Origin: Microbacterium sp. Leaf288 | GTDB taxonomy: Bacteria; Actinomycetota; Actinomycetes; Actinomycetales; Microbacteriaceae | DNA length: 64,000 bases | Direction of reading: 5' to 3' | Assembly: GCF_001422925.1 (NCBI RefSeq) | Contig: NZ_LMNI01000010.1 | Span: 664,778-728,777 of the forward strand | In this document: positions 1 through 64,000 of the stretch, one piece after another | Layout: each line of letters opens with the position of its first letter | How positions within the stretch are numbered: position 1 is the first letter of the stretch | Made by a program: the position numbers and the translations under genes | The notes under the pieces: generated by a model | Databases searched by the model: none | What the model saw: only the letters and a program-made list of their open reading frames with translations | Told to the model about the DNA's origin: nothing

Positions 1-336
1 CTGCGAGATCTGGTAGTTCTTGCCGAGGTCGGGGTAGAAGTAGTTCTTCCGCGCGAACCGGCTCGACGGCGCGATCGAGCAGCCGAGGGCAAGGCCCAGG
101 CTGATCGAATACCGCACCGCGGTCTCGTTGACGACGGGGAGCGCGCCCGGCAGTCCCATGTCGACGGGAGCGACGAGGGTGTTCGGCTCGGCACCGTGGT
201 TCGCGTCGTTCGCCGGGTTGGCCGCCGCCGAGAACATCTTAGTCTCGGTGTTGAGCTCGACGTGCACCTCGAACCCGAGCACCGGCTCGTAGAGCTCGAG
301 CGCCTTGTCGAAGTCCATCAGCTTGTCCTTCGCCAT
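1..336 (-). CDS. gatB: Asp/Glu-tRNA amidotransferase subunit B (N-terminal part, runs off the window)
   Basis: This is the first 112 codons of GatB; the 3' part lies outside the window. GatB binds the misacylated tRNA and activates Glu-tRNAGln or Asp-tRNAAsn for transamidation in the cytoplasmic GatCAB complex. The visible protein has the diagnostic early motifs [16 protein letters not shown] and [15 protein letters not shown], followed by [19 protein letters not shown]. The ATG start overlaps the gatA stop codon by one base (TGATG), so translation is probably coupled. The order gatC-gatA-gatB on the minus strand is the usual operon. Confidence 0.95.
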
Positions 337-1856
337 CAGCGGGCACCTCCGTTCGCGCCGAGCGCCGGCGCCCTGTCGAGGAGCGGACCGCCCCAAGAGT
401 CGACGAGCAGGGACTCCAGCGCCGCACCGACGCGGTACAGGCGAGCGTCCTCGTGTGCCGGGGCGAGGAACTGGATGCCGACCGGCAGGCCATCCTCGGA
501 CGCCAGGCCGGACGGGATCGAGATTCCGGGCACGCCCGCGAGGTTCGCCGGGATGGTCGTCACGTCGTTGAGGTACATCTGCAGTGGGTCGTCGATCTTC
601 TCGCCGAGCTTGAACGCCGTGGTGGGGGCCGACGGTGTCGCGATGACATCCACCTTCGAGAACGCGTCCGCGAAGTCCTGCTGGATGAGCGTGCGCACCT
701 TCTGGGCCGAACCGTAGTAGGCGTCGTAGTAGCCCGCCGAGAGGGCGTAGGTGCCGAGGATGATGCGGCGCTTCACCTCCTCGCCGAAGCCGGCGTCGCG
801 GGTCTTGGCCATGACGTCCTCCACGGTGCCGCCGGGAACGTCGACGCGCAGTCCGAAGCGGACCGAGTCGAACTTCGCCAGATTGCTGGATGCCTCGGCC
901 GGGAGGATCAGGTAGTACGCGGCGACGCCGTACTCGAAGTGCGGCGCACTGATCTCGACGATCTCGGCGCCCTGGGACTCCATTGCGGCGAGAGCCGCGC
1001 GGAACGACTCCGACACGCCGGCCTGGAAGCCGCTGTCGGGAAGCTCCCGGATCACGCCGACCTTGAGGCCCTTGAGCACCTCGCCGGTCGCGCCCTCGCG
1101 GGCCGCGGCCGCGAACGACGGCCAGTCGTGGGCCAGCGACGTGGAGTCGTGCGGGTCGTGCCCGCCGATCACGTCGTGGAGGAGGCCGGCGTCGAGCACC
1201 GTGCGCGTGACGGGACCGACCTGATCGAGACTCGAAGCCAGCGCGATCGCGCCGTAGCGGCTGACGCCGCCGTAGGTCGGCTTGATGCCCACGGTGCCGG
1301 TGACGTGCGCCGGCTGGCGGATGGATCCGCCGGTGTCGGAGCCGAGGGCGAGCGGGGCTTCGAAAGCCGCGACCGCGGCGGCCGAGCCACCGCCCGATCC
1401 GCCGGGGATGCGCGAGAGGTCCCAGGGGTTGCGCGTCGGACCGTACGCCGAGTGCTCGGTCGACGAGCCCATCGCGAACTCGTCCATGTTCGTCTTGCCG
1501 AGCGGGACGAGACCGGCGGCGCGCGAACGCGCGACGACGGTCGCGTCGTACGGCGACATGTAGCCCTCGAGGATCTTCGAACCGCTGGTCGACGGCATGT
1601 CGGTCGTGACCAGCACGTCCTTGATCGCGAGGGGAACGCCCGCGAGCGGGCCGAGGTCGTCGCCTGCTGCGCGCCGGCGGTCGATGTCGGCAGCCACATC
1701 CAGCGCGTGCTCGCTGACGTGGAGGAAGGCGTGCACATCGGCATCGACGGCGGCGATGCGGTCGAGGTGGGCCTGCGTGGCCTCGACGCTCGACACCTCG
1801 CCGGCGGAGAGCTTGTCTGCGAGCGCGGCGGCGCTCAGCTTCGTGAGATCGGTCAC
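336..1856 (-). CDS. gatA: Asp/Glu-tRNA amidotransferase subunit A
   Basis: GatA is the amidase subunit of GatCAB: it releases ammonia from glutamine (or asparagine) and feeds it to GatB. At 506 residues it has the normal family length. The amidase-signature Ser-cisSer-Lys triad is visible: Lys in AIKDVLVT, and the serines in the glycine/serine-rich stretch [16 protein letters not shown] and in [12 protein letters not shown]. The start is GTG, ten bases after gatC. It is the middle gene of gatCAB and overlaps gatB by one base. Presence of the operon implies that glutaminyl- and/or asparaginyl-tRNA is made indirectly in this organism. Confidence 0.97.
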
Positions 1857-1866
1857 GTCGGGCCCC

Positions 1867-2166
1867 TTACTGCTCTTCGCCGAGGATCGCGGTCACGCGG
1901 AATCGGCCGTCCGCGGAATCCGGTGCGTTCTGCAGCACCTGCGCGAGCGTCAGCAGATCGCCGGGCACGTCCGAACGGAAGACGTTCTCGAGGGGGATCG
2001 GGTGACTGGTGGCGGGGACATCGGGCGTGGCGACCTCGGAGACCTTGGCGATGTTGTCGACGATCGCGTCGAGCTGGCCGGTGAGGCGCTCGACCTCTCC
2101 GTCGCTCAGCTGGATCCGGGCGAGCACACCGAGATGGCGCACGAGATCGGGGGTGATTTCAGACAC
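1867..2166 (-). CDS. gatC: Asp/Glu-tRNA amidotransferase subunit C
   Basis: GatC is the small subunit that wraps around GatA and stabilises the GatAB complex. The 99-residue protein starts [12 protein letters not shown], typical of actinobacterial GatC, and ends in the usual [12 protein letters not shown]-type tail. Two consecutive GTG codons could start it. I prefer the inner one (first base 2166) because a -10 hexamer TAGTCT lies exactly six bases upstream, fitting leaderless transcription; the outer GTG at 2169 would be only three bases from the hexamer. It is the first gene of gatCAB and is transcribed divergently from the acyl-CoA ligase. Confidence 0.93.
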
Positions 2167-2172
2167 CACACA

Positions 2173-2220
2173 AGACTACCGGGGCCGCGCCCATGGCCCC
2201 GGGCGTCCCCGGCGTAGGCT
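2173..2220. promoter_or_regulatory. Divergent leaderless promoters of gatC and the acyl-CoA ligase
   Basis: Two -10 hexamers face away from each other: TAGTCT on the minus strand (2178-2173), six bases before the gatC GTG at 2166, and TAGGCT on the plus strand (2215-2220), six bases before a GTG at 2227. A transcript starting about seven bases after each hexamer would begin at the start codon itself. No convincing -35 elements or Shine-Dalgarno sequences are seen for these starts. Confidence 0.6.
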
Positions 2221-2226
2221 GTGCCC

Positions 2227-3927
2227 GTGACGACCTACGACCCGCCGCGCCCCTGGATCGCCAGCTATGCCGAAGGGGTTCCGGAGGACCTCGCCCCCGT
2301 GACCGGCTCGCTCGTCGACATCGTCGATGCGTCGGCACGCGATTACCCGGATGCTGCGGCCCTGCAGTTCTTCGGACGCGAGACGTCCTACCGTTCCCTG
2401 CACGAGCAGATCGAGCGCGCGGCCGCCGGACTCCGTGACCTCGGGGTGAAGGCCGGCGACCCGGTCGCGATCGTGCTGCCGAACTGTCCGCAGCACATCG
2501 TCGCGTTCTACGCGATCCTGCGCCTGGGTGCGGTCGTGATCGAGCACAACCCGCTCTACACGCCGCGCGAGCTCCGCAAGCAGTTCGAGGACCACGGCGC
2601 GAAGCACGCGATCGTCTGGACCAAGGTCGTGGCGACTGTGCAGGAGTTCCCCGCGGACCTCGCCGTGACGAACCTCATCTCGGTCGACGTGATCACAGCG
2701 ATGCCGTTCGGCACACGCCTGGCGCTCAAGCTCCCCATCGCCAAAGCCCGCGAGGCGCGCGAGGCGCTGACCGAGCGGGTCTCGGGGACGGTGACATGGG
2801 AGAAGGTCGTCGGGTCGCCGGCGCTGCCGGCATCCCATCCGCGCCCCGGCACGGACGACCTCGCGCTCATCCAGTACACGAGCGGAACCACCGGCACTCC
2901 GAAGGGCGCCTCGCTCACGCATCGGAACCTGCTCTCGAACGCGGCGCAGGCGCGCGCGTGGGTCCCGTCGATCGTCCGCGGAGACGGATGCGTCGTCTAC
3001 GCGGTGCTGCCGATGTTCCACGCCTACGGACTCACGCTGTGCCTGACGTTCGCGATGTCGATGGGCGCCCGCCTGGTCCTCTTCCCCCGCTTCGACCCCG
3101 ACATGGTGCTCGACGTCACGAAGAAGCATCCCGCCACCTTCCTCCCGCTCGTCCCGCCGATCGCCGATCGCCTCCTCAAGGCCGCGCGTGAGAAGGGCGT
3201 GTCGCTCGCGGGCACCCAGGTCGCGATCTCGGGAGCCATGGCGCTCCCGCATGAGCTCGTGGTGCCCTTCGAGGCGGCGTCCGGCGGGTTCCTCGTCGAG
3301 GGCTACGGGCTCAGCGAGTGCTCGCCGGTTCTGATGGCCAACCCGGTCGCCGACAACCGGGTCCCGGGGACGGTCGGCCTGCCGCTGCCGGGCACCGAGT
3401 GCCGCGTCGTCGACCCGGACGATCCGACGCAGGATGTGCCCGCCGGCGAACGGGGTGAGCTGGTCGTGCGTGGCCCGCAGGTGTTCAGCGGCTACTACGG
3501 CAAGCCAGAAGAGACCGAGGCGGTGTTCACCGATGGCTGGTTCCGCACCGGCGACATCGTCACGATCGACGACGCCGGGTTCGTGCGCATCGTCGATCGG
3601 ATCAAGGAGCTGATCATCACGGGCGGCTTCAACGTCGCGCCCACCGAGGTCGAGAACGCGCTTCGCCAGTACCCCCAGGTCGAGGACGCGGCCGTCGTCG
3701 GACTCCCGAGCGAGCACTCCGGCGAGGAGGTCGTCGCCGCGATCGTGGTCGCCCCGGGCCAGGAGATCGATGTCGAAGCCGTGCGCGACTTCGCGCGGGG
3801 CATCCTCACGCCCTACAAGGTGCCGCGACGCGTCTATGTGGTCGACGAGCTGCCCAAGTCCCTGATCGGCAAGGTGCTGCGCCGCCAGGTGCGCGACCGC
3901 CTGCTCGCGCTGAACACGGGGGCCTGA
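2227..3927 (+). CDS. Long-chain fatty acid-CoA ligase family protein (FadD-like)
   Basis: An AMP-binding (ANL superfamily) enzyme that would activate a fatty acid to acyl-AMP and then to acyl-CoA. The 566-residue protein has the P-loop-like signature YTSGTTGTPKGA (near residue 220), the acyl-adenylate motifs GYGLSECSP and GWFRTGDI, the hinge region RIKELIITGGFNVAP, and the C-terminal catalytic lysine in LPKSLIGKVLRR. The exact acyl chain cannot be read from sequence. The GTG at 2227 is preferred to the GTG at 2221 because TAGGCT ends six bases before it. It stands alone, convergent with the YciI-like gene. Confidence 0.88.
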   Translation: MTTYDPPRPWIASYAEGVPEDLAPVTGSLVDIVDASARDYPDAAALQFFGRETSYRSLHEQIERAAAGLRDLGVKAGDPVAIVLPNCPQHIVAFYAILRLGAVVIEHNPLYTPRELRKQFEDHGAKHAIVWTKVVATVQEFPADLAVTNLISVDVITAMPFGTRLALKLPIAKAREAREALTERVSGTVTWEKVVGSPALPASHPRPGTDDLALIQYTSGTTGTPKGASLTHRNLLSNAAQARAWVPSIVRGDGCVVYAVLPMFHAYGLTLCLTFAMSMGARLVLFPRFDPDMVLDVTKKHPATFLPLVPPIADRLLKAAREKGVSLAGTQVAISGAMALPHELVVPFEAASGGFLVEGYGLSECSPVLMANPVADNRVPGTVGLPLPGTECRVVDPDDPTQDVPAGERGELVVRGPQVFSGYYGKPEETEAVFTDGWFRTGDIVTIDDAGFVRIVDRIKELIITGGFNVAPTEVENALRQYPQVEDAAVVGLPSEHSGEEVVAAIVVAPGQEIDVEAVRDFARGILTPYKVPRRVYVVDELPKSLIGKVLRRQVRDRLLALNTGA

Positions 3928-3931
3928 CGGC

Positions 3932-4240
3932 TCAGTCCTCGAGGCCGTCGCGCGCGACGGCGATCCGATAGGGATGCAGCGACGCGACGAAGACGCCGGC
4001 GGCCACCGCAGGATCGGAGTTCATCACCTCGCGCGCCGCGGGCTCGTCGTCTGCCTCGAAGATCGTGATGCCGAACGTGCCGTCGGTCTCCTGCGTCCGC
4101 CCTGCGATGACCAGCACACCGCGGTCGCGCAATGCGACCAGGTAGGCGAAGTGCTCGCCCACGATGCGCTGCTCGTCGGGCGTCGCATCGGCGACCATCT
4201 CGGGCCGCGAGGGGACGATGCGATAAAGCCACTGCGCCAT
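3932..4240 (-). CDS. YciI-family protein
   Basis: A 102-residue protein with the YciI/DGPF fold pattern: an N-terminal beta strand (MAQWLYRIVPSRPEM), a central EHFAYLVALRDRGVLVIAGRT segment with the conserved His and Asp-Arg-Gly turn, and a C-terminal strand FVASLHPYRIA. Members of this family are small dimeric alpha/beta-barrel proteins; some are enzymes, most have no known reaction. An AATGAT hexamer six bases before the ATG resembles the leaderless -10 arrangement elsewhere in the window, but weakly. The gene is convergent with the acyl-CoA ligase, with four bases between stop codons. Confidence 0.8.
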   Translation of the reverse strand: MAQWLYRIVPSRPEMVADATPDEQRIVGEHFAYLVALRDRGVLVIAGRTQETDGTFGITIFEADDEPAAREVMNSDPAVAAGVFVASLHPYRIAVARDGLED

Positions 4241-4293
4241 GCGGTCATCATTCCAGCCGTCGCCCGCTGCCGCATCGACCGGCCCAGGCGCTG

Positions 4294-6678
<2,385 letters not shown>

Positions 6679-6706
6679 GGAGCGGGGTCGGACACCGCCA
6701 GGGCGC

Positions 6707-7846
6707 TCAGGCGCCCGCAGAAGCGAGCGGCGCAGCATCCGTTCCGGTCCAGGCGTCGACCGGAACGGCCGACACCGTGCGATCGATCGTGAACTGCCCG
6801 ATCACGCGCGTGCCGTCGTACAGCACGGCCGTCTGACCCGGAGCGACGCCGTCGAACGGCTCCTCGGGAACCACCGTCAGCAGGCCGTCCGCGAGCGTCG
6901 CGGTCGCCGGCACGGGGTCCGCGTGGGCGCGGATCTGCACATGGCAGGCGAACTGGCCGGCCGCCTGGGGACGCCCGGCCCAGGAGTACCGCTCCCCCGC
7001 GATCTCGGCGGTGGCGAGGGCCTCTTTCGGACCCACGACGACGGTGTTGGACACCGGTCGCACCTCGAGCACGAAGCGCGGCTTGCCATCGGACGCCGGA
7101 ACGCCGAGCTGAAGACCGCGGCGCTGGCCGACGGTGAAGGCATGCGCGCCGTCGTGCGCTCCCACGACCGCGCCGGTCCGGTCGACGATGTCACCGCGCT
7201 CGGCGCCGACCTTCTCGGCGAGCCAGCCGCGCGTGTCGCCGTCGGGGATGAAGCAGATGTCATGGCTGTCGGGCTTGTGCGCGACGGTCAGGCCGCGTTC
7301 CTCGGCCTCAGCGCGCACGAGGGCCTTCGACGGTGTCGCACCCAGGGGGAAGTAGGTGTGGGCGAGCTGCTCGGCATTCAGGACGCCCAGCACGTAGGAC
7401 TGGTCCTTCGCCGCATCCGAGGCCCGGTGCAGTTCGAGACCCTCCGGGCCGTCGACCAGCGTGGCGTAATGCCCCGTGCACACCGCGTCGAAGCCGAGCT
7501 CGATCGCGCGCTCCAGCAGCGCGGCGAACTTGATCTTCTCGTTGCACCGCATGCACGGGTTCGGCGTGCGACCGGCGCGGTATTCGGCGACGAAGTCGTC
7601 GATGACGTCGTCACGGAACCGCTCGGAGAAGTCCCACACGTAGAAGGGGATGCCGAGGCGGTCGGCGGCCCGGCGTGCGTCCATGGCGTCCTCGATCGTG
7701 CAGCAGCCGCGGCTGCCGGTGCGCAGCGTGCCGCCCGCCCGTGAGAGCGCCAGATGCACGCCGACGACCTCGTGCCCCGCCTCGACGGCCCGGGCGGCCG
7801 CGACGGCGGAGTCCACTCCACCGCTCATGGCCGCAAGGATCCGCAT
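6707..7846 (-). CDS. mnmA: tRNA-specific 2-thiouridylase
   Basis: MnmA puts sulfur on C2 of the wobble uridine of Lys, Glu and Gln tRNAs, using ATP and persulfide relayed from a cysteine desulfurase. The 379-residue protein begins with the PP-loop [12 protein letters not shown] and has the two catalytic cysteines in [13 protein letters not shown] and [12 protein letters not shown]. The gene directly follows a cysteine desulfurase with nine bases between, which fits a sulfur donor and acceptor pair. It also appears to have its own promoter, because TAGACT, which includes the upstream gene's TAG stop codon, sits six bases before its ATG. Confidence 0.96.
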
Positions 7847-7852
7847 GGGTCC

Positions 7853-7858
7853 AGTCTA
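7853..7858 (-). promoter_or_regulatory. mnmA -10 element embedded in the upstream stop codon
   Basis: TAGACT (minus strand) begins with the TAG stop codon of the cysteine desulfurase gene and ends six bases before the mnmA ATG at 7846. This would give a leaderless mnmA transcript in addition to any read-through from the desulfurase gene. Confidence 0.5.
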
Positions 7859-9049
7859 CGAAACCCTGCCTGACCGCGGCCCGGACGCCGCCCGCGCGCG
7901 CTCGACGACGTCGGGCAGCACCGCGAGCACGGCGTCGACGTCGGAGTCGGTCGTGGTGCGCCCCAGCGTGAACCGCAGCACCTGGCGCGCTTCGGCATCG
8001 GTCCGTCCCATCGCGAGCACGACGTGCGACGGCTCGGGCACTCCCGCCTGACAGGCCGATCCCGTGGACACCTCGACGCCCGCCATGTCGAGGAGGAAGA
8101 GCAGCGTCTCGCCCGATGCCCCGGGGAAGAGCAGGTGCGCGTTGCCGGGCACACGGTCGATCGGGTCTCCGAGCAGCTCGGCATCGGGGATGGAGCTCAG
8201 GATGCTGCGCACCAGCCGTTCCCGCAGAGCCGCCAGCCGTCCCGCCTCGGACACCCGTTCCGCCTCCGCCAGCTCGGCGGCGACCGCGAAGGCGACGGCG
8301 CCTGGCACGTCCTGCGTGCCGGCGCGCAGTCGCCGCTGCTGACCACCGCCGTGCAGGAGGGCGATGAGCTCCGCGCCGCGCGCCACGACGAGCGCGCCGA
8401 CGCCTGGCGGCCCCCCGATCTTGTGCGCGGACAGGCTCATGGCCGCCAGCCCGGCGCGGCCCCGCGCATCACCCCGCCAGTCGCGGAACGACACCGGCAC
8501 GTGACCGAACGCGGCCACCGCGTCGAGGTGCAGCGGCACGCCCGCCGCCGCGGCCGCGGCCGAGAGCGCGGCCCCGTCGTTCACCGTGCCGGCCTCGTTG
8601 TTCGCGACGAGCGCGGTGGCCAGGGCTGCGCCCGACAGCGCCGCGGCGAACTCGTCGACGCGGATGCGCGCAGCGTCGTCGATGCCGACGTGCCGCAGGT
8701 GCGCTCCCTGCGCCTCGAGCCACTCGACCGCGTCGAGGGTGGCGTGGTGCTCGCCGTCCGGCAGCACCACGGCGTCGGAATCCGGTCGGCGCGCCCACCA
8801 CAGGCCCTTCACCGCGAGGTTGACGGCCTCGGTGCCGCCCGAGGTGAACACGATCTCGATCGGGTCGGCACCCACGACCGCGGCGAGGCGCTCGCGCGCC
8901 TCCTCCAGCACGCGTCGCGCGTGCTGGCCCGCGCCGTGGATGGACGAGGCGTTGCCTGCCGTCACCGCGGCACCGACCCACGCGTCTCGCGCCTCCGGTC
9001 GCAGCGGCGAAGTCGCGGCGTGATCCAGATAGATCCGCACGTCGCTCAT
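7856..9049 (-). CDS. Cysteine desulfurase (NifS/IscS family)
   Basis: A PLP enzyme that converts cysteine to alanine and an enzyme-bound persulfide, the sulfur source for Fe-S clusters and tRNA thiolation. The 397-residue protein begins MSDVRIYLDHAATSPLRPEA. It carries the PLP lysine in SLSAHKIGGPPGVGAL, the cofactor-binding segments FTSGGTEAVNLAVKG and VANNEAGTVND, and the persulfide cysteine in STGSACQAG. The ATG at 9049 matches family starts; the open frame continues upstream only by chance. It is upstream of mnmA, its likely sulfur acceptor, and divergent from glgX. Confidence 0.93.
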   Translation of the reverse strand: MSDVRIYLDHAATSPLRPEARDAWVGAAVTAGNASSIHGAGQHARRVLEEARERLAAVVGADPIEIVFTSGGTEAVNLAVKGLWWARRPDSDAVVLPDGEHHATLDAVEWLEAQGAHLRHVGIDDAARIRVDEFAAALSGAALATALVANNEAGTVNDGAALSAAAAAAGVPLHLDAVAAFGHVPVSFRDWRGDARGRAGLAAMSLSAHKIGGPPGVGALVVARGAELIALLHGGGQQRRLRAGTQDVPGAVAFAVAAELAEAERVSEAGRLAALRERLVRSILSSIPDAELLGDPIDRVPGNAHLLFPGASGETLLFLLDMAGVEVSTGSACQAGVPEPSHVVLAMGRTDAEARQVLRFTLGRTTTDSDVDAVLAVLPDVVERARAASGPRSGRVS

Positions 9050-9118
9050 GACCGGTGAGCCCCCTTCGCGATCGGAGCGGCAGGCTGCTGCATCCGAGTT
9101 CCGTGTCCGGTAGGACCC

Positions 9119-9156
9119 GGTGTCGTAACACCGCCGACTCGGACCATGGTTATGGT
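9119..9156 (+). promoter_or_regulatory. glgX promoter with a small inverted-repeat operator candidate
   Basis: The -10 hexamer TATGGT (9151-9156) ends seven bases before the ATG at 9164, the leaderless arrangement. Eighteen bases upstream of it is an inverted repeat, GGTGT-CGTA-ACACC (9119-9132), which overlaps the expected -35 position and could bind a regulator. The regulator is unknown. Confidence 0.45.
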
Positions 9157-9163
9157 AGTCCGC

Positions 9164-11248
9164 ATGGTCAGCCCGGTCTCCGTGATCTCCCCCCCGGACG
9201 CGGATCTGCTCGATCCCCAGCTCGATGGGCTGGGCGTCGTGCTGCTCGACGGGCACGCACGCCTGCGCGTCTGGTCGGACGCGGCGGACGCGATCGACCT
9301 CGTCGTCTTCGACGACACCGACCTCGACTGGATCACCGCGACCGAGCCTCTGGTCGCGATCGGTGGCGGGGTCTGGGAGATCACGACGCCGCTCCTGCGC
9401 CCCGGCACGAGATACGCGATCCGCGTCGACGGGCCGCAGGCCCCCGGCAACACCTTCAACCGCGGCACGCTCCTGCTCGAGCCCTACTCCCGCGGCCTGG
9501 TCCGCACCGGGTACGACGGCTGGCGCTCGGAGGTCGTCGACGGATCGTTCGACTGGGGCGGCGTCGCCAAGCCGGCGATCCCGATGGACCGCACCGTGCT
9601 GTACGAGGGCCATCTCAAGGGCCTGTCGAAGCGGCATCCCGACGTCCCGGGCGCCCTCCGCGGCACGTACGCCGGCCTCGCCCACCCGGCCATGGTGCAG
9701 CATTTCCTCGACCTCGGCATCACCAGCATCGAGCTGCTGCCGATTCACGCGTTCACGACCGAACCGCGGCTGCTCCAGCACGGCCTCACCAACTACTGGG
9801 GTTACAACTCGCTGAACTTCTTCACCCCGCACGCCGCCTACGCCACCGAGGATGCACGTCGACAGGGCCCTGAGGCGGTCCTGCGCGAGTTCAAGGGCAT
9901 GGTCAAGCTGCTGCACGAGGCGGGGCTGGAAGTGATCCTCGATGTCGTCTACAACCACACGGCCGAGGAAGGCATCGGCGGTCCGCGCTCGAGCCTGCGC
10001 GGCATCGACAACCGCGCCTACTACCGCCAGCAGGACGACGGTGCGTACATCGACGTCACCGGCTGCGGCAATGCGGTGAACACGTCGACGGATGCTGCGG
10101 CCCGCCTGGTGCTGGACTCCCTGCGCTACTGGGCGAACGAGGTCCAGATCGACGGCTTCCGCTTCGACCTCGCCGCGACGCTCGGACGCGACGCGGGGCA
10201 CGTGTTCACCCCGGAGCATCCGCTGCTGCGCACCATCCTCGACGACCCCGCGCTCGCCGGCGTCAAGATGATCGCCGAGCCGTGGGACGTGGGTATGGGC
10301 GGCTGGCAGACCGGCAACTTCGGCGACGGCTGGAGCGAGTGGAACGACCGCTACCGTGACCGCGTCCGCAACTTCTGGCTGAGCGACGTCGACTACGCCC
10401 GCCGCGCCTCGACCTCCCCGGTCGGCATCGGCGGGTTCGCGAACCGCCTCGCGGGTTCCGCGAACACCTTCGCGGACGTCCGCGGTCCGCTGGCGGGCAT
10501 CAACTTCGTGACGGCACACGACGGCTTCACCATGCGCGACCTCGTGTCGTACGACGTCAAGCACAATCTCGGCAACGGCGAGCAGAACCGCGACGGCGCC
10601 GACACCAATCGGTCCTTCAACCATGGCGCGGAGGGACCGACCGACGACGAGCGCATCCTCGCGACGAGGCGCAAGGCCATGCGCAACCTCCTGGGTACGC
10701 TGCTGCTGTCGGCCGGCGTGCCCATGCTGACCGCCGGCGACGAGTTCGCCCGCACGCAGCGCGGCAACAACAACGCCTACTGCCACGACTCGGTCCTGAC
10801 GTGGCTGTCGTGGGAGCACGCGCCGTGGCAGCGGGACCTGTACGCGCACGTGCGCCACCTGCTCCGGCTGCGTCGCGAGAACCCGGCGCTGCGCCCCAGC
10901 CGCTTCGCGCGGCTCGGCGAACGCACGCCGTCGGCGTCCGTCATGGAGTGGTACGACGAGCACGGCGAGACGATGTCGATAGAGCGGTGGACCGATCCCT
11001 CGCACCGCACTCTGCAGTACGTCGCCGCGTCGACGCCCGAGTTCGAAGGGTTCAACCGCGTGCTGCTGATGGTCCACGGCACGGAGCGGGCGATCGACGT
11101 CACGCTTCCCGACGTGGAGGACGTGACACGGTACGTCTCGCTGTGGTCGAGCGCCGACGAGACGCCTTCCGAGAGCGGGGAGACCTTCGCACCCGGGGAC
11201 ACCGTCTCGCTCGCCGGCACGTCGATGCGCCTCTTCCGTGCCGAGTAG
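9164..11248 (+). CDS. glgX: Glycogen debranching enzyme (GlgX/TreX type), copy 1
   Basis: A GH13 alpha-1,6-glucosidase (isoamylase type) that removes branches from glycogen-like alpha-glucan. The 694-residue protein has an N-terminal CBM48 region, then the GH13 barrel with YNHTAEEG, the nucleophile Asp in GFRFDLAATLGRD (near residue 333), the acid Glu in IAEPWDVGMG (near 371) and TAHDGFTMRDLVSY. In-frame ATGs also occur at 9146 and 9152. I prefer 9164 because the -10 hexamer covers 9151-9156. It precedes glgE-glgB on the same strand. A second, clearly different GlgX lies at 35424-37625. Confidence 0.9.
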   Translation: MVSPVSVISPPDADLLDPQLDGLGVVLLDGHARLRVWSDAADAIDLVVFDDTDLDWITATEPLVAIGGGVWEITTPLLRPGTRYAIRVDGPQAPGNTFNRGTLLLEPYSRGLVRTGYDGWRSEVVDGSFDWGGVAKPAIPMDRTVLYEGHLKGLSKRHPDVPGALRGTYAGLAHPAMVQHFLDLGITSIELLPIHAFTTEPRLLQHGLTNYWGYNSLNFFTPHAAYATEDARRQGPEAVLREFKGMVKLLHEAGLEVILDVVYNHTAEEGIGGPRSSLRGIDNRAYYRQQDDGAYIDVTGCGNAVNTSTDAAARLVLDSLRYWANEVQIDGFRFDLAATLGRDAGHVFTPEHPLLRTILDDPALAGVKMIAEPWDVGMGGWQTGNFGDGWSEWNDRYRDRVRNFWLSDVDYARRASTSPVGIGGFANRLAGSANTFADVRGPLAGINFVTAHDGFTMRDLVSYDVKHNLGNGEQNRDGADTNRSFNHGAEGPTDDERILATRRKAMRNLLGTLLLSAGVPMLTAGDEFARTQRGNNNAYCHDSVLTWLSWEHAPWQRDLYAHVRHLLRLRRENPALRPSRFARLGERTPSASVMEWYDEHGETMSIERWTDPSHRTLQYVAASTPEFEGFNRVLLMVHGTERAIDVTLPDVEDVTRYVSLWSSADETPSESGETFAPGDTVSLAGTSMRLFRAE

Positions 11249-11312
11249 CTCCGAACCGCCGGTGAAATCGCGGCACCGCGTCACGTCGCTGTCATCCCGG
11301 TCGGGCGCGCGA

Positions 11313-11318
11313 TAGGTT
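11313..11318 (+). promoter_or_regulatory. glgE -10 element (leaderless)
   Basis: TAGGTT is followed by exactly six bases and then the glgE GTG at 11325, so transcription would begin at the start codon. It would drive glgE-glgB independently of glgX, whose stop codon is 76 bases upstream. Confidence 0.6.
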
Positions 11319-11324
11319 CGACTC

Positions 11325-13409
11325 GTGGTCACGAAGACGCGCTCCGTGCGCTCCCGCCCGTGGCGGAGCGCCTCGGCACTCCCTGTCCGCAAGACCCGCG
11401 CCTGGCAGCCGGAACGCGATACCGCAGCGCGGCGCGTTCCCCTCGCCCAGCCGACGCCGGCGGTTCCGTGGGGCGATTACCGGCCCACGGCGTTCGCCGG
11501 CGAAGTCGTCCCGTTCGGGGTGACGTCGTTCCGCGAAGGGCATGACCGCATCGGCGTGCAGCTGCGGCTGTTCTCGCCCTCCGGCGACGAATCGCTGCAT
11601 CGCCTCGAGCCGCTCGAAGACGGCTTCGACCGGTGGCGGACCGAGGTGGCCCTGCTCGAGCAGGGCATCTGGCGGTTCCGGTTCGAGTCGTTCGGCGACG
11701 ACTTCGCCACGTGGGAGCACGCCGCATCGCTCAAGATCGCGGCGGGGGTGGATGCCCCTCTCATGCGCGAGATGGGCGCTCGTCTGTTCGACCAGGCCGG
11801 TGCCGAGAGGGGCCGCCCCGCGGCGGAACGCCGGGCGCTCGCCGACGCGGCGGCGTCCCTGCGCGACACCGAGGTCGACGACGCCGGGGCGCTGTCGATC
11901 GTCGAGGACCCTGCGATCGCACGGTACTTCCACGAGCGGCCGGTCATGTCGCTCGTGACCATCGGGGACGACCTCGAACTGCTCGTCGAGCGCGAGCGCG
12001 CCGGCGTCGGCGCGTGGTACGAGTTCTTCCCTCGCTCCGAGGGCGCCCGTCGCCTCAAAGACGGCACCGTCAAGAGCGGCACGTTCCGCACGGCGGCCAA
12101 GCGGCTCCCGGCTGTCGCGGACATGGGCTTCGACGTGCTCTACCTGCCGCCGATCCACCCGATCGGCACGCTCAACCGCAAGGGACCGAACAACACCCTC
12201 GACGCGGGTCCCGGCGACCCCGGCTCGCCGTGGGCGATCGGCTCGGCGGCGGGCGGCCACGACAGCGTCCACCCCGACCTCGGCTCACTCGCGGACTTCC
12301 GCTCGTTCGTGCGCAAGGCGCGCGAGGAGGGCATCGAGATCGCCCTCGACCTCGCGCTGCAGGCCGCGCCCGACCACCCGTGGGTCGCCGCGCACCCGGA
12401 GTGGTTCACCACGCTCCCCGACGGGTCGATCGCCTATGCCGAGAACCCGCCGAAGAAGTACCAGGACATCTACCCGGTCAACTTCGACAACGATCCGGCA
12501 GGGATCCGCGCCGAAGTGCTGCGCGTCGTGCGCCACTGGATCGCGCAGGGCGTGCGCATCTTCCGTGTCGACAATCCCCACACGAAGCCGCTGCAGTTCT
12601 GGGAGTGGCTGATCGCGACGATCTCTGCCGACGAGCCGGACGTCGTGTTCCTCGCCGAGGCCTTCACGCGGCCCGCTCCCCTGCAGAGCCTCGCGTCGGC
12701 CGGCTTCCAGCAGAGCTACACGTACTTCACGTGGCGCAACACCAAGGCGGAGCTCGAGGAGTTCCTCTCGGGCCTCGCGCACGAGACCTCCGCCTTCCTC
12801 CGCCCCAACCTCTTCGTCAACACGCCCGACATCCTCACGGAGTACCTGCAGTTCGGCGGCAGGGCGGCGTACCGCATCCGCGCAGCCATCGCGGCGACCG
12901 CCGCCCCCAGCTACGGCGTGTACGCGGGTTACGAGCTCTACGAGAACGTCGCACGCCCGGGGTCCGAAGAGAACATCGACAACGAGAAGTACGAGTACAA
13001 GGTCCGCGACTGGGCGGGGGCCGTCGAGCGCGGCGATTCGCTCGCGCCGTTCCTCACCCGCCTCAACGAGATCCGCCGCGCCCACCCGGCGCTGCGACAG
13101 CTGCGCAACCTCAGCGTCCACTGGAGCGACGACGACGCCATCCTGGTGTACGCCAAGCACCTCGACGCGGCACTGTCGCCCGACGGCCGCAGCGACACGA
13201 TCATCGTGGTCGTCAACACCGATCCCCACTCGGTACGTCAGACGATGGTCCATCTCGACACCCGTGTGTGGGGCGTCGAGCCCGGTACGCCGTACGAGGT
13301 CGAGGACCTCGTGACCGGCGGTCGCTGGACGTGGTCGGATCACAACTACGTGATGCTCGACGCGTTCACCGAGCCGGTCCACATCCTCCACGTGAAGGAG
13401 CCCCGATGA
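11325..13409 (+). CDS. glgE: Alpha-1,4-glucan:maltose-1-phosphate maltosyltransferase
   Basis: GlgE extends alpha-1,4-glucan with maltose from maltose 1-phosphate, the polymerising step of the trehalose-to-glucan route known from mycobacteria and streptomycetes. The 694-residue protein has the family motif YEFFPRSEG, the barrel sequence LYLPPIHPIG, the nucleophile Asp in RIFRVDNPHTK (near residue 415) and Glu in VVFLAEAFTRP (near 443). It overlaps glgB by four bases (ATGA), so chain extension and branching enzymes are co-translated. treS/pep2, which would supply maltose 1-phosphate, are not in the window. Confidence 0.95.
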   Translation: MVTKTRSVRSRPWRSASALPVRKTRAWQPERDTAARRVPLAQPTPAVPWGDYRPTAFAGEVVPFGVTSFREGHDRIGVQLRLFSPSGDESLHRLEPLEDGFDRWRTEVALLEQGIWRFRFESFGDDFATWEHAASLKIAAGVDAPLMREMGARLFDQAGAERGRPAAERRALADAAASLRDTEVDDAGALSIVEDPAIARYFHERPVMSLVTIGDDLELLVERERAGVGAWYEFFPRSEGARRLKDGTVKSGTFRTAAKRLPAVADMGFDVLYLPPIHPIGTLNRKGPNNTLDAGPGDPGSPWAIGSAAGGHDSVHPDLGSLADFRSFVRKAREEGIEIALDLALQAAPDHPWVAAHPEWFTTLPDGSIAYAENPPKKYQDIYPVNFDNDPAGIRAEVLRVVRHWIAQGVRIFRVDNPHTKPLQFWEWLIATISADEPDVVFLAEAFTRPAPLQSLASAGFQQSYTYFTWRNTKAELEEFLSGLAHETSAFLRPNLFVNTPDILTEYLQFGGRAAYRIRAAIAATAAPSYGVYAGYELYENVARPGSEENIDNEKYEYKVRDWAGAVERGDSLAPFLTRLNEIRRAHPALRQLRNLSVHWSDDDAILVYAKHLDAALSPDGRSDTIIVVVNTDPHSVRQTMVHLDTRVWGVEPGTPYEVEDLVTGGRWTWSDHNYVMLDAFTEPVHILHVKEPR

Positions 13410-15583
13410 CGCCCACCGACCAGGTCCTCGATGCCGTCGCGACGGGCTCGCACCACGATCCCCACGCCGTGCTCGGCATCCATCCCGACACGGATGCCGA
13501 GGGCACCGCGACCTGGATCATCCGCGCCCGCCGGCCGCTGGCGCGCAGCGTGACCGCGGTGTTCGCCGACGGCACCCGGGTGCCGCTCGAGCACGTGCAC
13601 GCCGGGATCTGGGAGGGGACGCGCGCGGGAGCGCTGAACCGGTACGAGCTGCTGACCACGTACCCCGACGGCCCCGACTTCACAGCCGACGACCCCTACC
13701 GTCACTCGCCCACCATCGGCGAGCTCGACCTGCATCTCATCGGAGAGGGACGCCACGAGGAACTGTGGCGTGTGCTCGGCGCCCACCAGCGCGAGCACGA
13801 CGGCTCGCGGGGAACCGCCTTCACGGTGTGGGCGCCCAACGCCCGCGCGGTGCGCGTGGTGGGCGACTTCAACGGCTGGGACGGCCAGGGGCACGCGATG
13901 CGCTCGATGGGCGGGAGCGGCGTGTGGGAGCTGTTCATCCCCGGGGTCGGCCAGGGCGCGGCGTACAAGTTCGAACTGCGCGCCCGCAACGGCGACTGGG
14001 TGCTCAAGGCCGACCCGATGGCCCGGTTCGCCGAGGTGCCGCCGGCCACAGCATCCGTCGTCGTCCAGTCCTCCTACTCGTGGGGCGATGCCGCCTGGCT
14101 GACCCAGCGCGCGACGTCGACCCCGGTGTCGCGCCCGATGTCGGTGTACGAGCTGCACCTCGGCTCGTGGCGTCAGGGGCTGTCGTACCGCGAGGCCGCC
14201 GACCAGATCATCGACTACGTGAGCGCGCAGGGCTTCACCCACGTCGAGTTCCTTCCGCTCGCCGAGCACCCGTTCGGGGGGTCGTGGGGCTACCAGGTGA
14301 CCGGGTACTACGCGCCGACGAGCCGGTTCGGGCACCCCGACGACCTCCGGTACCTCATCGACAGGCTCCACCAGGCCGGCATCGGCGTGATCATGGACTG
14401 GGTGCCGGGCCACTTCCCGAAGGATGCCTTCGCCCTCGCCCGCTTCGACGGTGAGCCGCTGTACGAGCACGCCGACCCGCGGCGGGGCGAGCACCGCGAC
14501 TGGGGCACGTACATCTTCGACTACGGTCGCAACGAGGTGCGCAACTTCCTGGTCGCCAACGCGCTCTACTGGTTCGAGGAGTTCCACGTCGACGGGCTGC
14601 GCGTGGACGCCGTGGCCTCGATGCTCTACCTCGATTACTCGCGCGAGGACGGCGAGTGGGTGCCCAATGTGCACGGCGGCCGCGAGAACCTCGAGGCGAT
14701 CCGCTTCCTGCAGGAGGTGAACGCCACCGCATACAAGCGGTACCCCGGCATCGCGATGATCGCCGAGGAGTCCACGAGCTTCCCCGGGGTCACCGCGCCC
14801 ACCAGCCAGGCCGGACTCGGTTTCGGCTTCAAGTGGAACATGGGCTGGATGAACGACTCGCTCCAGTACATCACGCGCGATCCGATCTATCGTTCCCACC
14901 ACGAGGGCGAGCTGTCGTTCTCGTTCGTGTACGCGTTCAGCGAGAACTACATGCTGCCGATCAGCCACGACGAGGTCGTCCACGGCAAGGGCAGCCTCTT
15001 CTCGCGGATGCCGGGCGACCATTGGCAGAAGCTCGCCAACATGCGCGCGTTCCTCGCCTACATGTGGGGGCACCCCGGCAAGCAGCTGCTGTTCATGGGC
15101 CAGGAGTTCGGCCAGCTCTCGGAGTGGTCGGAGGGCCGCTCGCTCGACTGGTGGCTGCTCGACCAGCCCACGCACGCCCAGCTCCAGCAGTTCGTCGGCG
15201 CGCTCAACCGGGTCTACCGCGAGGAGTCCGCGCTCTGGGCGCGCGACAGCGACGGCGCGGCGTTCACACGCCTGGGTGCGCCGAAGTGGAACCCCAACGT
15301 GATCGCCTTCGCCCGCAGGGACTGGCACGGCAACACGGTCGTCGTCGCGGCCAACTTCTCGGGCAACCCGATCTCGTCCTATGAGCTCGACTTGCCCGAG
15401 ACCGGGGTGTGGGACGAGATCCTGAACACCGATGCGCAGCTGTACGGCGGGTCGGGCGTCGGCAACCTCGGCGTGGTCCACGCGGGCGCGGGCGGCCGTG
15501 CGTCGCTCGTGCTGCCGCCGTTGGGCGTCCTGTGGCTCCGCCACCGGACGGACGCCCACATCCCCTCGCCGACGCAGGGCTGA
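13406..15583 (+). CDS. glgB: 1,4-alpha-glucan branching enzyme
   Basis: GlgB cuts an alpha-1,4 chain and reattaches it through alpha-1,6 links. The 725-residue protein has two N-terminal CBM48-like modules (HDPHAVLGIHP; then FTVWAPNARAVRVVGDFNGW) and a GH13 barrel with DWVPGHFPKD, the nucleophile Asp in DGLRVDAVASMLYLDYSR (near residue 401), IAEESTSFPGV and ISHDEVVHGKGS. The ATG overlaps the glgE stop codon. A strong hairpin follows the gene and closes the glgX-glgE-glgB region. Confidence 0.96.
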   Translation: MTPTDQVLDAVATGSHHDPHAVLGIHPDTDAEGTATWIIRARRPLARSVTAVFADGTRVPLEHVHAGIWEGTRAGALNRYELLTTYPDGPDFTADDPYRHSPTIGELDLHLIGEGRHEELWRVLGAHQREHDGSRGTAFTVWAPNARAVRVVGDFNGWDGQGHAMRSMGGSGVWELFIPGVGQGAAYKFELRARNGDWVLKADPMARFAEVPPATASVVVQSSYSWGDAAWLTQRATSTPVSRPMSVYELHLGSWRQGLSYREAADQIIDYVSAQGFTHVEFLPLAEHPFGGSWGYQVTGYYAPTSRFGHPDDLRYLIDRLHQAGIGVIMDWVPGHFPKDAFALARFDGEPLYEHADPRRGEHRDWGTYIFDYGRNEVRNFLVANALYWFEEFHVDGLRVDAVASMLYLDYSREDGEWVPNVHGGRENLEAIRFLQEVNATAYKRYPGIAMIAEESTSFPGVTAPTSQAGLGFGFKWNMGWMNDSLQYITRDPIYRSHHEGELSFSFVYAFSENYMLPISHDEVVHGKGSLFSRMPGDHWQKLANMRAFLAYMWGHPGKQLLFMGQEFGQLSEWSEGRSLDWWLLDQPTHAQLQQFVGALNRVYREESALWARDSDGAAFTRLGAPKWNPNVIAFARRDWHGNTVVVAANFSGNPISSYELDLPETGVWDEILNTDAQLYGGSGVGNLGVVHAGAGGRASLVLPPLGVLWLRHRTDAHIPSPTQG

Positions 15584-15602
15584 GAATCCTCCGACGCGCG
15601 AC

Positions 15603-15633
15603 GAGGGCCCCGGATGCAGCATCCGGGGCCCTC
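15603..15633. terminator. Perfect hairpin between convergent glgB and the thioredoxin/TPR gene
   Basis: Two perfectly complementary 15-base arms (GAGGGCCCCGGATGC and its complement) flank one central base, so the inner pairs must open to form the loop. TCTTCC follows on the plus strand. Its position between converging genes fits a bidirectional terminator. The arms contain GGATGC/GCATCC, as do two other terminator-like hairpins in this window. Confidence 0.8.
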
Positions 15634-15675
15634 TTCCGTGGAAACGGATGATCCGTCGTCAGGTGCGAGAAGCGC

Positions 15676-16620
15676 TCAGAACAGCAGCGACGCCAGGCGG
15701 CCGCGCGCGGCGATGACGCGCGGGTCGGCGTCACCGACGAGCGCGAACAGCTCGAGCAGCCGCTCGCGCACCGGGGTGCGCTCATCAGCCGGAAGCTGGG
15801 CGAACAGGTCGAGCAGGCGCCCGTAGGCGTCTTCGACGTGCCCGCCGGCGAGGTCGAGATCGGCGACGGTGAACTGCGCGGCGACGTCCTGAGGGGCGGA
15901 TGCTGCGGCCGCGCGGGCAGCCTGCAGGTCGACGCCCTGCACCCGGTCGAGCAGGCGCACCTGGCCGAGGCCCGCGCGCGCCTCCGCGTCGCGGGGGTTC
16001 TCGACGAGGGCCTGCTCGTACGCGGCGACCGCGCGCGCGTAGTCGCCCTGCTCGATGGCCGCGAACGCCTCGGCGTGCAGCGGGGGAAGCGGCGGTTCGG
16101 CGGGGGCCTCCTGCGGGGCCTCCCCGTCGACGGTCGCGGAGCCGGTCACGCCGTTCTGGGCGGCGAGCTGGAGCAGCTGAGCGAACACCTCGCGCACCTG
16201 CTGCTCAGGCACGGCGCCCGTGAACATCGGCACCGGCTGACCGGCGACCAGGGCGACGACCATCGGAATGGACTGGGCGCGGAACGCCTGCGACAGCTGG
16301 GGGTTGGCGTCGACGTCGACCTTGGCCAGCACGACCCGGCCGCCGAGCTCGACCACGACCTTCTCGAGGATCGGGCTCAGCTGCTTGCAGGGTCCGCACC
16401 ACTCGGCCCAGAGATCGACGACCACGGGGACGGTGCGCGACAGCTCGAGCACCTGCGGGAACGTGTCGTCCGTGACGTCCAGCACGAGGGACGGAACCGC
16501 GACGCCGGCGCTGGCGCCGGCCGGCGCTTCCTCACCCGGCGCGGCGGGCGCCGGACGATTGCGGAGGGAGGACAGGTCGACGGCACCGCGCAGCGAGGCG
16601 CCCAGAGTGGGATCGGTCAC
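15676..16620 (-). CDS. Thioredoxin-domain/TPR protein (YbbN-like co-chaperone)
   Basis: A 314-residue protein with a thioredoxin fold at roughly residues 50-155 and alpha-helical TPR-like repeats after it (FAAIEQGDYARAVAAYEQALVENPRDAEARAGLG). The redox motif is intact (VDLWAEWCGPCKQLSPIL), so it could act as a reductase or disulfide carrier as well as a holdase or co-chaperone like YbbN. The N-terminal 45 residues are Ala/Pro-rich and probably disordered. The GTG start shares one base with the stop codon of the large membrane-protein gene upstream, so the two are probably cotranscribed. Confidence 0.85.
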   Translation of the reverse strand: MTDPTLGASLRGAVDLSSLRNRPAPAAPGEEAPAGASAGVAVPSLVLDVTDDTFPQVLELSRTVPVVVDLWAEWCGPCKQLSPILEKVVVELGGRVVLAKVDVDANPQLSQAFRAQSIPMVVALVAGQPVPMFTGAVPEQQVREVFAQLLQLAAQNGVTGSATVDGEAPQEAPAEPPLPPLHAEAFAAIEQGDYARAVAAYEQALVENPRDAEARAGLGQVRLLDRVQGVDLQAARAAAASAPQDVAAQFTVADLDLAGGHVEDAYGRLLDLFAQLPADERTPVRERLLELFALVGDADPRVIAARGRLASLLF

Positions 16621-18509
16621 TACAGAATCTTCGCATCGAGGATGTCGGACGAGTAACCGAGGAGCCGGATCTTCTCGTTCGACCCCGGACCGGGCACGTA
16701 GAAGAACACCTGGTCGCTGAAGGTCGTGGCGAATCCGGTCTGCGACTGGTCGACGCCGGCGAGCGTCTTGACCGTCCGGTTGTCGTTGACCTTGATCACG
16801 GCGTCCGCGTTGGTCGGCTTCACGGTGTCGATCTCATTGATGTTCACGGCGACGATCGCACCGCTCTCGACCGTCTGCAGGGCGAACGGCGCCTGCACCC
16901 CGGCGGCCGAGCTGAACTCCAGGTTTCCGGTCGACGATGCGGTCTTGTTGAACTCGTCGAGCCGGCGCTGGCGGTCTGCCGCGATGCTGGCTCGGAGCTG
17001 GTCGCCGTCGGCCTCGAAGAGGTCGTAGTACTGGCTCGACTCACCGTTGGTGATGATGTCCGAGTACGCGGCGGCGATCTCGTTCGGCGGCAGGAGGAGG
17101 AACGGCGAGTCCGGCTCGACCTGCGGGGCGCCGATGTACGCCGGCGCCAGGTCGGGAAGGGATGTCGAGGCCTCGAGGCTTCCGACATAGGACAGCTTGT
17201 AGTCCGCCCACTGATCCTGCTGGGTCAGCACCATGATGCTCGACGTCTTGGATTCGTCGTCGTCCGCAACGGCGATGACCGAGCGCGGCCAGCCGTCGTA
17301 CGCCTGCGGCAGGATGATCTCGAGCGGCTTGGCCAGGATCGGCGCCGGCGCCGGGTAGTCGCCGAGGGCAGCGCGCAGCTTGTAGTTCGTGTCGCGCGCC
17401 GCGAGTGCCGCGCCCTCGAGGCGCGTGTCGGCGAGGTCGCCGTCCATCGCCGCGTCGGCGTCGGCCACCGTGGCGGCGATGCGGGTGAGGATGCGCTCGG
17501 CCTGGGCCTTCGTGACGGCCGGCGCCTGCTGCCCGTCGGGGGCGATGACGGTGGCGGTGGGCGACGGAGTCGGCGACGAGCCGAGCTGCGGCCAGGCGTC
17601 GGCCGAGCAGCCCGAGAACAGCAGCGCCGACACGGCGACCACCGGAAGCACCGCGAACGCGCGTCGCCCGCCGCTCGAGACGGCACGGCGCGTCGACTTC
17701 GAACTGCTGATCACGCCCTTGTCGTCGTGGTCGATCGCGATGTCGATGGGTTCGGTGACAGGCAGCGGCAGGCCCTTGCGTCGCGGCCCGCGCTTGCGGC
17801 GCGCGTGGCGGATGCCCAGGATGTACAGGAACACGCCGACGGCCATCAGGATGCCGCCGCCGACGATGAGCGGCCCCGCCCACGGCGTCGACGTCTGCAG
17901 CGGCCAGGAGACCGTCACCGTGCTCGGCGCGGGGGCGGTGCCGTCAGCGGCGACGAGCACGCTCATGTCTTCCGGCAGCTGCAGCGGAGCGATGAGAAGG
18001 TCCGTCTGCTGGTACTCGTCGAGCCACAGGTCCGATCCGACGGGAGTGCGACCGGCCGTGTCCGCGGCGGCGTCCCCGCTCGTCGCGTCGGGGGCGGCGG
18101 CCTCGTCTGCTGCGGCATCGCCGTCAGCGGGATCCTCGGCGGGTGCTTCCGCGGTGGGATCCACCGTCGCGTCGACCGCGGGCTCGACCACCGCGGTCTC
18201 GAGGGCGCCCTCGTCGTCCAGCGTGACGTGGGTGTAGGTCGAGTCGGAGAGCCATGCCTCCATGTCGGCGGTGCGGCCGTAGGAGGCGAAGATGTCGCCC
18301 TCGGCCTGGGCGCGCAGCGTCTGCGTGCCGGGCATCTGGTTGAGCACGGCGCCGTCGATGAGGAGATAGGGAGTCTGCTCTTCGACGGAGATCGCCGTGG
18401 TCTCGGTCTTGGGTCCCTGGAAGATCGTCCGCTGGGCGATGCCGGCACCGATCATCACGGTGGCGAGCACGAACGCCGCCACGGCCCACACGAAACGCAC
18501 GAAGAACAC
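16620..18509 (-). CDS. Conserved membrane protein of unknown function
   Basis: I do not recognise a characterised family. The 629-residue protein has TM1 at residues 5-25, an extracytoplasmic part with an acidic Ala/Asp/Glu-rich linker (110-155), TM2 at 212-233, a basic cluster HARRKRGPRRKG (235-246), and a third hydrophobic segment at 284-300 that ends in LLFSGC (Cys301). A long second extracytoplasmic domain follows. LLFSGC resembles a lipobox although it lies mid-protein. The start is GTG with a GGGAAAGG-like ribosome site, and TAGTCT upstream is a plausible -10. It sits directly before the thioredoxin/TPR gene, so a role in envelope folding or assembly is possible but unproven. Confidence 0.7.
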   Translation of the reverse strand: MFFVRFVWAVAAFVLATVMIGAGIAQRTIFQGPKTETTAISVEEQTPYLLIDGAVLNQMPGTQTLRAQAEGDIFASYGRTADMEAWLSDSTYTHVTLDDEGALETAVVEPAVDATVDPTAEAPAEDPADGDAAADEAAAPDATSGDAAADTAGRTPVGSDLWLDEYQQTDLLIAPLQLPEDMSVLVAADGTAPAPSTVTVSWPLQTSTPWAGPLIVGGGILMAVGVFLYILGIRHARRKRGPRRKGLPLPVTEPIDIAIDHDDKGVISSSKSTRRAVSSGGRRAFAVLPVVAVSALLFSGCSADAWPQLGSSPTPSPTATVIAPDGQQAPAVTKAQAERILTRIAATVADADAAMDGDLADTRLEGAALAARDTNYKLRAALGDYPAPAPILAKPLEIILPQAYDGWPRSVIAVADDDESKTSSIMVLTQQDQWADYKLSYVGSLEASTSLPDLAPAYIGAPQVEPDSPFLLLPPNEIAAAYSDIITNGESSQYYDLFEADGDQLRASIAADRQRRLDEFNKTASSTGNLEFSSAAGVQAPFALQTVESGAIVAVNINEIDTVKPTNADAVIKVNDNRTVKTLAGVDQSQTGFATTFSDQVFFYVPGPGSNEKIRLLGYSSDILDAKIL

Positions 18510-18625
18510 CTTTCCCGGGGCGCGCGGACACGGCGCAGCCCTTCGATTCGACAGTTCAGACTAGCGAACACGACCTGTGAGGCGCGTGGGAGGCGGCATT
18601 CCCGGGCCTGAACGTCACTGATGCG

Positions 18626-18631
18626 TATCCT
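18626..18631 (+). promoter_or_regulatory. -10 element of the AI-2E-family permease gene
   Basis: TATCCT gives a leader of about 40 bases before a strong ribosome binding site (GAGGGGGAA) and the ATG at 18678. This is a conventional leadered promoter, unlike many others here. Confidence 0.4.
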
Positions 18632-18677
18632 GGGCGGACAGACGAATCGACGCCATGTCGATCTGAGGGGGAACTCG

Positions 18678-19745
18678 ATGAAGCTGCACAGCCCGTTCCG
18701 CACAGCGCTTCTCGCTACGCTGGGAGTCGGCCTCGGGCTGCTGCTCATCGGAAGCATCCAGAACCTCCAGACGATCCTGCTCTACGTCGGCACGGCGCTC
18801 TTCCTGTCGCTGGGCCTGGATCCGATCGTCGCCTGGCTGGAACGCCGCAAGCTGCCGCGGTGGGCGGCCGTCCTGATCACGATCCTGGGGGTGCTCGCGG
18901 TCTTCGCGGGCATCATCCTCATGGTCGTGCCAATCATCGTGCAGCAGATCGGCCAACTGGTCACGACGATCCAGGACCTCGCCGACAAGGGCGAGTTCGA
19001 TGATCCCGTGGGTGCGATCCAGGACTGGCTGCATGCCGTCTTCCCCGCGCTCAACGTCGATGAAGTGTGGGGCTACATCGAGGACTGGTACGCCTCGCTC
19101 GACGTCGGCGCGATCGGCTCCGAGGTCGGCGGCAGCATCATCGCGATCATCGGCGCCCTCATCGCCGGGTTCGCGGGCGCGTTCATCGTGCTGATCCTCA
19201 CGATCTACTTCACCGCCTCGACGCCGAACCTGAAGCGCGCCGTCTACCAGCTGGTTCCGGCATCCAAGCGCGCCCGATTCATGGACCTCGGCGAGCAGAT
19301 CACCGACTCGGTCGGCTATTACGTCATCGGCCAGGTCACGCTCGGCCTCATCAACGGCGTGCTCAGTGCGATCTTCCTCACGATCATCAAGGCGCCGTTC
19401 CCCGCAGTGCTGGCGGTCATCGCCTTCTTCTTCTCGCTGATCCCGCTCGTGGGCACGCTCACCGGCTCGATCATCATCGTGTTCACGTGCCTGGTCGTGG
19501 GCTCCCCGACGACCGCCCTGATCGCCGCGATCTACTACCTGATCTACATGCAGATCGAGGCGTACGTGATCTCGCCGCGTATCATGGGACGCGCAGTGGC
19601 GGTGCCGGGTGCCGTCGTGGTGATCGCCGCCCTCGCGGGTGGATCGCTGCTGGGCCTGCTCGGCGCCCTGGTCGCGATCCCCGTGGCGGCCAGCATCCTG
19701 ATCATCTACCGGCAGGTCGTGATCCCGCGTCAGAACGAGCGCTGA
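18678..19745 (+). CDS. AI-2E family transporter
   Basis: A 355-residue inner-membrane protein of the AI-2 exporter (TqsA/PerM) family. It has paired N-terminal TM segments (ALLATLGVGLGLLLIG and TILLYVGTALFLSLGLD), the family sequence DPIVAWLERRKLPRWAAVL, a central amphipathic region, and a C-terminal TM cluster including ISPRIMGRAVAVPGAVVVIAA. Family members export varied solutes or ions and the substrate is not predictable. The ATG at 18678 is preceded by GAGGGGGAA. The gene is divergent from the 629-residue membrane protein and its stop codon lies four bases from the convergent alpha/beta hydrolase. Confidence 0.85.
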   Translation: MKLHSPFRTALLATLGVGLGLLLIGSIQNLQTILLYVGTALFLSLGLDPIVAWLERRKLPRWAAVLITILGVLAVFAGIILMVVPIIVQQIGQLVTTIQDLADKGEFDDPVGAIQDWLHAVFPALNVDEVWGYIEDWYASLDVGAIGSEVGGSIIAIIGALIAGFAGAFIVLILTIYFTASTPNLKRAVYQLVPASKRARFMDLGEQITDSVGYYVIGQVTLGLINGVLSAIFLTIIKAPFPAVLAVIAFFFSLIPLVGTLTGSIIIVFTCLVVGSPTTALIAAIYYLIYMQIEAYVISPRIMGRAVAVPGAVVVIAALAGGSLLGLLGALVAIPVAASILIIYRQVVIPRQNER

Positions 19746-19748
19746 CGC

Positions 19749-20474
19749 TCAGCCCTCCGCGGCCGGTCGGTGCCATTCGAGGGGCAGCGGCAGGGCGTCG
19801 GGATTGACAGCCGCGACGATCTCGGTCAGCACGCGGCGGGTCTGGTTCTCCCCCACCCACAGGTGCTTGCCGCCCTCGACCGGGATCAGGACGGCCTCCG
19901 GGACGCTCGCGAAGCGCTGGGTCGCGGCATCCGGTCGAAGGTAGTCGTCGAACTCGGGGACGAGCACGATCAGACGACGCTCGTCGCCCGCCCACGCCGC
20001 GACCTCTTCGTCGGTCGCGCGGTGCAGCGGCGGAGACAGCAGCACAGCGCCCTCGACGCCGTGGTCGCGACCGTACTTGAGTGCGAGCTCGGTGCCGAAC
20101 GACCAGCCTACGAACCACGGCCGCGGGAGGCCGCGCTCGCGCACGAAGTCCATCGCCGCAGCGACGTCGAACGCCTCGGCACGACCGCCGTCGAACGAGC
20201 CTTCGCTGGTGCCGCGCGGCGAGGTCGTGCCGCGGGTGTTGAATCTCAGCACGGCGAGATCGGCGAGGGCGGGCAGGCGCCCGGCGGCCTTGCGCAGGAT
20301 GTGCGAGTCCATGAAGCCGCCGGCCGTCGGAAGCGGATGCAGCGTCACGAGCGTCGCGACAGGCTCGCGGGTCTCAGGCAGGGCGAGTTCGCCGACGAGG
20401 GTCAGCCCGTCGAGCGTCTCGAGCTCGATGTCCTCGCGGCGCGCGGGCAGCAGCATCGGTCCGCGGATCTCCAT
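19749..20474 (-). CDS. Alpha/beta hydrolase
   Basis: A 241-residue alpha/beta-hydrolase-fold protein. The nucleophile elbow is GWSFGTEL (Ser in G-x-S-x-G), the oxyanion strand is TLHPLPTAGGFMDSH, an acidic residue follows in LIVLVPEFDDYLRPD, and the catalytic His is likely in VEGGKHLWVGEN. The substrate is unknown. The ATG at 20474 lies one base after the stop codon of the small zinc-protein gene. That gene in turn follows the transglycosylase gene by three bases, so the three form a tight minus-strand unit. Confidence 0.82.
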   Translation of the reverse strand: MEIRGPMLLPARREDIELETLDGLTLVGELALPETREPVATLVTLHPLPTAGGFMDSHILRKAAGRLPALADLAVLRFNTRGTTSPRGTSEGSFDGGRAEAFDVAAAMDFVRERGLPRPWFVGWSFGTELALKYGRDHGVEGAVLLSPPLHRATDEEVAAWAGDERRLIVLVPEFDDYLRPDAATQRFASVPEAVLIPVEGGKHLWVGENQTRRVLTEIVAAVNPDALPLPLEWHRPAAEG

Positions 20475-20475
20475 G

Positions 20476-20760
20476 TCAGGCCACCTTCCAGCAGTGCTGA
20501 TGCCAATGCCGCCGGGCGGCGAGGTCCGCGGCGTCGCCCAGCACGCCGTCTGCGCGCCACGCCACCAGGTGCGCGACGCCGACGTCGATCTGCCGGCCGC
20601 ACCCGGGGCACGTGTACGGCTTCTGCGCCTGTGCGGCGGAGACCGGCTGCACGGTCCACTCGACACCGCGGCGCATCTCGGTGCGCTTCCAGCCCGCGAG
20701 CAGGCGCTCGAACGAATCGTCGCCGCCCGAATCGTGTCGACGGCGGTGGGAGCGCGGCAC
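20476..20760 (-). CDS. Small zinc-binding protein, function unknown
   Basis: A 94-residue basic protein. CPGCGRQIDVG and a C-terminal HWHQHCWKV suggest one zinc site of the CxxC...HxxHC type. The N terminus is Arg/His-rich (MPRSHRRRHDSGG). I know conserved actinobacterial proteins of this shape but not a tested function. It lies between the transglycosylase and alpha/beta-hydrolase genes with three- and one-base gaps, so it is almost certainly co-expressed with them. Confidence 0.7.
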   Translation of the reverse strand: MPRSHRRRHDSGGDDSFERLLAGWKRTEMRRGVEWTVQPVSAAQAQKPYTCPGCGRQIDVGVAHLVAWRADGVLGDAADLAARRHWHQHCWKVA

Positions 20761-20763
20761 GAC

Positions 20764-21525
20764 TCAGTACCAGCCTGTGCGCTGCGAGTGGTCCCACGCG
20801 CCGCACGGCGAGCCGTAACGGCCGCCGATGTAGCCGAGACCCCAGGCGATCTGCGTCGCGGGATTCGTCTCCCAGTCGGCGCCGGCGCTGGCCATCTTGC
20901 TGCCCGGGAGCGCCTGCGGGATGCCGTAGGCGCCGCTGCCCGCGTTGTACGCGTTGACGCGCCAGCCGGACTCCTTCTTCCAGAGCGCGACGAGGCAGGC
21001 GAACTGGTCGTCTCCCCAGCCCCGTGCCAGCACCATGTCGTAGGCGATGGCCTGCGCGCTGCCCGGGTCCGGCGTGACGAACGGAGGACGCCATCCACCG
21101 GATGACGACGATGTGGAGGTCGATGCCTGGGGGGTCGGCGTCGGCTTCGGCTTCACGTAGACCGTGTAGTTGCCCCGGTCGAGAGCCGCGGGCTCCGGAT
21201 CGGCCGCGGACTCGTCGCCGGCGCGGGACTGGACGTCATCCAGTCCGCTGGCGTAGAGCGAGACCTGCGACTCGTCGTCCACGCTCGCCTGCGCCAGCGC
21301 GAGCCCGGTCGGACCGATGTACGCGACGACGAAGCCGAGAACAGCGAAGGCGGCGAACGCGCCGACGACACCACGACGACGAGACCAGCGCGGAGCGGGC
21401 TTGCGGGGCGGTGACGGCGGCGCCGAGGGACTGGATGCTGCCACCGCGACCGGCCGCGCAGACCGGGCCGCCACCTCGTGACGTCGGGCGCGTCTGGTCG
21501 GGTACCGCTCGTTTCCAGAAGTCAC
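20764..21525 (-). CDS. Membrane-anchored lytic-transglycosylase-like protein
   Basis: A 253-residue protein with a basic Pro/Ala-rich cytoplasmic N terminus, one TM segment (residues 52-70), a Pro/Ser/Thr linker typical of wall-spanning regions (KPKPTPTPQASTSTSSSS), and a C-terminal domain of about 100 residues. That domain contains CLVALWKKESGWRVNAYN, where the Glu is the expected catalytic acid, then AYGIPQALPGSKM and TQIAWGLGYIGGRYGSPCGAW. This is the SLT/aggregation-promoting-factor type of domain that acts on peptidoglycan. The start is GTG. It heads the hydrolase/zinc-protein unit. Confidence 0.8.
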   Translation of the reverse strand: MTSGNERYPTRRARRHEVAARSARPVAVAASSPSAPPSPPRKPAPRWSRRRGVVGAFAAFAVLGFVVAYIGPTGLALAQASVDDESQVSLYASGLDDVQSRAGDESAADPEPAALDRGNYTVYVKPKPTPTPQASTSTSSSSGGWRPPFVTPDPGSAQAIAYDMVLARGWGDDQFACLVALWKKESGWRVNAYNAGSGAYGIPQALPGSKMASAGADWETNPATQIAWGLGYIGGRYGSPCGAWDHSQRTGWY

Positions 21526-21582
21526 AGTGTCCCGATTCTCGCATACCGGCGCGACGAGGTGCCATCCGCGGACCCGCGCGTC

Positions 21583-22146
21583 TCACTTGACGGCGAGCAT
21601 CACCTCGACGACGGCGTCGAGCACGGCGTCGACCTGCGTCTCGCGGTAACCCCCGCGCTGCATGCGGAACGCGACCGAGCGCACCTGCTCGACGGTGACG
21701 GAGTCGCCCGTCTCGAGGAACCGCGCGAGCTTGTCCGTGACGAGGTCGACCTCCGCGATGCGGTAGCCGTAGCGCAGCGGGGACACGCGGTCGAAGCGGC
21801 GCTTGGCCGGCCGCGAGAGGCGGTCCAGCACCTCCTGGGCGAGTTCACGGGTGTGGCCGACCCACTCCCTGGCCCCGGTGGCGGCGACGGCCGACGAGCG
21901 CTCGCGGGCGGCGAAGGCATCCTCGATGCGGCCGAGTGCGGCGTCCACCGAGGCGATGGCGTAGCCGTGGCGCACGAGCGGGAACGCGACCTGACGGATG
22001 TCGGCGGACGTGAGTGCGTCGGTGCCGCGCTCGAACGACGCACGTGCCCGCGCGAGGAACTCGTCGACGGGCTGCTTGTCGTAGCCCTTCTCGCGCCCGC
22101 GGGCTTCGGGGAAGGACGTTCGGGCGGTCGTCTCGGATGCGGTCAT
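21583..22146 (-). CDS. DivIVA-domain repeat protein
   Basis: A 187-residue protein built from four copies of a short unit with the core G-Y-x(4-5)-V-D: KGYDKQPVDEFLARA, HGYAIASVDAALGRI, YGYRIAEVDLVTDKL and GGYRETQVDAVLDAV. This core is the membrane-curvature and dimerisation motif of the DivIVA N-terminal domain. Here the long coiled coil of true DivIVA is absent. The ATG overlaps the cdsA stop codon by four bases, so it is translated with the CDP-diacylglycerol synthase. A role in polar or septal envelope synthesis is plausible. Confidence 0.8.
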   Translation of the reverse strand: MTASETTARTSFPEARGREKGYDKQPVDEFLARARASFERGTDALTSADIRQVAFPLVRHGYAIASVDAALGRIEDAFAARERSSAVAATGAREWVGHTRELAQEVLDRLSRPAKRRFDRVSPLRYGYRIAEVDLVTDKLARFLETGDSVTVEQVRSVAFRMQRGGYRETQVDAVLDAVVEVMLAVK

Positions 22147-23186
22147 GATGCCACCAGCGGAGTGAAGAGGTAGTAAAGGGTCAGCGCCGCGACGACCGAC
22201 AGGAGGATCGAGTCGAGGCGATCCAGGACGCCGCCGTGACCCGGGAGCCACGAGCTCATGTCCTTGATCCCGAGATCGCGCTTGATCATCGACTCTCCGA
22301 GGTCGCCGACCGTGGCCGTGGCGAGGATGAGGATTCCGAACACGGCGCCCATCCACCACTGAAGGCCGAGCATGAAGAGCCCGACGAGCACACCGGCGAG
22401 GATCGCGGCAGCAGCGGCACCCGCGAAGCCCTCCCACGTCTTCTTCGGGCTGATCCGGGGAGCCATGGGGTGCTTGCCCATCGTGATGCCCGCGGCGTAC
22501 GCGCCCGTGTCGACCGCGACGGCGACGATGATGAACGACAAGACCCACCACTCGCCGCCCTCCTTCGCCAGCAGAACGAGCGTGAGGCTTCCGAGGAAGG
22601 CGACGTAGAGCTGGAGGAACGTCGCGATGAGCACGTCGCCCAGCACCAGACCGTACGCACGGCCGTCGTGCGACGCCATCTGGCCGACCAGTCGCCACAC
22701 CACGACGAACGCGAGTGCCACGAACAGGAGCACCCAGTGCAGCCAGGAGTCGACGAAGAACGCCGACAGCACGACCACCGCACCCGCGATGAGCTGCGGG
22801 ATCAGATCGACCCGGCGACCGCTCGCGATGAGAGCCCGCGCGAACTCGAAGAGCGCGAGCAGCGCCGCGGCCAGCGCGAACGGCACGAACGCCCACTTGA
22901 CGAACAGCAGCGACCCCAGCAGGACGAGCCCGATCGCGAGGCCGATGAGGATCGCGACGATCAGGTCGCGCCCCGTCCGCTCCTTGATGCGCTCGTTCGC
23001 CTCCTCGAAATCGGCCCGCGCCTGTGCGACGTGGCCTTCCAACTCGCTGCGCGCCGCGCGCAGGTGAGACTGCAGTGCGGGGCCCGTGTCAGGGGTCTCG
23101 GCGGCACGGCGTGCCTCACCGGCCTCGCGCCGCGTCTGCGGTGAGGAAGGCTGTTCGCTCCGCGGCGGGTCGGATGCGTCGGTCAT
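22143..23186 (-). CDS. cdsA: Phosphatidate cytidylyltransferase (CDP-diglyceride synthase)
   Basis: CdsA makes CDP-diacylglycerol, the precursor of phosphatidylinositol, phosphatidylglycerol and cardiolipin. The 347-residue protein has a cytoplasmic charged, helical N-terminal extension of about 80 residues, then about eight TM segments. Its C-terminal signature has ISPKKTWEGFAGA and DLGESMIKRDLGIKDMSSW followed by GHGGVLDRLDS, which carries the metal-binding Asp residues. It follows frr, the usual actinobacterial order frr-cdsA, and overlaps the DivIVA-repeat gene. Confidence 0.95.
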   Translation of the reverse strand: MTDASDPPRSEQPSSPQTRREAGEARRAAETPDTGPALQSHLRAARSELEGHVAQARADFEEANERIKERTGRDLIVAILIGLAIGLVLLGSLLFVKWAFVPFALAAALLALFEFARALIASGRRVDLIPQLIAGAVVVLSAFFVDSWLHWVLLFVALAFVVVWRLVGQMASHDGRAYGLVLGDVLIATFLQLYVAFLGSLTLVLLAKEGGEWWVLSFIIVAVAVDTGAYAAGITMGKHPMAPRISPKKTWEGFAGAAAAAILAGVLVGLFMLGLQWWMGAVFGILILATATVGDLGESMIKRDLGIKDMSSWLPGHGGVLDRLDSILLSVVAALTLYYLFTPLVAS

Positions 23187-23195
23187 GGGCAGACC

Positions 23196-23750
23196 TCAGA
23201 CCTCGAGGAGCTCGGCCTCTTTGCGCTTGAGCGCCTCGTCGATGGCGTCGACGTGCGCGCGCGTGAGCGCGTCGAGCTCCTTCTCGCCGCGAGCGAGCTC
23301 GTCCTCGCCGACCTCGCCCTTCAGCGCGTCGATGTCGTCCTTCGCCTTGCGACGGATGCCGCGCACGTGGACCTTCGCGTCCTCGCCCTTGGTGCGCGTG
23401 AGCTTCACGTACTCCTTGCGGCGCTCCTCGGTGAGCTCGGGCATCGTGACGCGCACGAGGTTGCCGTCGTTCGTCGGGTTCACACCGAGGTTCGGGATGT
23501 CGCGGATCGACTGCTCGATCGCCTTCAGCGCCGACTTGTCGTAGGGCGTGATGAGGAGCGTTCGCGCCTCGGGGTTGTTGATCGACGCGAGCTGCGCAAG
23601 CGGCGTCGGGCTGCCGTAGTAGTCGACGAGGACCTTCTGGAACAGCTGCGGGTTCGCGCGTCCGGTGCGCACCGTGGCGAAGTCCTCCTTCGCTGCCTCG
23701 ACGGCGCGGTCCATGCGCACTCCGGCATCGGCCAAGACGTCCGCGATCAC
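23196..23750 (-). CDS. frr: Ribosome recycling factor
   Basis: RRF splits post-termination 70S ribosomes together with EF-G. The 184-residue protein has the normal length, with the N-terminal helix [21 protein letters not shown], the hinge/domain II sequence [24 protein letters not shown] and the C-terminal helix [18 protein letters not shown]. The start is GTG, preceded by a good AAGGAG ribosome site. It lies between pyrH and cdsA, the standard order. Confidence 0.97.
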
Positions 23751-23802
23751 AGTGTCTCCTTCGCGTAGATGGGGCTGGTCAAGTCTATCGACGCGGGACG
23801 CG

Positions 23803-24522
23803 TCACGCCGTGACCAGCGTGCCGATGGTGTCGCCCAGCAGAGCCTTCGTCACATTTCCCGCGGGCTCCATGCCGAACACGCGCATGTCCATGCGGTTGT
23901 CCATGCAGAGGCTGAACGCGGTCGAGTCGACCACCTTGAGACCCCGCTGCAGCGCGTCGAGATACGTGATGCGATCGATCAGGGTGGCCGAGGCATCCTT
24001 CTTCGGATCCGCGGTGTACACCCCGTCGACGCCGTTCTTCGCGACGAGCACCTCCTGCGCGTCGATCTCGAGAGCACGCTGCGCGGCGACCGTATCGGTG
24101 GAGAAGTAGGGCAGGCCGGCGCCGGCGCCGAAGATGACCACGCGACCCTTCTCCATGTGCCGCTCGGCGCGACGCGGGATGTAGGGCTCGGCGACCTGCG
24201 TCATCGAGATCGCCGACTGCACGCGCGTCGCGGCGCCCGCCTGCTCGAGGAAGTCCTGCAGGGCGAGGGCGTTCATGACGGTGCCCAGCATGCCCATGTA
24301 ATCGGCGCGGCCGCGGTCCATGCCGCGCTGACTGAGTTCGGCGCCGCGGAAGAAGTTGCCGCCACCGACGACGATCGCGATCTCGACGCGGTCGACGGCG
24401 GCCGCGATCTCCTGGGCGATCTGGCTGACCACGTCGGGGTTCACACCCAGCTGGCCTCCGCCGAACGCTTCGCCGGACAGCTTCAGAAGGACGCGGCGGC
24501 GCCCGGTGTTCTCGTTGATCAC
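23803..24522 (-). CDS. pyrH: UMP kinase
   Basis: PyrH phosphorylates UMP to UDP for pyrimidine nucleotide synthesis; it belongs to the amino acid kinase fold. The 239-residue protein shows [13 protein letters not shown] at the N terminus, the phosphate-binding [10 protein letters not shown], and [21 protein letters not shown]. The start is GTG with GAGAGG upstream. TAGTTT at about 24544-24549 is a candidate -10, placing its own promoter after the tsf terminator. Its last residues, [10 protein letters not shown], are typical. Confidence 0.97.
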
Positions 24523-24565
24523 TGTGGTCCTCTCGTCTACGACAAACTACCGAAGGGCATGAGAA

Positions 24566-24597
24566 AAGGCCCGCATCGGCTTGCCGATGCGGGCCTT
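24566..24597 (-). terminator. Terminator after tsf
   Basis: Perfect 15-base arms (AAGGCCCGCATCGGC and its complement) flank a two-base centre. Read on the minus strand it ends in a U-rich stretch (TTTTCTC), the pattern of an intrinsic terminator closing the rpsB-tsf unit ahead of pyrH. Confidence 0.9.
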
Positions 24598-24606
24598 CTC
24601 AGAAGG

Positions 24607-25434
24607 TCAGGCGCCGACCTTGTAGCGGGCGAAGCCCGTCAGGGTCAGACCGGCGTCCTTCGCGACCTGCGCGACCGACTGCTTGTTGTCCTTCGCGTAG
24701 TCCTGGTCGAGCAGCGAGACCTGCTTGAAGAACGCGTTGACGCGACCCTCGACGATCTTCGGGAGGGCGGCCTCGGGCTTGCCCTCGTTGCGGGAGATCT
24801 CGGTGACGATCTCGCGCTCCTTCTCGACCTCGGCCTCGGGCACCTCGTCGCGCGACAGGTACGACGGGTTCGCGAACGAGATGTGCTGTGCGAGGCTGCG
24901 CGCCGTCTCGGCGTCGTCGCCCGAGTAGGCGAGGACGACACCGACCTGCGGCGGCAGGTCCTTGCTGGTCTTGTGGAGGTAGATCTCGAACTTGTCGCCC
25001 GAGAGCGTGTTCACGCGACGCAGCTCGACCTTTTCGCCGATGATCGCGGCCTCGTCCGAGATGAGCTCGGCGACCGTCTGGCTGCCGGCGGACGCGGCGA
25101 GAGCGGCCTCGGCCGAGTCGGCGTGCGCGGCGGCTGCGGCGTCGAGGACCTTCTCCGCGAGGGCGATGAAGCGCTCGTTCTTCGCGACGAAGTCGGTCTC
25201 GGTGTTGAGCTCGATGATCGTGACCTGACCGTCGACCTCCTTGGCCGCGACCAGACCCTCGCTCGTGGAGCGGTCGGCGCGCTTGGCGTTGCCCTTCGCA
25301 CCCTTGAGGCGCAGGATCTCGACGGCCTTCTCGAGGTCGCCGTCGGCCTCCTCGAGCGCCTTCTTGGTGTCGACCATGCCCGTGCCGAGCTGCTCGCGCA
25401 GCGTCTTGATGTCAGCGATCGTGAAGTTTGCCAT
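24607..25434 (-). CDS. tsf: Translation elongation factor Ts
   Basis: EF-Ts exchanges GDP for GTP on EF-Tu. The 275-residue protein begins MANFTIADIKTLREQLGTGMVDTKKALEEA, the UBA-like N-terminal domain, and continues with the core TDFVAKNERF motif that contacts EF-Tu. The ATG has an AAGGAG site (GCAAGGAG family position, in the leader just upstream). It follows rpsB with 103 bases between and is closed by a strong terminator. Confidence 0.97.
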   Translation of the reverse strand: MANFTIADIKTLREQLGTGMVDTKKALEEADGDLEKAVEILRLKGAKGNAKRADRSTSEGLVAAKEVDGQVTIIELNTETDFVAKNERFIALAEKVLDAAAAAHADSAEAALAASAGSQTVAELISDEAAIIGEKVELRRVNTLSGDKFEIYLHKTSKDLPPQVGVVLAYSGDDAETARSLAQHISFANPSYLSRDEVPEAEVEKEREIVTEISRNEGKPEAALPKIVEGRVNAFFKQVSLLDQDYAKDNKQSVAQVAKDAGLTLTGFARYKVGA

Positions 25435-25537
25435 GGGTGGCTGCTCCTTGAATTGGTGAGTTCTCGTGGATGCCTCGGCGGGACCGTCCGGACCGTTCGA
25501 TCGGGGCGATCCCGCCGGGGCGGAGTGTGTGTGAGCT

Positions 25538-26446
25538 TTACTCGGCGGAGGTCGCCTCAGCGGCCTCAGCAGCCTCGGCGGTTTCGACAGCCTCGACGGC
25601 CTCGGCGCCCGCCTCGTCGGCGGCCGACTCGGTCGCGACGGTCTCGACCTCGGCGACGTCGGTCACCACGGCCTCGTCGGAGGGCGCGGGCTGCTCGAGC
25701 AGCTCGCGCTCCCAGTCGGCGAGGGGCTCCGCGTCAGCGGTCTCGTCGGTGGGCTGGTGGCGCTGGATCAGGCCCTCGGCGGCGGCGTCGGCGATGATGC
25801 GCGTGAGCAGGCCCACCGAGCGGATCGCGTCGTCGTTGCCGGGGATCGGGTACTGGAACTCGTCCGGGTCGGCGTTGGTGTCGAGGATGCCGATCACCGG
25901 GATGCCGAGCTTGGACGCCTCGTTGATGGCGAGGTGCTCGCGCTTGGCGTCGACGACCCAGATGGCCGAGGGGGTCTTCTGGAGGTTGCGGATTCCGCCG
26001 AGCGACTTGTGGAGCTTGTCGAGCTCGCGCTTCTTGAGAAGGAGCTCCTTCTTGGTGAAGCCGCTCTCGGCCGGGTTCTCGAAGTCGAGCTCCTCGAGCT
26101 CCTTCATGCGCGCGAGACGCTTCGACACGGTCGAGAAGTTGGTGAGCAGACCGCCGAGCCAGCGCTGGTTGACGTAGGGCTGGCCCACGCGGGTCGCCTG
26201 CTCGGCGATGACTTCCTGCGCCTGCTTCTTGGTGCCGACGAAGAGGATGGTGCCGCCGTGAGCGACCGTCTCCTTGACGAACTCGTACGCCTTGTCGATG
26301 TACGTCAGCGACTGCTGCAGGTCGATGATGTGGATGCCGCTGCGCTCCGTGAGGATGAAGCGCTTGACCTTCGGGTTCCACCGGCGGGTCTGGTGTCCGA
26401 AGTGGACGCCGCTGTCGAGCAGCTGGCGAATGGTGACGACGGCCAT
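25538..26446 (-). CDS. rpsB: 30S ribosomal protein S2
   Basis: S2 joins the 30S subunit late and contacts S1 where present. The 302-residue protein has the normal core ([30 protein letters not shown] through [17 protein letters not shown]). It then has an extension of about 60 residues that is very rich in Glu and Ala, ending [12 protein letters not shown]. The ATG at 26446 has a clear AGGAGA site seven bases upstream, so the longer open frame above it is not used. It is the first gene of rpsB-tsf. Confidence 0.97.
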
Positions 26447-26672
26447 GGCCGTTCTCCTGTTCCGGCGCGTGTGCGCCTGTTGCGGTTGTTCTCGCGCCGG
26501 CTCGTGGCCGGCGTGGCCTGGCGCCCGGCTCATTCCCGCCTCGCGATCGCTCGGAAGCGTTCGCGAAGACCGTCGGGGATGGATGCCGCGCCGTACCCTT
26601 CGTCAGACTCGGGGCTTGCGGCGCTGTGGGCACGCGGAGTCACCCCGACATGCGGAGTGCACAGTCAGTGTA
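26447..26672 (-). promoter_or_regulatory. rpsB promoter and long 5' leader
   Basis: This gene-free stretch of over 300 bases separates rpsB from the divergent M23-family gene. On the minus strand TGATACACT is an extended -10 (hexamer TACACT at 26672-26667), predicting a start near 26660 and a leader of about 210 bases before rpsB. The leader contains a GC-rich hairpin (CGCCGGC-TCGTG-GCCGGCG, 26495-26513). A leader this long on an S2 gene could be a site of autoregulation, but I see no match to a known S2-binding structure. Confidence 0.45.
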
Positions 26673-26769
26673 TCAGGAGAGGCCGGGCCGCTCCTCCTCC
26701 CCCGGCGGCCGAGCGCGCGGCTTCTCCACGGGTGTCGGTGCCACGGATCCGCAGCGTTCCCCGCATGGT

Positions 26770-26775
26770 CACGGT
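26770..26775 (+). promoter_or_regulatory. Candidate leaderless -10 of the M23-family gene
   Basis: CACGGT followed by six bases and then the ATG at 26782. The first base departs from TANNNT, so the call is weaker than for other genes. Confidence 0.35.
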
Positions 26776-26781
26776 GGGATC

Positions 26782-27363
26782 ATGACTCGATCCGTCCCCG
26801 CCCGCCAGCGCGGATTCCGTCGCGGCTGGGCCCGCCGCGCCCGGGGCGCGATCGCCCTCAGCGTCCTTCTTGCGGTCGCACCCGTTGCAGCGCGGGCCGA
26901 CGCCGTCCGGGAGCCCGAGACTGTCCCGGTCGCCGACGGCGGCGCGGTGTCGCTCGCACGGGACTGGACCTGGCCGGTGCACCCGTTCCGGCTCGTGCAC
27001 CCCTTCGTCGCACCAGCGCACGAGTACGGACCAGGTCATCGGGGAATCGACCTGCTGCCGTCACGAGACGGCGTCGTGCGCGCCCCGGCACCAGGTGTGG
27101 TGGCGTTCTCCGGACAGGTCGCTGGGCGCGGAGTGATCACCGTGGACCATGGCGACGGCCTGGTGTCCACACTCGAGCCGGTCGACCCCGGGCTCCCGGT
27201 CGGGACGCCGGTCGAACGATCCACTCCTCTGGGCACGATCTCGGCCGGAGGACACGCCGAGCTCGGCGCCGTGCATTTCGGCGTCCGGCTGGACGGTGCG
27301 TACATCAACCCGCTCGTGCTGCTGGGCGGGGTGCCGCGGGCCGTGCTCCTCCCGTGCTGCTAG
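26782..27363 (+). CDS. Exported M23-family (LytM-like) peptidase homologue, one catalytic His missing
   Basis: A 193-residue protein with a Sec-type signal: basic start MTRSVPARQRGFRRGWARRARG, hydrophobic AIALSVLLAVAPVAARA, then a likely cleavage near ARADA. The mature part is a LytM/M23 domain with the first metal motif intact (HRGIDL, H-x3-D) and the strand VITVDHGDGLVSTLEPV. The second motif reads GAVHFGVR, so the H-x-H pair has lost its first His. It may be a non-catalytic wall-binding or amidase-activating protein. It is divergent from rpsB and convergent with xerC. Confidence 0.8.
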   Translation: MTRSVPARQRGFRRGWARRARGAIALSVLLAVAPVAARADAVREPETVPVADGGAVSLARDWTWPVHPFRLVHPFVAPAHEYGPGHRGIDLLPSRDGVVRAPAPGVVAFSGQVAGRGVITVDHGDGLVSTLEPVDPGLPVGTPVERSTPLGTISAGGHAELGAVHFGVRLDGAYINPLVLLGGVPRAVLLPCC

Positions 27364-27370
27364 CTGCCCC

Positions 27371-28276
27371 TCAGGCCCGCGGGTGCGCGAGGCGGTAGGA
27401 GGCAGCCAGTCGCTCGCTGGAGACGTGCGTGTAGATCTGCGTGGTCCCGAGGCTCGCGTGGCCCAGCATCTCCTGGACGGCGCGGAGATCTGCGCCACCG
27501 TCGAGGAGGTGGGTCGCCGCCGAGTGACGCAGCGCGTGCGGTCCCACCTGCGCCCCGAGCTCGGGCCCGAGTTCGCGCGAGACGAGGTCGTACACCGCAC
27601 GGGCGCCGATCCGACCGCCCCGGGCGCCGAGGAACAGGGCCGGCAAGGGCAGCTCGTCCGCACGCCTGGCGAGGAGCGACGGTCGGCCGCGAACGATGTA
27701 GGCGTCGACCGCCCGGAGCGCCGGGAGGCCGAACGGCACGACCCTTTCCTTCGATCCCTTTCCGAGGACCCGAGCCGTGCGTCGGTCGCGGTCGAGGTCG
27801 CCGACGTCGAGCCCGCAGAGCTCGGAGACACGCACGGCAGCTCCGTACAGCAGTTCGAGGATGGCGTGATCGCGCAACGCGATCGGGTCGCCGTCGGCGG
27901 CGGCGGATGCCAGCCGATCGAGCACCCCGCTGAGGGTATCCGCTGTCGCCACCTTGGGAAGCGTCTTGCCGCGCTTCGGGGCGACCAGGCGAAGGCTCGG
28001 GTCGGCCGGCACCGCGCCGGTCTCGGCCGCCCAGGCGAAGAGGCCCCGGACGGCCGCCGTGCGCCGCGCGATCGTGGCGCGGCTGTCGCCGCGCTGGACG
28101 GCGTGCCAGAGCCAGTCGCGGAGGTTCTCGAGATCGACGGCGACCAGGTCGATGTCGCCGCAGGCGGTGGCGAGTCCTTCCAGATCGGAGCGATAGGCCC
28201 GCACCGTCGCCGGAGACAGGCGGCGCACCTCCGCGAGGTGACGCAGGTACGCCCCCGCTGCCTCGTGGATGTCCAT
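27371..28276 (-). CDS. xerC: Tyrosine recombinase (XerC type)
   Basis: Xer recombinases resolve chromosome dimers at dif during division. The 301-residue protein has an N-terminal SAM-like core-binding domain (LSPATVRAYRSDLEGL) and all catalytic residues: Arg in GAAVRVSEL, Lys in GKGSKERVVPFG, H-x-x-R in HALRHSAATHLLDGG, His in MLGHASLGTT and Tyr in QIYTHVS. It sits between dprA and rpsB, the standard actinobacterial place for xerC, which argues against a phage integrase. CAAGCT six bases before the ATG may be a leaderless -10. Confidence 0.9.
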   Translation of the reverse strand: MDIHEAAGAYLRHLAEVRRLSPATVRAYRSDLEGLATACGDIDLVAVDLENLRDWLWHAVQRGDSRATIARRTAAVRGLFAWAAETGAVPADPSLRLVAPKRGKTLPKVATADTLSGVLDRLASAAADGDPIALRDHAILELLYGAAVRVSELCGLDVGDLDRDRRTARVLGKGSKERVVPFGLPALRAVDAYIVRGRPSLLARRADELPLPALFLGARGGRIGARAVYDLVSRELGPELGAQVGPHALRHSAATHLLDGGADLRAVQEMLGHASLGTTQIYTHVSSERLAASYRLAHPRA

Positions 28277-28282
28277 GCGTCC

Positions 28283-28288
28283 AGCTTG
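28283..28288 (-). promoter_or_regulatory. Candidate leaderless -10 of xerC
   Basis: CAAGCT (minus strand) followed by six bases and the ATG at 28276. No Shine-Dalgarno sequence is visible for xerC, which agrees with a leaderless start, but the first base is not T. Confidence 0.35.
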
Positions 28289-28348
28289 CGCCCGCGCGTG
28301 CGCGCGGCGGTGCTGCGACGCACCCGAAGACGCTCCGCCGTCCGTCGA

Positions 28349-29536
28349 TCATGCTCCGACCCGTGGCAGCCGCCACCCCTCGATCCCCGACTCGACCGCT
28401 CCATCGAGCGCCAACAGCCCGAGGATCCCCTCCACGACGTCGGCCGCCATCCCCGCGCGTTGCGCGATCGCTCGGGGGTCGCGCCACACGCGTGTGCTCA
28501 TGGCGTCCTTCACGCGGGTCGCGTCCCCGGTGTACGTCCCGCCGACGGCAGGGGCGGCATCCATCGCCCCTCCCATCCCCAGCAGCTCGCGCACGTCATC
28601 TGCACTCGTGATGCACTGGGCGCCGTACTCCCGGATGAGCCGGTGCGTGCCTGCCGACGTCGCGGATGTGATCTGGCCCGGGACGGCGCCCAGCGGGCGC
28701 GACAGCGTCGCCGCATGACCCGCGGTGTTGAGCGAGCCGCTGCGCCATCCGGCTTCCACGACCACCGTGGCGGCCGAGAGCGCGGCGATCAGGCGGTTCC
28801 GCTGCAGGAAGCGCCACTTCGTCGGCGCCGAGCCGCATGCGACCTCGCTCACCACGACACCTCGTCGGGCGATGTCGTCGATCAGCTGCGTGTGGCCCGC
28901 GGGGTACGCGCGGTCGGCACCGCCCGCCAGCAGAGCGACGGTGAGTCCGCCGGCGAGAAGGGCGGCCCGGTGCGCTGCGCCGTCGATGCCGTACGCGCCG
29001 CCCGACACCACGGCGATGCCGCTGCCCGCCAGGTCGGCGGCGAGCTCCCTCGCCACGTGGTCGCCGTAGTGGGAGGCGGCCCTGGCGCCGACGATGGCGA
29101 CGGATGCCTCGAGCCGGCGCAGCGCCGAGGCGTCACCTCGCAGCCACAGGCACAGTGGCGCGTGCGCGCCGAGGTCGTCGATCTGGGTCGGCCAGTCCGG
29201 ATCGCCGCGCGTGAGCAGCGTCACGCCCCGTGCCGCCGCCGTGGCCAGGGACTCGGCCACCGCGCCCGCCGACAGTCGCGGAAGCCAGCGCCCCCGCCCT
29301 TCGGCGAGCTCCTTCGGTGTGAGTTCGGAGAGCTCCGCGCCCGCCAGCACGGCTTCCAGCGCCGCGACGGGGCCGCGCGCGCCGATGATGCGGCCGGCGA
29401 CGGAATCGCCCGGCTCGATGAGCAGGCACCAGACAGCCGTCGCATACCGTGCCCGGGCCTCATCCGCGTCGTACTCGATGCCCGCGGGCGACAGAGCCCG
29501 CCGGGCGGAGTCGGCGCTCAGGTCGAATGCGATCAC
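28349..29536 (-). CDS. dprA: DNA-processing protein DprA
   Basis: DprA binds incoming single-stranded DNA and loads RecA in transformable bacteria; it is also kept in many bacteria not known to be competent. The 395-residue protein has an N-terminal helical region, the Rossmann-like core with VAIVGARAAS, VSGGAYGIDGAAHRAAL, VALLAGGADRAYPAGH and FLQRNRLIAALS, and a C-terminal winged-helix-like part (GILGLLALDGAVES). The GTG start overlaps the comM stop codon by four bases. xerC follows. Confidence 0.95.
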   Translation of the reverse strand: MIAFDLSADSARRALSPAGIEYDADEARARYATAVWCLLIEPGDSVAGRIIGARGPVAALEAVLAGAELSELTPKELAEGRGRWLPRLSAGAVAESLATAAARGVTLLTRGDPDWPTQIDDLGAHAPLCLWLRGDASALRRLEASVAIVGARAASHYGDHVARELAADLAGSGIAVVSGGAYGIDGAAHRAALLAGGLTVALLAGGADRAYPAGHTQLIDDIARRGVVVSEVACGSAPTKWRFLQRNRLIAALSAATVVVEAGWRSGSLNTAGHAATLSRPLGAVPGQITSATSAGTHRLIREYGAQCITSADDVRELLGMGGAMDAAPAVGGTYTGDATRVKDAMSTRVWRDPRAIAQRAGMAADVVEGILGLLALDGAVESGIEGWRLPRVGA

Positions 29537-31056
29537 AGTGCGATCCCCTTCTTCAGGTACAGAGCCCGCCCGACATGCTCCGCCCCGAGCTGGGCGCGGC
29601 CCTCGATATCGGCCAAGGACCAGGCGACGCGCAAGACCCGGTCGTACGCCCGCAGGGTGAGCGCTCCGCGGTGGAGTGCGGCGTCGAGCGGGCGGCGGAC
29701 GACCGGGGACGGCGCGGCCGGTCCCTCGCGCAGCCACGTTCCCGGCACGTCGGCGTTCACCTTCCACGGCGTCTCGGCCAGGCGGTGGCTCGCTCGTGCC
29801 CGCGCATCGGCGACCTGAGCTCGCGCGCTCTCGGTCGAGACCGTCGGCCCGGCGCCGCGCTGCGCCACGGCGACGCGCGTCAGCGTCAGCTCGATGTCCA
29901 TGCGGTCCAGGAGCGGTCCGGACAGCCGGCCGAGATAGCGGCGGATCGCCGCCGGTGGACACGTGCACGTGCCCCCGCGGATGCCGTAGTCGCCGCAGGG
30001 GCACGGGTTCGTGGCGAGCACGAGCTGGAACCGGGCCGGATACTCGGCGTGCGCGCCCGCGCGGTCGATCGTGATGGCGCCGGACTCGAGGGGCTGCCGC
30101 AGGGCGTCCAGCGCACTGGCTGCGAACTCGCCGGCCTCGTCGAGGAACAGCACACCCTCGCTCGCGCGCGCGATCGCCCCGGGCCGCACCACACGGGAGC
30201 CGCCGCCGACCAGGGCGGCGACGCTCGCGCTGTGGTGCGGGGCGACGAACGGCGGGGTGCGAGAGAGCTCGACCACCCGGGAGCCGGCGAGACTCCGGAT
30301 GGAGGCCGCAGCCAGCGCCGCGCGGTCGTCGAGTTCGGGGAGTATGCCGGGCAGCCTCCGTGCGAGCATCGTCTTGCCCGCGCCCGGCGGCCCGCACATC
30401 AGCAGATGATGACCGCCTGCCGCTGCGACCACGAGCGCCTCGACGGCGTCGCGCTGGCCGATCACCTCCGCGAGATCCAGCGAGGGCTCGGGCGCCTCCT
30501 CGTCGTCCGGGAGAGCGACCGGTTCGTCGTCGGTGACTTCGACGTCGCCGCCGTGCCAGGCGATCACCTGCGCCAGGTTGACGGCGGCGAGGACCTCGAC
30601 GCCGTCCACCAATGAAGCCTCGGGGCCGTTGGCGTGGGGAACCACGACTCGTCGATGCCCCGCTCGCCGAGCGGCGACCACGGCCGGAAGCACACCCGGC
30701 ACCGGCCGGAGGCGCCCGTCGAGCCCGAGCTCACCGATGTGGACCGCCGACGCGACAGAGGCCGCATCCATGGAGGTCTCGGTGGCGAGAGACGCGACGG
30801 CGATGGCGACGTCGAATCCGGAACCCTGCTTGGGCAGACTCGCGGGCGACAGGTTGACCGTGAGGCGCCGTCGCGTGAGCGGCGTACCGGTGTTCGCGCA
30901 GGCGTTGTGCACGCGCTGGACCGACTCGCCCAGAGCCTTGTCGGGAAGCCCGATGATGCGGAAGTCCGGCTGCTGATTCGAGAGGTCCGCCTCGACTTCG
31001 ACGCATTCGCCCTCGGCACCCACGAGGGCGACGGCCCATGTGCGTGCGACCTTCAC
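29533..31056 (-). CDS. comM: YifB/ComM-family AAA+ Mg-chelatase-like ATPase
   Basis: ComM-type helicases promote branch migration during integration of transforming DNA. The 507-residue protein has the N-terminal Lon-protease-like domain (IIGLPDKALGESVQRVHNA ... LTVNLSPASLPKQG), Walker A in CGPPGAGKTMLARRLPGILP, Walker B-like VLFLDEAGEF, a Cys-rich insert NPCPCGDYGIRGG followed by TCTCPP, and the arginine-finger region SGPLLDRMDIE. The GTG has GGAGG upstream. It overlaps both yraN and dprA by four bases, giving a tightly coupled yraN-comM-dprA set. Confidence 0.93.
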   Translation of the reverse strand: MKVARTWAVALVGAEGECVEVEADLSNQQPDFRIIGLPDKALGESVQRVHNACANTGTPLTRRRLTVNLSPASLPKQGSGFDVAIAVASLATETSMDAASVASAVHIGELGLDGRLRPVPGVLPAVVAARRAGHRRVVVPHANGPEASLVDGVEVLAAVNLAQVIAWHGGDVEVTDDEPVALPDDEEAPEPSLDLAEVIGQRDAVEALVVAAAGGHHLLMCGPPGAGKTMLARRLPGILPELDDRAALAAASIRSLAGSRVVELSRTPPFVAPHHSASVAALVGGGSRVVRPGAIARASEGVLFLDEAGEFAASALDALRQPLESGAITIDRAGAHAEYPARFQLVLATNPCPCGDYGIRGGTCTCPPAAIRRYLGRLSGPLLDRMDIELTLTRVAVAQRGAGPTVSTESARAQVADARARASHRLAETPWKVNADVPGTWLREGPAAPSPVVRRPLDAALHRGALTLRAYDRVLRVAWSLADIEGRAQLGAEHVGRALYLKKGIAL

Positions 31057-31421
31057 GGCACCTCCACGTTGACGAGGTGTTCCAAGCGCGCCGTGCGAGG
31101 ATCGGCGCCGATGAGGCCGACGGCGTCGATGCGGAGCCGTCGTCCCTGCACGAGCTCGCGGTGTGCACTCGCCCACGCGATCGAAAGGCGCCAGAGCCTT
31201 CCGCGTTTGCGGGCGTCGATCGCCTCGAACGGGTGCCCGAATCCCTCATCACGCCGCGTCTTGACCTCGACGATGACCACCGCCGAGCGATCGGCGACCA
31301 CGAGGTCGATCTCGCCGTCGCGACATCGCCAGTTCCGCGCCAGGACGGTGAATCCCTGCGCCTCGAAGTACCGGGCCGCGCGGTCCTCGCCCGCTCGCCC
31401 GAGAACGTCTTTATGTGCCAT
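31053..31421 (-). CDS. UPF0102 (YraN-like) nuclease-fold protein
   Basis: A 122-residue protein with the endonuclease-like fold of the YraN family: GRAGEDRAARYFEAQGFTVLARNWR, then the acidic motif GEIDLVVADRSAVVIVEVKTRR (the D...ExK arrangement of restriction-type nucleases). Its role is not established; neighbourhood with comM and dprA suggests DNA processing. I chose the ATG at 31421 (MAHKDVLGRAGED); an in-frame ATG at 31472 would add 17 residues. It overlaps comM by four bases. Confidence 0.87.
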   Translation of the reverse strand: MAHKDVLGRAGEDRAARYFEAQGFTVLARNWRCRDGEIDLVVADRSAVVIVEVKTRRDEGFGHPFEAIDARKRGRLWRLSIAWASAHRELVQGRRLRIDAVGLIGADPRTARLEHLVNVEVP

Positions 31422-31533
31422 TCCGGCATCGTCGCGCGCGAGTGCCGGCGCGCGGACGCGAGGCCGCGGCATCCGTTCAGAACTCGCGGTGAGTCCCGGA
31501 ATCGTCGGACTGGGGAGGAGGCGTCAGGCCCGC

Positions 31534-31857
31534 TCAGGTGTCGAGCGAGAGCTCCTCGGGGAGATGGAAATCACGGCGCGAGAGCTCCTCGACGTTGACG
31601 TCCTTGAAGGTCAGCACGCGCACCGCCTTCACGAAGCGGTCAGCGCGGTAGATGTCCCAGACCCAGACGTCGGACATCGAGATCTCGAAGTAGAAATCGT
31701 GCTCGGTGTCGCGGCGTACGACGTTGACCTCGTTCGCTAGGTAGAAGCGCCGCTCCGTCTCGATCACGTACTGGAACTGCGAGACGACATCGCGGTACTC
31801 GCGGTACAGAGCGAGTTCGAGCTCGCGGTCGTAGTCTTCGAAGACCTCGTCATCCAT
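31534..31857 (-). CDS. DUF2469-family actinobacterial protein
   Basis: A 107-residue acidic protein (MDDEVFEDYDRELELALYREYRDVVSQF, then ETERRFYLANEVNV and DVWVWDIYRADRFVKAVRVLTFKDVNVEEL). This strongly conserved actinobacterial family has no assigned biochemical function and is regularly found between rnhB and yraN, as here. TAGGAT lies nine bases before the ATG, so the mRNA leader would be only two or three bases. Confidence 0.85.
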   Translation of the reverse strand: MDDEVFEDYDRELELALYREYRDVVSQFQYVIETERRFYLANEVNVVRRDTEHDFYFEISMSDVWVWDIYRADRFVKAVRVLTFKDVNVEELSRRDFHLPEELSLDT

Positions 31858-31918
31858 GGTGAATCCATCCTATGGGCGCGAACGGGTGCGGCGCCCCGCC
31901 TGTGCGTGTGGCGAACGC

Positions 31919-32578
31919 TCAGAAGAGCGTCGGCGCCTCGGCGATCGACCACGAGGCCCGGTGGTGCCGGCTGATGCCGTGCGTGCGGATGGCTTCACGA
32001 TGGTCGGGGCTCGCGTAGCCCTTGTTGCGCGCCCAGTTGTACGCGGGAAGCTCGTCGTGCAGCTCGGTCATGAGGCGGTCGCGCGCGACCTTGGCGATGA
32101 CGGATGCCGCGGCCGCCGAGGCGCAGTCGCGGTCGGCTTTGATCACCGGGCGCACGGTGAGCCCCCACTCGCCCGCTGGACGGATGTAGTCGTAGTTGCC
32201 GTCGAGGATGACGATGGCGTCCTCCGGCACGACGCCGTGCGCGCGGAGATCCGCGATGGCGCGGATCGAGGCGAGCCCGAGGGCGCGCATGATGCCGATC
32301 TCGTCGATCTCCTCGGAGCTCGCCCACCCGACGGCGCTGGCGGCGACCCACGAGGCCGCGCGTGCCGCGACGTCGGCGCGCTTCGGTTCGGGAACCAGCT
32401 TCGAGTCGCGAAGCCCCTGCGGGATGCGTTTGCGCGATCGCGGGGCGTCCACGACCGCCGCGCCGACCGCGACCGGACCCGCCAGCGCCCCTCGCCCCAC
32501 CTCGTCGCACGCGATGACGAGCGTGTGCTCGCGCAGGAGCCGGCGCTCCAGCGTGAGGCGGGGCTCGGCGACGGTCAC
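31919..32578 (-). CDS. rnhB: Ribonuclease HII
   Basis: RNase HII removes ribonucleotides misincorporated into DNA and RNA of RNA/DNA hybrids. The 219-residue protein has the catalytic motif ACDEVGRGALAGPVAVGA, then LDGNYDYI and KADRDCASAAAASVIAKVARD. The C terminus TPLF-like end is short, as in family members. The GTG start overlaps the lepB stop codon by four bases (GTGA). Confidence 0.95.
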   Translation of the reverse strand: MTVAEPRLTLERRLLREHTLVIACDEVGRGALAGPVAVGAAVVDAPRSRKRIPQGLRDSKLVPEPKRADVAARAASWVAASAVGWASSEEIDEIGIMRALGLASIRAIADLRAHGVVPEDAIVILDGNYDYIRPAGEWGLTVRPVIKADRDCASAAAASVIAKVARDRLMTELHDELPAYNWARNKGYASPDHREAIRTHGISRHHRASWSIAEAPTLF

Positions 32579-33351
32579 TTCCCGCCGCCCTCCGGCTCCG
32601 CGTCGGGGACCCCGGCGAACACGTCGTGGTGGAAGTCCAGCAGGCCGAACCGGTCGAACGGCCACGTCACGAGGAACGCGCGCCCGACGAGGTTGTCGAT
32701 GGGCACGAAGCCCTTGCCCGGCTGATCGGTGTTGTACCGCGAGTCCTTCGAGCGGTAGCGGTTGTCGCCGAGCACCCAGAGGCTGCCCGCGGGAACTGTG
32801 ACGTCGAACGGATCGCCCGAAGCGGCGGTCTCGCCCGCCGGCAGCTTGACGTACGCGCTCTCGTCGATCGGGACATCGTTGACGGTGATCTGCCCAATGG
32901 CGTTGCAGCACACCACGTGGTCGCCGGGAACCCCGATGATGCGCTTCACGAGATGGTCGTCGCTGTCGGGCGCCGCGAGGCCGACGAGCGACAGGACCCA
33001 TTCGACACCCTCGACGATCGGAGGACGCGCGGGGGCGGTGCTGGGCGGCAGCCATCCGCCCGGGTCCTGGAACACGACGATGTCGCCGCGCTCGTAACCG
33101 CCGAAGCGCGGCGTGATCTCGTCCACGAGGATGCGGTCCTTGACGTGGAGGGTGTCCTCCATCGACCCCGAGGGAATGTAGAACGACCGCACGAGGAACG
33201 TCTTCACCACGAGCGAGACGAGAACGGCGATCAGGATGATCACGACGACATCGCGCAGGAACACCAGCCAGCCCCGACGACGCGGCTGAATGGTCGCAGC
33301 GGGCTCGGGCCGGGGCGCCGGCTCGGCCGGAGCCGACTTCTCGGTCGTCAT
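32575..33351 (-). CDS. lepB: Signal peptidase I
   Basis: LepB cleaves signal peptides of exported proteins at the outer face of the membrane. The 258-residue protein has a Pro-rich cytoplasmic N terminus, a single TM segment (FLRDVVVIILIAVLVSLVV), the catalytic Ser in YIPSGSMEDTL, the general base Lys in VKRIIGVPGDHV, and the box-E-like VLGDNRYRSKDSR. The ATG at 33351 is preceded by AAGGAA. It lies between rplS and rnhB, the usual order, and is separated from rplS by a terminator. Confidence 0.95.
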   Translation of the reverse strand: MTTEKSAPAEPAPRPEPAATIQPRRRGWLVFLRDVVVIILIAVLVSLVVKTFLVRSFYIPSGSMEDTLHVKDRILVDEITPRFGGYERGDIVVFQDPGGWLPPSTAPARPPIVEGVEWVLSLVGLAAPDSDDHLVKRIIGVPGDHVVCCNAIGQITVNDVPIDESAYVKLPAGETAASGDPFDVTVPAGSLWVLGDNRYRSKDSRYNTDQPGKGFVPIDNLVGRAFLVTWPFDRFGLLDFHHDVFAGVPDAEPEGGGK

Positions 33352-33427
33352 GAGTTCCTTCGCGGGTGCCGGCGGTCGCGGCGGCCCGCCTTCAAGGGTC
33401 GCACATTCCGGCCCTTCCGGCGTACGG

Positions 33428-33462
33428 ACGAAGCCCCGGACCTGGTCGGTCCGGGGCTTCGT
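33428..33462 (-). terminator. Terminator between rplS and lepB
   Basis: Perfect 15-base arms (ACGAAGCCCCGGACC and its complement) flank a five-base loop (TGGTC). It lies just after the rplS stop codon on the minus strand and should end the L19 message. Confidence 0.88.
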
Positions 33463-33484
33463 GACAGCGCTTGCGGGGAGAGCG

Positions 33485-33835
33485 TCAGTTGCTCTCGCGC
33501 TTCTCCTTGATCTTGGCCTTCTTGCCACGGAGGTTGCGCAGGTAATAGAGCTTCGCGCGACGCACGTCACCACGGGTCACGACCTCGATGTGGTCGATGA
33601 CCGGGGAGTGCACCGGGAAGGTGCGCTCGACGCCGACCTGGAAGCTGATCTTGCGGACCGTGAAGGTCTCGCGAACGCCGTCGCCGGAGCGGCCGATGAC
33701 GACGCCCTGGAAGACCTGGATGCGCGAGCGGTTGCCCTCGGTGATGTTGACGTGCACCTTCACGGTGTCGCCGGCGTTGAAGGCGGGGATGTCGGAGCGG
33801 AGTGAAGCCGCGTCGACGGCGTCGAGGATCTGCAT
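33485..33835 (-). CDS. rplS: 50S ribosomal protein L19
   Basis: L19 sits at the 30S-50S interface. The 116-residue protein has the full-length family pattern: [48 protein letters not shown], and a basic end [21 protein letters not shown]. The ATG at 33835 has a GAGAGA-type site. About 170 bases upstream carry no gene; TACCAT on the minus strand in that stretch is a possible -10, giving a leader of about 40 bases. Confidence 0.97.
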
Positions 33836-34003
33836 GATCGTCTCTCTCTGCGGCCGCCACAGGTCGACCGCGGGAAGGATGGTAAAGGACTGAGTGTGCC
33901 GCAGGCCTTCGGCGTGACGCCGTCCAGCTGGTTCCCCTGAGGCAGAACCGGTCAGGGCACAAACAGCCATTCTGCCATGGATGCCGCACCCGGCCAAACC
34001 GCG

Positions 34004-34498
34004 TCAGTTCGCGGGTGGCGTCTGCTTCTCCGAGATGACGATGACTTCGCGCGGAGCAGCCTGCGGCGCGTCGGTCTCCGCGGGGATGTACGCGACCCCT
34101 TCGGAGGTGTGCAGGACGAATCGCGAGGGCCGCGCCTCGCTCCACAGCTGCCACAGCTCGAGCCAGAAGAGGCCGACGCCGGCGAGGATGGCCACCACCA
34201 TGACGGGCGCCCACCACGCCTCGGCGAAGAAGCCGAGCGAGATCACGAGCAGGTGCCACACGGTGAACCCGAGCACGTCCCACCAGGAGACGGCGCGATG
34301 AGCCCGCACCGTTCCGCGCGCCCGCACCAGGACGGTGAGGAGCAGCTGCCACAGGAAGACGCCCGGAATGGCGAGGAACAGCACCCAGAGGAACGCCCAG
34401 CCGCCCGTGCTGAACACGGCCCATCCGACCAGGAGCCACAGCGGCAGCAGGAAGGCGGACGGGATCAGCCAGCCGAAGAATGCGCGACGCAGCCACAT
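34004..34498 (-). CDS. Predicted membrane protein, function unknown
   Basis: A 164-residue protein with two hydrophobic pairs: FFGWLIPSAFLLPLWLLVGWAV and FLWVLFLAIPGVFLWQLLLTVLV, then VLGFTVWHLLVISLGFFAEA and APVMVVAILAGVGLFWLELW, so four TM segments. A short hydrophilic C-terminal tail (VLHTSEGVAYIPAE onward) follows. I recognise no family function. The ATG at 34498 is chosen because TAGCAT lies seven bases upstream (leaderless); an upstream in-frame start would overlap that promoter. It is divergent from map. Confidence 0.72.
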   Translation of the reverse strand: MWLRRAFFGWLIPSAFLLPLWLLVGWAVFSTGGWAFLWVLFLAIPGVFLWQLLLTVLVRARGTVRAHRAVSWWDVLGFTVWHLLVISLGFFAEAWWAPVMVVAILAGVGLFWLELWQLWSEARPSRFVLHTSEGVAYIPAETDAPQAAPREVIVISEKQTPPAN

Positions 34499-34505
34499 GT
34501 CACTG

Positions 34506-34511
34506 ATGCTA
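34506..34511 (-). promoter_or_regulatory. -10 element of the four-TM protein gene (leaderless)
   Basis: TAGCAT (minus strand) is separated by seven bases from the ATG at 34498, so the transcript would start at or next to the A of the start codon. Confidence 0.55.
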
Positions 34512-34617
34512 CGCCCGCACACGACCCCCGTGGTCCGCTTCCGCGCGCCGCGGAGCATCCTCCCAGCCCCGTGCTGACGGGTCAGACAGAATGGAGGGGA
34601 ACGAGAGGATCCCCCAC

Positions 34618-35400
34618 ATGATCGAGTTGCGCACGCCTGCCGAGATCGAGGCGATGAAGCCCGCAGGGCGATTCGTCGCCGAGACGCTCGCGACGCTGCG
34701 CGATGAGACCAAGGTGGGCACGAACCTCCTCGCTATCGACCGTCGCGCGCACGACCTCATCCGCCGCGCGGGCGCCGAGTCGTGCTACATCGACTACCAC
34801 CCGTCGTTCGGCGCCCGTCCCTTCGGGAAGGTCATCTGCACCTCTGTGAACGACGCCGTCCTGCACGGACTCCCCTTCGACTACGCACTGCGCGACGGCG
34901 ACCTCGTGTCGCTCGACTTCGCGGTCTCAGTGGACGGGTGGGTGGCTGACTCCGCGGTCTCGTTCGTCGTGGGATCCCCGCGCGACGAGGACCTCGCGCT
35001 CATCGACACGACCGAGCGTGCACTGGCCGCCGCCATCGGCGCGGCGACGGTGGGCAACCGCATCGGCGACATCTCGGCATCGATCGCCGCGGTCGCGCAC
35101 GCCGACGGCTACGCCATCAACACCGACTTCGGCGGCCACGGCGTCGGCAGGATCATGCACGGCGACCCGCACGTGCCCAACGACGGCAAGGCCGGCCGTG
35201 GCTACCCGCTCCGCGCCGGCCTCGTTGTCGCGCTCGAGCCGTGGTTCCTGCAGACCACGGACGAGCTCGTGACCGACCCCGACGGCTGGACGCTGCGCTC
35301 GGTCGACGGCTCCCGCGGGGCCCATGCCGAGCACACCGTCGCGATCACCGAGGACGGCCCCATCGTCCTCACCGACCGGTCCTGGCTCGGCGTCGCCTGA
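34618..35400 (+). CDS. map: Type I methionine aminopeptidase
   Basis: MetAP removes the initiator methionine from nascent proteins using two metal ions. The 260-residue protein has all five expected metal ligands: Asp in SLDFAVSVDGW and in ADSAVSF, His in GGHGVGRIMHG, Glu in VALEPWF and Glu in AEHTVAIT. The substrate-side motif VNDAVLHGLP is also present. The ATG at 34618 has GAGAGGA upstream. It stands alone here, convergent with the second glgX, away from the usual ribosomal-protein location of map. Confidence 0.95.
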   Translation: MIELRTPAEIEAMKPAGRFVAETLATLRDETKVGTNLLAIDRRAHDLIRRAGAESCYIDYHPSFGARPFGKVICTSVNDAVLHGLPFDYALRDGDLVSLDFAVSVDGWVADSAVSFVVGSPRDEDLALIDTTERALAAAIGAATVGNRIGDISASIAAVAHADGYAINTDFGGHGVGRIMHGDPHVPNDGKAGRGYPLRAGLVVALEPWFLQTTDELVTDPDGWTLRSVDGSRGAHAEHTVAITEDGPIVLTDRSWLGVA

Positions 35401-35406
35401 CCGCGT

Positions 35407-35431
35407 GCACCTGACCGGTCCGGTCAGGTGC
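35407..35431. terminator. Palindrome between convergent map and glgX copy 2
   Basis: Twelve-base perfect arms (GCACCTGACCGG and its complement) flank one base, seven bases after the map stop codon, and include the TGA stop of the glgX copy 2 gene. This suits a compact bidirectional terminator. No long U-run follows. Confidence 0.6.
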
Positions 35432-37625
35432 GCAGCTCCGCGCGGGGGGCGTGCGCGGGCGTCCCCGCGCCGGCGAGTGCGGCGAGCGATGCGGCCACCG
35501 AGTGATCGACCTCACGCTCGACCCGCGGGTGCTCGCTCAGCACGATGAGCGACTTCGCCGCGAGGCGCAGGGTGTCGCCCGGCTCGATGAGCGCCGAGTC
35601 CGCGCGCTCGCCCGCGGTGTCGATGACGACCTCCCAATCGGGGCTGAACTCGACCACCGGGATGCGGAAGTCGATGATGTCGTCGCCGGCGTTGAAGAGG
35701 ACGATGAAGTGGCGGTCGCGGATCGGTTCGCCGCGCCGGTCCTTCTCGCGGATGCCCTGACCGTTGAGGAACACGCCGACCGCGCGCCCGAATCCGGACT
35801 CCCAGTCTTCCGGCTGCATGAGCGTCCCATCGGGACGCAGCCACGCGATGTCCTGGATCGGAACACCCGCGTCGCGCCGCACCGGACGGCCCTCGAAGAA
35901 CCGGCGCCGGCGGAAGGTGGGGTGGTCGCGCCGCAGCCGGCTCATCGCCGCGGTGAATTCGAGCAGCGGGCGGTCCACGGCATCCCAATCGATCCACGTG
36001 GTCTCGTTGTCCTGCGCATAGCCGTTGTTGTTGCCCTGCTGCGTGCGGCCGAGCTCGTCGCCGTGCAGCAGCATGGGCACGCCCTGGCTGAGCATGAGCG
36101 TCGCGATGAAGTTGCGCTGCTGACGGGCGCGCATGGTCAGCACCGCGGGGTCGTCGGTGGGGCCCTCGACGCCGAAGTTGTCGGAGCGGTTGTCGTCGGC
36201 GCCGTCGCGGCCGTCCTCGCCGTTGGCCTCGTTGTGCTTCTCGTTGTACGACACGAGATCGCGCAGAGTGAACCCGTCGTGGGCCGTGACGAAGTTGACG
36301 GATGCCACGGGCCGGCGCCCGGAGTGCTCGTAGAGGTCGCTCGACCCGGTGAGGCGGGAGGCGAACTCGCCGAGTGCCTGCGGCTCACCGCGCCAGAAGT
36401 CGCGGACGGTGTCGCGGTACTTGCCGTTCCACTCGGTCCACTGGGGCGGGAAGTTGCCCACCTGGTAGCCGCCGGGACCGACGTCCCACGGCTCGGCGAT
36501 GAGCTTCACCTGCGAGACCACCGGGTCCTGCTGGACCAGTTCGAAGAAGGTCGACAGGCGGTCGACATCGTAGAACTCGCGCGCGAGCGCGGAGGCGAGG
36601 TCGAAGCGGAACCCGTCGACGTGCATCTCGAGCACCCAGTACCGCAGCGAGTCCATGAGGAGCTGCAGTGAGTGAGGGTTGCGCACGTTGAGGCTGTTGC
36701 CGGTGCCCGTGTAGTCGGTGTAGAACCGCTTGTCGTCGTCGAGCTTGTAGTAGGCGGCGTTGTCGATGCCCCGCATCGACAGGGTCGGCCCGAGGTGGTT
36801 GCCCTCGGCCGTGTGGTTGTACACGACGTCGAGGATGACCTCGATGCCCGCCGCGTGCAGCGCGCGCACCATCGCCTTGAACTCCTGCACCTGCTGACCG
36901 CGGTCGCCGGTCGCGGCGTAGCGGTTGTGCGGGGCGAAGTACGAGATCGAGTTGTAGCCCCAGTAGTTCGAGAGCCCCTTCTCCTGCAGCACCGCGTCGT
37001 CGACGAACTGGTGCACCGGCATGAGCTCGATCGCCGTCACCCCGAGCTTCGTGAGGTGCTCGATGATCGCCGGGTGCGCGACGGCGCTGTAGGTGCCGCG
37101 CATGTCCTCCGGGATCGCGGGGTGGCGCTCGGTGAGTCCGCGGACGTGCGCCTCGTAGATGAGCGTCTCGGAGTAGGGAGTGCCGGGGCGGCGGTCGCCC
37201 GCCCAGTCGAAGAAGGGATTGACGACGACGCCCTTGATCATGTCGCCGGCGGAGTCGTCGTCGTTGCGCGAGTCGGGATCCCCGAACGTGTAGCCGTAGA
37301 CCGATTGTCCCCACGTGACCGCGCCCTCCACCGCCTTCGCGTAGGGGTCGAGGAGCAGCTTGGCGGGGTTGAAACGCAGGCCGTTCGCGGGATCGTACGG
37401 GCCGTGGACGCGATAGCCGTAGCGCTGGCCGGGCTGGATGTTCGGCACATACGTGTGCCACACGAACGCGTCGACCTCGACGAGATCGAGGCGCGTCTCG
37501 GCGCCGCGTTCCCCGAACAGGCAGAGCTCGACGCGCTCGGCGCCCTCGCTGAACAGTGCGAAGTTCGTGCCGCTGCCGTCGAACGTCGCTCCGAGCGGAT
37601 ATGCCGATCCCGGCCAAGTGTGCAC
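35424..37625 (-). CDS. glgX: Glycogen debranching enzyme GlgX, copy 2
   Basis: A 733-residue GH13 isoamylase-type debranching enzyme. It starts WPGSAYPLGATFDGSGTNFALFSE (CBM48), then has the barrel with YNHTAEGNHLGPTLS, the nucleophile Asp in DGFRFDLASAL (near residue 341), the acid Glu in IAEPWDVGPGGYQ (near 378) and TAHDGFTLRDLVSYNEKHN. It is about 40 residues longer than copy 1 and has a different N terminus, so the two are paralogues with likely distinct chain preferences. The GTG has GGAGAAG upstream and TAGGGT (37659-37654) as a likely -10. Confidence 0.93.
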   Translation of the reverse strand: MHTWPGSAYPLGATFDGSGTNFALFSEGAERVELCLFGERGAETRLDLVEVDAFVWHTYVPNIQPGQRYGYRVHGPYDPANGLRFNPAKLLLDPYAKAVEGAVTWGQSVYGYTFGDPDSRNDDDSAGDMIKGVVVNPFFDWAGDRRPGTPYSETLIYEAHVRGLTERHPAIPEDMRGTYSAVAHPAIIEHLTKLGVTAIELMPVHQFVDDAVLQEKGLSNYWGYNSISYFAPHNRYAATGDRGQQVQEFKAMVRALHAAGIEVILDVVYNHTAEGNHLGPTLSMRGIDNAAYYKLDDDKRFYTDYTGTGNSLNVRNPHSLQLLMDSLRYWVLEMHVDGFRFDLASALAREFYDVDRLSTFFELVQQDPVVSQVKLIAEPWDVGPGGYQVGNFPPQWTEWNGKYRDTVRDFWRGEPQALGEFASRLTGSSDLYEHSGRRPVASVNFVTAHDGFTLRDLVSYNEKHNEANGEDGRDGADDNRSDNFGVEGPTDDPAVLTMRARQQRNFIATLMLSQGVPMLLHGDELGRTQQGNNNGYAQDNETTWIDWDAVDRPLLEFTAAMSRLRRDHPTFRRRRFFEGRPVRRDAGVPIQDIAWLRPDGTLMQPEDWESGFGRAVGVFLNGQGIREKDRRGEPIRDRHFIVLFNAGDDIIDFRIPVVEFSPDWEVVIDTAGERADSALIEPGDTLRLAAKSLIVLSEHPRVEREVDHSVAASLAALAGAGTPAHAPRAELRT

Positions 37626-37763
37626 GAATCTTCTCCTCGAATCGGGTCGCTACACCCTATCCGAGCAGGGTCGACGAACCGCGGGCGGTCCTTCGGGTCG
37701 CGGCATCCATTCCGCTCTTCTCACTTCTGCGCGCCGGCCGGTGTGATCGAAACGTTCGCTCGG

Positions 37764-37917
37764 GGTAACCGCCCGTGGTCCGGCGGTGAAACACCGCACT
37801 CGTAGCGTCAGCGTCACCGAGACGTCTGCCCCCCGAGGAGGAGCCATGGCCCACCGCGACCGTGTCAACAGCCGGAAACATGACGCTGACGCTGCTGCAA
37901 CATCACCGGCGTACGGT
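37764..37917 (+). promoter_or_regulatory. Tandem nirB promoters with two nitrogen-type operators
   Basis: P1: GGTAACCGC (37764-37772), 15 bases, GAAACACCGC (37788-37797), 5 bases, TAGCGT (-10, 37803-37808). The same spaced arrangement precedes narK. P2: a box of four five-base sites spaced by exactly six bases, GTCAA/GAAAC/CTGAC/GCAAC (37864-37901), matches the GlnR pattern GTnAC-n6-GAAAC-n6-GTnAC-n6-GAAAC with one mismatch in each of three sites. It is followed by TACGGT (37912-37917), six bases before the ATG at 37924. P1 transcripts also contain GAGGAGGAG before an in-frame ATG at 37846. Confidence 0.6.
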
Positions 37918-37923
37918 GACGAC

Positions 37924-40503
37924 ATGAGCGAGACCCCTGCCCTCGGCACCCACGTGGTGATCGTCGGCGCGGGCATGGTCGCGCACCGCTTCGTCGAGAG
38001 CCTGCTCAGCCGGGCCGGCGAGGAGTGGCGCATCACGCTCATCGGCGAAGAGGAGCGTCACCCCTACGACCGGGTCGGCCTCACCGGTTTCTTCGCCGGT
38101 GCCTCGGCCGAAGACCTCGAGCTCGAGCGCGCGGTGCTCGACGACGAGCGCGTGCGGTTCCTCCGCGGCGAGGCCGTCACCCGCATCGACCGCGCTGCGC
38201 GCCGTGTGACGACCCGCAGCGGCACGAGCCTCGCCTACGACCGGCTGATCCTCGCGACAGGGTCGTACGCCGCGCGCCTCGCGGTCGACGGCTTCGGTCT
38301 CGAAGGCTGCTTCGTCTACCGCACGCTCGACGACGTCGAGAAGCTCGAGGAGTTCGTCCAGCGCCGCTCGGCGGAGCTCGGAAGGCCCCTGGTCGGCACG
38401 GTGATCGGCGGCGGACTCCTCGGCCTCGAGGCCGCAGGCGCCCTGCAGGGACTCGACGTCGCCTGCACGGTGGTCCAGTCCTCCGACCGGCTCATGTCGG
38501 CGCAGCTCGACCTTCCCGCGGGCAACGCCCTGCGGCGCCTCATCGAGTCGCGCGGGATCGCCGTGAAGACCGAAGCCGTCACCACCCGTCTCGACCCTGA
38601 TCGGTCGGGGCAGGTGACGGGCCTCGAGTTCCGCGACGGCACGTACGCGCGCACCGACGTCGTGGTCTTCACCGTCGGCGTGCGCCCGCGCGACGAGCTG
38701 GCGCGGGGCGCCGGCCTCGACGTGCACCCCCGCGGCGGCGTGCTGATCGACGCCGGCTGCCAGACCTCCGACCCCCGCGTGCTGGCGATCGGCGAGGTCG
38801 CCAACTACGACGGCATGTGCGTGGGGCTGGTCGCACCCGGGTATGCGATGGCAGAGGTCGCCGCCACCCGACTGCTCGGGGGCGAGGCATCGTTCCCCGG
38901 GTACGACCTGTCGACCAAGCTCAAGCTGTCGGGCGTCGACGTCGCCAGCTTCGGCGATGCATTCGCCGAGACGCCCGGCGCACTCGACGTCACATACGCC
39001 GACCCGGTGGCCGGCGTCTACAAGAAGCTCGTCCTGTCGGACGACGCGAAGACGCTGCTCGGCGGCATCCTCGTCGGCGATGCGTCGGCCTACGGCTCGC
39101 TGCGTCCGCTCGTCGGCGGCGCGCTCGGCGGCGACCCCGCCGCCTACCTCATGCCCGAGGGCGGCGTCGCCGCGCCGACCGGCGACCTCCCCGACGAGGC
39201 GCTCGTCTGCTCGTGCAACAGCGTCACGGCGGGCGCGATCCGTCACGCGGTGCATGAGGAAGGCTGCACGGATGTCGCGGCCATCAAGTCCTGCACCAAG
39301 GCCGGGGCGGCATGCGGCTCGTGCGTGATGATGGTCAAGAAGATCGTCGGCACCGAGCTCGCCAAGTCCGGCGCTGCGCTCAGCAACGCGATCTGCGAGC
39401 ACTTCGACATGTCGCGTCGGCAGCTCTTCGACGCGGTGCGCGTGTCAGGGCTCACGACCTTCAGCGCCGTCATCGAGCGCTTCGGATCCGGCCGCGGCTG
39501 CGACATCTGCAAGCCCGCTCTCGCCAGCATCCTGTCGACGCTCGTTCGCGGGCACGTGCTGGAGGGCGAGAACGCCACCCTGCAGGACACCAACGACCAC
39601 GTTATGGCGAACCTGCAGAAGGACGGCAGCTACTCGGTGGTCCCCCGCATCCCCGGTGGCGAGATCACTCCGGAGGGACTCCTGGTCATCGGCCAGGTCG
39701 CGAAGGACTTCGGCCTCTACACGAAGATCACGGGCGGACAGCGGATCGACATGTTCGGCGCCCGCCTCGAGCAGCTCCCCGAGATCTGGAAGCAGCTGGT
39801 GGATGCCGGCTTCGAATCCGGCCACGCGTACGGCAAGTCGCTGCGCACCGTGAAGTCGTGCGTCGGCTCGACGTGGTGCCGGTACGGCGTCCAGGACTCG
39901 GTCGGCATGGCGGTGCAGCTCGAGCTGCGCTACCGCGGTCTGCGCTCCCCGCACAAGATCAAGCTCGGCGTCTCCGGCTGCGCGCGCGAGTGCGCGGAAG
40001 CGCGCGGCAAGGACGTCGGCGTGATCGCCACCGAAGCGGGCTGGAACATGTACGTCGGCGGCAACGGCGGCTTCACGCCGCGCCACGCCGTGCTGCTCGC
40101 GGAGGGGCTCAACGACGACGAGCTCCTCACGGCGATCGACCGGTTCCTGATGTACTACATCTTCACCGCCGACCGCCTGCAGCGGACCGCACCGTGGTTC
40201 GAGGACCTGGACGGCGGGATCGAGGGCCTCCGCGAAGTCATCTTCGACGACAGCCTCGGCATCTGCGCCGACCTCGACGCCGCGATGGCGGCCCACCTCG
40301 ACTCGTACGAGGACGAGTGGAAGGCGACCCTCGAGGACCCCGAGAAGCTCCGCCGGTTCGCGTCGTTCGTCAACGCCCCGACGACGCCAGACCCCTCGCT
40401 GGCCTACACCGCCGAGCGTGGACAGCCCCGACCCGCCACCGAGGAGGAGCGCGCCGACTCGCGCGTGCTCATCGCCGGAACGACCCTGGAGGTGCGCCGA
40501 TGA
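37924..40503 (+). CDS. nirB: Assimilatory nitrite reductase (NADH/NADPH), large subunit
   Basis: NirB reduces nitrite to ammonium in the cytoplasm. The 859-residue protein has an N-terminal FAD/NAD-binding half (HVVIVGAGMVAHRF), a BFD-like [2Fe-2S] region at about 425-475 (LVCSCNSVTAGAIRHAV ... CGSC), a second Cys pair in RGCDICKPAL, and the siroheme/4Fe-4S module with CVGSTWC (near 646) and CARECAEARGKD (near 685). I chose the ATG at 37924, six bases after TACGGT. An in-frame ATG at 37846 with a strong ribosome site would add 26 residues and could serve the upstream promoter. It overlaps nirD by four bases. Confidence 0.95.
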   Translation: MSETPALGTHVVIVGAGMVAHRFVESLLSRAGEEWRITLIGEEERHPYDRVGLTGFFAGASAEDLELERAVLDDERVRFLRGEAVTRIDRAARRVTTRSGTSLAYDRLILATGSYAARLAVDGFGLEGCFVYRTLDDVEKLEEFVQRRSAELGRPLVGTVIGGGLLGLEAAGALQGLDVACTVVQSSDRLMSAQLDLPAGNALRRLIESRGIAVKTEAVTTRLDPDRSGQVTGLEFRDGTYARTDVVVFTVGVRPRDELARGAGLDVHPRGGVLIDAGCQTSDPRVLAIGEVANYDGMCVGLVAPGYAMAEVAATRLLGGEASFPGYDLSTKLKLSGVDVASFGDAFAETPGALDVTYADPVAGVYKKLVLSDDAKTLLGGILVGDASAYGSLRPLVGGALGGDPAAYLMPEGGVAAPTGDLPDEALVCSCNSVTAGAIRHAVHEEGCTDVAAIKSCTKAGAACGSCVMMVKKIVGTELAKSGAALSNAICEHFDMSRRQLFDAVRVSGLTTFSAVIERFGSGRGCDICKPALASILSTLVRGHVLEGENATLQDTNDHVMANLQKDGSYSVVPRIPGGEITPEGLLVIGQVAKDFGLYTKITGGQRIDMFGARLEQLPEIWKQLVDAGFESGHAYGKSLRTVKSCVGSTWCRYGVQDSVGMAVQLELRYRGLRSPHKIKLGVSGCARECAEARGKDVGVIATEAGWNMYVGGNGGFTPRHAVLLAEGLNDDELLTAIDRFLMYYIFTADRLQRTAPWFEDLDGGIEGLREVIFDDSLGICADLDAAMAAHLDSYEDEWKATLEDPEKLRRFASFVNAPTTPDPSLAYTAERGQPRPATEEERADSRVLIAGTTLEVRR

Positions 40504-40898
40504 CCCTCGTCGACCCGCAGACGGCCGAGTACACCGCTCCCGACGGCTGGGTGCGCGTATGCGCACTCGCCGACCTCGAGATCGAGCGTGGCCGCGCCGC
40601 CCTGCTCGGAGGAACGCAGATCGCGCTGTTCCTGCTGCACGGGCCCGACGGCTCGACGGGCCGCGTCCACGCCGTCTCGAACCTCGACCCCTACAGCCAC
40701 GCGCATGTCATCTCGCGCGGCATCGTCGGCACCCGGCAGGACGTCCCCACGGTCGCCTCGCCGATGTACAAGCAGGTCTTCGATCTGCGCACCGGCGTCT
40801 GCCTCGACACGCAGGGCAAGGAGCCCAAGAACCTGCATGTCTGGCCCGTGACCATCGACCACGGGCATGTCCTGGTCCGCTGGGAGGGCGAGCGATGA
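40500..40898 (+). CDS. nirD: Nitrite reductase small subunit
   Basis: NirD is the Rieske-fold partner of NirB. The 132-residue protein has the fold (VCALADLEIERGRAALLGGTQIALFLL, VHAVSNLDPYSHAHVISRGIVG, VASPMYKQVFDLRTG, VWPVTIDHGHVLVRW). It lacks the Cys/His ligands of true Rieske clusters, as NirD proteins do, so it is probably structural. The ATG overlaps the nirB stop codon and its own stop overlaps the cobA start, so nirB-nirD-cobA are translationally coupled. Confidence 0.94.
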   Translation: MTLVDPQTAEYTAPDGWVRVCALADLEIERGRAALLGGTQIALFLLHGPDGSTGRVHAVSNLDPYSHAHVISRGIVGTRQDVPTVASPMYKQVFDLRTGVCLDTQGKEPKNLHVWPVTIDHGHVLVRWEGER

Positions 40899-41668
40899 CC
40901 GGGCGCGCCAAGACCGACGTCGGGCGCGTCGACCTCATCGGCGGCGGCCCCGGGCCGATCGATCTGCTCACCCTGCGCGCGTGGCGCCTGCTGACGCGCG
41001 CGGAGGTCGTGGTGATGGACCGGCTCGGTCCGACCGACATCCGCGACCACGTCGGCCCCGACGTGGAGATCATCGACGTGGGCAAGCTCCCCGGCCACCA
41101 CCCGGTGCCGCAGGACGAGATCAACGAGATCCTCGTCGACCGCGCCCGTGCCGGCAAGCGCGTCGTGCGGCTCAAGGGCGGCGACCCCTTCGTCTTCGGC
41201 CGCGGCGGCGAGGAGGTGGCGGCCTGCCTCGCGGCCGGTATCCCCGTCGACGTCGTGCCCGGCATCTCGAGCGCCGTCGCGGTGCCTCAGGCAGCCGGCA
41301 TCCCGATCACCCATCGCGGTGTCGCGGGAGCGGTGCACATCATGAACGGACCGTCCGAGGTGACCGAGGCCACGCTCGCGGCCCTCCGCGACGACAGCGT
41401 CACGACGGTCATCCTGATGGGCGTCGGCGCACTGCCCCGCATCGTCTCGGACGCCCTCCACGCCGGTGTCCCCGCGGATCGCCCCGTCGCCATCGTCGAG
41501 CGCGGTCACCACCGTGACCAGCGCACGACGCGCAGTACCCTGGGGTCGGTCGTCGTCGATGCCGGCCTCGCCGGCGTGCGCAACCCCGCCGTCATCGTGG
41601 TCGGCGAGGTGGCCCGCGCCGGGCTGCTGCTTCCCGACCCCCAACTGGCAGGTGACATCGTCCTTTGA
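40895..41668 (+). CDS. cobA: Uroporphyrinogen-III C-methyltransferase
   Basis: SUMT methylates uroporphyrinogen III twice using SAM to give precorrin-2, the start of siroheme synthesis. The 257-residue single-domain protein has VDLIGGGPGPIDLLTLRA, VVVMDRLG, RLKGGDPFVFGRGGEE and VVPGISSAVAVPQAAGIPITHRG, all SAM-binding or family motifs. It lacks the CysG dehydrogenase/ferrochelatase domain, so that step must be encoded elsewhere. The four-base overlaps with nirD and the next gene tie cofactor supply to NirB, which needs siroheme. Confidence 0.94.
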   Translation: MTGRAKTDVGRVDLIGGGPGPIDLLTLRAWRLLTRAEVVVMDRLGPTDIRDHVGPDVEIIDVGKLPGHHPVPQDEINEILVDRARAGKRVVRLKGGDPFVFGRGGEEVAACLAAGIPVDVVPGISSAVAVPQAAGIPITHRGVAGAVHIMNGPSEVTEATLAALRDDSVTTVILMGVGALPRIVSDALHAGVPADRPVAIVERGHHRDQRTTRSTLGSVVVDAGLAGVRNPAVIVVGEVARAGLLLPDPQLAGDIVL

Positions 41669-42801
41669 GCTCCACCCCACGCCCCACCCTCTCGGCCGCA
41701 CTCGACGGCTGCACGATCGTCATCGCCGTCGACCGTCGCTCTTCCGAGTTGGCCGCTGCGCTCGAGCGCCATGGCGCCCACGTGCGCCACGCGCCCGCGC
41801 TGACGATCGTCCCCCACATCGATGACGACGCCCTCATCGCCGCGACGCGCGAGCTGATCGCGCAGCAGCCCGACGTGGTCGTCGCGACGACCGGCGTGGG
41901 CTTCCGGGGCTGGATGGAGGCCGCCGACGAAGCCGGACTGCTCGACGACCTCCACGCCGCGCTGTCCCGCGCCCAGATCGTCGCACGCGGCCCGAAAGCG
42001 CGCGGCGCGATCCAGCAGGCGGGGCTCACCGCAGACTGGGTGGCGGAGTCCGAGACCTCTGCCGAGCTGGGCGAATACCTCCTCGCCGAGGGCGTCGCCG
42101 ACCGGCGCGTGGCGGTGCAGCACCACGGCTCGGGCGCCGACGGCCTCGACGAGCTGTTCGAAGGCGCAGGCGCCGACGTGGTGAGCCTCACCGTGTATCG
42201 CTGGGGTCCTCCCCCGGACCCCGCCGCGGTCTCGCGCTCCGTCATCGCCGCCGCACAGGGCGAAGTCGACGCGGTGCTGTTCACGTCCGCCCCCGGCGCC
42301 GCCGAGTGGATCACCGCGGCGCGGAACGAAGGCGTGCTCGACGAGATCGTCGACCGTGAGGCGGAAGGACGCCTGCTCATGGCCGCCGTCGGCCCCATCA
42401 CCGCAGGCCCGCTCCAGGACGCGGGCCTGCAGCCGCTGATCGCCGAGCGGGGTCGCCTCGGCTCACTGGTGCGGGCCGTCGTCACCCACTTCGGCGGGGG
42501 CGGCGCAGCGTCGCTGCCGACCTCTGCGGGGCGGCTCGAACTGCGCAGCACGGGCATCGTGCTGGACGGCCGGCACATCCCGCTGTCGCGCAGCGCCACC
42601 GATATCGTCGCTGCGCTGTTCGATGCCCAGGGCGGTGTCGTGTCGCGGCCTCGGCTGCAGGCGGCGCTGCCGCGGTCCGGCGAGAACACGCACGCCGTCG
42701 AGATGGCCGTCGCGCGACTGCGCGAGTCGCTGGGCGTCCCCGACCTGGTGAAGACCGTGGTGAAGCGCGGCTACCGGCTCAACGTCATCGAACCCGCCTG
42801 A
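41665..42801 (+). CDS. nnaR: HemD-like domain fused to a winged-helix DNA-binding domain (NnaR-type regulator)
   Basis: A 378-residue fusion. Residues about 12-265 match the uroporphyrinogen-III synthase fold (GCTIVIAVDRRSSELAAALERHGAHV ... VDAVLFTSAPGAAEWITAA). Residues about 280-378 form an OmpR/PhoB-type winged helix (ISLS-type entry HIPLSRSATDIVAALFDAQGGVVSRPRLQ, then HAVEMAVARLRESLG and VKTVVKRGYRLNV). Such proteins are known in Streptomyces and mycobacteria as NnaR, a co-regulator of nitrate/nitrite assimilation. The start is TTG, overlapping the cobA stop codon (TTGA). Being last in nirB-nirD-cobA, it probably feeds back on the narK and nirB promoters. Confidence 0.85.
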   Translation: MSSTPRPTLSAALDGCTIVIAVDRRSSELAAALERHGAHVRHAPALTIVPHIDDDALIAATRELIAQQPDVVVATTGVGFRGWMEAADEAGLLDDLHAALSRAQIVARGPKARGAIQQAGLTADWVAESETSAELGEYLLAEGVADRRVAVQHHGSGADGLDELFEGAGADVVSLTVYRWGPPPDPAAVSRSVIAAAQGEVDAVLFTSAPGAAEWITAARNEGVLDEIVDREAEGRLLMAAVGPITAGPLQDAGLQPLIAERGRLGSLVRAVVTHFGGGGAASLPTSAGRLELRSTGIVLDGRHIPLSRSATDIVAALFDAQGGVVSRPRLQAALPRSGENTHAVEMAVARLRESLGVPDLVKTVVKRGYRLNVIEPA

Positions 42802-42806
42802 CGCCT

Positions 42807-42826
42807 CCCCGGCGATTTCGCCGGGG
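42807..42826. terminator. Terminator between convergent nnaR and trmD
   Basis: Nine-base perfect arms (CCCCGGCGA and its complement) with a two-base centre lie six bases after the nnaR stop codon and 14 bases beyond the trmD stop, so it can serve both genes. Confidence 0.75.
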
Positions 42827-42840
42827 CCGCGGCATCCGCC

Positions 42841-43536
42841 TCAGGCCGCAGGATCGGGCTCGCTCAGCAGGTCCGGACGATGCACCCGCGTGCGTTCGAG
42901 ACTCTGATCGTGCCGCCACGCGGCGATCGCGCCGTGGTTGCCGCTGAGCAGGACCGGCGGCACCTCGAGCCCACGCCATTCGGCGGGCTTCGTGTAGCTC
43001 GGGTACTCGAGCAGACCGAGCTCATGCGACTCCTCGACGAGGCTCTCGGGGTTGCCCACGACGCCCGGGATCAGCCGGGACACCGCCTCGATCACGGCCA
43101 TCGCGGCGACCTCTCCCCCGTTGAGCACGTAGTCGCCGAGGCTCACCAGCCTCACCCGCCCGCGCGCCGAGTAATGGTCGACGACGCGCTGGTCGATCCC
43201 CTCATAGCGTCCGCAGGCGAACACGAGGTGCTTCTCGTCGGCGAGCTCCCGGGCCAGCGGCTGCGAGAAAAGCTCGCCGGCGGGCGACGGCACCAGCAGC
43301 ACCGCATCGTCGCTCAGCACCTCGTCGAGCGCCTCACCCCATGGCTCCGGCTTCATCACCATTCCGGCGCCCCCGCCATAGGGGGTGTCGTCGACGGTGC
43401 GATGGCGATCGTGGGTCCAGTCCCGCAGATCGTGGACGTGCATGTCGAGGATGCCGCGGTCACGGGCCTTCCCGATGAGCGAGACGCCGAGCACGTCGAA
43501 GAACGTCGGGAAGATCGTGACGATGTCGACGCGCAT
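42841..43536 (-). CDS. trmD: tRNA (guanine-N1)-methyltransferase
   Basis: TrmD makes m1G37 in tRNA, preventing +1 frameshifts. The 231-residue protein has the SPOUT trefoil-knot signature: [47 protein letters not shown] and [18 protein letters not shown]-terminal [18 protein letters not shown] is typical. The ATG is seven bases after TAGACT, implying a leaderless message. Normally trmD follows rimM directly; here narK and the nitrate reductase gene (about 6 kb) lie between them. Confidence 0.96.
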
Positions 43537-43543
43537 GCCTTCG

Positions 43544-43549
43544 AGTCTA
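43544..43549 (-). promoter_or_regulatory. trmD -10 element (leaderless)
   Basis: TAGACT (minus strand) is followed by seven bases and the ATG at 43536. The gene therefore has its own promoter, consistent with its separation from rimM. Confidence 0.6.
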
Positions 43550-43616
43550 GAAGCCCCGCGTGTTTCCGACGTGTGACGGGGTGCCCACCTCGGGCGGCGG
43601 CATCCGTGATCGAGAA

Positions 43617-43671
43617 GTGACGGAGAGGTAACCGCGCGAGCAGTCGGGCGGAAACACCGCCTTCCTAGCGT
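43617..43671 (+). promoter_or_regulatory. narK promoter and nitrogen-type operator
   Basis: GTGAC (43617-43621), six bases, GTAAC (43628-43632) forms a GlnR-like pair. GGTAACCGC (43627-43635), 15 bases, GAAACACCGC (43651-43660), 5 bases, TAGCGT (-10, 43666-43671) repeats, with the same spacing throughout, the arrangement upstream of nirB. The predicted start is near 43678, giving a 40-base leader with AGGGAGG before the narK ATG. GlnR and/or NnaR are the likely activators. Confidence 0.6.
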
Positions 43672-43717
43672 GGAGACACACTCACCCCCAGTGTGTGCTC
43701 ACCTTCAGGGAGGCGCC

Positions 43718-45151
43718 ATGACCACGACCGACACCCCGTCGATGACGGATACCGCTGCTCCATCCCGCACCATCGCACCGGCCGACGCGCCGGTCACCCT
43801 CACGCATCGCCCCGGCCGCTGGATCGACGGCTGGAACGCCGAGAACCCGGCGTTCTGGGCGGAGTCCGGCCGCGCCATCGCCAGACGCAACCTCGGCTGG
43901 TCGATCTTCGCCGAGTTCCTCGGGTTCATCATCTGGCAGCTGTGGAGCATCGTCGTCGTGATGCTGCCCGCCGCCGGCTTCCAGCTCACCAGCTCCGAGT
44001 CGTTCTGGCTCATCTCGCTGCCCAGCCTCGTCGGCGCGACCCTGCGCTTCCCGTACACGTTCATGGTCGCGATCTTCGGTGGTCGCAACTGGACGATCGT
44101 GTCGGCGGCGCTGCTGCTGATCCCCGCGACACTGCTCGGCATCGTCGTGTCGAACCCCGAGACCCCATTCGGCGTGCTGCTGCTCGTCGCGGCGCTCGGC
44201 GGCGTCGGCGGCGGCAACTTCGCGAGCTCGATGGCGAACATCACCTACTTCTTCCCGCAGAAGGAGAAGGGCTGGGCCCTCGGTCTGAACGCCGCCGGCG
44301 GCAACCTCGGCACCTCGGTCGCCCAGTTCGCCGTGCCGATCGCGGTGACCATCGGCGCCGGCGCGACCCTCAACATCTCGCTCGCCGGCTGGATGTGGAT
44401 CCCGCTCATCCTGCTCGCGATCTTCGGCGCCTGGCGCTACATGGACAACCTATCGTCGGCGAAGGCGGACTTCGGCAGCTCCGCCGCGGCACTGCGCGAA
44501 CCGCACCTGTGGGTCATGGCGCTGCTCTACATCGGCACCTTCGGCTCGTTCATCGGGTTCGCGAGCGTCTTCCCGAAGCTCATCGCCGACCAGTTCCCCG
44601 AGTTCTCCACGCTCCAGGTCGGCCAGGCGGCGGTCTCGGTCGCGTTCCTCGGCGCGCTCGTCGGCTCGCTCGCGCGCCCCTACGGCGGCCGTCTCGCCGA
44701 CCGCTTCGGCGGCGCACGCGTGACGGTGTGCGCCTTCTCGGTGATGGCGCTCGGCGCGCTCGCTCTGGTCTGGACGCTGCCGATGCACAACTTCGTCGTC
44801 TTCCTCGCGTGCTTCCTCGTGCTGTTCGCGGCCACCGGCATGGGCAACGGGTCGACCTACCGCATGATCCCGAGCATCTTCGCCGCGCGCTCGCAGGCGC
44901 GGGGCTACGAGCCCGGCACGCCGGAGGCCACGAAGATGATCCGCAAGGCGGCTGCGGCGCTCGGCCTCATCTCGGCGATCGGCGCGTACGGCGGGTTCCT
45001 CGTGCCCCAGGTGCTCAACGCCTCCCAGCTCGCCACCGGCGGCTACCAGGCCGCGTTCTACGGCTTCGTCGCCGCGTACGTGGGGCTCCTGCTGCTCACG
45101 GTGTTCGTGTACGTGATCCCCCGGGCGTCGCTGGCGAAGCAGCGCATCTGA
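43718..45151 (+). CDS. narK: Nitrate/nitrite transporter (NarK/NasA family, MFS)
   Basis: A 477-residue MFS protein of the nitrate/nitrite porter family with about 12 TM segments. The substrate signature is seen in FPYTFMVAIFGGRNWTIV and in the glycine-rich segments GGVGGGNFASSMANITYFFPQKEKG and FAATGMGNGSTYRMIPSIF. About 45 residues precede TM1. The ATG at 43718 has AGGGAGG upstream; an earlier in-frame ATG at 43670 would lie within the promoter. It imports nitrate for the fused reductase encoded convergently downstream. Confidence 0.94.
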   Translation: MTTTDTPSMTDTAAPSRTIAPADAPVTLTHRPGRWIDGWNAENPAFWAESGRAIARRNLGWSIFAEFLGFIIWQLWSIVVVMLPAAGFQLTSSESFWLISLPSLVGATLRFPYTFMVAIFGGRNWTIVSAALLLIPATLLGIVVSNPETPFGVLLLVAALGGVGGGNFASSMANITYFFPQKEKGWALGLNAAGGNLGTSVAQFAVPIAVTIGAGATLNISLAGWMWIPLILLAIFGAWRYMDNLSSAKADFGSSAAALREPHLWVMALLYIGTFGSFIGFASVFPKLIADQFPEFSTLQVGQAAVSVAFLGALVGSLARPYGGRLADRFGGARVTVCAFSVMALGALALVWTLPMHNFVVFLACFLVLFAATGMGNGSTYRMIPSIFAARSQARGYEPGTPEATKMIRKAAAALGLISAIGAYGGFLVPQVLNASQLATGGYQAAFYGFVAAYVGLLLLTVFVYVIPRASLAKQRI

Positions 45152-45170
45152 CCGCACCTGCTCTGACGGA

Positions 45171-45201
45171 GAGCGGATGCCTCGACCCGAGGCATCCGCT
45201 C
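45171..45201. terminator. Terminator after narK
   Basis: Fourteen-base perfect arms (GAGCGGATGCCTCG and its complement) flank ACC, 19 bases after the narK stop codon, followed by TT. It also faces the convergent nitrate reductase gene. Its arms contain GGATGC/GCATCC. Confidence 0.85.
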
Positions 45202-45234
45202 TTCTGCGTGTCCGTCCGCATCGCCGTCGACGGA

Positions 45235-45295
45235 GTTCGTTCGCCACCTGTGCACGCGAAACGCGCCGATTCGCGTGCACAGGCGACGAACGAAC
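45235..45295. repeat. 61-bp inverted repeat in the narK/nitrate reductase intergenic region
   Basis: Two 26-base arms (45235-45260 and 45270-45295) are complementary at 24 positions and flank the nine-base centre ACGCGCCGA. The arms start GTTCGTTCG and contain the palindromic core CTGTGCACG. It is separate from the narK terminator and lies between converging genes. I saw no second copy in the window. It may be an interspersed palindromic (REP-like) element or a protein-binding site. Confidence 0.8.
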
Positions 45296-45393
45296 ACAGC
45301 GGAGGCGACCGCGTCGGTGTGGCGACGACGCGGAGGGGGCGCGGCGGGGCGACCCGGCGACCCGAAATGCCGCGACGGCGCGACGGCGCGACG

Positions 45394-48300
45394 TCAGTAG
45401 ACGTCGCGGACGTAGCGCTCATCGGCGGCGAGGCCGCGGACGTACTCGGCGGCGGCCTCCTCCGAGAGCTTGCCGTGCTGCTGGGCGATGGCGACCAGCG
45501 TGGCGTCGACGTCCTTGGCCATGCGCATCGCGTCACCGCACACGTACACGTGTGCGCCGTCGTCCTGGAGCCAGCGCCACAGGTGGGCGCCGTGCTCGAT
45601 CATGCGGTCCTGCACGTAGATCTTCTGCCGCTGGTCGCGCGAGAAGGCGACGTCGAGGCGCGTGAGGAACCCGTCCTCGCGCATCTCATCGAGCTCGTCG
45701 CGGTAGTAGAAGTCGCTGGCGGCGTGCTGCTCGCCGAAGAACAGCCAGTTGCGGCCGGTGTGCCCGTCGGCGCGGCGGTCGTGGAGGAACGCGCGGAACG
45801 GCGCGATCCCGGTGCCTGGGCCGATCATGATCATCGGGGTGTCACCGGCCGCCGGCGGGCGGAAGGCGGGCGAGCGCTGCAGATACACGGGCGCGGCGAG
45901 GGCGTCGCCGTCCGCGAGGAACGTCGAGCACACGCCGCCGCGGGCGCGTCCGGAGTCGGTCTCGAAGCGGACCACCGAGACGGTCAGCTCCACGGTGTCT
46001 GGGTCCGCCTTCGGGCTCGACGAGATGGAGTACTGGCGGGGCTGCAGTCGCTTGAGCACGCCGGCCCAGTCGGCGGCGGTGGCCTGCACCGGGAAGTCGC
46101 GCACGAGGTCGACCGCCTGCTGGCTCCACAGGAACTGCTCGAGGCGTCCCTTGTTCTCACGCCGCAGCAGACCGGCGAGCATGCTGTCGCCGCTGCGCTC
46201 CGCGATGAAACGCACCAGGTCGACGGGCGTCTTCGTGATGTCGAGCCGCGTGCGCAGGGCGTCGGCGAAGGTGCGCTCCTCGCCGTCGATCTCCACGATC
46301 TCGAGCGGTGCGATGCCGGTCGCGTCGAGCCATTCTGCGACGACCGCCGGGGCGTTCGCGCACACGACGCCGAGCGAGTCACCGGCCTCGTAGGTCGCGC
46401 CCGAGTCCGAGAGGTCGAACGCGATGCGCCGAACCTCCTTCTGCGAACCCGGCCCGCTCAGCAGGTCGTTGCGCACGAGCGGTGCCTGCACCGGGTTGGA
46501 CCGGCTGAACAGGCGCTTCGCCGGCGGAGCCTGGAGGGCGACGGATGCTGCACCCGTCGTCCCTTCCGCTGCCAGGGTGTCGAGGATCTGGGCCAGCCAC
46601 GCCTCGCGCGGTTCGTCGGCGTCGGGCTCGAGATCGACCCGCTCCAGGAGCGCGGTCGCGCCGAGCTCGCCCAGGCGGCTGTCGAGCCGCCGACCGTGGC
46701 CGCAGAAGTCGTCGTAGTTAGAGTCGCCGAGCGCGAGCACCGCGTAGCGGAGCCCCGACAGTTCGGGCGCGCCGTCGGCGTTGAGCTCGTGCCAGAGCGC
46801 GGCGGCGTTGTCGGGGGGACCGCCGTCGCCGAACGTGGAGGTGACCACGAGCAGACGCTTCACCGCGGTCAGGTCCGTCGCGCGCAGCTCCGCCATGCTC
46901 CGTGCACGCGCGGGGATGCCGCGCGCGCCGAGCGCAGCGGTCGCCGCCGTCGCGAACTCCTCGGCGTTCCCGGTCTGCGAGCCCCAGAGCACCACGACCT
47001 CGTCGATGCCCTCGGCCCCCGGCATCCCCGTGCCGACCGACGTGCGGGAGAACGCCCCCGCGAGCACGCCGTCGAACCAGGCCCGCACGAGCGCACCGAG
47101 CGGGGCTTCGACGGGCAGCACCGGCACCTCGCCCGGAGCGAGCACCACCGACCGCACTGTGGAGAGGAAGCCTGCGAGGTACGCGCCCTCCAGATCGCTC
47201 AGCTGCGGCGGGGCCAGCGCCACGCCGGCGCTCGCGAGCGCCTCGTCGGCGGACGCGGTCGACGATCCTGCTCCCCCGACCGCCGGGCCGACGCGGCGAA
47301 GGGTCACAGCGGCGAACTTGAACTCCGGCTGCGCCGACAGCGGGTCCACCGCGTCGCTCGTCACGGCGTTGACGGTGACGTACTCTCCGTGCTCGTCGTT
47401 CCAGTGGAACGGCGCGAACAGTCCGCCCGGCTGGACACGATCGGTGAGCACCGCGGGCACGACGAATCGGCCGCGGCGCGAGGCGACCTCGACCTGATCG
47501 CCCTCGGCGATTCCGAGCCGTTCTGCGTCGACCGGGTGCACCTCGACGAAGGGTCCGGGGTGCAGCTTCGCGAGCTTGGCGACCCGGCCGGTCTTCGTGA
47601 GCGTGTGCCAGTGGTGCGGGAGACGCCCGGTGTTGAGCACCCAGGGGTAGTCGTCGTCGGGAAGCTCCGCCGGTGCCAGATGGGGCCGCGCGAGGAACTG
47701 CGCGCGCCGCGACGGCGTCGCGAACGCGAGGCGCGGCACCGTGCCGTCGTCTTCGACGTGCAGCGACTGGCTCACCCCGTCGTTCAGGTACCGGATCGGA
47801 TGCCGCGTCGCGCTGTCGTCCGGCGGTGCGGGCCATTGCACCGGGGTCTCGCGCAGGCGCTCGTAGGTCACGCCGCGCAGATCCCACCCGGTCTGGGGGT
47901 TCCAGAATCGTCGGATCTCGTCGAACACGTCAGCGCTCGAGGTGAAGTCGAATCCCTCGAAGCCCATCGCACGGGCGATCTGGCAGATCGTGAGCCAGTC
48001 CGGCTGCGCCTCGCCCGGCGCGGCGATCACGTCGCGCACGAGCGTCAGGGTCCGGTCGCTGTTCACCGTCACGCCATCGGCTTCGACCCACAGCGTGGCC
48101 GGCAGCAGGATGTCGGCGTAGGCGGTGGTCGCCGTCTCGGTGTAGACGTCCTGCGCGATGACGAGCTCCGCGGTCTCCAGCGCCTCGATCACGGTCTTGC
48201 GATTCGCCACCGACGCGACGGGGTTGCTGCAGATGATCCAGACAGCCTTGATCTCGCCGTCGGCCGCGCGCCGGAACATGTCGATCGTTCCCGAGCCCGA

Positions 48301-49446
48301 CTCCGCGCGGATCGCGCCCGGCTCCAGTCCCCACACGTCCTCGACGAACGCGCGGTCGGGCGCGCTGAACACGGCGCGCTGGCCGGGCAGCCCGGGCCCC
48401 ATGTACCCCATCTCGCGCCCGCCCATCGCGTTGGGCTGGCCGGTCAGCGAGAACGGGCCGCTTCCGGGGCGGCAGATCGCGCCGGTCGCCAGATGGAGGT
48501 TGCAGATGGCGTTCGTCGACCAGGTGCCGTGGGTGGACTGATTGAGTCCCATCGTCCACAGCGTCATCCATTCGCCGGCCTCGCCGATCCAGCGGGCGGC
48601 GGTGCGGATGTCGTCTTCGGCCAGACCGGTCAGCTCCGCGACCCGAGCGGGCGGGTACTCGGCGAGGAGCTCGTCCATGTGCTCCCAGCCCTCGGTGTGG
48701 GCGGCGATGAACTCCTCATCGATGTCGCCCGCGGTCACCAGGAGGTGCAGCAGGCCGTTCAGCAGCGCGAGGTCCGTGCCGGGCCGGATCTGCAGGAACA
48801 GGTCGGCGCGGTCAGCGGTGGTGGTGCGACGCGGGTCGACCACGATCAGCTTCGCACCCTGCTTCAGCCGGTCAGCCATTCGCAGGAACAGGATGGGGTG
48901 GCAGTCGGCCGTGTTCGAGCCGATCACGAAGAAGAGGTCGGCGCGGTCGAAGTCCTCGTACGATCCGGGCGGCCCGTCGGCGCCCAGCGACTGCTTGTAG
49001 CCGGTGCCGGCCGACGCCATGCACAGCCGCGAGTTCGACTCGATGTGGATACCGCGCAGGTACCCTTTGACCAGCTTGTTCGAGAGGTACTGCGCCTCCA
49101 TGCTCATCTGCCCCGAGACGTACAGCGCGATCGCATCGGGACCGTGCTCATCGAGGATCGCGCGAAGGCGGGCCGCAGCATCCGTCACCGCATCGGAGAC
49201 CGGAACGGGCGCCGCGGGCTCACCGCGGGACGGCCGCACGTGCGCCGTGGTCATGCGACCCGGCGCCTGCATGAGCTCGGCGTGGGTCGCACCCTTCGTG
49301 CACAGTCGTCCGGCGTTCGTGGGGTGCGCGCGGTCGCCCGCGACCTTCGCGATGGCGAGCGGATGCCCCGCCCCGCCGTCCGAGGTCGTCACCGAGATAC
49401 CGCAGCCGACGCCGCAGTAGGAGCACACGGTGCGCACTTCGACCAT
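45394..49446 (-). CDS. Assimilatory nitrate reductase fused to a CysJ-like flavin reductase
   Basis: A 1350-residue single-chain enzyme reducing nitrate to nitrite. The N-terminal half is a molybdopterin (bis-MGD) reductase: a 4Fe-4S site CSYCGVGCG with a fourth Cys in GRLCTKG, then [19 protein letters not shown] and the C-terminal molybdopterin domain ([18 protein letters not shown]). From about residue 815 a flavodoxin domain follows ([15 protein letters not shown]), then an FAD/NADPH reductase like sulfite reductase alpha ([12 protein letters not shown] near 1142, [15 protein letters not shown] near 1211, [13 protein letters not shown]) ending in VRDVY. Electrons can thus pass from NAD(P)H to nitrate within one protein. 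It is convergent with narK. Confidence 0.92.
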
Positions 49447-49479
49447 GTCTTCGATGGTCCCGGATGGACATTCCGGGGC

Positions 49480-49507
49480 GTTTCCCGCCGTGTTTCCCGC
49501 AGATCAC
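49480..49507 (-). promoter_or_regulatory. GlnR-like half sites upstream of the nitrate reductase gene
   Basis: On the minus strand GTGAT (49507-49503), six bases, GAAAC (49496-49492), seven bases, GAAAC (49484-49480) lies 34-61 bases before the ATG. The first pair fits the GlnR spacing GTnAC-n6-GAAAC with one mismatch. No clear -10 hexamer is seen between the sites and the gene. Confidence 0.4.
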
Positions 49508-49547
49508 ATCTGCCGCACGCCGAGCGGCCGCGCGCAGTGAAGAGGAG

Positions 49548-50198
49548 TCAGTCGGTGGAGTCGTCGGTGTCGGGCTCGGAAGGAGCCTCGCCGGCGTCGT
49601 CCGCGATCTCTTCGAAGAGTCCTGCGGGCGGCGTCACGATGACGCGACCACCCGCGATGTCGACCTCGGGCACGATCGCCTTGACGAACGGCACCAGAAC
49701 CTCGTCGTCGCGGACCTTCACAATGAGCAGGTCCTGCGAGGGGAAGTGGTCCACGCGTGCGACCCTGCCGACGGTCTCACCGTCACGCACGACGTCGAGG
49801 CCGACGAGCTGGTGGTCGAACCAGGCGTCCTCCTCGGCGGGCGAGGCCTGCATGTCTTCGTCGACCCAGAGGATCGCGCGAAGGAGCCCTTCGGCCGCGT
49901 CGCGGTCGTCGACGCCCTCGAAGAAGGCGACCGGGTGGCTGTTCATCCACTTGAACTCGCGCACCGTGAGCGGCTTGCCGTGCCACGGCGACGACTCGGG
50001 CACCTGGAGAGTGAACGTCGCGCCGGGGACGAAGCGCCCCTCGGGGTCGTCGGTGTACAGCTCGAGCTTGATCGCGCCCTTCAGGCCGTGCGCCTTCACG
50101 AGGCGGCCGACCCGGAGCTGCGTCTTGCCCGCGGGGGGAACTGCGTTCACGGGCTTGCGGGCGTCAGCGCCCGATCCCGTGGTGTCGCCGGCGGACAC
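49548..50198 (-). CDS. rimM: 16S rRNA processing protein RimM
   Basis: RimM helps 30S 3'-domain maturation by binding S19. The 216-residue protein has the N-terminal beta-barrel (RVGRLVKAHGLKGAIKLELYTDDPEGRF) and the PRC-barrel C-terminal domain (DHQLVGLDVV ... LLIVKVRDDEVLVPFVKAIVPEVD). Low-complexity acidic tails lie at both ends. The start is GTG, one base after the KH gene's stop. In most actinobacteria trmD follows; here the nitrate reductase gene does. Confidence 0.95.
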   Translation of the reverse strand: MSAGDTTGSGADARKPVNAVPPAGKTQLRVGRLVKAHGLKGAIKLELYTDDPEGRFVPGATFTLQVPESSPWHGKPLTVREFKWMNSHPVAFFEGVDDRDAAEGLLRAILWVDEDMQASPAEEDAWFDHQLVGLDVVRDGETVGRVARVDHFPSQDLLIVKVRDDEVLVPFVKAIVPEVDIAGGRVIVTPPAGLFEEIADDAGEAPSEPDTDDSTD

Positions 50199-50199
50199 C

Positions 50200-50430
50200 T
50201 CAGTCGTCCGCGACGTCGACGCGCACGCGGCGGCCGTCGGCGAGAGCAGAGATGAGGGTGCGCAGGGCTTTGGCCGTGCGGCCGCCGCGCCCGATCACGC
50301 GACCCCGGTCATCGGGGTGGACGTGCACCTCGAGCACGTCGCCTCGCGGCGACGTGGACGAGTCGATGCGGACGTCGTCCGGGTGATCGACGATCCCCTT
50401 GACGACGTGTTCGAGCGCGGCGGCGAGCAA
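50200..50430 (-). CDS. KH-domain RNA-binding protein (KhpA-like)
   Basis: A 76-residue KH protein: ALEHVVKGIVDHPDDVRI, then VHVHPDDRGRVIGRGGRTAKALRTLISA, with the G-x-x-G loop GRGG intact, and a final VRVDVAD. It is the conserved small KH protein encoded between rpsP and rimM across Gram-positive bacteria (KhpA/YlqC). The start is read as TTG at 50430, four bases after the rpsP stop; the reading frame has no ATG or GTG nearby. Confidence 0.88.
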   Translation of the reverse strand: MLAAALEHVVKGIVDHPDDVRIDSSTSPRGDVLEVHVHPDDRGRVIGRGGRTAKALRTLISALADGRRVRVDVADD

Positions 50431-50434
50431 CGGA

Positions 50435-50869
50435 TTACTCGGCGGACTCGGCGGCGGCCTCATCGGCCGCGTCGGTCGCCTCGTCGGCGGGAGCCTCGGT
50501 GGGCTCCTCAGCCTTCTTCTCCGCCTTCGGCTTCACGACCGACTTCTTCGAGGCGTCGACCTCGAAAGCGGCCTTGTCCTCGCGGGTCTTCACGGTCGAG
50601 ACCGCGTTCTTGTCGCCCTTGAACTGACCCCAGTCGCCGGTCAGCTTGAGGATGGCGAGCACCTGCTCGGTCGGCTGGGCGCCGACGGACAGCCAGTACT
50701 GCGCGCGCTCCGAGTCGACCTCGATGAACGAGGGCTCCTCGGTGGGGTGGTACTTGCCGATCTCCTCGATGACGCGACCGTCGCGCTTGGTGCGCGAGTC
50801 GGCCACCACGATGCGGTAGTAGGGCGCACGGATCTTGCCGAGGCGCTTGAGACGAATCTTGACAGCCAC
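50435..50869 (-). CDS. rpsP: 30S ribosomal protein S16
   Basis: S16 is an early-assembling 30S protein. The core is canonical ([26 protein letters not shown], then [11 protein letters not shown] and [19 protein letters not shown]). The 144-residue protein then has an extra tail of about 50 residues, Lys-rich first and then Glu/Ala-rich ([18 protein letters not shown]). The GTG at 50869 has AGGAGA eight bases upstream, matching family starts. It heads rpsP-KH-rimM. Confidence 0.97.
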
Positions 50870-51052
50870 GATTCTCCTGAATGTGTGGAAAGTGATTGAA
50901 CCGGTCGCCTGGAGCGTGGGGTGCACACCCGGCGGAAGCTCTGAAGGGAGGATCTCCGCGCTGGATAGAGGGTCGAGCGGGTGATCCAGCCCTCTATTCT
51001 GCCAGATGTCTTCCTGTGCCGTGAACCAAACGGTTCCGGCGAGTCCTCATGT

Positions 51053-51058
51053 CAGACT
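51053..51058 (+). promoter_or_regulatory. -10 element of the glutamate-cysteine ligase-like gene (leaderless)
   Basis: CAGACT followed by six bases and the ATG at 51065. The first base is C rather than T; spacing is otherwise the same as at ligA and mnmA. Confidence 0.45.
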
Positions 51059-51064
51059 GTGCCC

Positions 51065-52228
51065 ATGACGGTGCCCTTCGCGACATCCGCCCGATCGTCC
51101 GTCGGTCTCGAGTGGGAACTGATGCTCGCCGATGCCGCCACCGGAGACCTCATCCCCGGCGCGCCCGGGCTGCTCGCCGCCCTCGAGGAGCGCTCGACAC
51201 TCGAGCGCTACACGGTCACCGGGGAACTGCTGACCAACACCGTCGAGGTGACCAGCGGGATCGGCGACACGGTCGCCGCCGCCGTCGACGACATCGCCGA
51301 CGCGATCGCCGAGGTGCGTACCTACACCGACCCCCACGGCATCGATCTGCTGTGCGCCGGCAGCCACCCGTTCGCGCAGTGGTACGACCAGAGCGTCACC
51401 GACAAGACCAGGTACCACAAGCTCATCGAGCGCACCCAGTGGTGGGGTCGCAACATGATGATCTGGGGCATCCACGTGCACGTCGGCGTCGACGACGTCG
51501 ACAAGGTGTTCCCGATCATCAACGCCCTCGCCGTCTATCTCCCCCACCTCCAAGCGTTGTCGGCGTCGAGCCCGTTCTGGGCGGGCGACCGCACCGGCTA
51601 CGCGTCCAACCGCGCCCTCGTCTTCCAGCAGCTGCCGACCGCGGGACTCCCCTGGCCGCTGCACGACTGGAACGAGTTCGAGGGCTACCTCGACGACATG
51701 GTGAGGACGGGCGTGATGGAGGACGCCTCGGAGGTGCGGTGGGACATCCGCCCCGCGCCTCGCTGGGGCACGATCGAAGTCCGTGCGTGCGACGGGATGT
51801 CGACGCTGCCGGAGCTCGCCGCGATCGCCGCGCTCGTCCAGGTGCTGGTCGAGCTGTTCTCGCGCCGACTCGACGAAGGTCTGCCACTCGAGACGATCCA
51901 GCCCTGGTTCATCCGCGAGAACAAGTGGCGTGCCGCCCGCTACGGCCTCGATGCCCGCGTGATCGTGGACCACCTGGGCACGCAACGCCCGGTCGTGGAC
52001 CACCTCCGCGAAACCCTGGAGGAGGTGGGCGACCTCGCCGTCGAGCTCAAGTGCGCGCGTGAGCTCGAAGGGATCCGGACGATCCTCAGTGACGGCGCGA
52101 GCTACTCGCGTCAGCTCGCGATCGCCGACGCTGCAGACGGCGACCTCCGTGAGGTCGTCCGTCACCTCGTGGGCGAGTTCCGCTCAGGCCCCACCCTGCG
52201 CGAGCATCTCGCCGCGCTCGGTCACTGA
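51065..52228 (+). CDS. YbdK-type carboxylate-amine ligase / glutamate-cysteine ligase 2 family
   Basis: A 387-residue GCS2-family enzyme. Family motifs visible are VGLEWELMLAD near the start, TNTVEVTSG, CAGSHPFAQW, WGIHVHVGVDD, SSPFWAGDRTGYASNR and IEVRACDGMSTL. Members join glutamate to cysteine weakly or act on other amines; actinobacteria with mycothiol do not need glutathione, so the true substrate is open. The ATG at 51065 is chosen from the CAGACT-n6-ATG arrangement. It is on the opposite strand between rpsP and ffh, which are usually closer. Confidence 0.85.
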   Translation: MTVPFATSARSSVGLEWELMLADAATGDLIPGAPGLLAALEERSTLERYTVTGELLTNTVEVTSGIGDTVAAAVDDIADAIAEVRTYTDPHGIDLLCAGSHPFAQWYDQSVTDKTRYHKLIERTQWWGRNMMIWGIHVHVGVDDVDKVFPIINALAVYLPHLQALSASSPFWAGDRTGYASNRALVFQQLPTAGLPWPLHDWNEFEGYLDDMVRTGVMEDASEVRWDIRPAPRWGTIEVRACDGMSTLPELAAIAALVQVLVELFSRRLDEGLPLETIQPWFIRENKWRAARYGLDARVIVDHLGTQRPVVDHLRETLEEVGDLAVELKCARELEGIRTILSDGASYSRQLAIADAADGDLREVVRHLVGEFRSGPTLREHLAALGH

Positions 52229-52252
52229 TCCGGCGCGGCCGTGTGGGCTCAC

Positions 52253-52275
52253 GGATGCTGCGGCCTGCAGCATCC
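52253..52275. terminator. Hairpin between the convergent carboxylate-amine ligase gene and ffh
   Basis: Nine-base perfect arms (GGATGCTGC and its complement) flank GGCCT in the 59-base gap between the two stop codons. No U-run follows on either strand. The arms again contain GGATGC/GCATCC. Confidence 0.65.
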
Positions 52276-52287
52276 GATTCCTCCCTG

Positions 52288-53853
52288 TCAGCCGCGGCCG
52301 AGCATCTTCTGCAGCTCGGCGAGGTCGGCTTCGGTCGGCGCGCCCTTCGCGCCGCCGCCGCCGAGCCCGAAGCCGGAACCGGTGGGCGCCTCCGCGGCCT
52401 GAGCCGCGATGCCGGCGTTCTCGGCGGCGCGCTTGGCCGGATTGCCCGACCGCGAGCCCTTCGCCTTCTGCTGCTTGCCGCGCTTCGACGACGCACCCGG
52501 ACGCCCGGCGCCGGGGATCGGGCCCATGCCGGGGATGTTCGGCACACCGCCGCGGGCGACGGTCTTCATCATCTTCGCGGCCTGGTCGAACCGCTGCACG
52601 AGCTGGTTCACGTCGGTCACGGTCATGCCCGAACCGCGGGCGATGCGCAGGCGGCGCGAGCCGTTGAGAAGCTTCGTGTTGCGGCGCTCGGCGGGGGTCA
52701 TCGAGCGGATGATCGCCTCGGTGCGATCGATCTCGCGCTCGTCGAAGTTGTCGAGCTGATCCTTCATCGAGCCCATGCCCGGGAGCATCCCGAGCATCTT
52801 CTTCATCGAGCCCATCTTGCGCATCTGCTGCATCTGCGCGAGGAAGTCCTCGAGGGTGAAGGTCTCGGTCGCGAGCTTCTCGGCGACCTTGAGCGCCTCT
52901 TCTTCATCGAACGCCTGCTGCGCCTGCTCGATGAGGGTGAGGATGTCACCGAGGTCGAGGATGCGCGACGCCATGCGGTCGGGGTGGAACGCCTCGAGGT
53001 CGTCGAGACCTTCACCCGTCGACGCGAAGATGATCGGGCGGCCGGTCACCGAGGCCACCGACAGCGCGGCACCGCCGCGTGCGTCGCCGTCGAGCTTCGA
53101 GAGCACGACTCCGGTGAAGTCGACGCCGTCCTGGAACGCCTTCGCCGTGTTGACGGCGTCCTGACCGATCATCGCGTCGATGACGAAGAGGACCTCGTCG
53201 GGATCGGTCGCCTTGCGAATGTCCGCGGCCTGCTTCATCAGCTCGGCGTCGACACCGAGACGGCCGGCGGTGTCGATGATGACGACGTCGTGCTGCTGTC
53301 GACGGGCGACCTCGACGCCGTCCTTGGCGACCTTGACCGGGTCTCCGACCCCGTTGCCCGGCTCGGGCGCGTAGATCGCGGCACCGGCGCGCTGGGCGAC
53401 CACCTGCAGCTGGTTGACGGCGTTGGGCCGCTGGAGGTCGGCGGCGATGAGGAGCGGCGTGTGGCCGTCCTTCTCGAGCATCTTCGCCAGCTTGCCCGCG
53501 AAGGTCGTCTTTCCGGAGCCCTGGAGGCCTGCGAGCATGATGACGGTCGGCGGGTTCTTCGCGAACTGCAGGCGGCGCTGCTCGCCGCCGAGGATCGCGA
53601 CGAGTTCCTCGTTGACGATCTGCACGACCTGCTGGGCCGGGTTCAGCGCCCGGTTGACCTCGTCGCCGAGCGCGCGCTCGCGCACCTTGGCGGTGAACTC
53701 CTTGACGACGGGCAGGGCCACGTCGGCGTCGAGCAGGGCGCGCCGGATCTCGCGGACCGTGCCGTCGACATCCGCGGGCGTGAGCTTGCCCTTGGTGCGG
53801 AGGTTGCGGAAGGTCTCGGTGAGCCGGTCGGAAAGGGTGCCGAAAGTCGCCAT
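52288..53853 (-). CDS. ffh: Signal recognition particle protein
   Basis: Ffh binds the SRP RNA and signal sequences and, with FtsY, delivers ribosomes to the membrane. The 521-residue protein has the N domain, the G domain (AGLQGSGKTTFAGKLAK near residue 112, DTAGRLGVD, LSKLDGDARGGAAL) and a methionine-rich M domain from about 300 (MQQMRKMGSMKKMLGMLPGMGSM is its finger-loop region, of which only part is needed to recognise it). The Gly/Ala-rich C-terminal tail is longer than in E. coli. TAGAAT lies nine bases before the ATG, so the leader is very short. Confidence 0.97.
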   Translation of the reverse strand: MATFGTLSDRLTETFRNLRTKGKLTPADVDGTVREIRRALLDADVALPVVKEFTAKVRERALGDEVNRALNPAQQVVQIVNEELVAILGGEQRRLQFAKNPPTVIMLAGLQGSGKTTFAGKLAKMLEKDGHTPLLIAADLQRPNAVNQLQVVAQRAGAAIYAPEPGNGVGDPVKVAKDGVEVARRQQHDVVIIDTAGRLGVDAELMKQAADIRKATDPDEVLFVIDAMIGQDAVNTAKAFQDGVDFTGVVLSKLDGDARGGAALSVASVTGRPIIFASTGEGLDDLEAFHPDRMASRILDLGDILTLIEQAQQAFDEEEALKVAEKLATETFTLEDFLAQMQQMRKMGSMKKMLGMLPGMGSMKDQLDNFDEREIDRTEAIIRSMTPAERRNTKLLNGSRRLRIARGSGMTVTDVNQLVQRFDQAAKMMKTVARGGVPNIPGMGPIPGAGRPGASSKRGKQQKAKGSRSGNPAKRAAENAGIAAQAAEAPTGSGFGLGGGGAKGAPTEADLAELQKMLGRG

Positions 53854-53923
53854 GATCCCCCGATTCTACGGGAGCGCGCCACGTGCTTCGCCGTGCGGTG
53901 TCGCCGTGCCTTTCCGGCCCGCT

Positions 53924-56095
53924 TCACGTGCGGGCACCCTCCGGTGCCCGCTCATAGCCGGACGGGGTGAGCGTCAGCTCCGCCTGACCACCGGTGAGCG
54001 CGCGCAGGTCGAGCACGTACCGCGCGAGCTCCGCGTCCGGGACGGTCGCGACGACGCGGGTGCGGCCGTCTGCGTCGGTCTCCGACTGGACCACGCGACC
54101 CCGTCGTCCCGACAGGTCCGTCAACACATGTCCCTGTCCGGCAGCCGGCACGACGACGACCACCGTCGAGACGGGTTCGAGCAGCACGGCCCCCGCTTGC
54201 GCGAGAGCCGCTTTCACCCCGATGGCCGCGGCGGTGCGGAAGGCCATCTCCGACGAGTCGACCGAGTGCGACTTGCCGTCGTAGAGCTCGACGCGAACGT
54301 CGACGACCGGATGCCCGAGCGTGCCTCCTGCGGCGAGGGCGTCGCGGGCGCCTTTCTCGACGGCCGGGATGTACGAGCGGGGCACGGCACCGCCGACGAC
54401 GGAGTCGACGAACTCGAAACCTCCTCCGGGAGCGAGCGGCGAGACCCGCAGCATGACGACGGCGAACTGCCCGTGCCCGCCCGACTGCTTCTTGAGCTTG
54501 CCCTCGGCCGCCGCGCCGTGCGCGATCGTCTCCCGGTAGGCGACCGGCGCCGGGCCGGTCGTCACATGCACCCCGAGCACGCGCGCGAGCCGCTCGACGG
54601 CGACCGCCACATGCGTGTCGCCGAGTCCGCGCAGGATCGTGTCCGGCCCGACGCGATCCACGACGAGCGTCGGGTCCTCGGCGAGGAGGCGGCCCAGCGC
54701 CGTCGTGAGCTTCGTGTCGTCCGACTGCGACACCGGCTGCAGGCTCATCGCGAACACCGGCGGCCGGTGGGGCAGCCGCGCAGGACGGGCGTTCGTCTGC
54801 GGCCGGCTCCACAGCAGCGAGCCCGAAGGCGTGCCGGCGAGCTTGGCGACGGCCCCGATCTCGCCGGCCTGCAGCGCGTCGACCGGCAGATGGTCCGCTC
54901 CACGAAGCCGGAACAGCGCGGGCATCCGCTCGTCCACGCCTGTCGTGGCGTTGCGCAGGCGATCACCGGGTCGCAGGACTCCCGAGAGGACTTTGAGCAT
55001 CGCGATCTGCCCCACGAACGGGTCTGCCACGGTGCGGAACACGTGGACCAGCTTTTCGCCTGAAGGCTCGGGCGCGACGCTGTGCGCGCTGCCTCCCGCG
55101 CCGTCCTCGTCCACGCCGAGCACGATGCTGCTGTCGCGGTGCGCGACGGCGGGGGCGAGCTCGCCCAGGAGATCGAGCACGCGGTCGACGCCTGTCCCGG
55201 TCATGGCAGAACACACGACCACGGGCACGCCGTCTCCGGCGGCGACGGTGCGGGCGAGCGTGCGCCCGAGTTCTGCAGCCGCCGGCTCGCGTCCATCGAG
55301 GTACGCCTCGAGCTGGTCGTCATCCCGCGACACGATCTCCTCGGTGATCGCCTGATGAAGGCGGTGCTCCTCCTCAGCGAGGTCGGCGGGCACCGGTTCT
55401 TCGTGCTGTCCGCCGTCCGCGTCGTAGAGCACAGCCTGCTCGGAGAGGACGTCCGCGATGCCCTGGAAGGACTGCGCCTCCCCGACAGGCAGCTCCAACG
55501 CCCAGATGCGGTCACCGAACTCCTCACGGAGCTGAACGAGGACTCCGCGGAAAGACGCCCGTGCACGGTCCTCCTGGGTCACGACGACGACCCGGGCGAC
55601 GCCGGCGGCCTCCGCTGCGGACCACGACGCCCGGGCGCCGGCCGTCACGCCGTCGATGGCGCTCACGACGAGCACCGCCGCATCGGCGACCGCGAGCGCG
55701 GCGTCCACGGCGCCCGCGAAGTCCGGGTGCCCGGGTGTGTCCAGGAGCGTGATGCCGCAGTCTGCGTCGCCGACACGCCAGGACAGCCACGCCGGTGTCA
55801 GCCCGAGCGTCGTATGACGCGCGACCTCCTCGGGTTCGTGATCGCACACGGTCGTACCCTGCTCGATCGCCCCCCGCCGCGAGATCGCTCCCGAGCGGTG
55901 CAGCAGCGCCTCCGCCAGCATCGTCTTGCCCGAACCCGTCGCGCCGATCAGGGCGACGGAGCAGTGCATGGAGAGTGCGGATGCCGATTCCACGGTGACC
56001 TCCCACGACGATGTGCGCTGGGCACCATCGTGCCCCGTCTCCGAGGCGGCTGCCAGAGGACCCTGCGCAAGGCCTTCGCGCTCGGCGAAGGTCAC
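53924..56095 (-). CDS. EF-G-like translational GTPase homologue with degenerate G4 motif
   Basis: A 723-residue protein with the EF-G domain plan but distinct from canonical EF-G. G1 is GATGSGKT (residues 51-58, not the usual AHxDxGKT) and G3 is DTPGHPDF (119-126). The G4 NKxD is replaced by TQED (173-176), losing the guanine-contacting Lys. Domains II-V are present ([43 protein letters not shown]). It resembles the actinobacterial second-EF-G family (FusA2/EF-G2-like), whose role is unclear. The GTG overlaps the TetR-VOC gene's stop by four bases, so that regulator and this GTPase form one unit. Confidence 0.85.
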
Positions 56096-57087
56096 TCCGC
56101 GGGCCCGAGCTCCTGGAAGAGCGTGAGCTGCAGGCCGGCCGGGCCGCGCAGGCGCGCGTTGACCGAGCGCCAGGGCGTCTCGCGTGCGGAGGCCTCGATC
56201 TCGGCGCCCGCGTCGGACAGCCGTGCCGCAGTGCTCGCCGTGTCTGCGACCTCCAGGGCCAGACGGATCCGATCGCTCGGAGCATCACCGTCGGTCTCGA
56301 CACGGTCGATGAAGTCGACCTGGGCGCGATTGGCGATCTCAAGCGTTGCGCGACCAGCCGCGAGGATGGCGACCCGCGCGCCGCCCTCCGCCTCGTATGC
56401 CTCGGCCTGAGGCATCCCGACCACGTCGCGATAGAACGCCAGGGTCTGCTCGAAGGCTGCCGCCTGCACCACCACACGAAGCTGCGCGACGTCGCCGACC
56501 GGAGCGGCAGACGAGACCGGCGCCGCGACGTCGGCCGCGAGGGAGAGGAAGCGGGCGAGCGACGTGCGTCCGGCGCCGTCGTGCGCCCACGCTTCGACGG
56601 CGGCGAGGACCGCACCGCCCCACGCCGCTCCGGCGACCTCGGCGCGGACGCGGTCCGCGCCGCCCGCCAGAACACGAGCGGAGACCGCTCGCGCCACACG
56701 CGCTCGCCGCAGCGCGGCATCACGCTCGTATTCCGCCTCCAGGCCCATCGCAGTGGCGTTCACGATCCCGAGGGCGAGGCTGTCGGGCGCGAAGGACTCG
56801 GCGATGCCCAGCGTCGCGGCGCGAACGGCGGCGGAGGCATCCGTCCCATCCGCTTCTTCGAGGCGCCGCTCGAAGACGGTGAGCCTTTCGTCGAGACCCG
56901 CCCAGAGAACGTCGGACTTCGAGGAGAAGTAGTTGAAGAAGCTGGATCGGCTGACCCCCGCACGACGGGCGATGTCGACGATCGACGTCTGCTCGTACCC
57001 CTGCTCGAGGAAGAGCTCGCACGCGGCCTCGGCGATGGTCTCGCGCGACGACGCCTTGGGGCGTCCCGCGCGCGGCTCGGTGGACAT
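56092..57087 (-). CDS. TetR-family regulator fused to a VOC/glyoxalase-like domain
   Basis: A 331-residue fusion. Residues about 10-60 are a TetR helix-turn-helix ([48 protein letters not shown]), here split for reading as [32 protein letters not shown] helical TetR-like middle follows. The last about 130 residues resemble a VOC fold ([54 protein letters not shown]), which could bind the inducer. The ATG at 57087 is seven bases after TAGGGT. It is upstream of, and overlaps, the EF-G-like gene. Confidence 0.83.
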
Positions 57088-57094
57088 GAAGCCC

Positions 57095-57100
57095 ACCCTA
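57095..57100 (-). promoter_or_regulatory. -10 element of the TetR-VOC gene (leaderless)
   Basis: TAGGGT (minus strand) is followed by seven bases and the ATG at 57087. A GTG at 57096 would overlap this hexamer and is not preferred. Confidence 0.55.
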
Positions 57101-57164
57101 TTGGCCGCCCTCGGCGCGCGTGCCCGGCGGTGCCCGGCAACGACGGCGCCGTTCGTCGTCGATG

Positions 57165-57170
57165 TATTGT
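57165..57170 (+). promoter_or_regulatory. lipB -10 element
   Basis: TATTGT predicts a start near 57177 and a leader of about 40 bases with AAGGAG before the lipB ATG at 57217. This is a conventional leadered promoter for lipB-lipA. Confidence 0.5.
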
Positions 57171-57216
57171 TGGACGCGATCCATCAATCGCCACAAGCGA
57201 AGAGCGAAGGAGCACG

Positions 57217-57855
57217 ATGCTCGACATCCAGACTGTCGGCCTCTCCCCCGACTACGTGCCGTACCTCGACGGGTGGGCGCTGCAGCGCAGCCTCCACGCC
57301 GACATCGTCGCGGGGACCCGGCCCGACACCCTCCTGCTGCTCGAGCACGAGCCGGTCTACACCGCGGGGGCGCGCACAGCGCGCCACGAGCGGCCGACCG
57401 ACGGCACGCCGGTCGTCGACGTCGACCGCGGCGGCAAGATCACGTGGCACGGGCCCGGTCAGCTGGTCGGCTACCCGATCGTGCGCCTCGCCGAGCCGGT
57501 GGACGTGGTCGCGCATGTGCGCCGACTCGAGCAGCTGCTCATCGACGCCCTGCACGAGTTCGACGTGGACGGCTACCGTGTCGAGGGGCGCAGCGGCGTG
57601 TGGGTGCGCCGCCCGCTCGGCGAGGACAAGGTCGCGGCCATCGGCGTGCGAGTACAGCGCGGCGTCACGATGCACGGCTTCGCGCTGAACTGCGACAACT
57701 CCCTGGCAGGCTTCCGCGGAATCATCCCCTGCGGGATCACGGATGCCGGGGTCACGACCGTCAGCGAGATCGTCGGCGCCGACATCTCCCCGAGCGACGT
57801 GATCGACACCGTGTCACGGGTCTTCGCCGACGACTTCGCGGGGGTGCCGGCATGA
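57217..57855 (+). CDS. lipB: Octanoyl-[acyl-carrier-protein]:protein octanoyltransferase
   Basis: LipB moves octanoate from ACP to lipoyl domains of 2-oxoacid dehydrogenases and the glycine cleavage H protein. The 212-residue protein has [34 protein letters not shown], the catalytic Lys in [11 protein letters not shown] and the catalytic Cys in [10 protein letters not shown]. The ATG at 57217 has AAGGAG upstream. It overlaps lipA by four bases. Confidence 0.96.
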
Positions 57856-58883
57856 GCGCCTGCGGCACGCCGGGTGCGGCTTCCGCCCCCTCCTCCGCTC
57901 CCGACGGACGGAAGCTGCTGCGACTCGAGGTCCGCAACGCGCAGACGCCGATCGAGCGCAAGCCGGAGTGGATAAAGACGCGGGCGAAGATGGGGCCGGA
58001 ATACCAGGCGCTGCATTCGCTCGTGAAGACCGAGGAGTTGCACACCGTCTGCCAGGAGGCCGGCTGCCCGAACATCTACGAGTGCTGGGAGGACCGGGAG
58101 GCGACCTTCCTCATCGGCGGCTCGCAGTGCACCCGCCGGTGCGACTTCTGCCAGATCGACACCGGCAAGCCCGCCGACTACGACACCGACGAGCCCCGCC
58201 GCGTCGCCGAGAGCGTCGTGCGCATGAACCTGCGCTACGCCACGGTCACCGGCGTCGCCCGCGACGACCTGCCCGATGGCGGCGCGTGGCTGCACGCCGA
58301 GACGGTGCGCGCGATCCACGCGGCGAACCCGAACACGGGCGTCGAGATCCTCGCGACCGATTTCAACGGCGACCCGGCGCTGCTCGGCGAGGTGTTCGAC
58401 AGCCGCCCCGAGGTCTTCGCGCACAATGTCGAGACAGTGCCCCGCATCTTCAAGCGCATCCGCCCGGCGTTCCGGTACGAGCGCTCGCTCGACGTCCTCA
58501 CCCAGGCCCGGGATGCCGACCTCATCACGAAGTCGAACCTGATCCTCGGCATGGGCGAGGAACCGGCGGAGGTCGTGCAGGCTCTCGAGGACCTGCACGC
58601 GGCGGGCACCGACATCATCACGATCACGCAGTACCTGCGGCCGTCGCCGCGTCACCTGCCGGTGTCCCGCTGGGTCAAGCCGCAGGAGTTCGTCGAGTTC
58701 AAGGAGGAGGCCGAGCGCATCGGATTCCTCGGCGTCCTCGCCGGACCGCTCGTGCGCTCGTCGTACCGCGCGGGGCGCCTCTGGGCGCAGTCGATGATCT
58801 CCAAGGGCCGCGAGATCCCGTCCCACCTCGCACACATCGCGGAGGACGTGCACGTCGACCGCGGGTTCGCCCAGGCGGTCTGA
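57852..58883 (+). CDS. lipA: Lipoyl synthase
   Basis: LipA is a radical-SAM enzyme that inserts two sulfurs into the octanoyl chain. The 343-residue protein has the auxiliary cluster [12 protein letters not shown], the radical-SAM motif CTRRCDFC (near residue 93), then [14 protein letters not shown] and the C-terminal SSYRAG serine that ligates the auxiliary cluster. The ATG overlaps the lipB stop codon, so lipoate transfer and sulfur insertion enzymes are made together. Confidence 0.97.
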
Positions 58884-58896
58884 GGGCGAGCGGACG

Positions 58897-59397
58897 CTAG
58901 TCGGCGCTCGTCACCGACAGCACGCCGCCGTCGGAGTCGAGGTTGACGAGCAGGACATCGTCGGTGGCGTCGGGGTCAAGCGCGTACTCGAGAACGGCGA
59001 ACGGGTCGGAGCCGCCGTGCTCGTCGGCGAGGATCGTCATGCTCATCAGCTGCAGCGAGCGGATCACGTCGATGTGCACGTCGCCCGAGATGTCGACGAG
59101 TGCGTCCTCGAGGGCGTCTCCGAGCGCCTCCTGCTGCTGCAGGATGTACTCGGTCACCTCGCTGGTGCGGTCACTCAGCTCGTTGACCATCGCGTTGCGG
59201 GCGCTGCGGTCGATGTCCTCGATCGCGGAGATGAGCGCGGCGGCGACGTCGAGGGCTGCCTCCGAGACGTCGTCCTGGTCGGGAGCCGTCAGATCCACCG
59301 TGACGGACTGGTCTCCCAGTTCGACGTTCTCCGACCAGAAGATCGATCCGTCAGGCCCCGATTCGAGGAGTCCGAAGTAGTCGTGCTCGATCGCCAT
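58897..59397 (-). CDS. Small acidic protein, possibly DUF2004-like
   Basis: A 166-residue, strongly acidic, soluble protein beginning MAIEHDYFGLLESGPDGSIFWSENVELGDQSV, with a helical middle (SEAALDVAAALISAIEDIDRSARNAM) and an Asp-rich end. It resembles proteins annotated DUF2004, which have no known function, but the assignment is from memory of the pattern. The ATG at 59397 fits the start of the conserved FGLL region. It lies just upstream of ftsY on the same strand, with a hairpin between them. Confidence 0.65.
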   Translation of the reverse strand: MAIEHDYFGLLESGPDGSIFWSENVELGDQSVTVDLTAPDQDDVSEAALDVAAALISAIEDIDRSARNAMVNELSDRTSEVTEYILQQQEALGDALEDALVDISGDVHIDVIRSLQLMSMTILADEHGGSDPFAVLEYALDPDATDDVLLVNLDSDGGVLSVTSAD

Positions 59398-59448
59398 GAC
59401 CCCATGAAACCGCAACGAGCGCGTCCGCGATAGCCCGAACACGGCATG

Positions 59449-59472
59449 GCGCGGATTCGGTCGGATCCGCGC
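59449..59472. terminator. Hairpin just after ftsY
   Basis: Eight-base perfect arms (GCGCGGAT and its complement) flank an eight-base loop, seven bases beyond the ftsY stop codon on the minus strand. No U-run follows. Confidence 0.5.
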
Positions 59473-59478
59473 GGCTAT

Positions 59479-60351
59479 TCAGTCGACGAGGGATGCCGCG
59501 AACACGTGCGGAGTGAAGCCGGTGAGGTCTCCGATGCCCTCGCCCTGGCCCAGCAGCTTGACCGGGATCCCGGTGCGCTCCTGCACGGCGAGCACGAAGC
59601 CGCCCTTCGCGGAACCGTCGAGCTTCGTGAGGACGAGGCCGGTGACGCCGGCGTGCTCGAGGAACGCCTGCGCCTGCATCACACCGTTCTGTCCGGTCGT
59701 CGCATCGAGCACGAGGAGCACCTCGCTGATGGGCGCCTGCTTCTCGATGACGCGCCGGATCTTGCTGAGCTCGTCCATGAGCCCGCCCTTGGTGTGGAGG
59801 CGTCCCGCGGTGTCGACGAGCACGATCTCGGTACCGGTGCTCTTCGCGTACTCGATCGTCTGGAAGGCGACGGATGCCGGATCCTGGCCCTCCTGCTGCG
59901 GCCGGACGATCGTCGCGCCGCCGCGCTCCGCCCACGTCGCGAGTTGGTCCACGGCCGCCGCACGGAACGTGTCGGCCGCCCCCACGACCACCGAGCGGCC
60001 GTAGCGCTGGAGGAACTTCGCGAACTTGCCGATCGTCGTCGTCTTGCCGACGCCGTTGACCCCGACGACCAGCACGACGGCCGGGCGTTCGGTCAGACGC
60101 AGCGTCGTGTCGAACTTGGCGAAGTGCTCCTCGAGCGTCTCCTTCAGCATCCGCTGCAGGTCCCTCGGGTCGGTGGTGCGGTAGCGCTCCACCTTCTCGC
60201 GCAGTTCGTCCACGATGCGCTCGGTGATGTCGGGTCCGAAGTCCGCGGTGAGCAGTGCGGTCTCGAGGTCGTCCCACGTCGTCTCGTCGATGGTCGGCTT
60301 GACGAACATTCCGCGCAGCGCGCGTCCGAGCGACCAGGAGCTCTCTGCCAT
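59479..60351 (-). CDS. ftsY: Signal recognition particle receptor FtsY
   Basis: FtsY is the membrane-associated SRP receptor GTPase. The 290-residue protein is an almost bare NG domain: VGVNGVGKTTTIGKFAKF (near residue 100), GAADTFRAAAVDQL, DTAGRLHTKGGLM, LTKLDGSAKGG and GQGEGIGDL. The acidic N-terminal A domain of E. coli FtsY is missing, leaving only about 15 residues before the N domain (SWSLGRALRGMF may be the amphipathic membrane helix). The ATG is seven bases after TAGGCT, so the message is probably leaderless. smc is upstream. Confidence 0.96.
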   Translation of the reverse strand: MAESSWSLGRALRGMFVKPTIDETTWDDLETALLTADFGPDITERIVDELREKVERYRTTDPRDLQRMLKETLEEHFAKFDTTLRLTERPAVVLVVGVNGVGKTTTIGKFAKFLQRYGRSVVVGAADTFRAAAVDQLATWAERGGATIVRPQQEGQDPASVAFQTIEYAKSTGTEIVLVDTAGRLHTKGGLMDELSKIRRVIEKQAPISEVLLVLDATTGQNGVMQAQAFLEHAGVTGLVLTKLDGSAKGGFVLAVQERTGIPVKLLGQGEGIGDLTGFTPHVFAASLVD

Positions 60352-60358
60352 GCCTCTA

Positions 60359-60364
60359 AGCCTA
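60359..60364 (-). promoter_or_regulatory. ftsY -10 element (leaderless)
   Basis: TAGGCT (minus strand) is followed by seven bases and the ftsY ATG at 60351. It separates ftsY transcription from smc, whose stop is nine bases upstream. Confidence 0.55.
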
Positions 60365-60372
60365 GGGTCCGA

Positions 60373-63300
60373 TCAGGAGGCGACGCGTTCGGCGATGCGC
60401 TGGCCGACCACGGCCGAGACGCCGTCCTGGCGCATCGAGACGCCGTAGAGCGCGTCGGCGATCTCCATCGTGCGCTTCTGATGCGTGATGACGATCAGCT
60501 GGCTCGAGGCGCGAAGCTGCTCGAAGACCCCGAGGAGGCGTCCGAGATTCGCGTCGTCGAGGGCGGCCTCGACCTCGTCGAGGATGTAGAACGGGCTCGG
60601 GCGGGCCTTGAAGATCGCGGTCAAGAGCGCCACCGCCGCAAGCGACCGCTCGCCGCCCGACAGCAGCGAGAGCCGCTCGATCTTCTTGCCGACAGGCCGC
60701 ACGGCCACCTCGATCCCCGTGGTGAGGGGCGAGTCCGGATCCGTGAGCGCGATCGAGCCCGTGCCACCGGGGAAGAGGATCGGGAACACCTCTCCGAACG
60801 CCACCTTCGTGTCTTCGAACGCCGCGAGGAAGATCGTCTGCATGCGCTCGTCGAGTTCTTCGATGATCGTGAGCAGGTCCTTGCGCGTCTGGGTGAGATC
60901 GGCGAGCTGCTCCGTCATGAACTTGTGACGCTGCTCGAGCGCTTCGAACTCCTCGAGCGCGAGCGGGTTCACCCGGCCGAGCTGCGCCAGCTTGCGCTCG
61001 GCCTCCTGCAGGCGTCGGCGCTGCTGCGGGCGATCGTAAGGAATGGATGCTGCGCCCTCAGGAGCGTCCTCTTCTCGAGTCGATCGGGCGACCGGATCGA
61101 CGGGAACAGGCTGATCCGGACCATATTCCGAAACAAGAATATCCTCGCCCAGTCCGAGCTCCGACTGCACCCGCTCGAGAAGGCCGGTGACGTGGAGACG
61201 CTTCTCGTGGATCTGCAGCTCAAGGCTGTGAACACTCTCCGTCAGGCCGGCGAGCCGTTCCCGCACCCCGCTCTCCTGTGTGCGCAGCGCGGCGAGCTCC
61301 GAAGTCACCGCCGTACGCTCGGACTCCGCGGCGGCGAGCTCGGCGCGGGCCTGCGCGAGGGAACGGTCGACCGAGTCGATCACGGCGGGCAGCTGGCCTG
61401 CGACGCCGGCGGCGATCTCGCGCTGCGCGCGACGAACCACGGCGCGACGCGCTGCCTCGGCCGCCGCATCGCGCTCCCGCTCACGCTGGCGTTCGAGCGC
61501 GACGACGCGCGCTTCGCCCGCCCGGATGCGTTCCCGAAGCGTCTCGACGTCGAGACGGGACCGCATCTCGCCGTCGCGAGCCTCTTCGAGCGCCGCGAGC
61601 ATGCCCTCCCGCGCAGAGGCGTCGAGGATCGGACGCGGGGCTTCGAGCGCCGCGGTGAGCTGGTCGTCTGCGGACCGCGCCGACCCCTCGGCTTCCTCGA
61701 CCGCGGCGGCCGCCTGGGCGAGTCCTGCGGCGAGTCGCTCGCACTCGGCGACGGCGGCCTCATGGCGCACCGTCGCCCGGTTGACCTGCTCGGCGTGGGC
61801 GGCGAGGGCGGCGTCGTGATCGCGGAGGGTCGCGAGCGTGGTCTTGGTGCGCAGTCGCGCCGACTCGAGCTCGTTCGTCGCGTCGGTCAGCGCGGCACGC
61901 AGCGAGTCCGCCACGACGGCGATCTCGTCGCGGCGGTCGGCGGCAGCATCCCGTTCCGCCGCGAGCTCCAGTCGCGATCGCGAGGAGCCCGCGCCTGCGC
62001 GGAGGGAGTACTCGGTGTACACCTCGCCGCGGCGGGTGACGAGGGTGATCGGGCCGCCCAGCTCGGCATCGGCCAGCTCGGGCGCGGCGTCGCGGGCGGT
62101 CTCGAGATCGTCGGCGACCACGACGTACGACAGCAGGCCGAGCACGCCCTCAGGAGCGGTCACGACCTCTCGGGCCGGCACCACCCCGCGCACACTCGGG
62201 AACTGCGGACGCATCATGCCCGCGGTGGCGATCACGATATCGACGACGCCCGCTTCGGCAGCGCGGGCGGCGTCCGCCACGGCGAACGCGCTGTCGCGGT
62301 CCTCGACCAGCACACCTTCGGCGATCGGCCCCAGCACCGCCGCGATCGCGGCCTCGAAACCCGACTTGACCTGCACGGCGTCGCCGACCAGTCCGCGTAC
62401 GCCCTCGCGCCCCTCGGCGATCAGCGATGAGGCGCCGTTCTTCACATCGAGGGCTCGGCTCAGCGCCGCCGTCTGCGCGGTGAGGGCCTCGCGCTCGCGT
62501 TCCGCGGCATGAAGGCGCTCACGGAGCGAGGAGACGGCGGCCTCGGACTCCGAGGCGTCGCGCTGTGCTCTGTCGTACGCCGCGGCGTGATCGGCCGAGG
62601 ACTCCTCGGGGACGAGGTCGGGGTCGACGCCGGCGAGGATCGCCTCGGCCTCCGCGCGCCGCGCGAGCGCGGCATCCAGCGCCTTCTGCTGGCGTTCGAC
62701 GGCCGCGCGCACCGCAGCGAGAGCGGATGCCGCGGCCTCCGCCGTGCCGCGCAGCGCGGTGATGCGCATGTCGTGCTCCGAGACCAGCGCACTCTGGGCG
62801 GCGATGTCGACGTCGAGCGCGTCCAGCTCGGCACGCGCGCGCATCACGTCGCGCGCTGCCTCGGCGGCGGCATCCTGCGCGGCACCGAGTCCGTCGGACA
62901 CGTCGTCGATCTCGGCACGCGCCTCGTCGATCATCGCCTGCGAGACCGTCGTGAGCTCGATGCGGTCCTCGTCCTCAGCGTCGCCGAGGAGTGCGAGACG
63001 CTGGCCCGCCAGGGCATACAGCCCGCGCAGGCGCTCCTGTACGCGCTCGAGCCCGAACGCCACGCGGCGCGCACGGTCCACGCTCTCGGATCGCTGATCG
63101 CTCTCGAGCTGCTCGATGCGCACGCGCGCGTTGTCGAGCCGTTCCTGCAGCACCATGCGCTCGGCATGCCGCTCGTGCTCGCTGTGCGCATGCGAGGCGA
63201 GCTCGACGCGGAGTCCCACGATCTCGTCGGCGAAGAGGCGCGCCTTCGCGTCACGCACGACCGCGGCGATCGTGGCCGCTTCGCGGGCGATCTCAGCCTG

Positions 63301-63921
63301 ACGGCCGAGCGGCTTCAGCTGCCGGCGCAGCTCGCCCGCGAGGTCGCTGAGTCTGGTGAGATTCGCCTCCATCGCATCGAGCTTTCGCAGGGTCTTCTCC
63401 TTGCGACGGCGGTGCTTGAGAATGCCGGCCGCCTCCTCGATGAAGCCCCGGCGATCTTCGGGCGTCGCCTGAAGAACGCTGTCGAGGCGGCCCTGTCCGA
63501 CGATCACATGCATCTCCCGGCCCAGGCCGGAGTCGCTCAGCAGCTCCTGCACATCGAGCAGGCGGCAGGACTCGCCGTTGATCGCGTAGTCGCTGGAGCC
63601 GTTGCGGAACAGCGTGCGGCTGATCGTGACCTCGGAGTACTCGATCGGAAGGGCGCCGTCGCTGTTGTCGATGGTGAGCTGCACCTCGGCGCGACCCAGC
63701 GGCCCGCGCGTTGCGGTGCCGGCGAAGATGACGTCCTCCATCTTCCCGCCGCGGAGGGTCTTCGCGCCCTGCTCCCCCATCACCCACGCGAGCGCGTCGA
63801 CGACGTTGGACTTGCCGGAGCCGTTGGGACCGACGATGCAGGTCACGCCGGGTTCGAGGGCGAAAGTCGTCGGCTGGGCGAACGACTTGAACCCTTTGAG
63901 CGTCACGCTCTTCAGGTGCAT
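60373..63921 (-). CDS. smc: Chromosome segregation protein SMC
   Basis: SMC, with ScpA/ScpB, compacts and aligns chromosome arms. The 1182-residue protein has full architecture: Walker A in VGPNGSGKSNVVDALAW near the N terminus, two long coiled-coil arms, a hinge at roughly residues 505-620 (GVRGLVGDAVQVKSGFEAAIAAVLG), the C-motif LLSGGERSLAAVAL near 1092 and Walker B in FYILDEVEAALDDANL. The ATG at 63921 has GGAAGG seven bases upstream. TAGCGT at 63961-63956 is a plausible -10, giving a leader of about 27 bases. Confidence 0.97.
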   Translation of the reverse strand: MHLKSVTLKGFKSFAQPTTFALEPGVTCIVGPNGSGKSNVVDALAWVMGEQGAKTLRGGKMEDVIFAGTATRGPLGRAEVQLTIDNSDGALPIEYSEVTISRTLFRNGSSDYAINGESCRLLDVQELLSDSGLGREMHVIVGQGRLDSVLQATPEDRRGFIEEAAGILKHRRRKEKTLRKLDAMEANLTRLSDLAGELRRQLKPLGRQAEIAREAATIAAVVRDAKARLFADEIVGLRVELASHAHSEHERHAERMVLQERLDNARVRIEQLESDQRSESVDRARRVAFGLERVQERLRGLYALAGQRLALLGDAEDEDRIELTTVSQAMIDEARAEIDDVSDGLGAAQDAAAEAARDVMRARAELDALDVDIAAQSALVSEHDMRITALRGTAEAAASALAAVRAAVERQQKALDAALARRAEAEAILAGVDPDLVPEESSADHAAAYDRAQRDASESEAAVSSLRERLHAAEREREALTAQTAALSRALDVKNGASSLIAEGREGVRGLVGDAVQVKSGFEAAIAAVLGPIAEGVLVEDRDSAFAVADAARAAEAGVVDIVIATAGMMRPQFPSVRGVVPAREVVTAPEGVLGLLSYVVVADDLETARDAAPELADAELGGPITLVTRRGEVYTEYSLRAGAGSSRSRLELAAERDAAADRRDEIAVVADSLRAALTDATNELESARLRTKTTLATLRDHDAALAAHAEQVNRATVRHEAAVAECERLAAGLAQAAAAVEEAEGSARSADDQLTAALEAPRPILDASAREGMLAALEEARDGEMRSRLDVETLRERIRAGEARVVALERQRERERDAAAEAARRAVVRRAQREIAAGVAGQLPAVIDSVDRSLAQARAELAAAESERTAVTSELAALRTQESGVRERLAGLTESVHSLELQIHEKRLHVTGLLERVQSELGLGEDILVSEYGPDQPVPVDPVARSTREEDAPEGAASIPYDRPQQRRRLQEAERKLAQLGRVNPLALEEFEALEQRHKFMTEQLADLTQTRKDLLTIIEELDERMQTIFLAAFEDTKVAFGEVFPILFPGGTGSIALTDPDSPLTTGIEVAVRPVGKKIERLSLLSGGERSLAAVALLTAIFKARPSPFYILDEVEAALDDANLGRLLGVFEQLRASSQLIVITHQKRTMEIADALYGVSMRQDGVSAVVGQRIAERVAS

Positions 63922-64000
63922 GGATACGCCTTCCACCCCGGTCGTTTACCCGCCTACGCTACCGGAGCGCGGCTCTCCCGCCGGGATGACCGGCCGAGCG

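Follow-up and report, generated by a model that had tools for sequence, protein, structure and literature searches.

A predicted composite NnaR–GlnR promoter layout upstream of nirB and narK in Microbacterium sp. Leaf288 and its relatives

The nitrate assimilation cluster and its regulators

The window analysed here, a 64-kb stretch of the genome of Microbacterium sp. Leaf288, carries a cluster that runs in the order nirB, nirD, tetrapyrrole methylase, nnaR and narK, with a convergent nasC-type nitrate reductase behind it (Table 1); the last we take to be an enzyme of the nasC/nasN type. Both NnaR and GlnR, the regulators of a composite promoter, are encoded in the genome. GlnR (L003) was recognised by its best matches among solved structures (PDB 8hih, 8.6e-78; 4o1h, named GlnR, 2.4e-26), and no NCBIfam model among the 25 listed reaches its cut-off for this protein. 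Trans_reg_C matches number 16 in the genome, NnaR included, and a further response regulator (L005) presumably corresponds to MtrA.

Table 1. Genes and predicted promoter elements of the locus (positions in the window).
Feature	Position	Strand	Basis or remarks
nirB P1, putative NnaR palindrome CTCAC-N18-GTGAT	37720-37747	+	sequence; own-genome pattern match; layout as in relatives; published motif
nirB P1, putative GlnR box 1	37754-37769	+	a1 GTTCG 37754-37758 (weak), b1 GTAAC 37765-37769; 11-bp steps from NnaR right half
nirB P1, putative GlnR b2 GAAAC	37788-37792	+	N18 past b1
nirB P1, likely -10 TAGCGT	37803-37808	+	15 bp past GAAAC start in 57/97 upstream regions
nirB	37846-40503	+	TIGR02374, 1.8e-294; ATG 37846 after GGAGGAG, or ATG 37924 from P2
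nirB P2, putative GlnR tetrad GTCAA-n6-GAAAC-n6-CTGAC-n6-GCAAC, N10, -10 TACGGT	37864-37917	+	pattern match, 3 mismatches
nirD-like Rieske protein	40500-40871	+	PF13806
tetrapyrrole methylase	40874-41668	+	PF00590
nnaR (HemD domain and OmpR-type DNA-binding domain)	41665-42801	+	PF02602, PF00486; NF005568
narK, weak putative NnaR palindrome CCCAC-N17-GTGAT	43584-43610	+	sequence; GTGAT 22 bp before GTAAC, as in relatives
narK, putative GlnR box 1, a1 GTGAC and b1 GTAAC (n6)	43617-43632	+	sequence, layout in relatives
narK, putative GlnR b2 GAAAC	43651-43655	+	N18 past b1
narK, likely -10 TAGCGT	43666-43671	+	spacing as in relatives
narK, MFS nitrate/nitrite transporter	43718-45151	+	TIGR00886 297 bits and NF011608 351 bits, both under cut-offs; PF07690 over cut-off
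nitrate reductase fused to diflavin reductase	45394-49446	-	molybdopterin, flavodoxin, FAD and NAD domains
nasC, weak candidate composite	49454-49541	-	TTCAC-N18-GTGCG, GTGAT, GAAAC, N17, GGAAT, N10, GACCAT, then ATG 49446

A shared frame at nirB and narK and its upstream extension

A first-pass annotation had reported a 45-base frame with invariant spacing before both nirB and narK, and the two copies are real and far above chance: the window has just two matches to GGTAACCGC-N15-GAAACACCGC, both on the plus strand (37764 and 43627), and 100 shuffles gave none. A genome-wide search with GGTAAC-N18-GAAACA across 4.75 Mb (17 contigs) returned the nirB and narK sites only, with 0 matches for the reversed control. 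A longer pattern, GTGA-N7-GTnnC-N6-GTAAC-N18-GAAAC-N10-TAnnnT with up to three mismatches, was likewise confined to narK (0 mismatches) and nirB (1), its control yielding 0 matches.

The twenty-five bases originally described as fixed are exact in the window, but conservation does not generally extend to the CGC behind GTAAC or to the one behind GAAACAC; the shared blocks that recur in 12 genomes with both promoters are GTGA, GT or TT at a1, TAAC, GAAACAC and TAnCGT. The additional GTGAC-n6-GTAAC pair assigned to narK is present and forms a regular a-n6-b pair, as does GTTCG-n6-GTAAC at nirB, where the a-site is weak. At neither nirB P1 nor narK is the a2 element of a second GlnR box recognisable, and b1 and b2 lie 23 bp apart, not 22. 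TAGCGT is the likely -10 and stands 10 bases past GAAAC, which would place GAAAC at about -27 to -23; the half-site thus adjoins the promoter core, as first supposed, but fills the -35 region instead of abutting a -35.

The conserved unit is longer than the frame and begins about 44 bases farther upstream, with an NnaR palindrome that the first reading had missed. At nirB it reads CTCAC-N18-GTGAT, one base off CTCAC-N18-GTGAG, and a pattern of palindrome plus a1-b1 matches P1 with 1 mismatch in the genome's own sequence, while narK has only a poor palindrome (CCCAC, N17). At both promoters the GlnR box lies 22 bp past the NnaR right half. The frame is therefore taken to be only the GlnR/-10 half of the unit, since relatives show the longer layout with the NnaR palindrome upstream.

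Conservation of the layout in relatives

Of 526 loci confirmed around NnaR relatives, the best 80 were compared, with 10 kb on each side where available; these loci are mutually related as well as selected, so the counts are not independent events. Usable upstream regions numbered 97 (75 nirB and 22 narK, the window included), after removal of 8 partial nirB/narK matches, one region with 3 upstream bases, and L076 and L079, which are without nirB.

The layout that recurs before nirB and narK in Micrococcales consists of CTCAC-N17/18-GTGA, a1 (GTTnC or GTGAC) 11 bp on, b1 (GTAAC, GAAAC or GCAAC) 22 bp past GTGA and, N17 or N18 past b1, b2 GAAAC, followed after N10 by TAnnGT; the idea of one operator/promoter common to two genes of one pathway is thereby borne out. 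With spacing left free across the 97 regions, distances show sharp maxima: between CTC[AT]C and GTG[AC] at 23 (51 regions) and 22 (19), between GTG[AC][GT] and b1 at 22 (64), between b1 and GAAAC at 23 (34) and 22 (19), and between GAAAC and TA..[GT]T at 15 (57). For each of the last three, no distance was shared by more than 3 regions in the reverse-complement control. The palindrome survives that control (35 regions at 23) because it is self-symmetric, and the a1-to-b1 distance is a weaker test, with 35 regions at 11 vs 9 in the control.

All regions were also scored with a leave-one-out matrix, which excluded the scored locus (single loci, not clades) and was trained on sites picked by the GTAAC/GAAAC pattern. 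For the null, the full matrix was applied to 291 regions that had been reversed or complemented, each at most 450 bases long (maximum 16.3, 99% level 3.5). The null maximum was exceeded by 57 of 75 nirB regions (30 N17, 27 N18) and by 19 of 22 narK regions (9 N17, 10 N18). The 99% level was passed by 61 nirB regions, four of which (L055, L057, L058, L062) really present a proximal P2 element and have a composite-like site about 1 kb upstream. A wider scan over 2.5 kb, for which the null of up to 450 bases was retained, located a composite-like site in 10 of the 18 nirB regions under the null maximum. Seven of the ten are Microbacterium, with the site about 1.0-1.2 kb upstream, a degenerate b1 and scores from 3.8 to 44.7, three of them below 16.3; the remainder are L091 at -986 (23.1) and, near the start, L085 (16.7) and L089 (47.0). 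No composite site was found within 2.5 kb of nirB in 8 of 75 regions (7 Demequina, 1 Phycicoccus), and narK carries one in 6 of the 8 genomes whose nirB has none.

The upstream composite of L055, and that of L058, lies about 1.1 kb from nirB, before a formate/nitrite transporter gene that precedes it (PF01226 match in L055; by similar sequence in L058). At nirB of L064, L065, L067 and L071 the composite -10 stands 6 nt before the ATG, and P1 may be leaderless there; in the window it appears leadered, with a Shine-Dalgarno sequence.

A class-wide scan with palindrome plus a1-b1, blind to gene and without mismatch, matched 8 of 394 genomes, in 7 of them ahead of nirB and in 1 ahead of a nasC-like gene, and its reversed control matched none of the 394; the pattern is strict, and 386 genomes, the window's own included, have no exact match. 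Among plasmid-collection records, 8 hold an NnaR relative, of which 6 were scanned with the b1-b2 spacing allowed to vary between 5 and 29, a wider range than the 15-20 for which the 16.3 threshold was set. That threshold was exceeded with N16 at Tsukamurella nirB and narK, M. methanotrophicum nirB and one Nocardia farcinica narK, and with N17 at Arthrobacter nirB and Tsukamurella nasC (17.5). Streptantibioticus nirB, narK and nasC stayed at or below it, as did Nocardia nirB and the second narK, and the narK genes, second nirB and nasC of M. methanotrophicum; at the Nonomuraea locus neither nirB nor narK was found.

Assignment of the GTAAC and GAAAC elements

The first-pass annotation had left the GTAAC-n18-GAAAC spacing between a site of the NnaR-type protein itself and a GlnR/NnaR composite, and amtB promoters bear directly on this choice. 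The amtB set comprised 59 entries, from 57 genomes of the NnaR loci, one of them with two, and the window's own; the paralogue L185 and matches without a locus were left out. The own-genome amtB promoter reads GTAAC-n6-GAAAC-N18-GAAAC and has no sequence resembling an NnaR half-site at the customary position, so the N18 frame occurs where that half-site is absent. An amtB frame with a -10-like element was found in 41 of 59 entries (26 N17, 15 N18), 16 being without it and 2 too short, and GTG[AC] stands at the NnaR position in 1 of the 41. The spacing is thus not NnaR-specific, N17 and N18 alternating among promoters and among species. As a mark of lineage alone N18 was discarded as well, since nirB and amtB spacings differ within one genome: nirB N18 accompanies amtB N17 in L060, L066, L077, L083, L096, L104 and L107, and the reverse holds in L063. 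Just upstream of the GlnR sites of the own-genome amtB promoter there is a perfect 16-base palindrome, CTGATGTTTACATCAG (L137, 2858-2873, minus strand).

The 45-base frame is very probably one half of a composite NnaR-GlnR activator promoter, namely the half with the GlnR sites and the core promoter; the composite, the annotation's last option, is the best reading, with the palindrome at its preferred distance from GTAAC in about two thirds of the regions (64 of 97, as above). A different occupant, MtrA, could in principle be what mainly binds the GTAAC/GAAAC sites, or could act as a repressor in competition with GlnR, and the genome has a response regulator, presumably MtrA-like (L005). The accessible parts of a mycobacterial study state that the motifs of MtrA and GlnR hardly differ and that binding of MtrA to the nirB promoter was shown in mycobacteria (PMC6277429). 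The sites occupy an activator position, with an NnaR site next to them, and amtB has this frame in front of it too, which makes either role of MtrA improbable; competition by MtrA is compatible with GlnR binding.

Binding of the GTAAC-N18-GAAAC pair by NnaR itself was suggested by its position before NnaR-type targets and by its difference from the n6 tetrad. It was discarded on the amtB control, and the motif reported for NnaR is another palindrome, which lies upstream of GTAAC; we regard such binding as very unlikely. Finally, the two frames are the only copies in the genome and lie 5.9 kb apart, as a recent promoter duplication without retained regulatory meaning would have it, but blocks are kept while spacers have diverged and the layout persists in distant families, so that this origin hardly deserves consideration. 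Pairwise identity over 21 Microbacterium-like nirB N18 sites is 0.90-1.00 in GTGA, GTTC, b1 and b2 and 0.85 in the -10, vs 0.36 inside the palindrome and 0.41 for the n18 spacer, a contrast partly built in because the blocks belong to the matrix that selected the sites, and less so in the free-spacing counts. The left NnaR half reaches 0.46 at a fixed column owing to the one-base shift between N17 and N18 palindromes.

A probable second nirB promoter

A further element, P2, carries the second a-n6-b pair of a tetrad (GAAAC-n6-CTGAC-n6-GCAAC) and is without an NnaR half-site; the ATG at 37924 comes 6 nt after its -10. In a general genome scan for a-b-a-b with 3 mismatches, P2 is among 6 matches, vs 2 in the reversed control. 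Over P2, third codon positions are 0.82 identical in six close species vs 0.59 in the nirB codons downstream (first and second positions 0.88 and 0.88 vs 0.90 and 0.94). Such over-conservation of third positions argues for constraint at the DNA level and hence points to a second, GlnR-only nirB promoter, whose start is apparently leaderless. P2 (37864-37924) lies inside a possible in-frame N-terminal extension of NirB from ATG 37846, and two NirB N-termini could arise from two promoters.

A model of composite control

What the sequences themselves establish are the sites, their spacings and conservation, and the two regulator genes; the composite NnaR-GlnR arrangement predicted from them would involve the following occupancy, dimer arrangement, activation and start sites. 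An NnaR dimer would occupy CTCAC-N18-GTGA; the a1-b1 box, which follows at steps of 11 bp, would take one GlnR dimer, and b2 GAAAC another, standing in for a -35 element 10 bases upstream of the -10. Such a replacement has a model in class-II activation by the PhoB/OmpR family. Lying 22 bp upstream of b1, NnaR would be on the same helical face. GlnR would signal nitrogen shortage, NnaR, the product of the same cluster, would limit use of the promoter to nitrate/nitrite assimilation, and most likely NnaR stabilises GlnR at these promoters. The two regulators, NnaR for nitrate and GlnR for nitrogen shortage, thus most likely switch nirB and narK on together.

It is tempting to hypothesize, as a serious but tentative possibility, that NnaR and GlnR form one phase-locked array in Actinomycetes, in which NnaR is an extra, specificity-giving subunit and b1-b2 the main flexible joint. 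NnaR would be such a subunit because its right half-site forms, together with a1 and b1, a series of repeats spaced exactly 11 bp apart; within the same tentative proposal b1-b2 would evolve in 1-bp steps while the distance from b2 to the -10 stays fixed. The b1-b2 spacing is N16 at most Mycobacteriales sites read and N17 or N18 in Micrococcales.

Relation to known systems

Composite NnaR/GlnR control of these genes is already known in Streptomyces and mycobacteria. In the accessible parts of the M. smegmatis work, the NnaR motif is CTCAC(a/c)-N16-(t/g)GTGAG, lies near GlnR motifs at similar spacing among targets, and the nirB and narK promoters are bound by both proteins (PMC6277429); the same motif was also used for M. 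abscessus (PMC11162112, likewise seen in excerpt). For S. coelicolor, the available text of PMC10704036, citing Amin et al. 2012, describes NnaR as a co-activator of GlnR, names narK, nirB, nirA and nasA as its targets and reports cooperative binding of NnaR and GlnR at nirB. A gap of 1 bp between two GlnR boxes is given for nasA in PMC10704036.

The arrangement described here resembles that of M. smegmatis nirB and narK, as far as the excerpts of PMC6277429 describe it, in its palindrome beside a GlnR motif, similar spacing, the same genes and leaderless features. Unlike in M. smegmatis, nirB P1 and narK here look leadered, and nirB seems to have a second, GlnR-only promoter. The b1-b2 spacing is N18 here vs N16 at M. 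methanotrophicum nirB and Tsukamurella nirB and narK, the M. smegmatis sequence standing outside the comparison. The inner elements match a GlnR a-b-a-b box (PMC10704036) in the GTnAC-n6-GTAAC box and the GAAAC b-site on the coding strand, but a2 is degenerate and b1-b2 is 23 instead of 22 bp. In the Streptomyces-type system, the Streptantibioticus nasC region keeps the order, with N17, but scores only 2.4. Open-licence literature yielded no work on NnaR in Micrococcales and none joining uroporphyrinogen-III synthase, nitrate assimilation and Microbacterium, and the listings available point to none on Microbacterium, GlnR and nitrate.

What is added is the exact phase-locked geometry read from these promoters and its presence in Microbacterium sp. 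Leaf288. The site is a real, conserved and functional-looking composite promoter of known kind, and its precise geometry is a useful addition: a base-level layout for one promoter that would serve a pathway regulator and the global nitrogen regulator. The layout spans Microbacterium, other families of the class and Mycobacteriales, and it makes targets predictable from sequence, such as nasC in the window and a nitrite-transporter operon in some relatives.

Further candidate sites

The nasC composite of the window scores 8.1, above the 99% null level and below the null maximum. It may be seen as a weaker third copy, in which order and phase are kept, with N17 between b1 and b2. The nasC regions of L049-L053 show the same arrangement with scores of 5.6 to 14.7, all under the null maximum; it occurs in 6 of 25 nasC regions, and the remaining 19 score below zero. 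From reading the sequences, nasC in these 19 mostly follows close behind another gene.

Scanning the own genome for palindrome plus a1-b1 with 2 mismatches gave 5 matches, nirB and four others, and 0 in the reversed control; the four may include real sites. Two, L152 and L155 (match at 1501-1550, minus strand), show an NnaR-like palindrome followed by in-phase a1/b1-like elements and could be extra NnaR/GlnR sites or chance. The genes behind them are presumably transketolase-like (L152) and glucose-6-phosphate-isomerase-like (L155).
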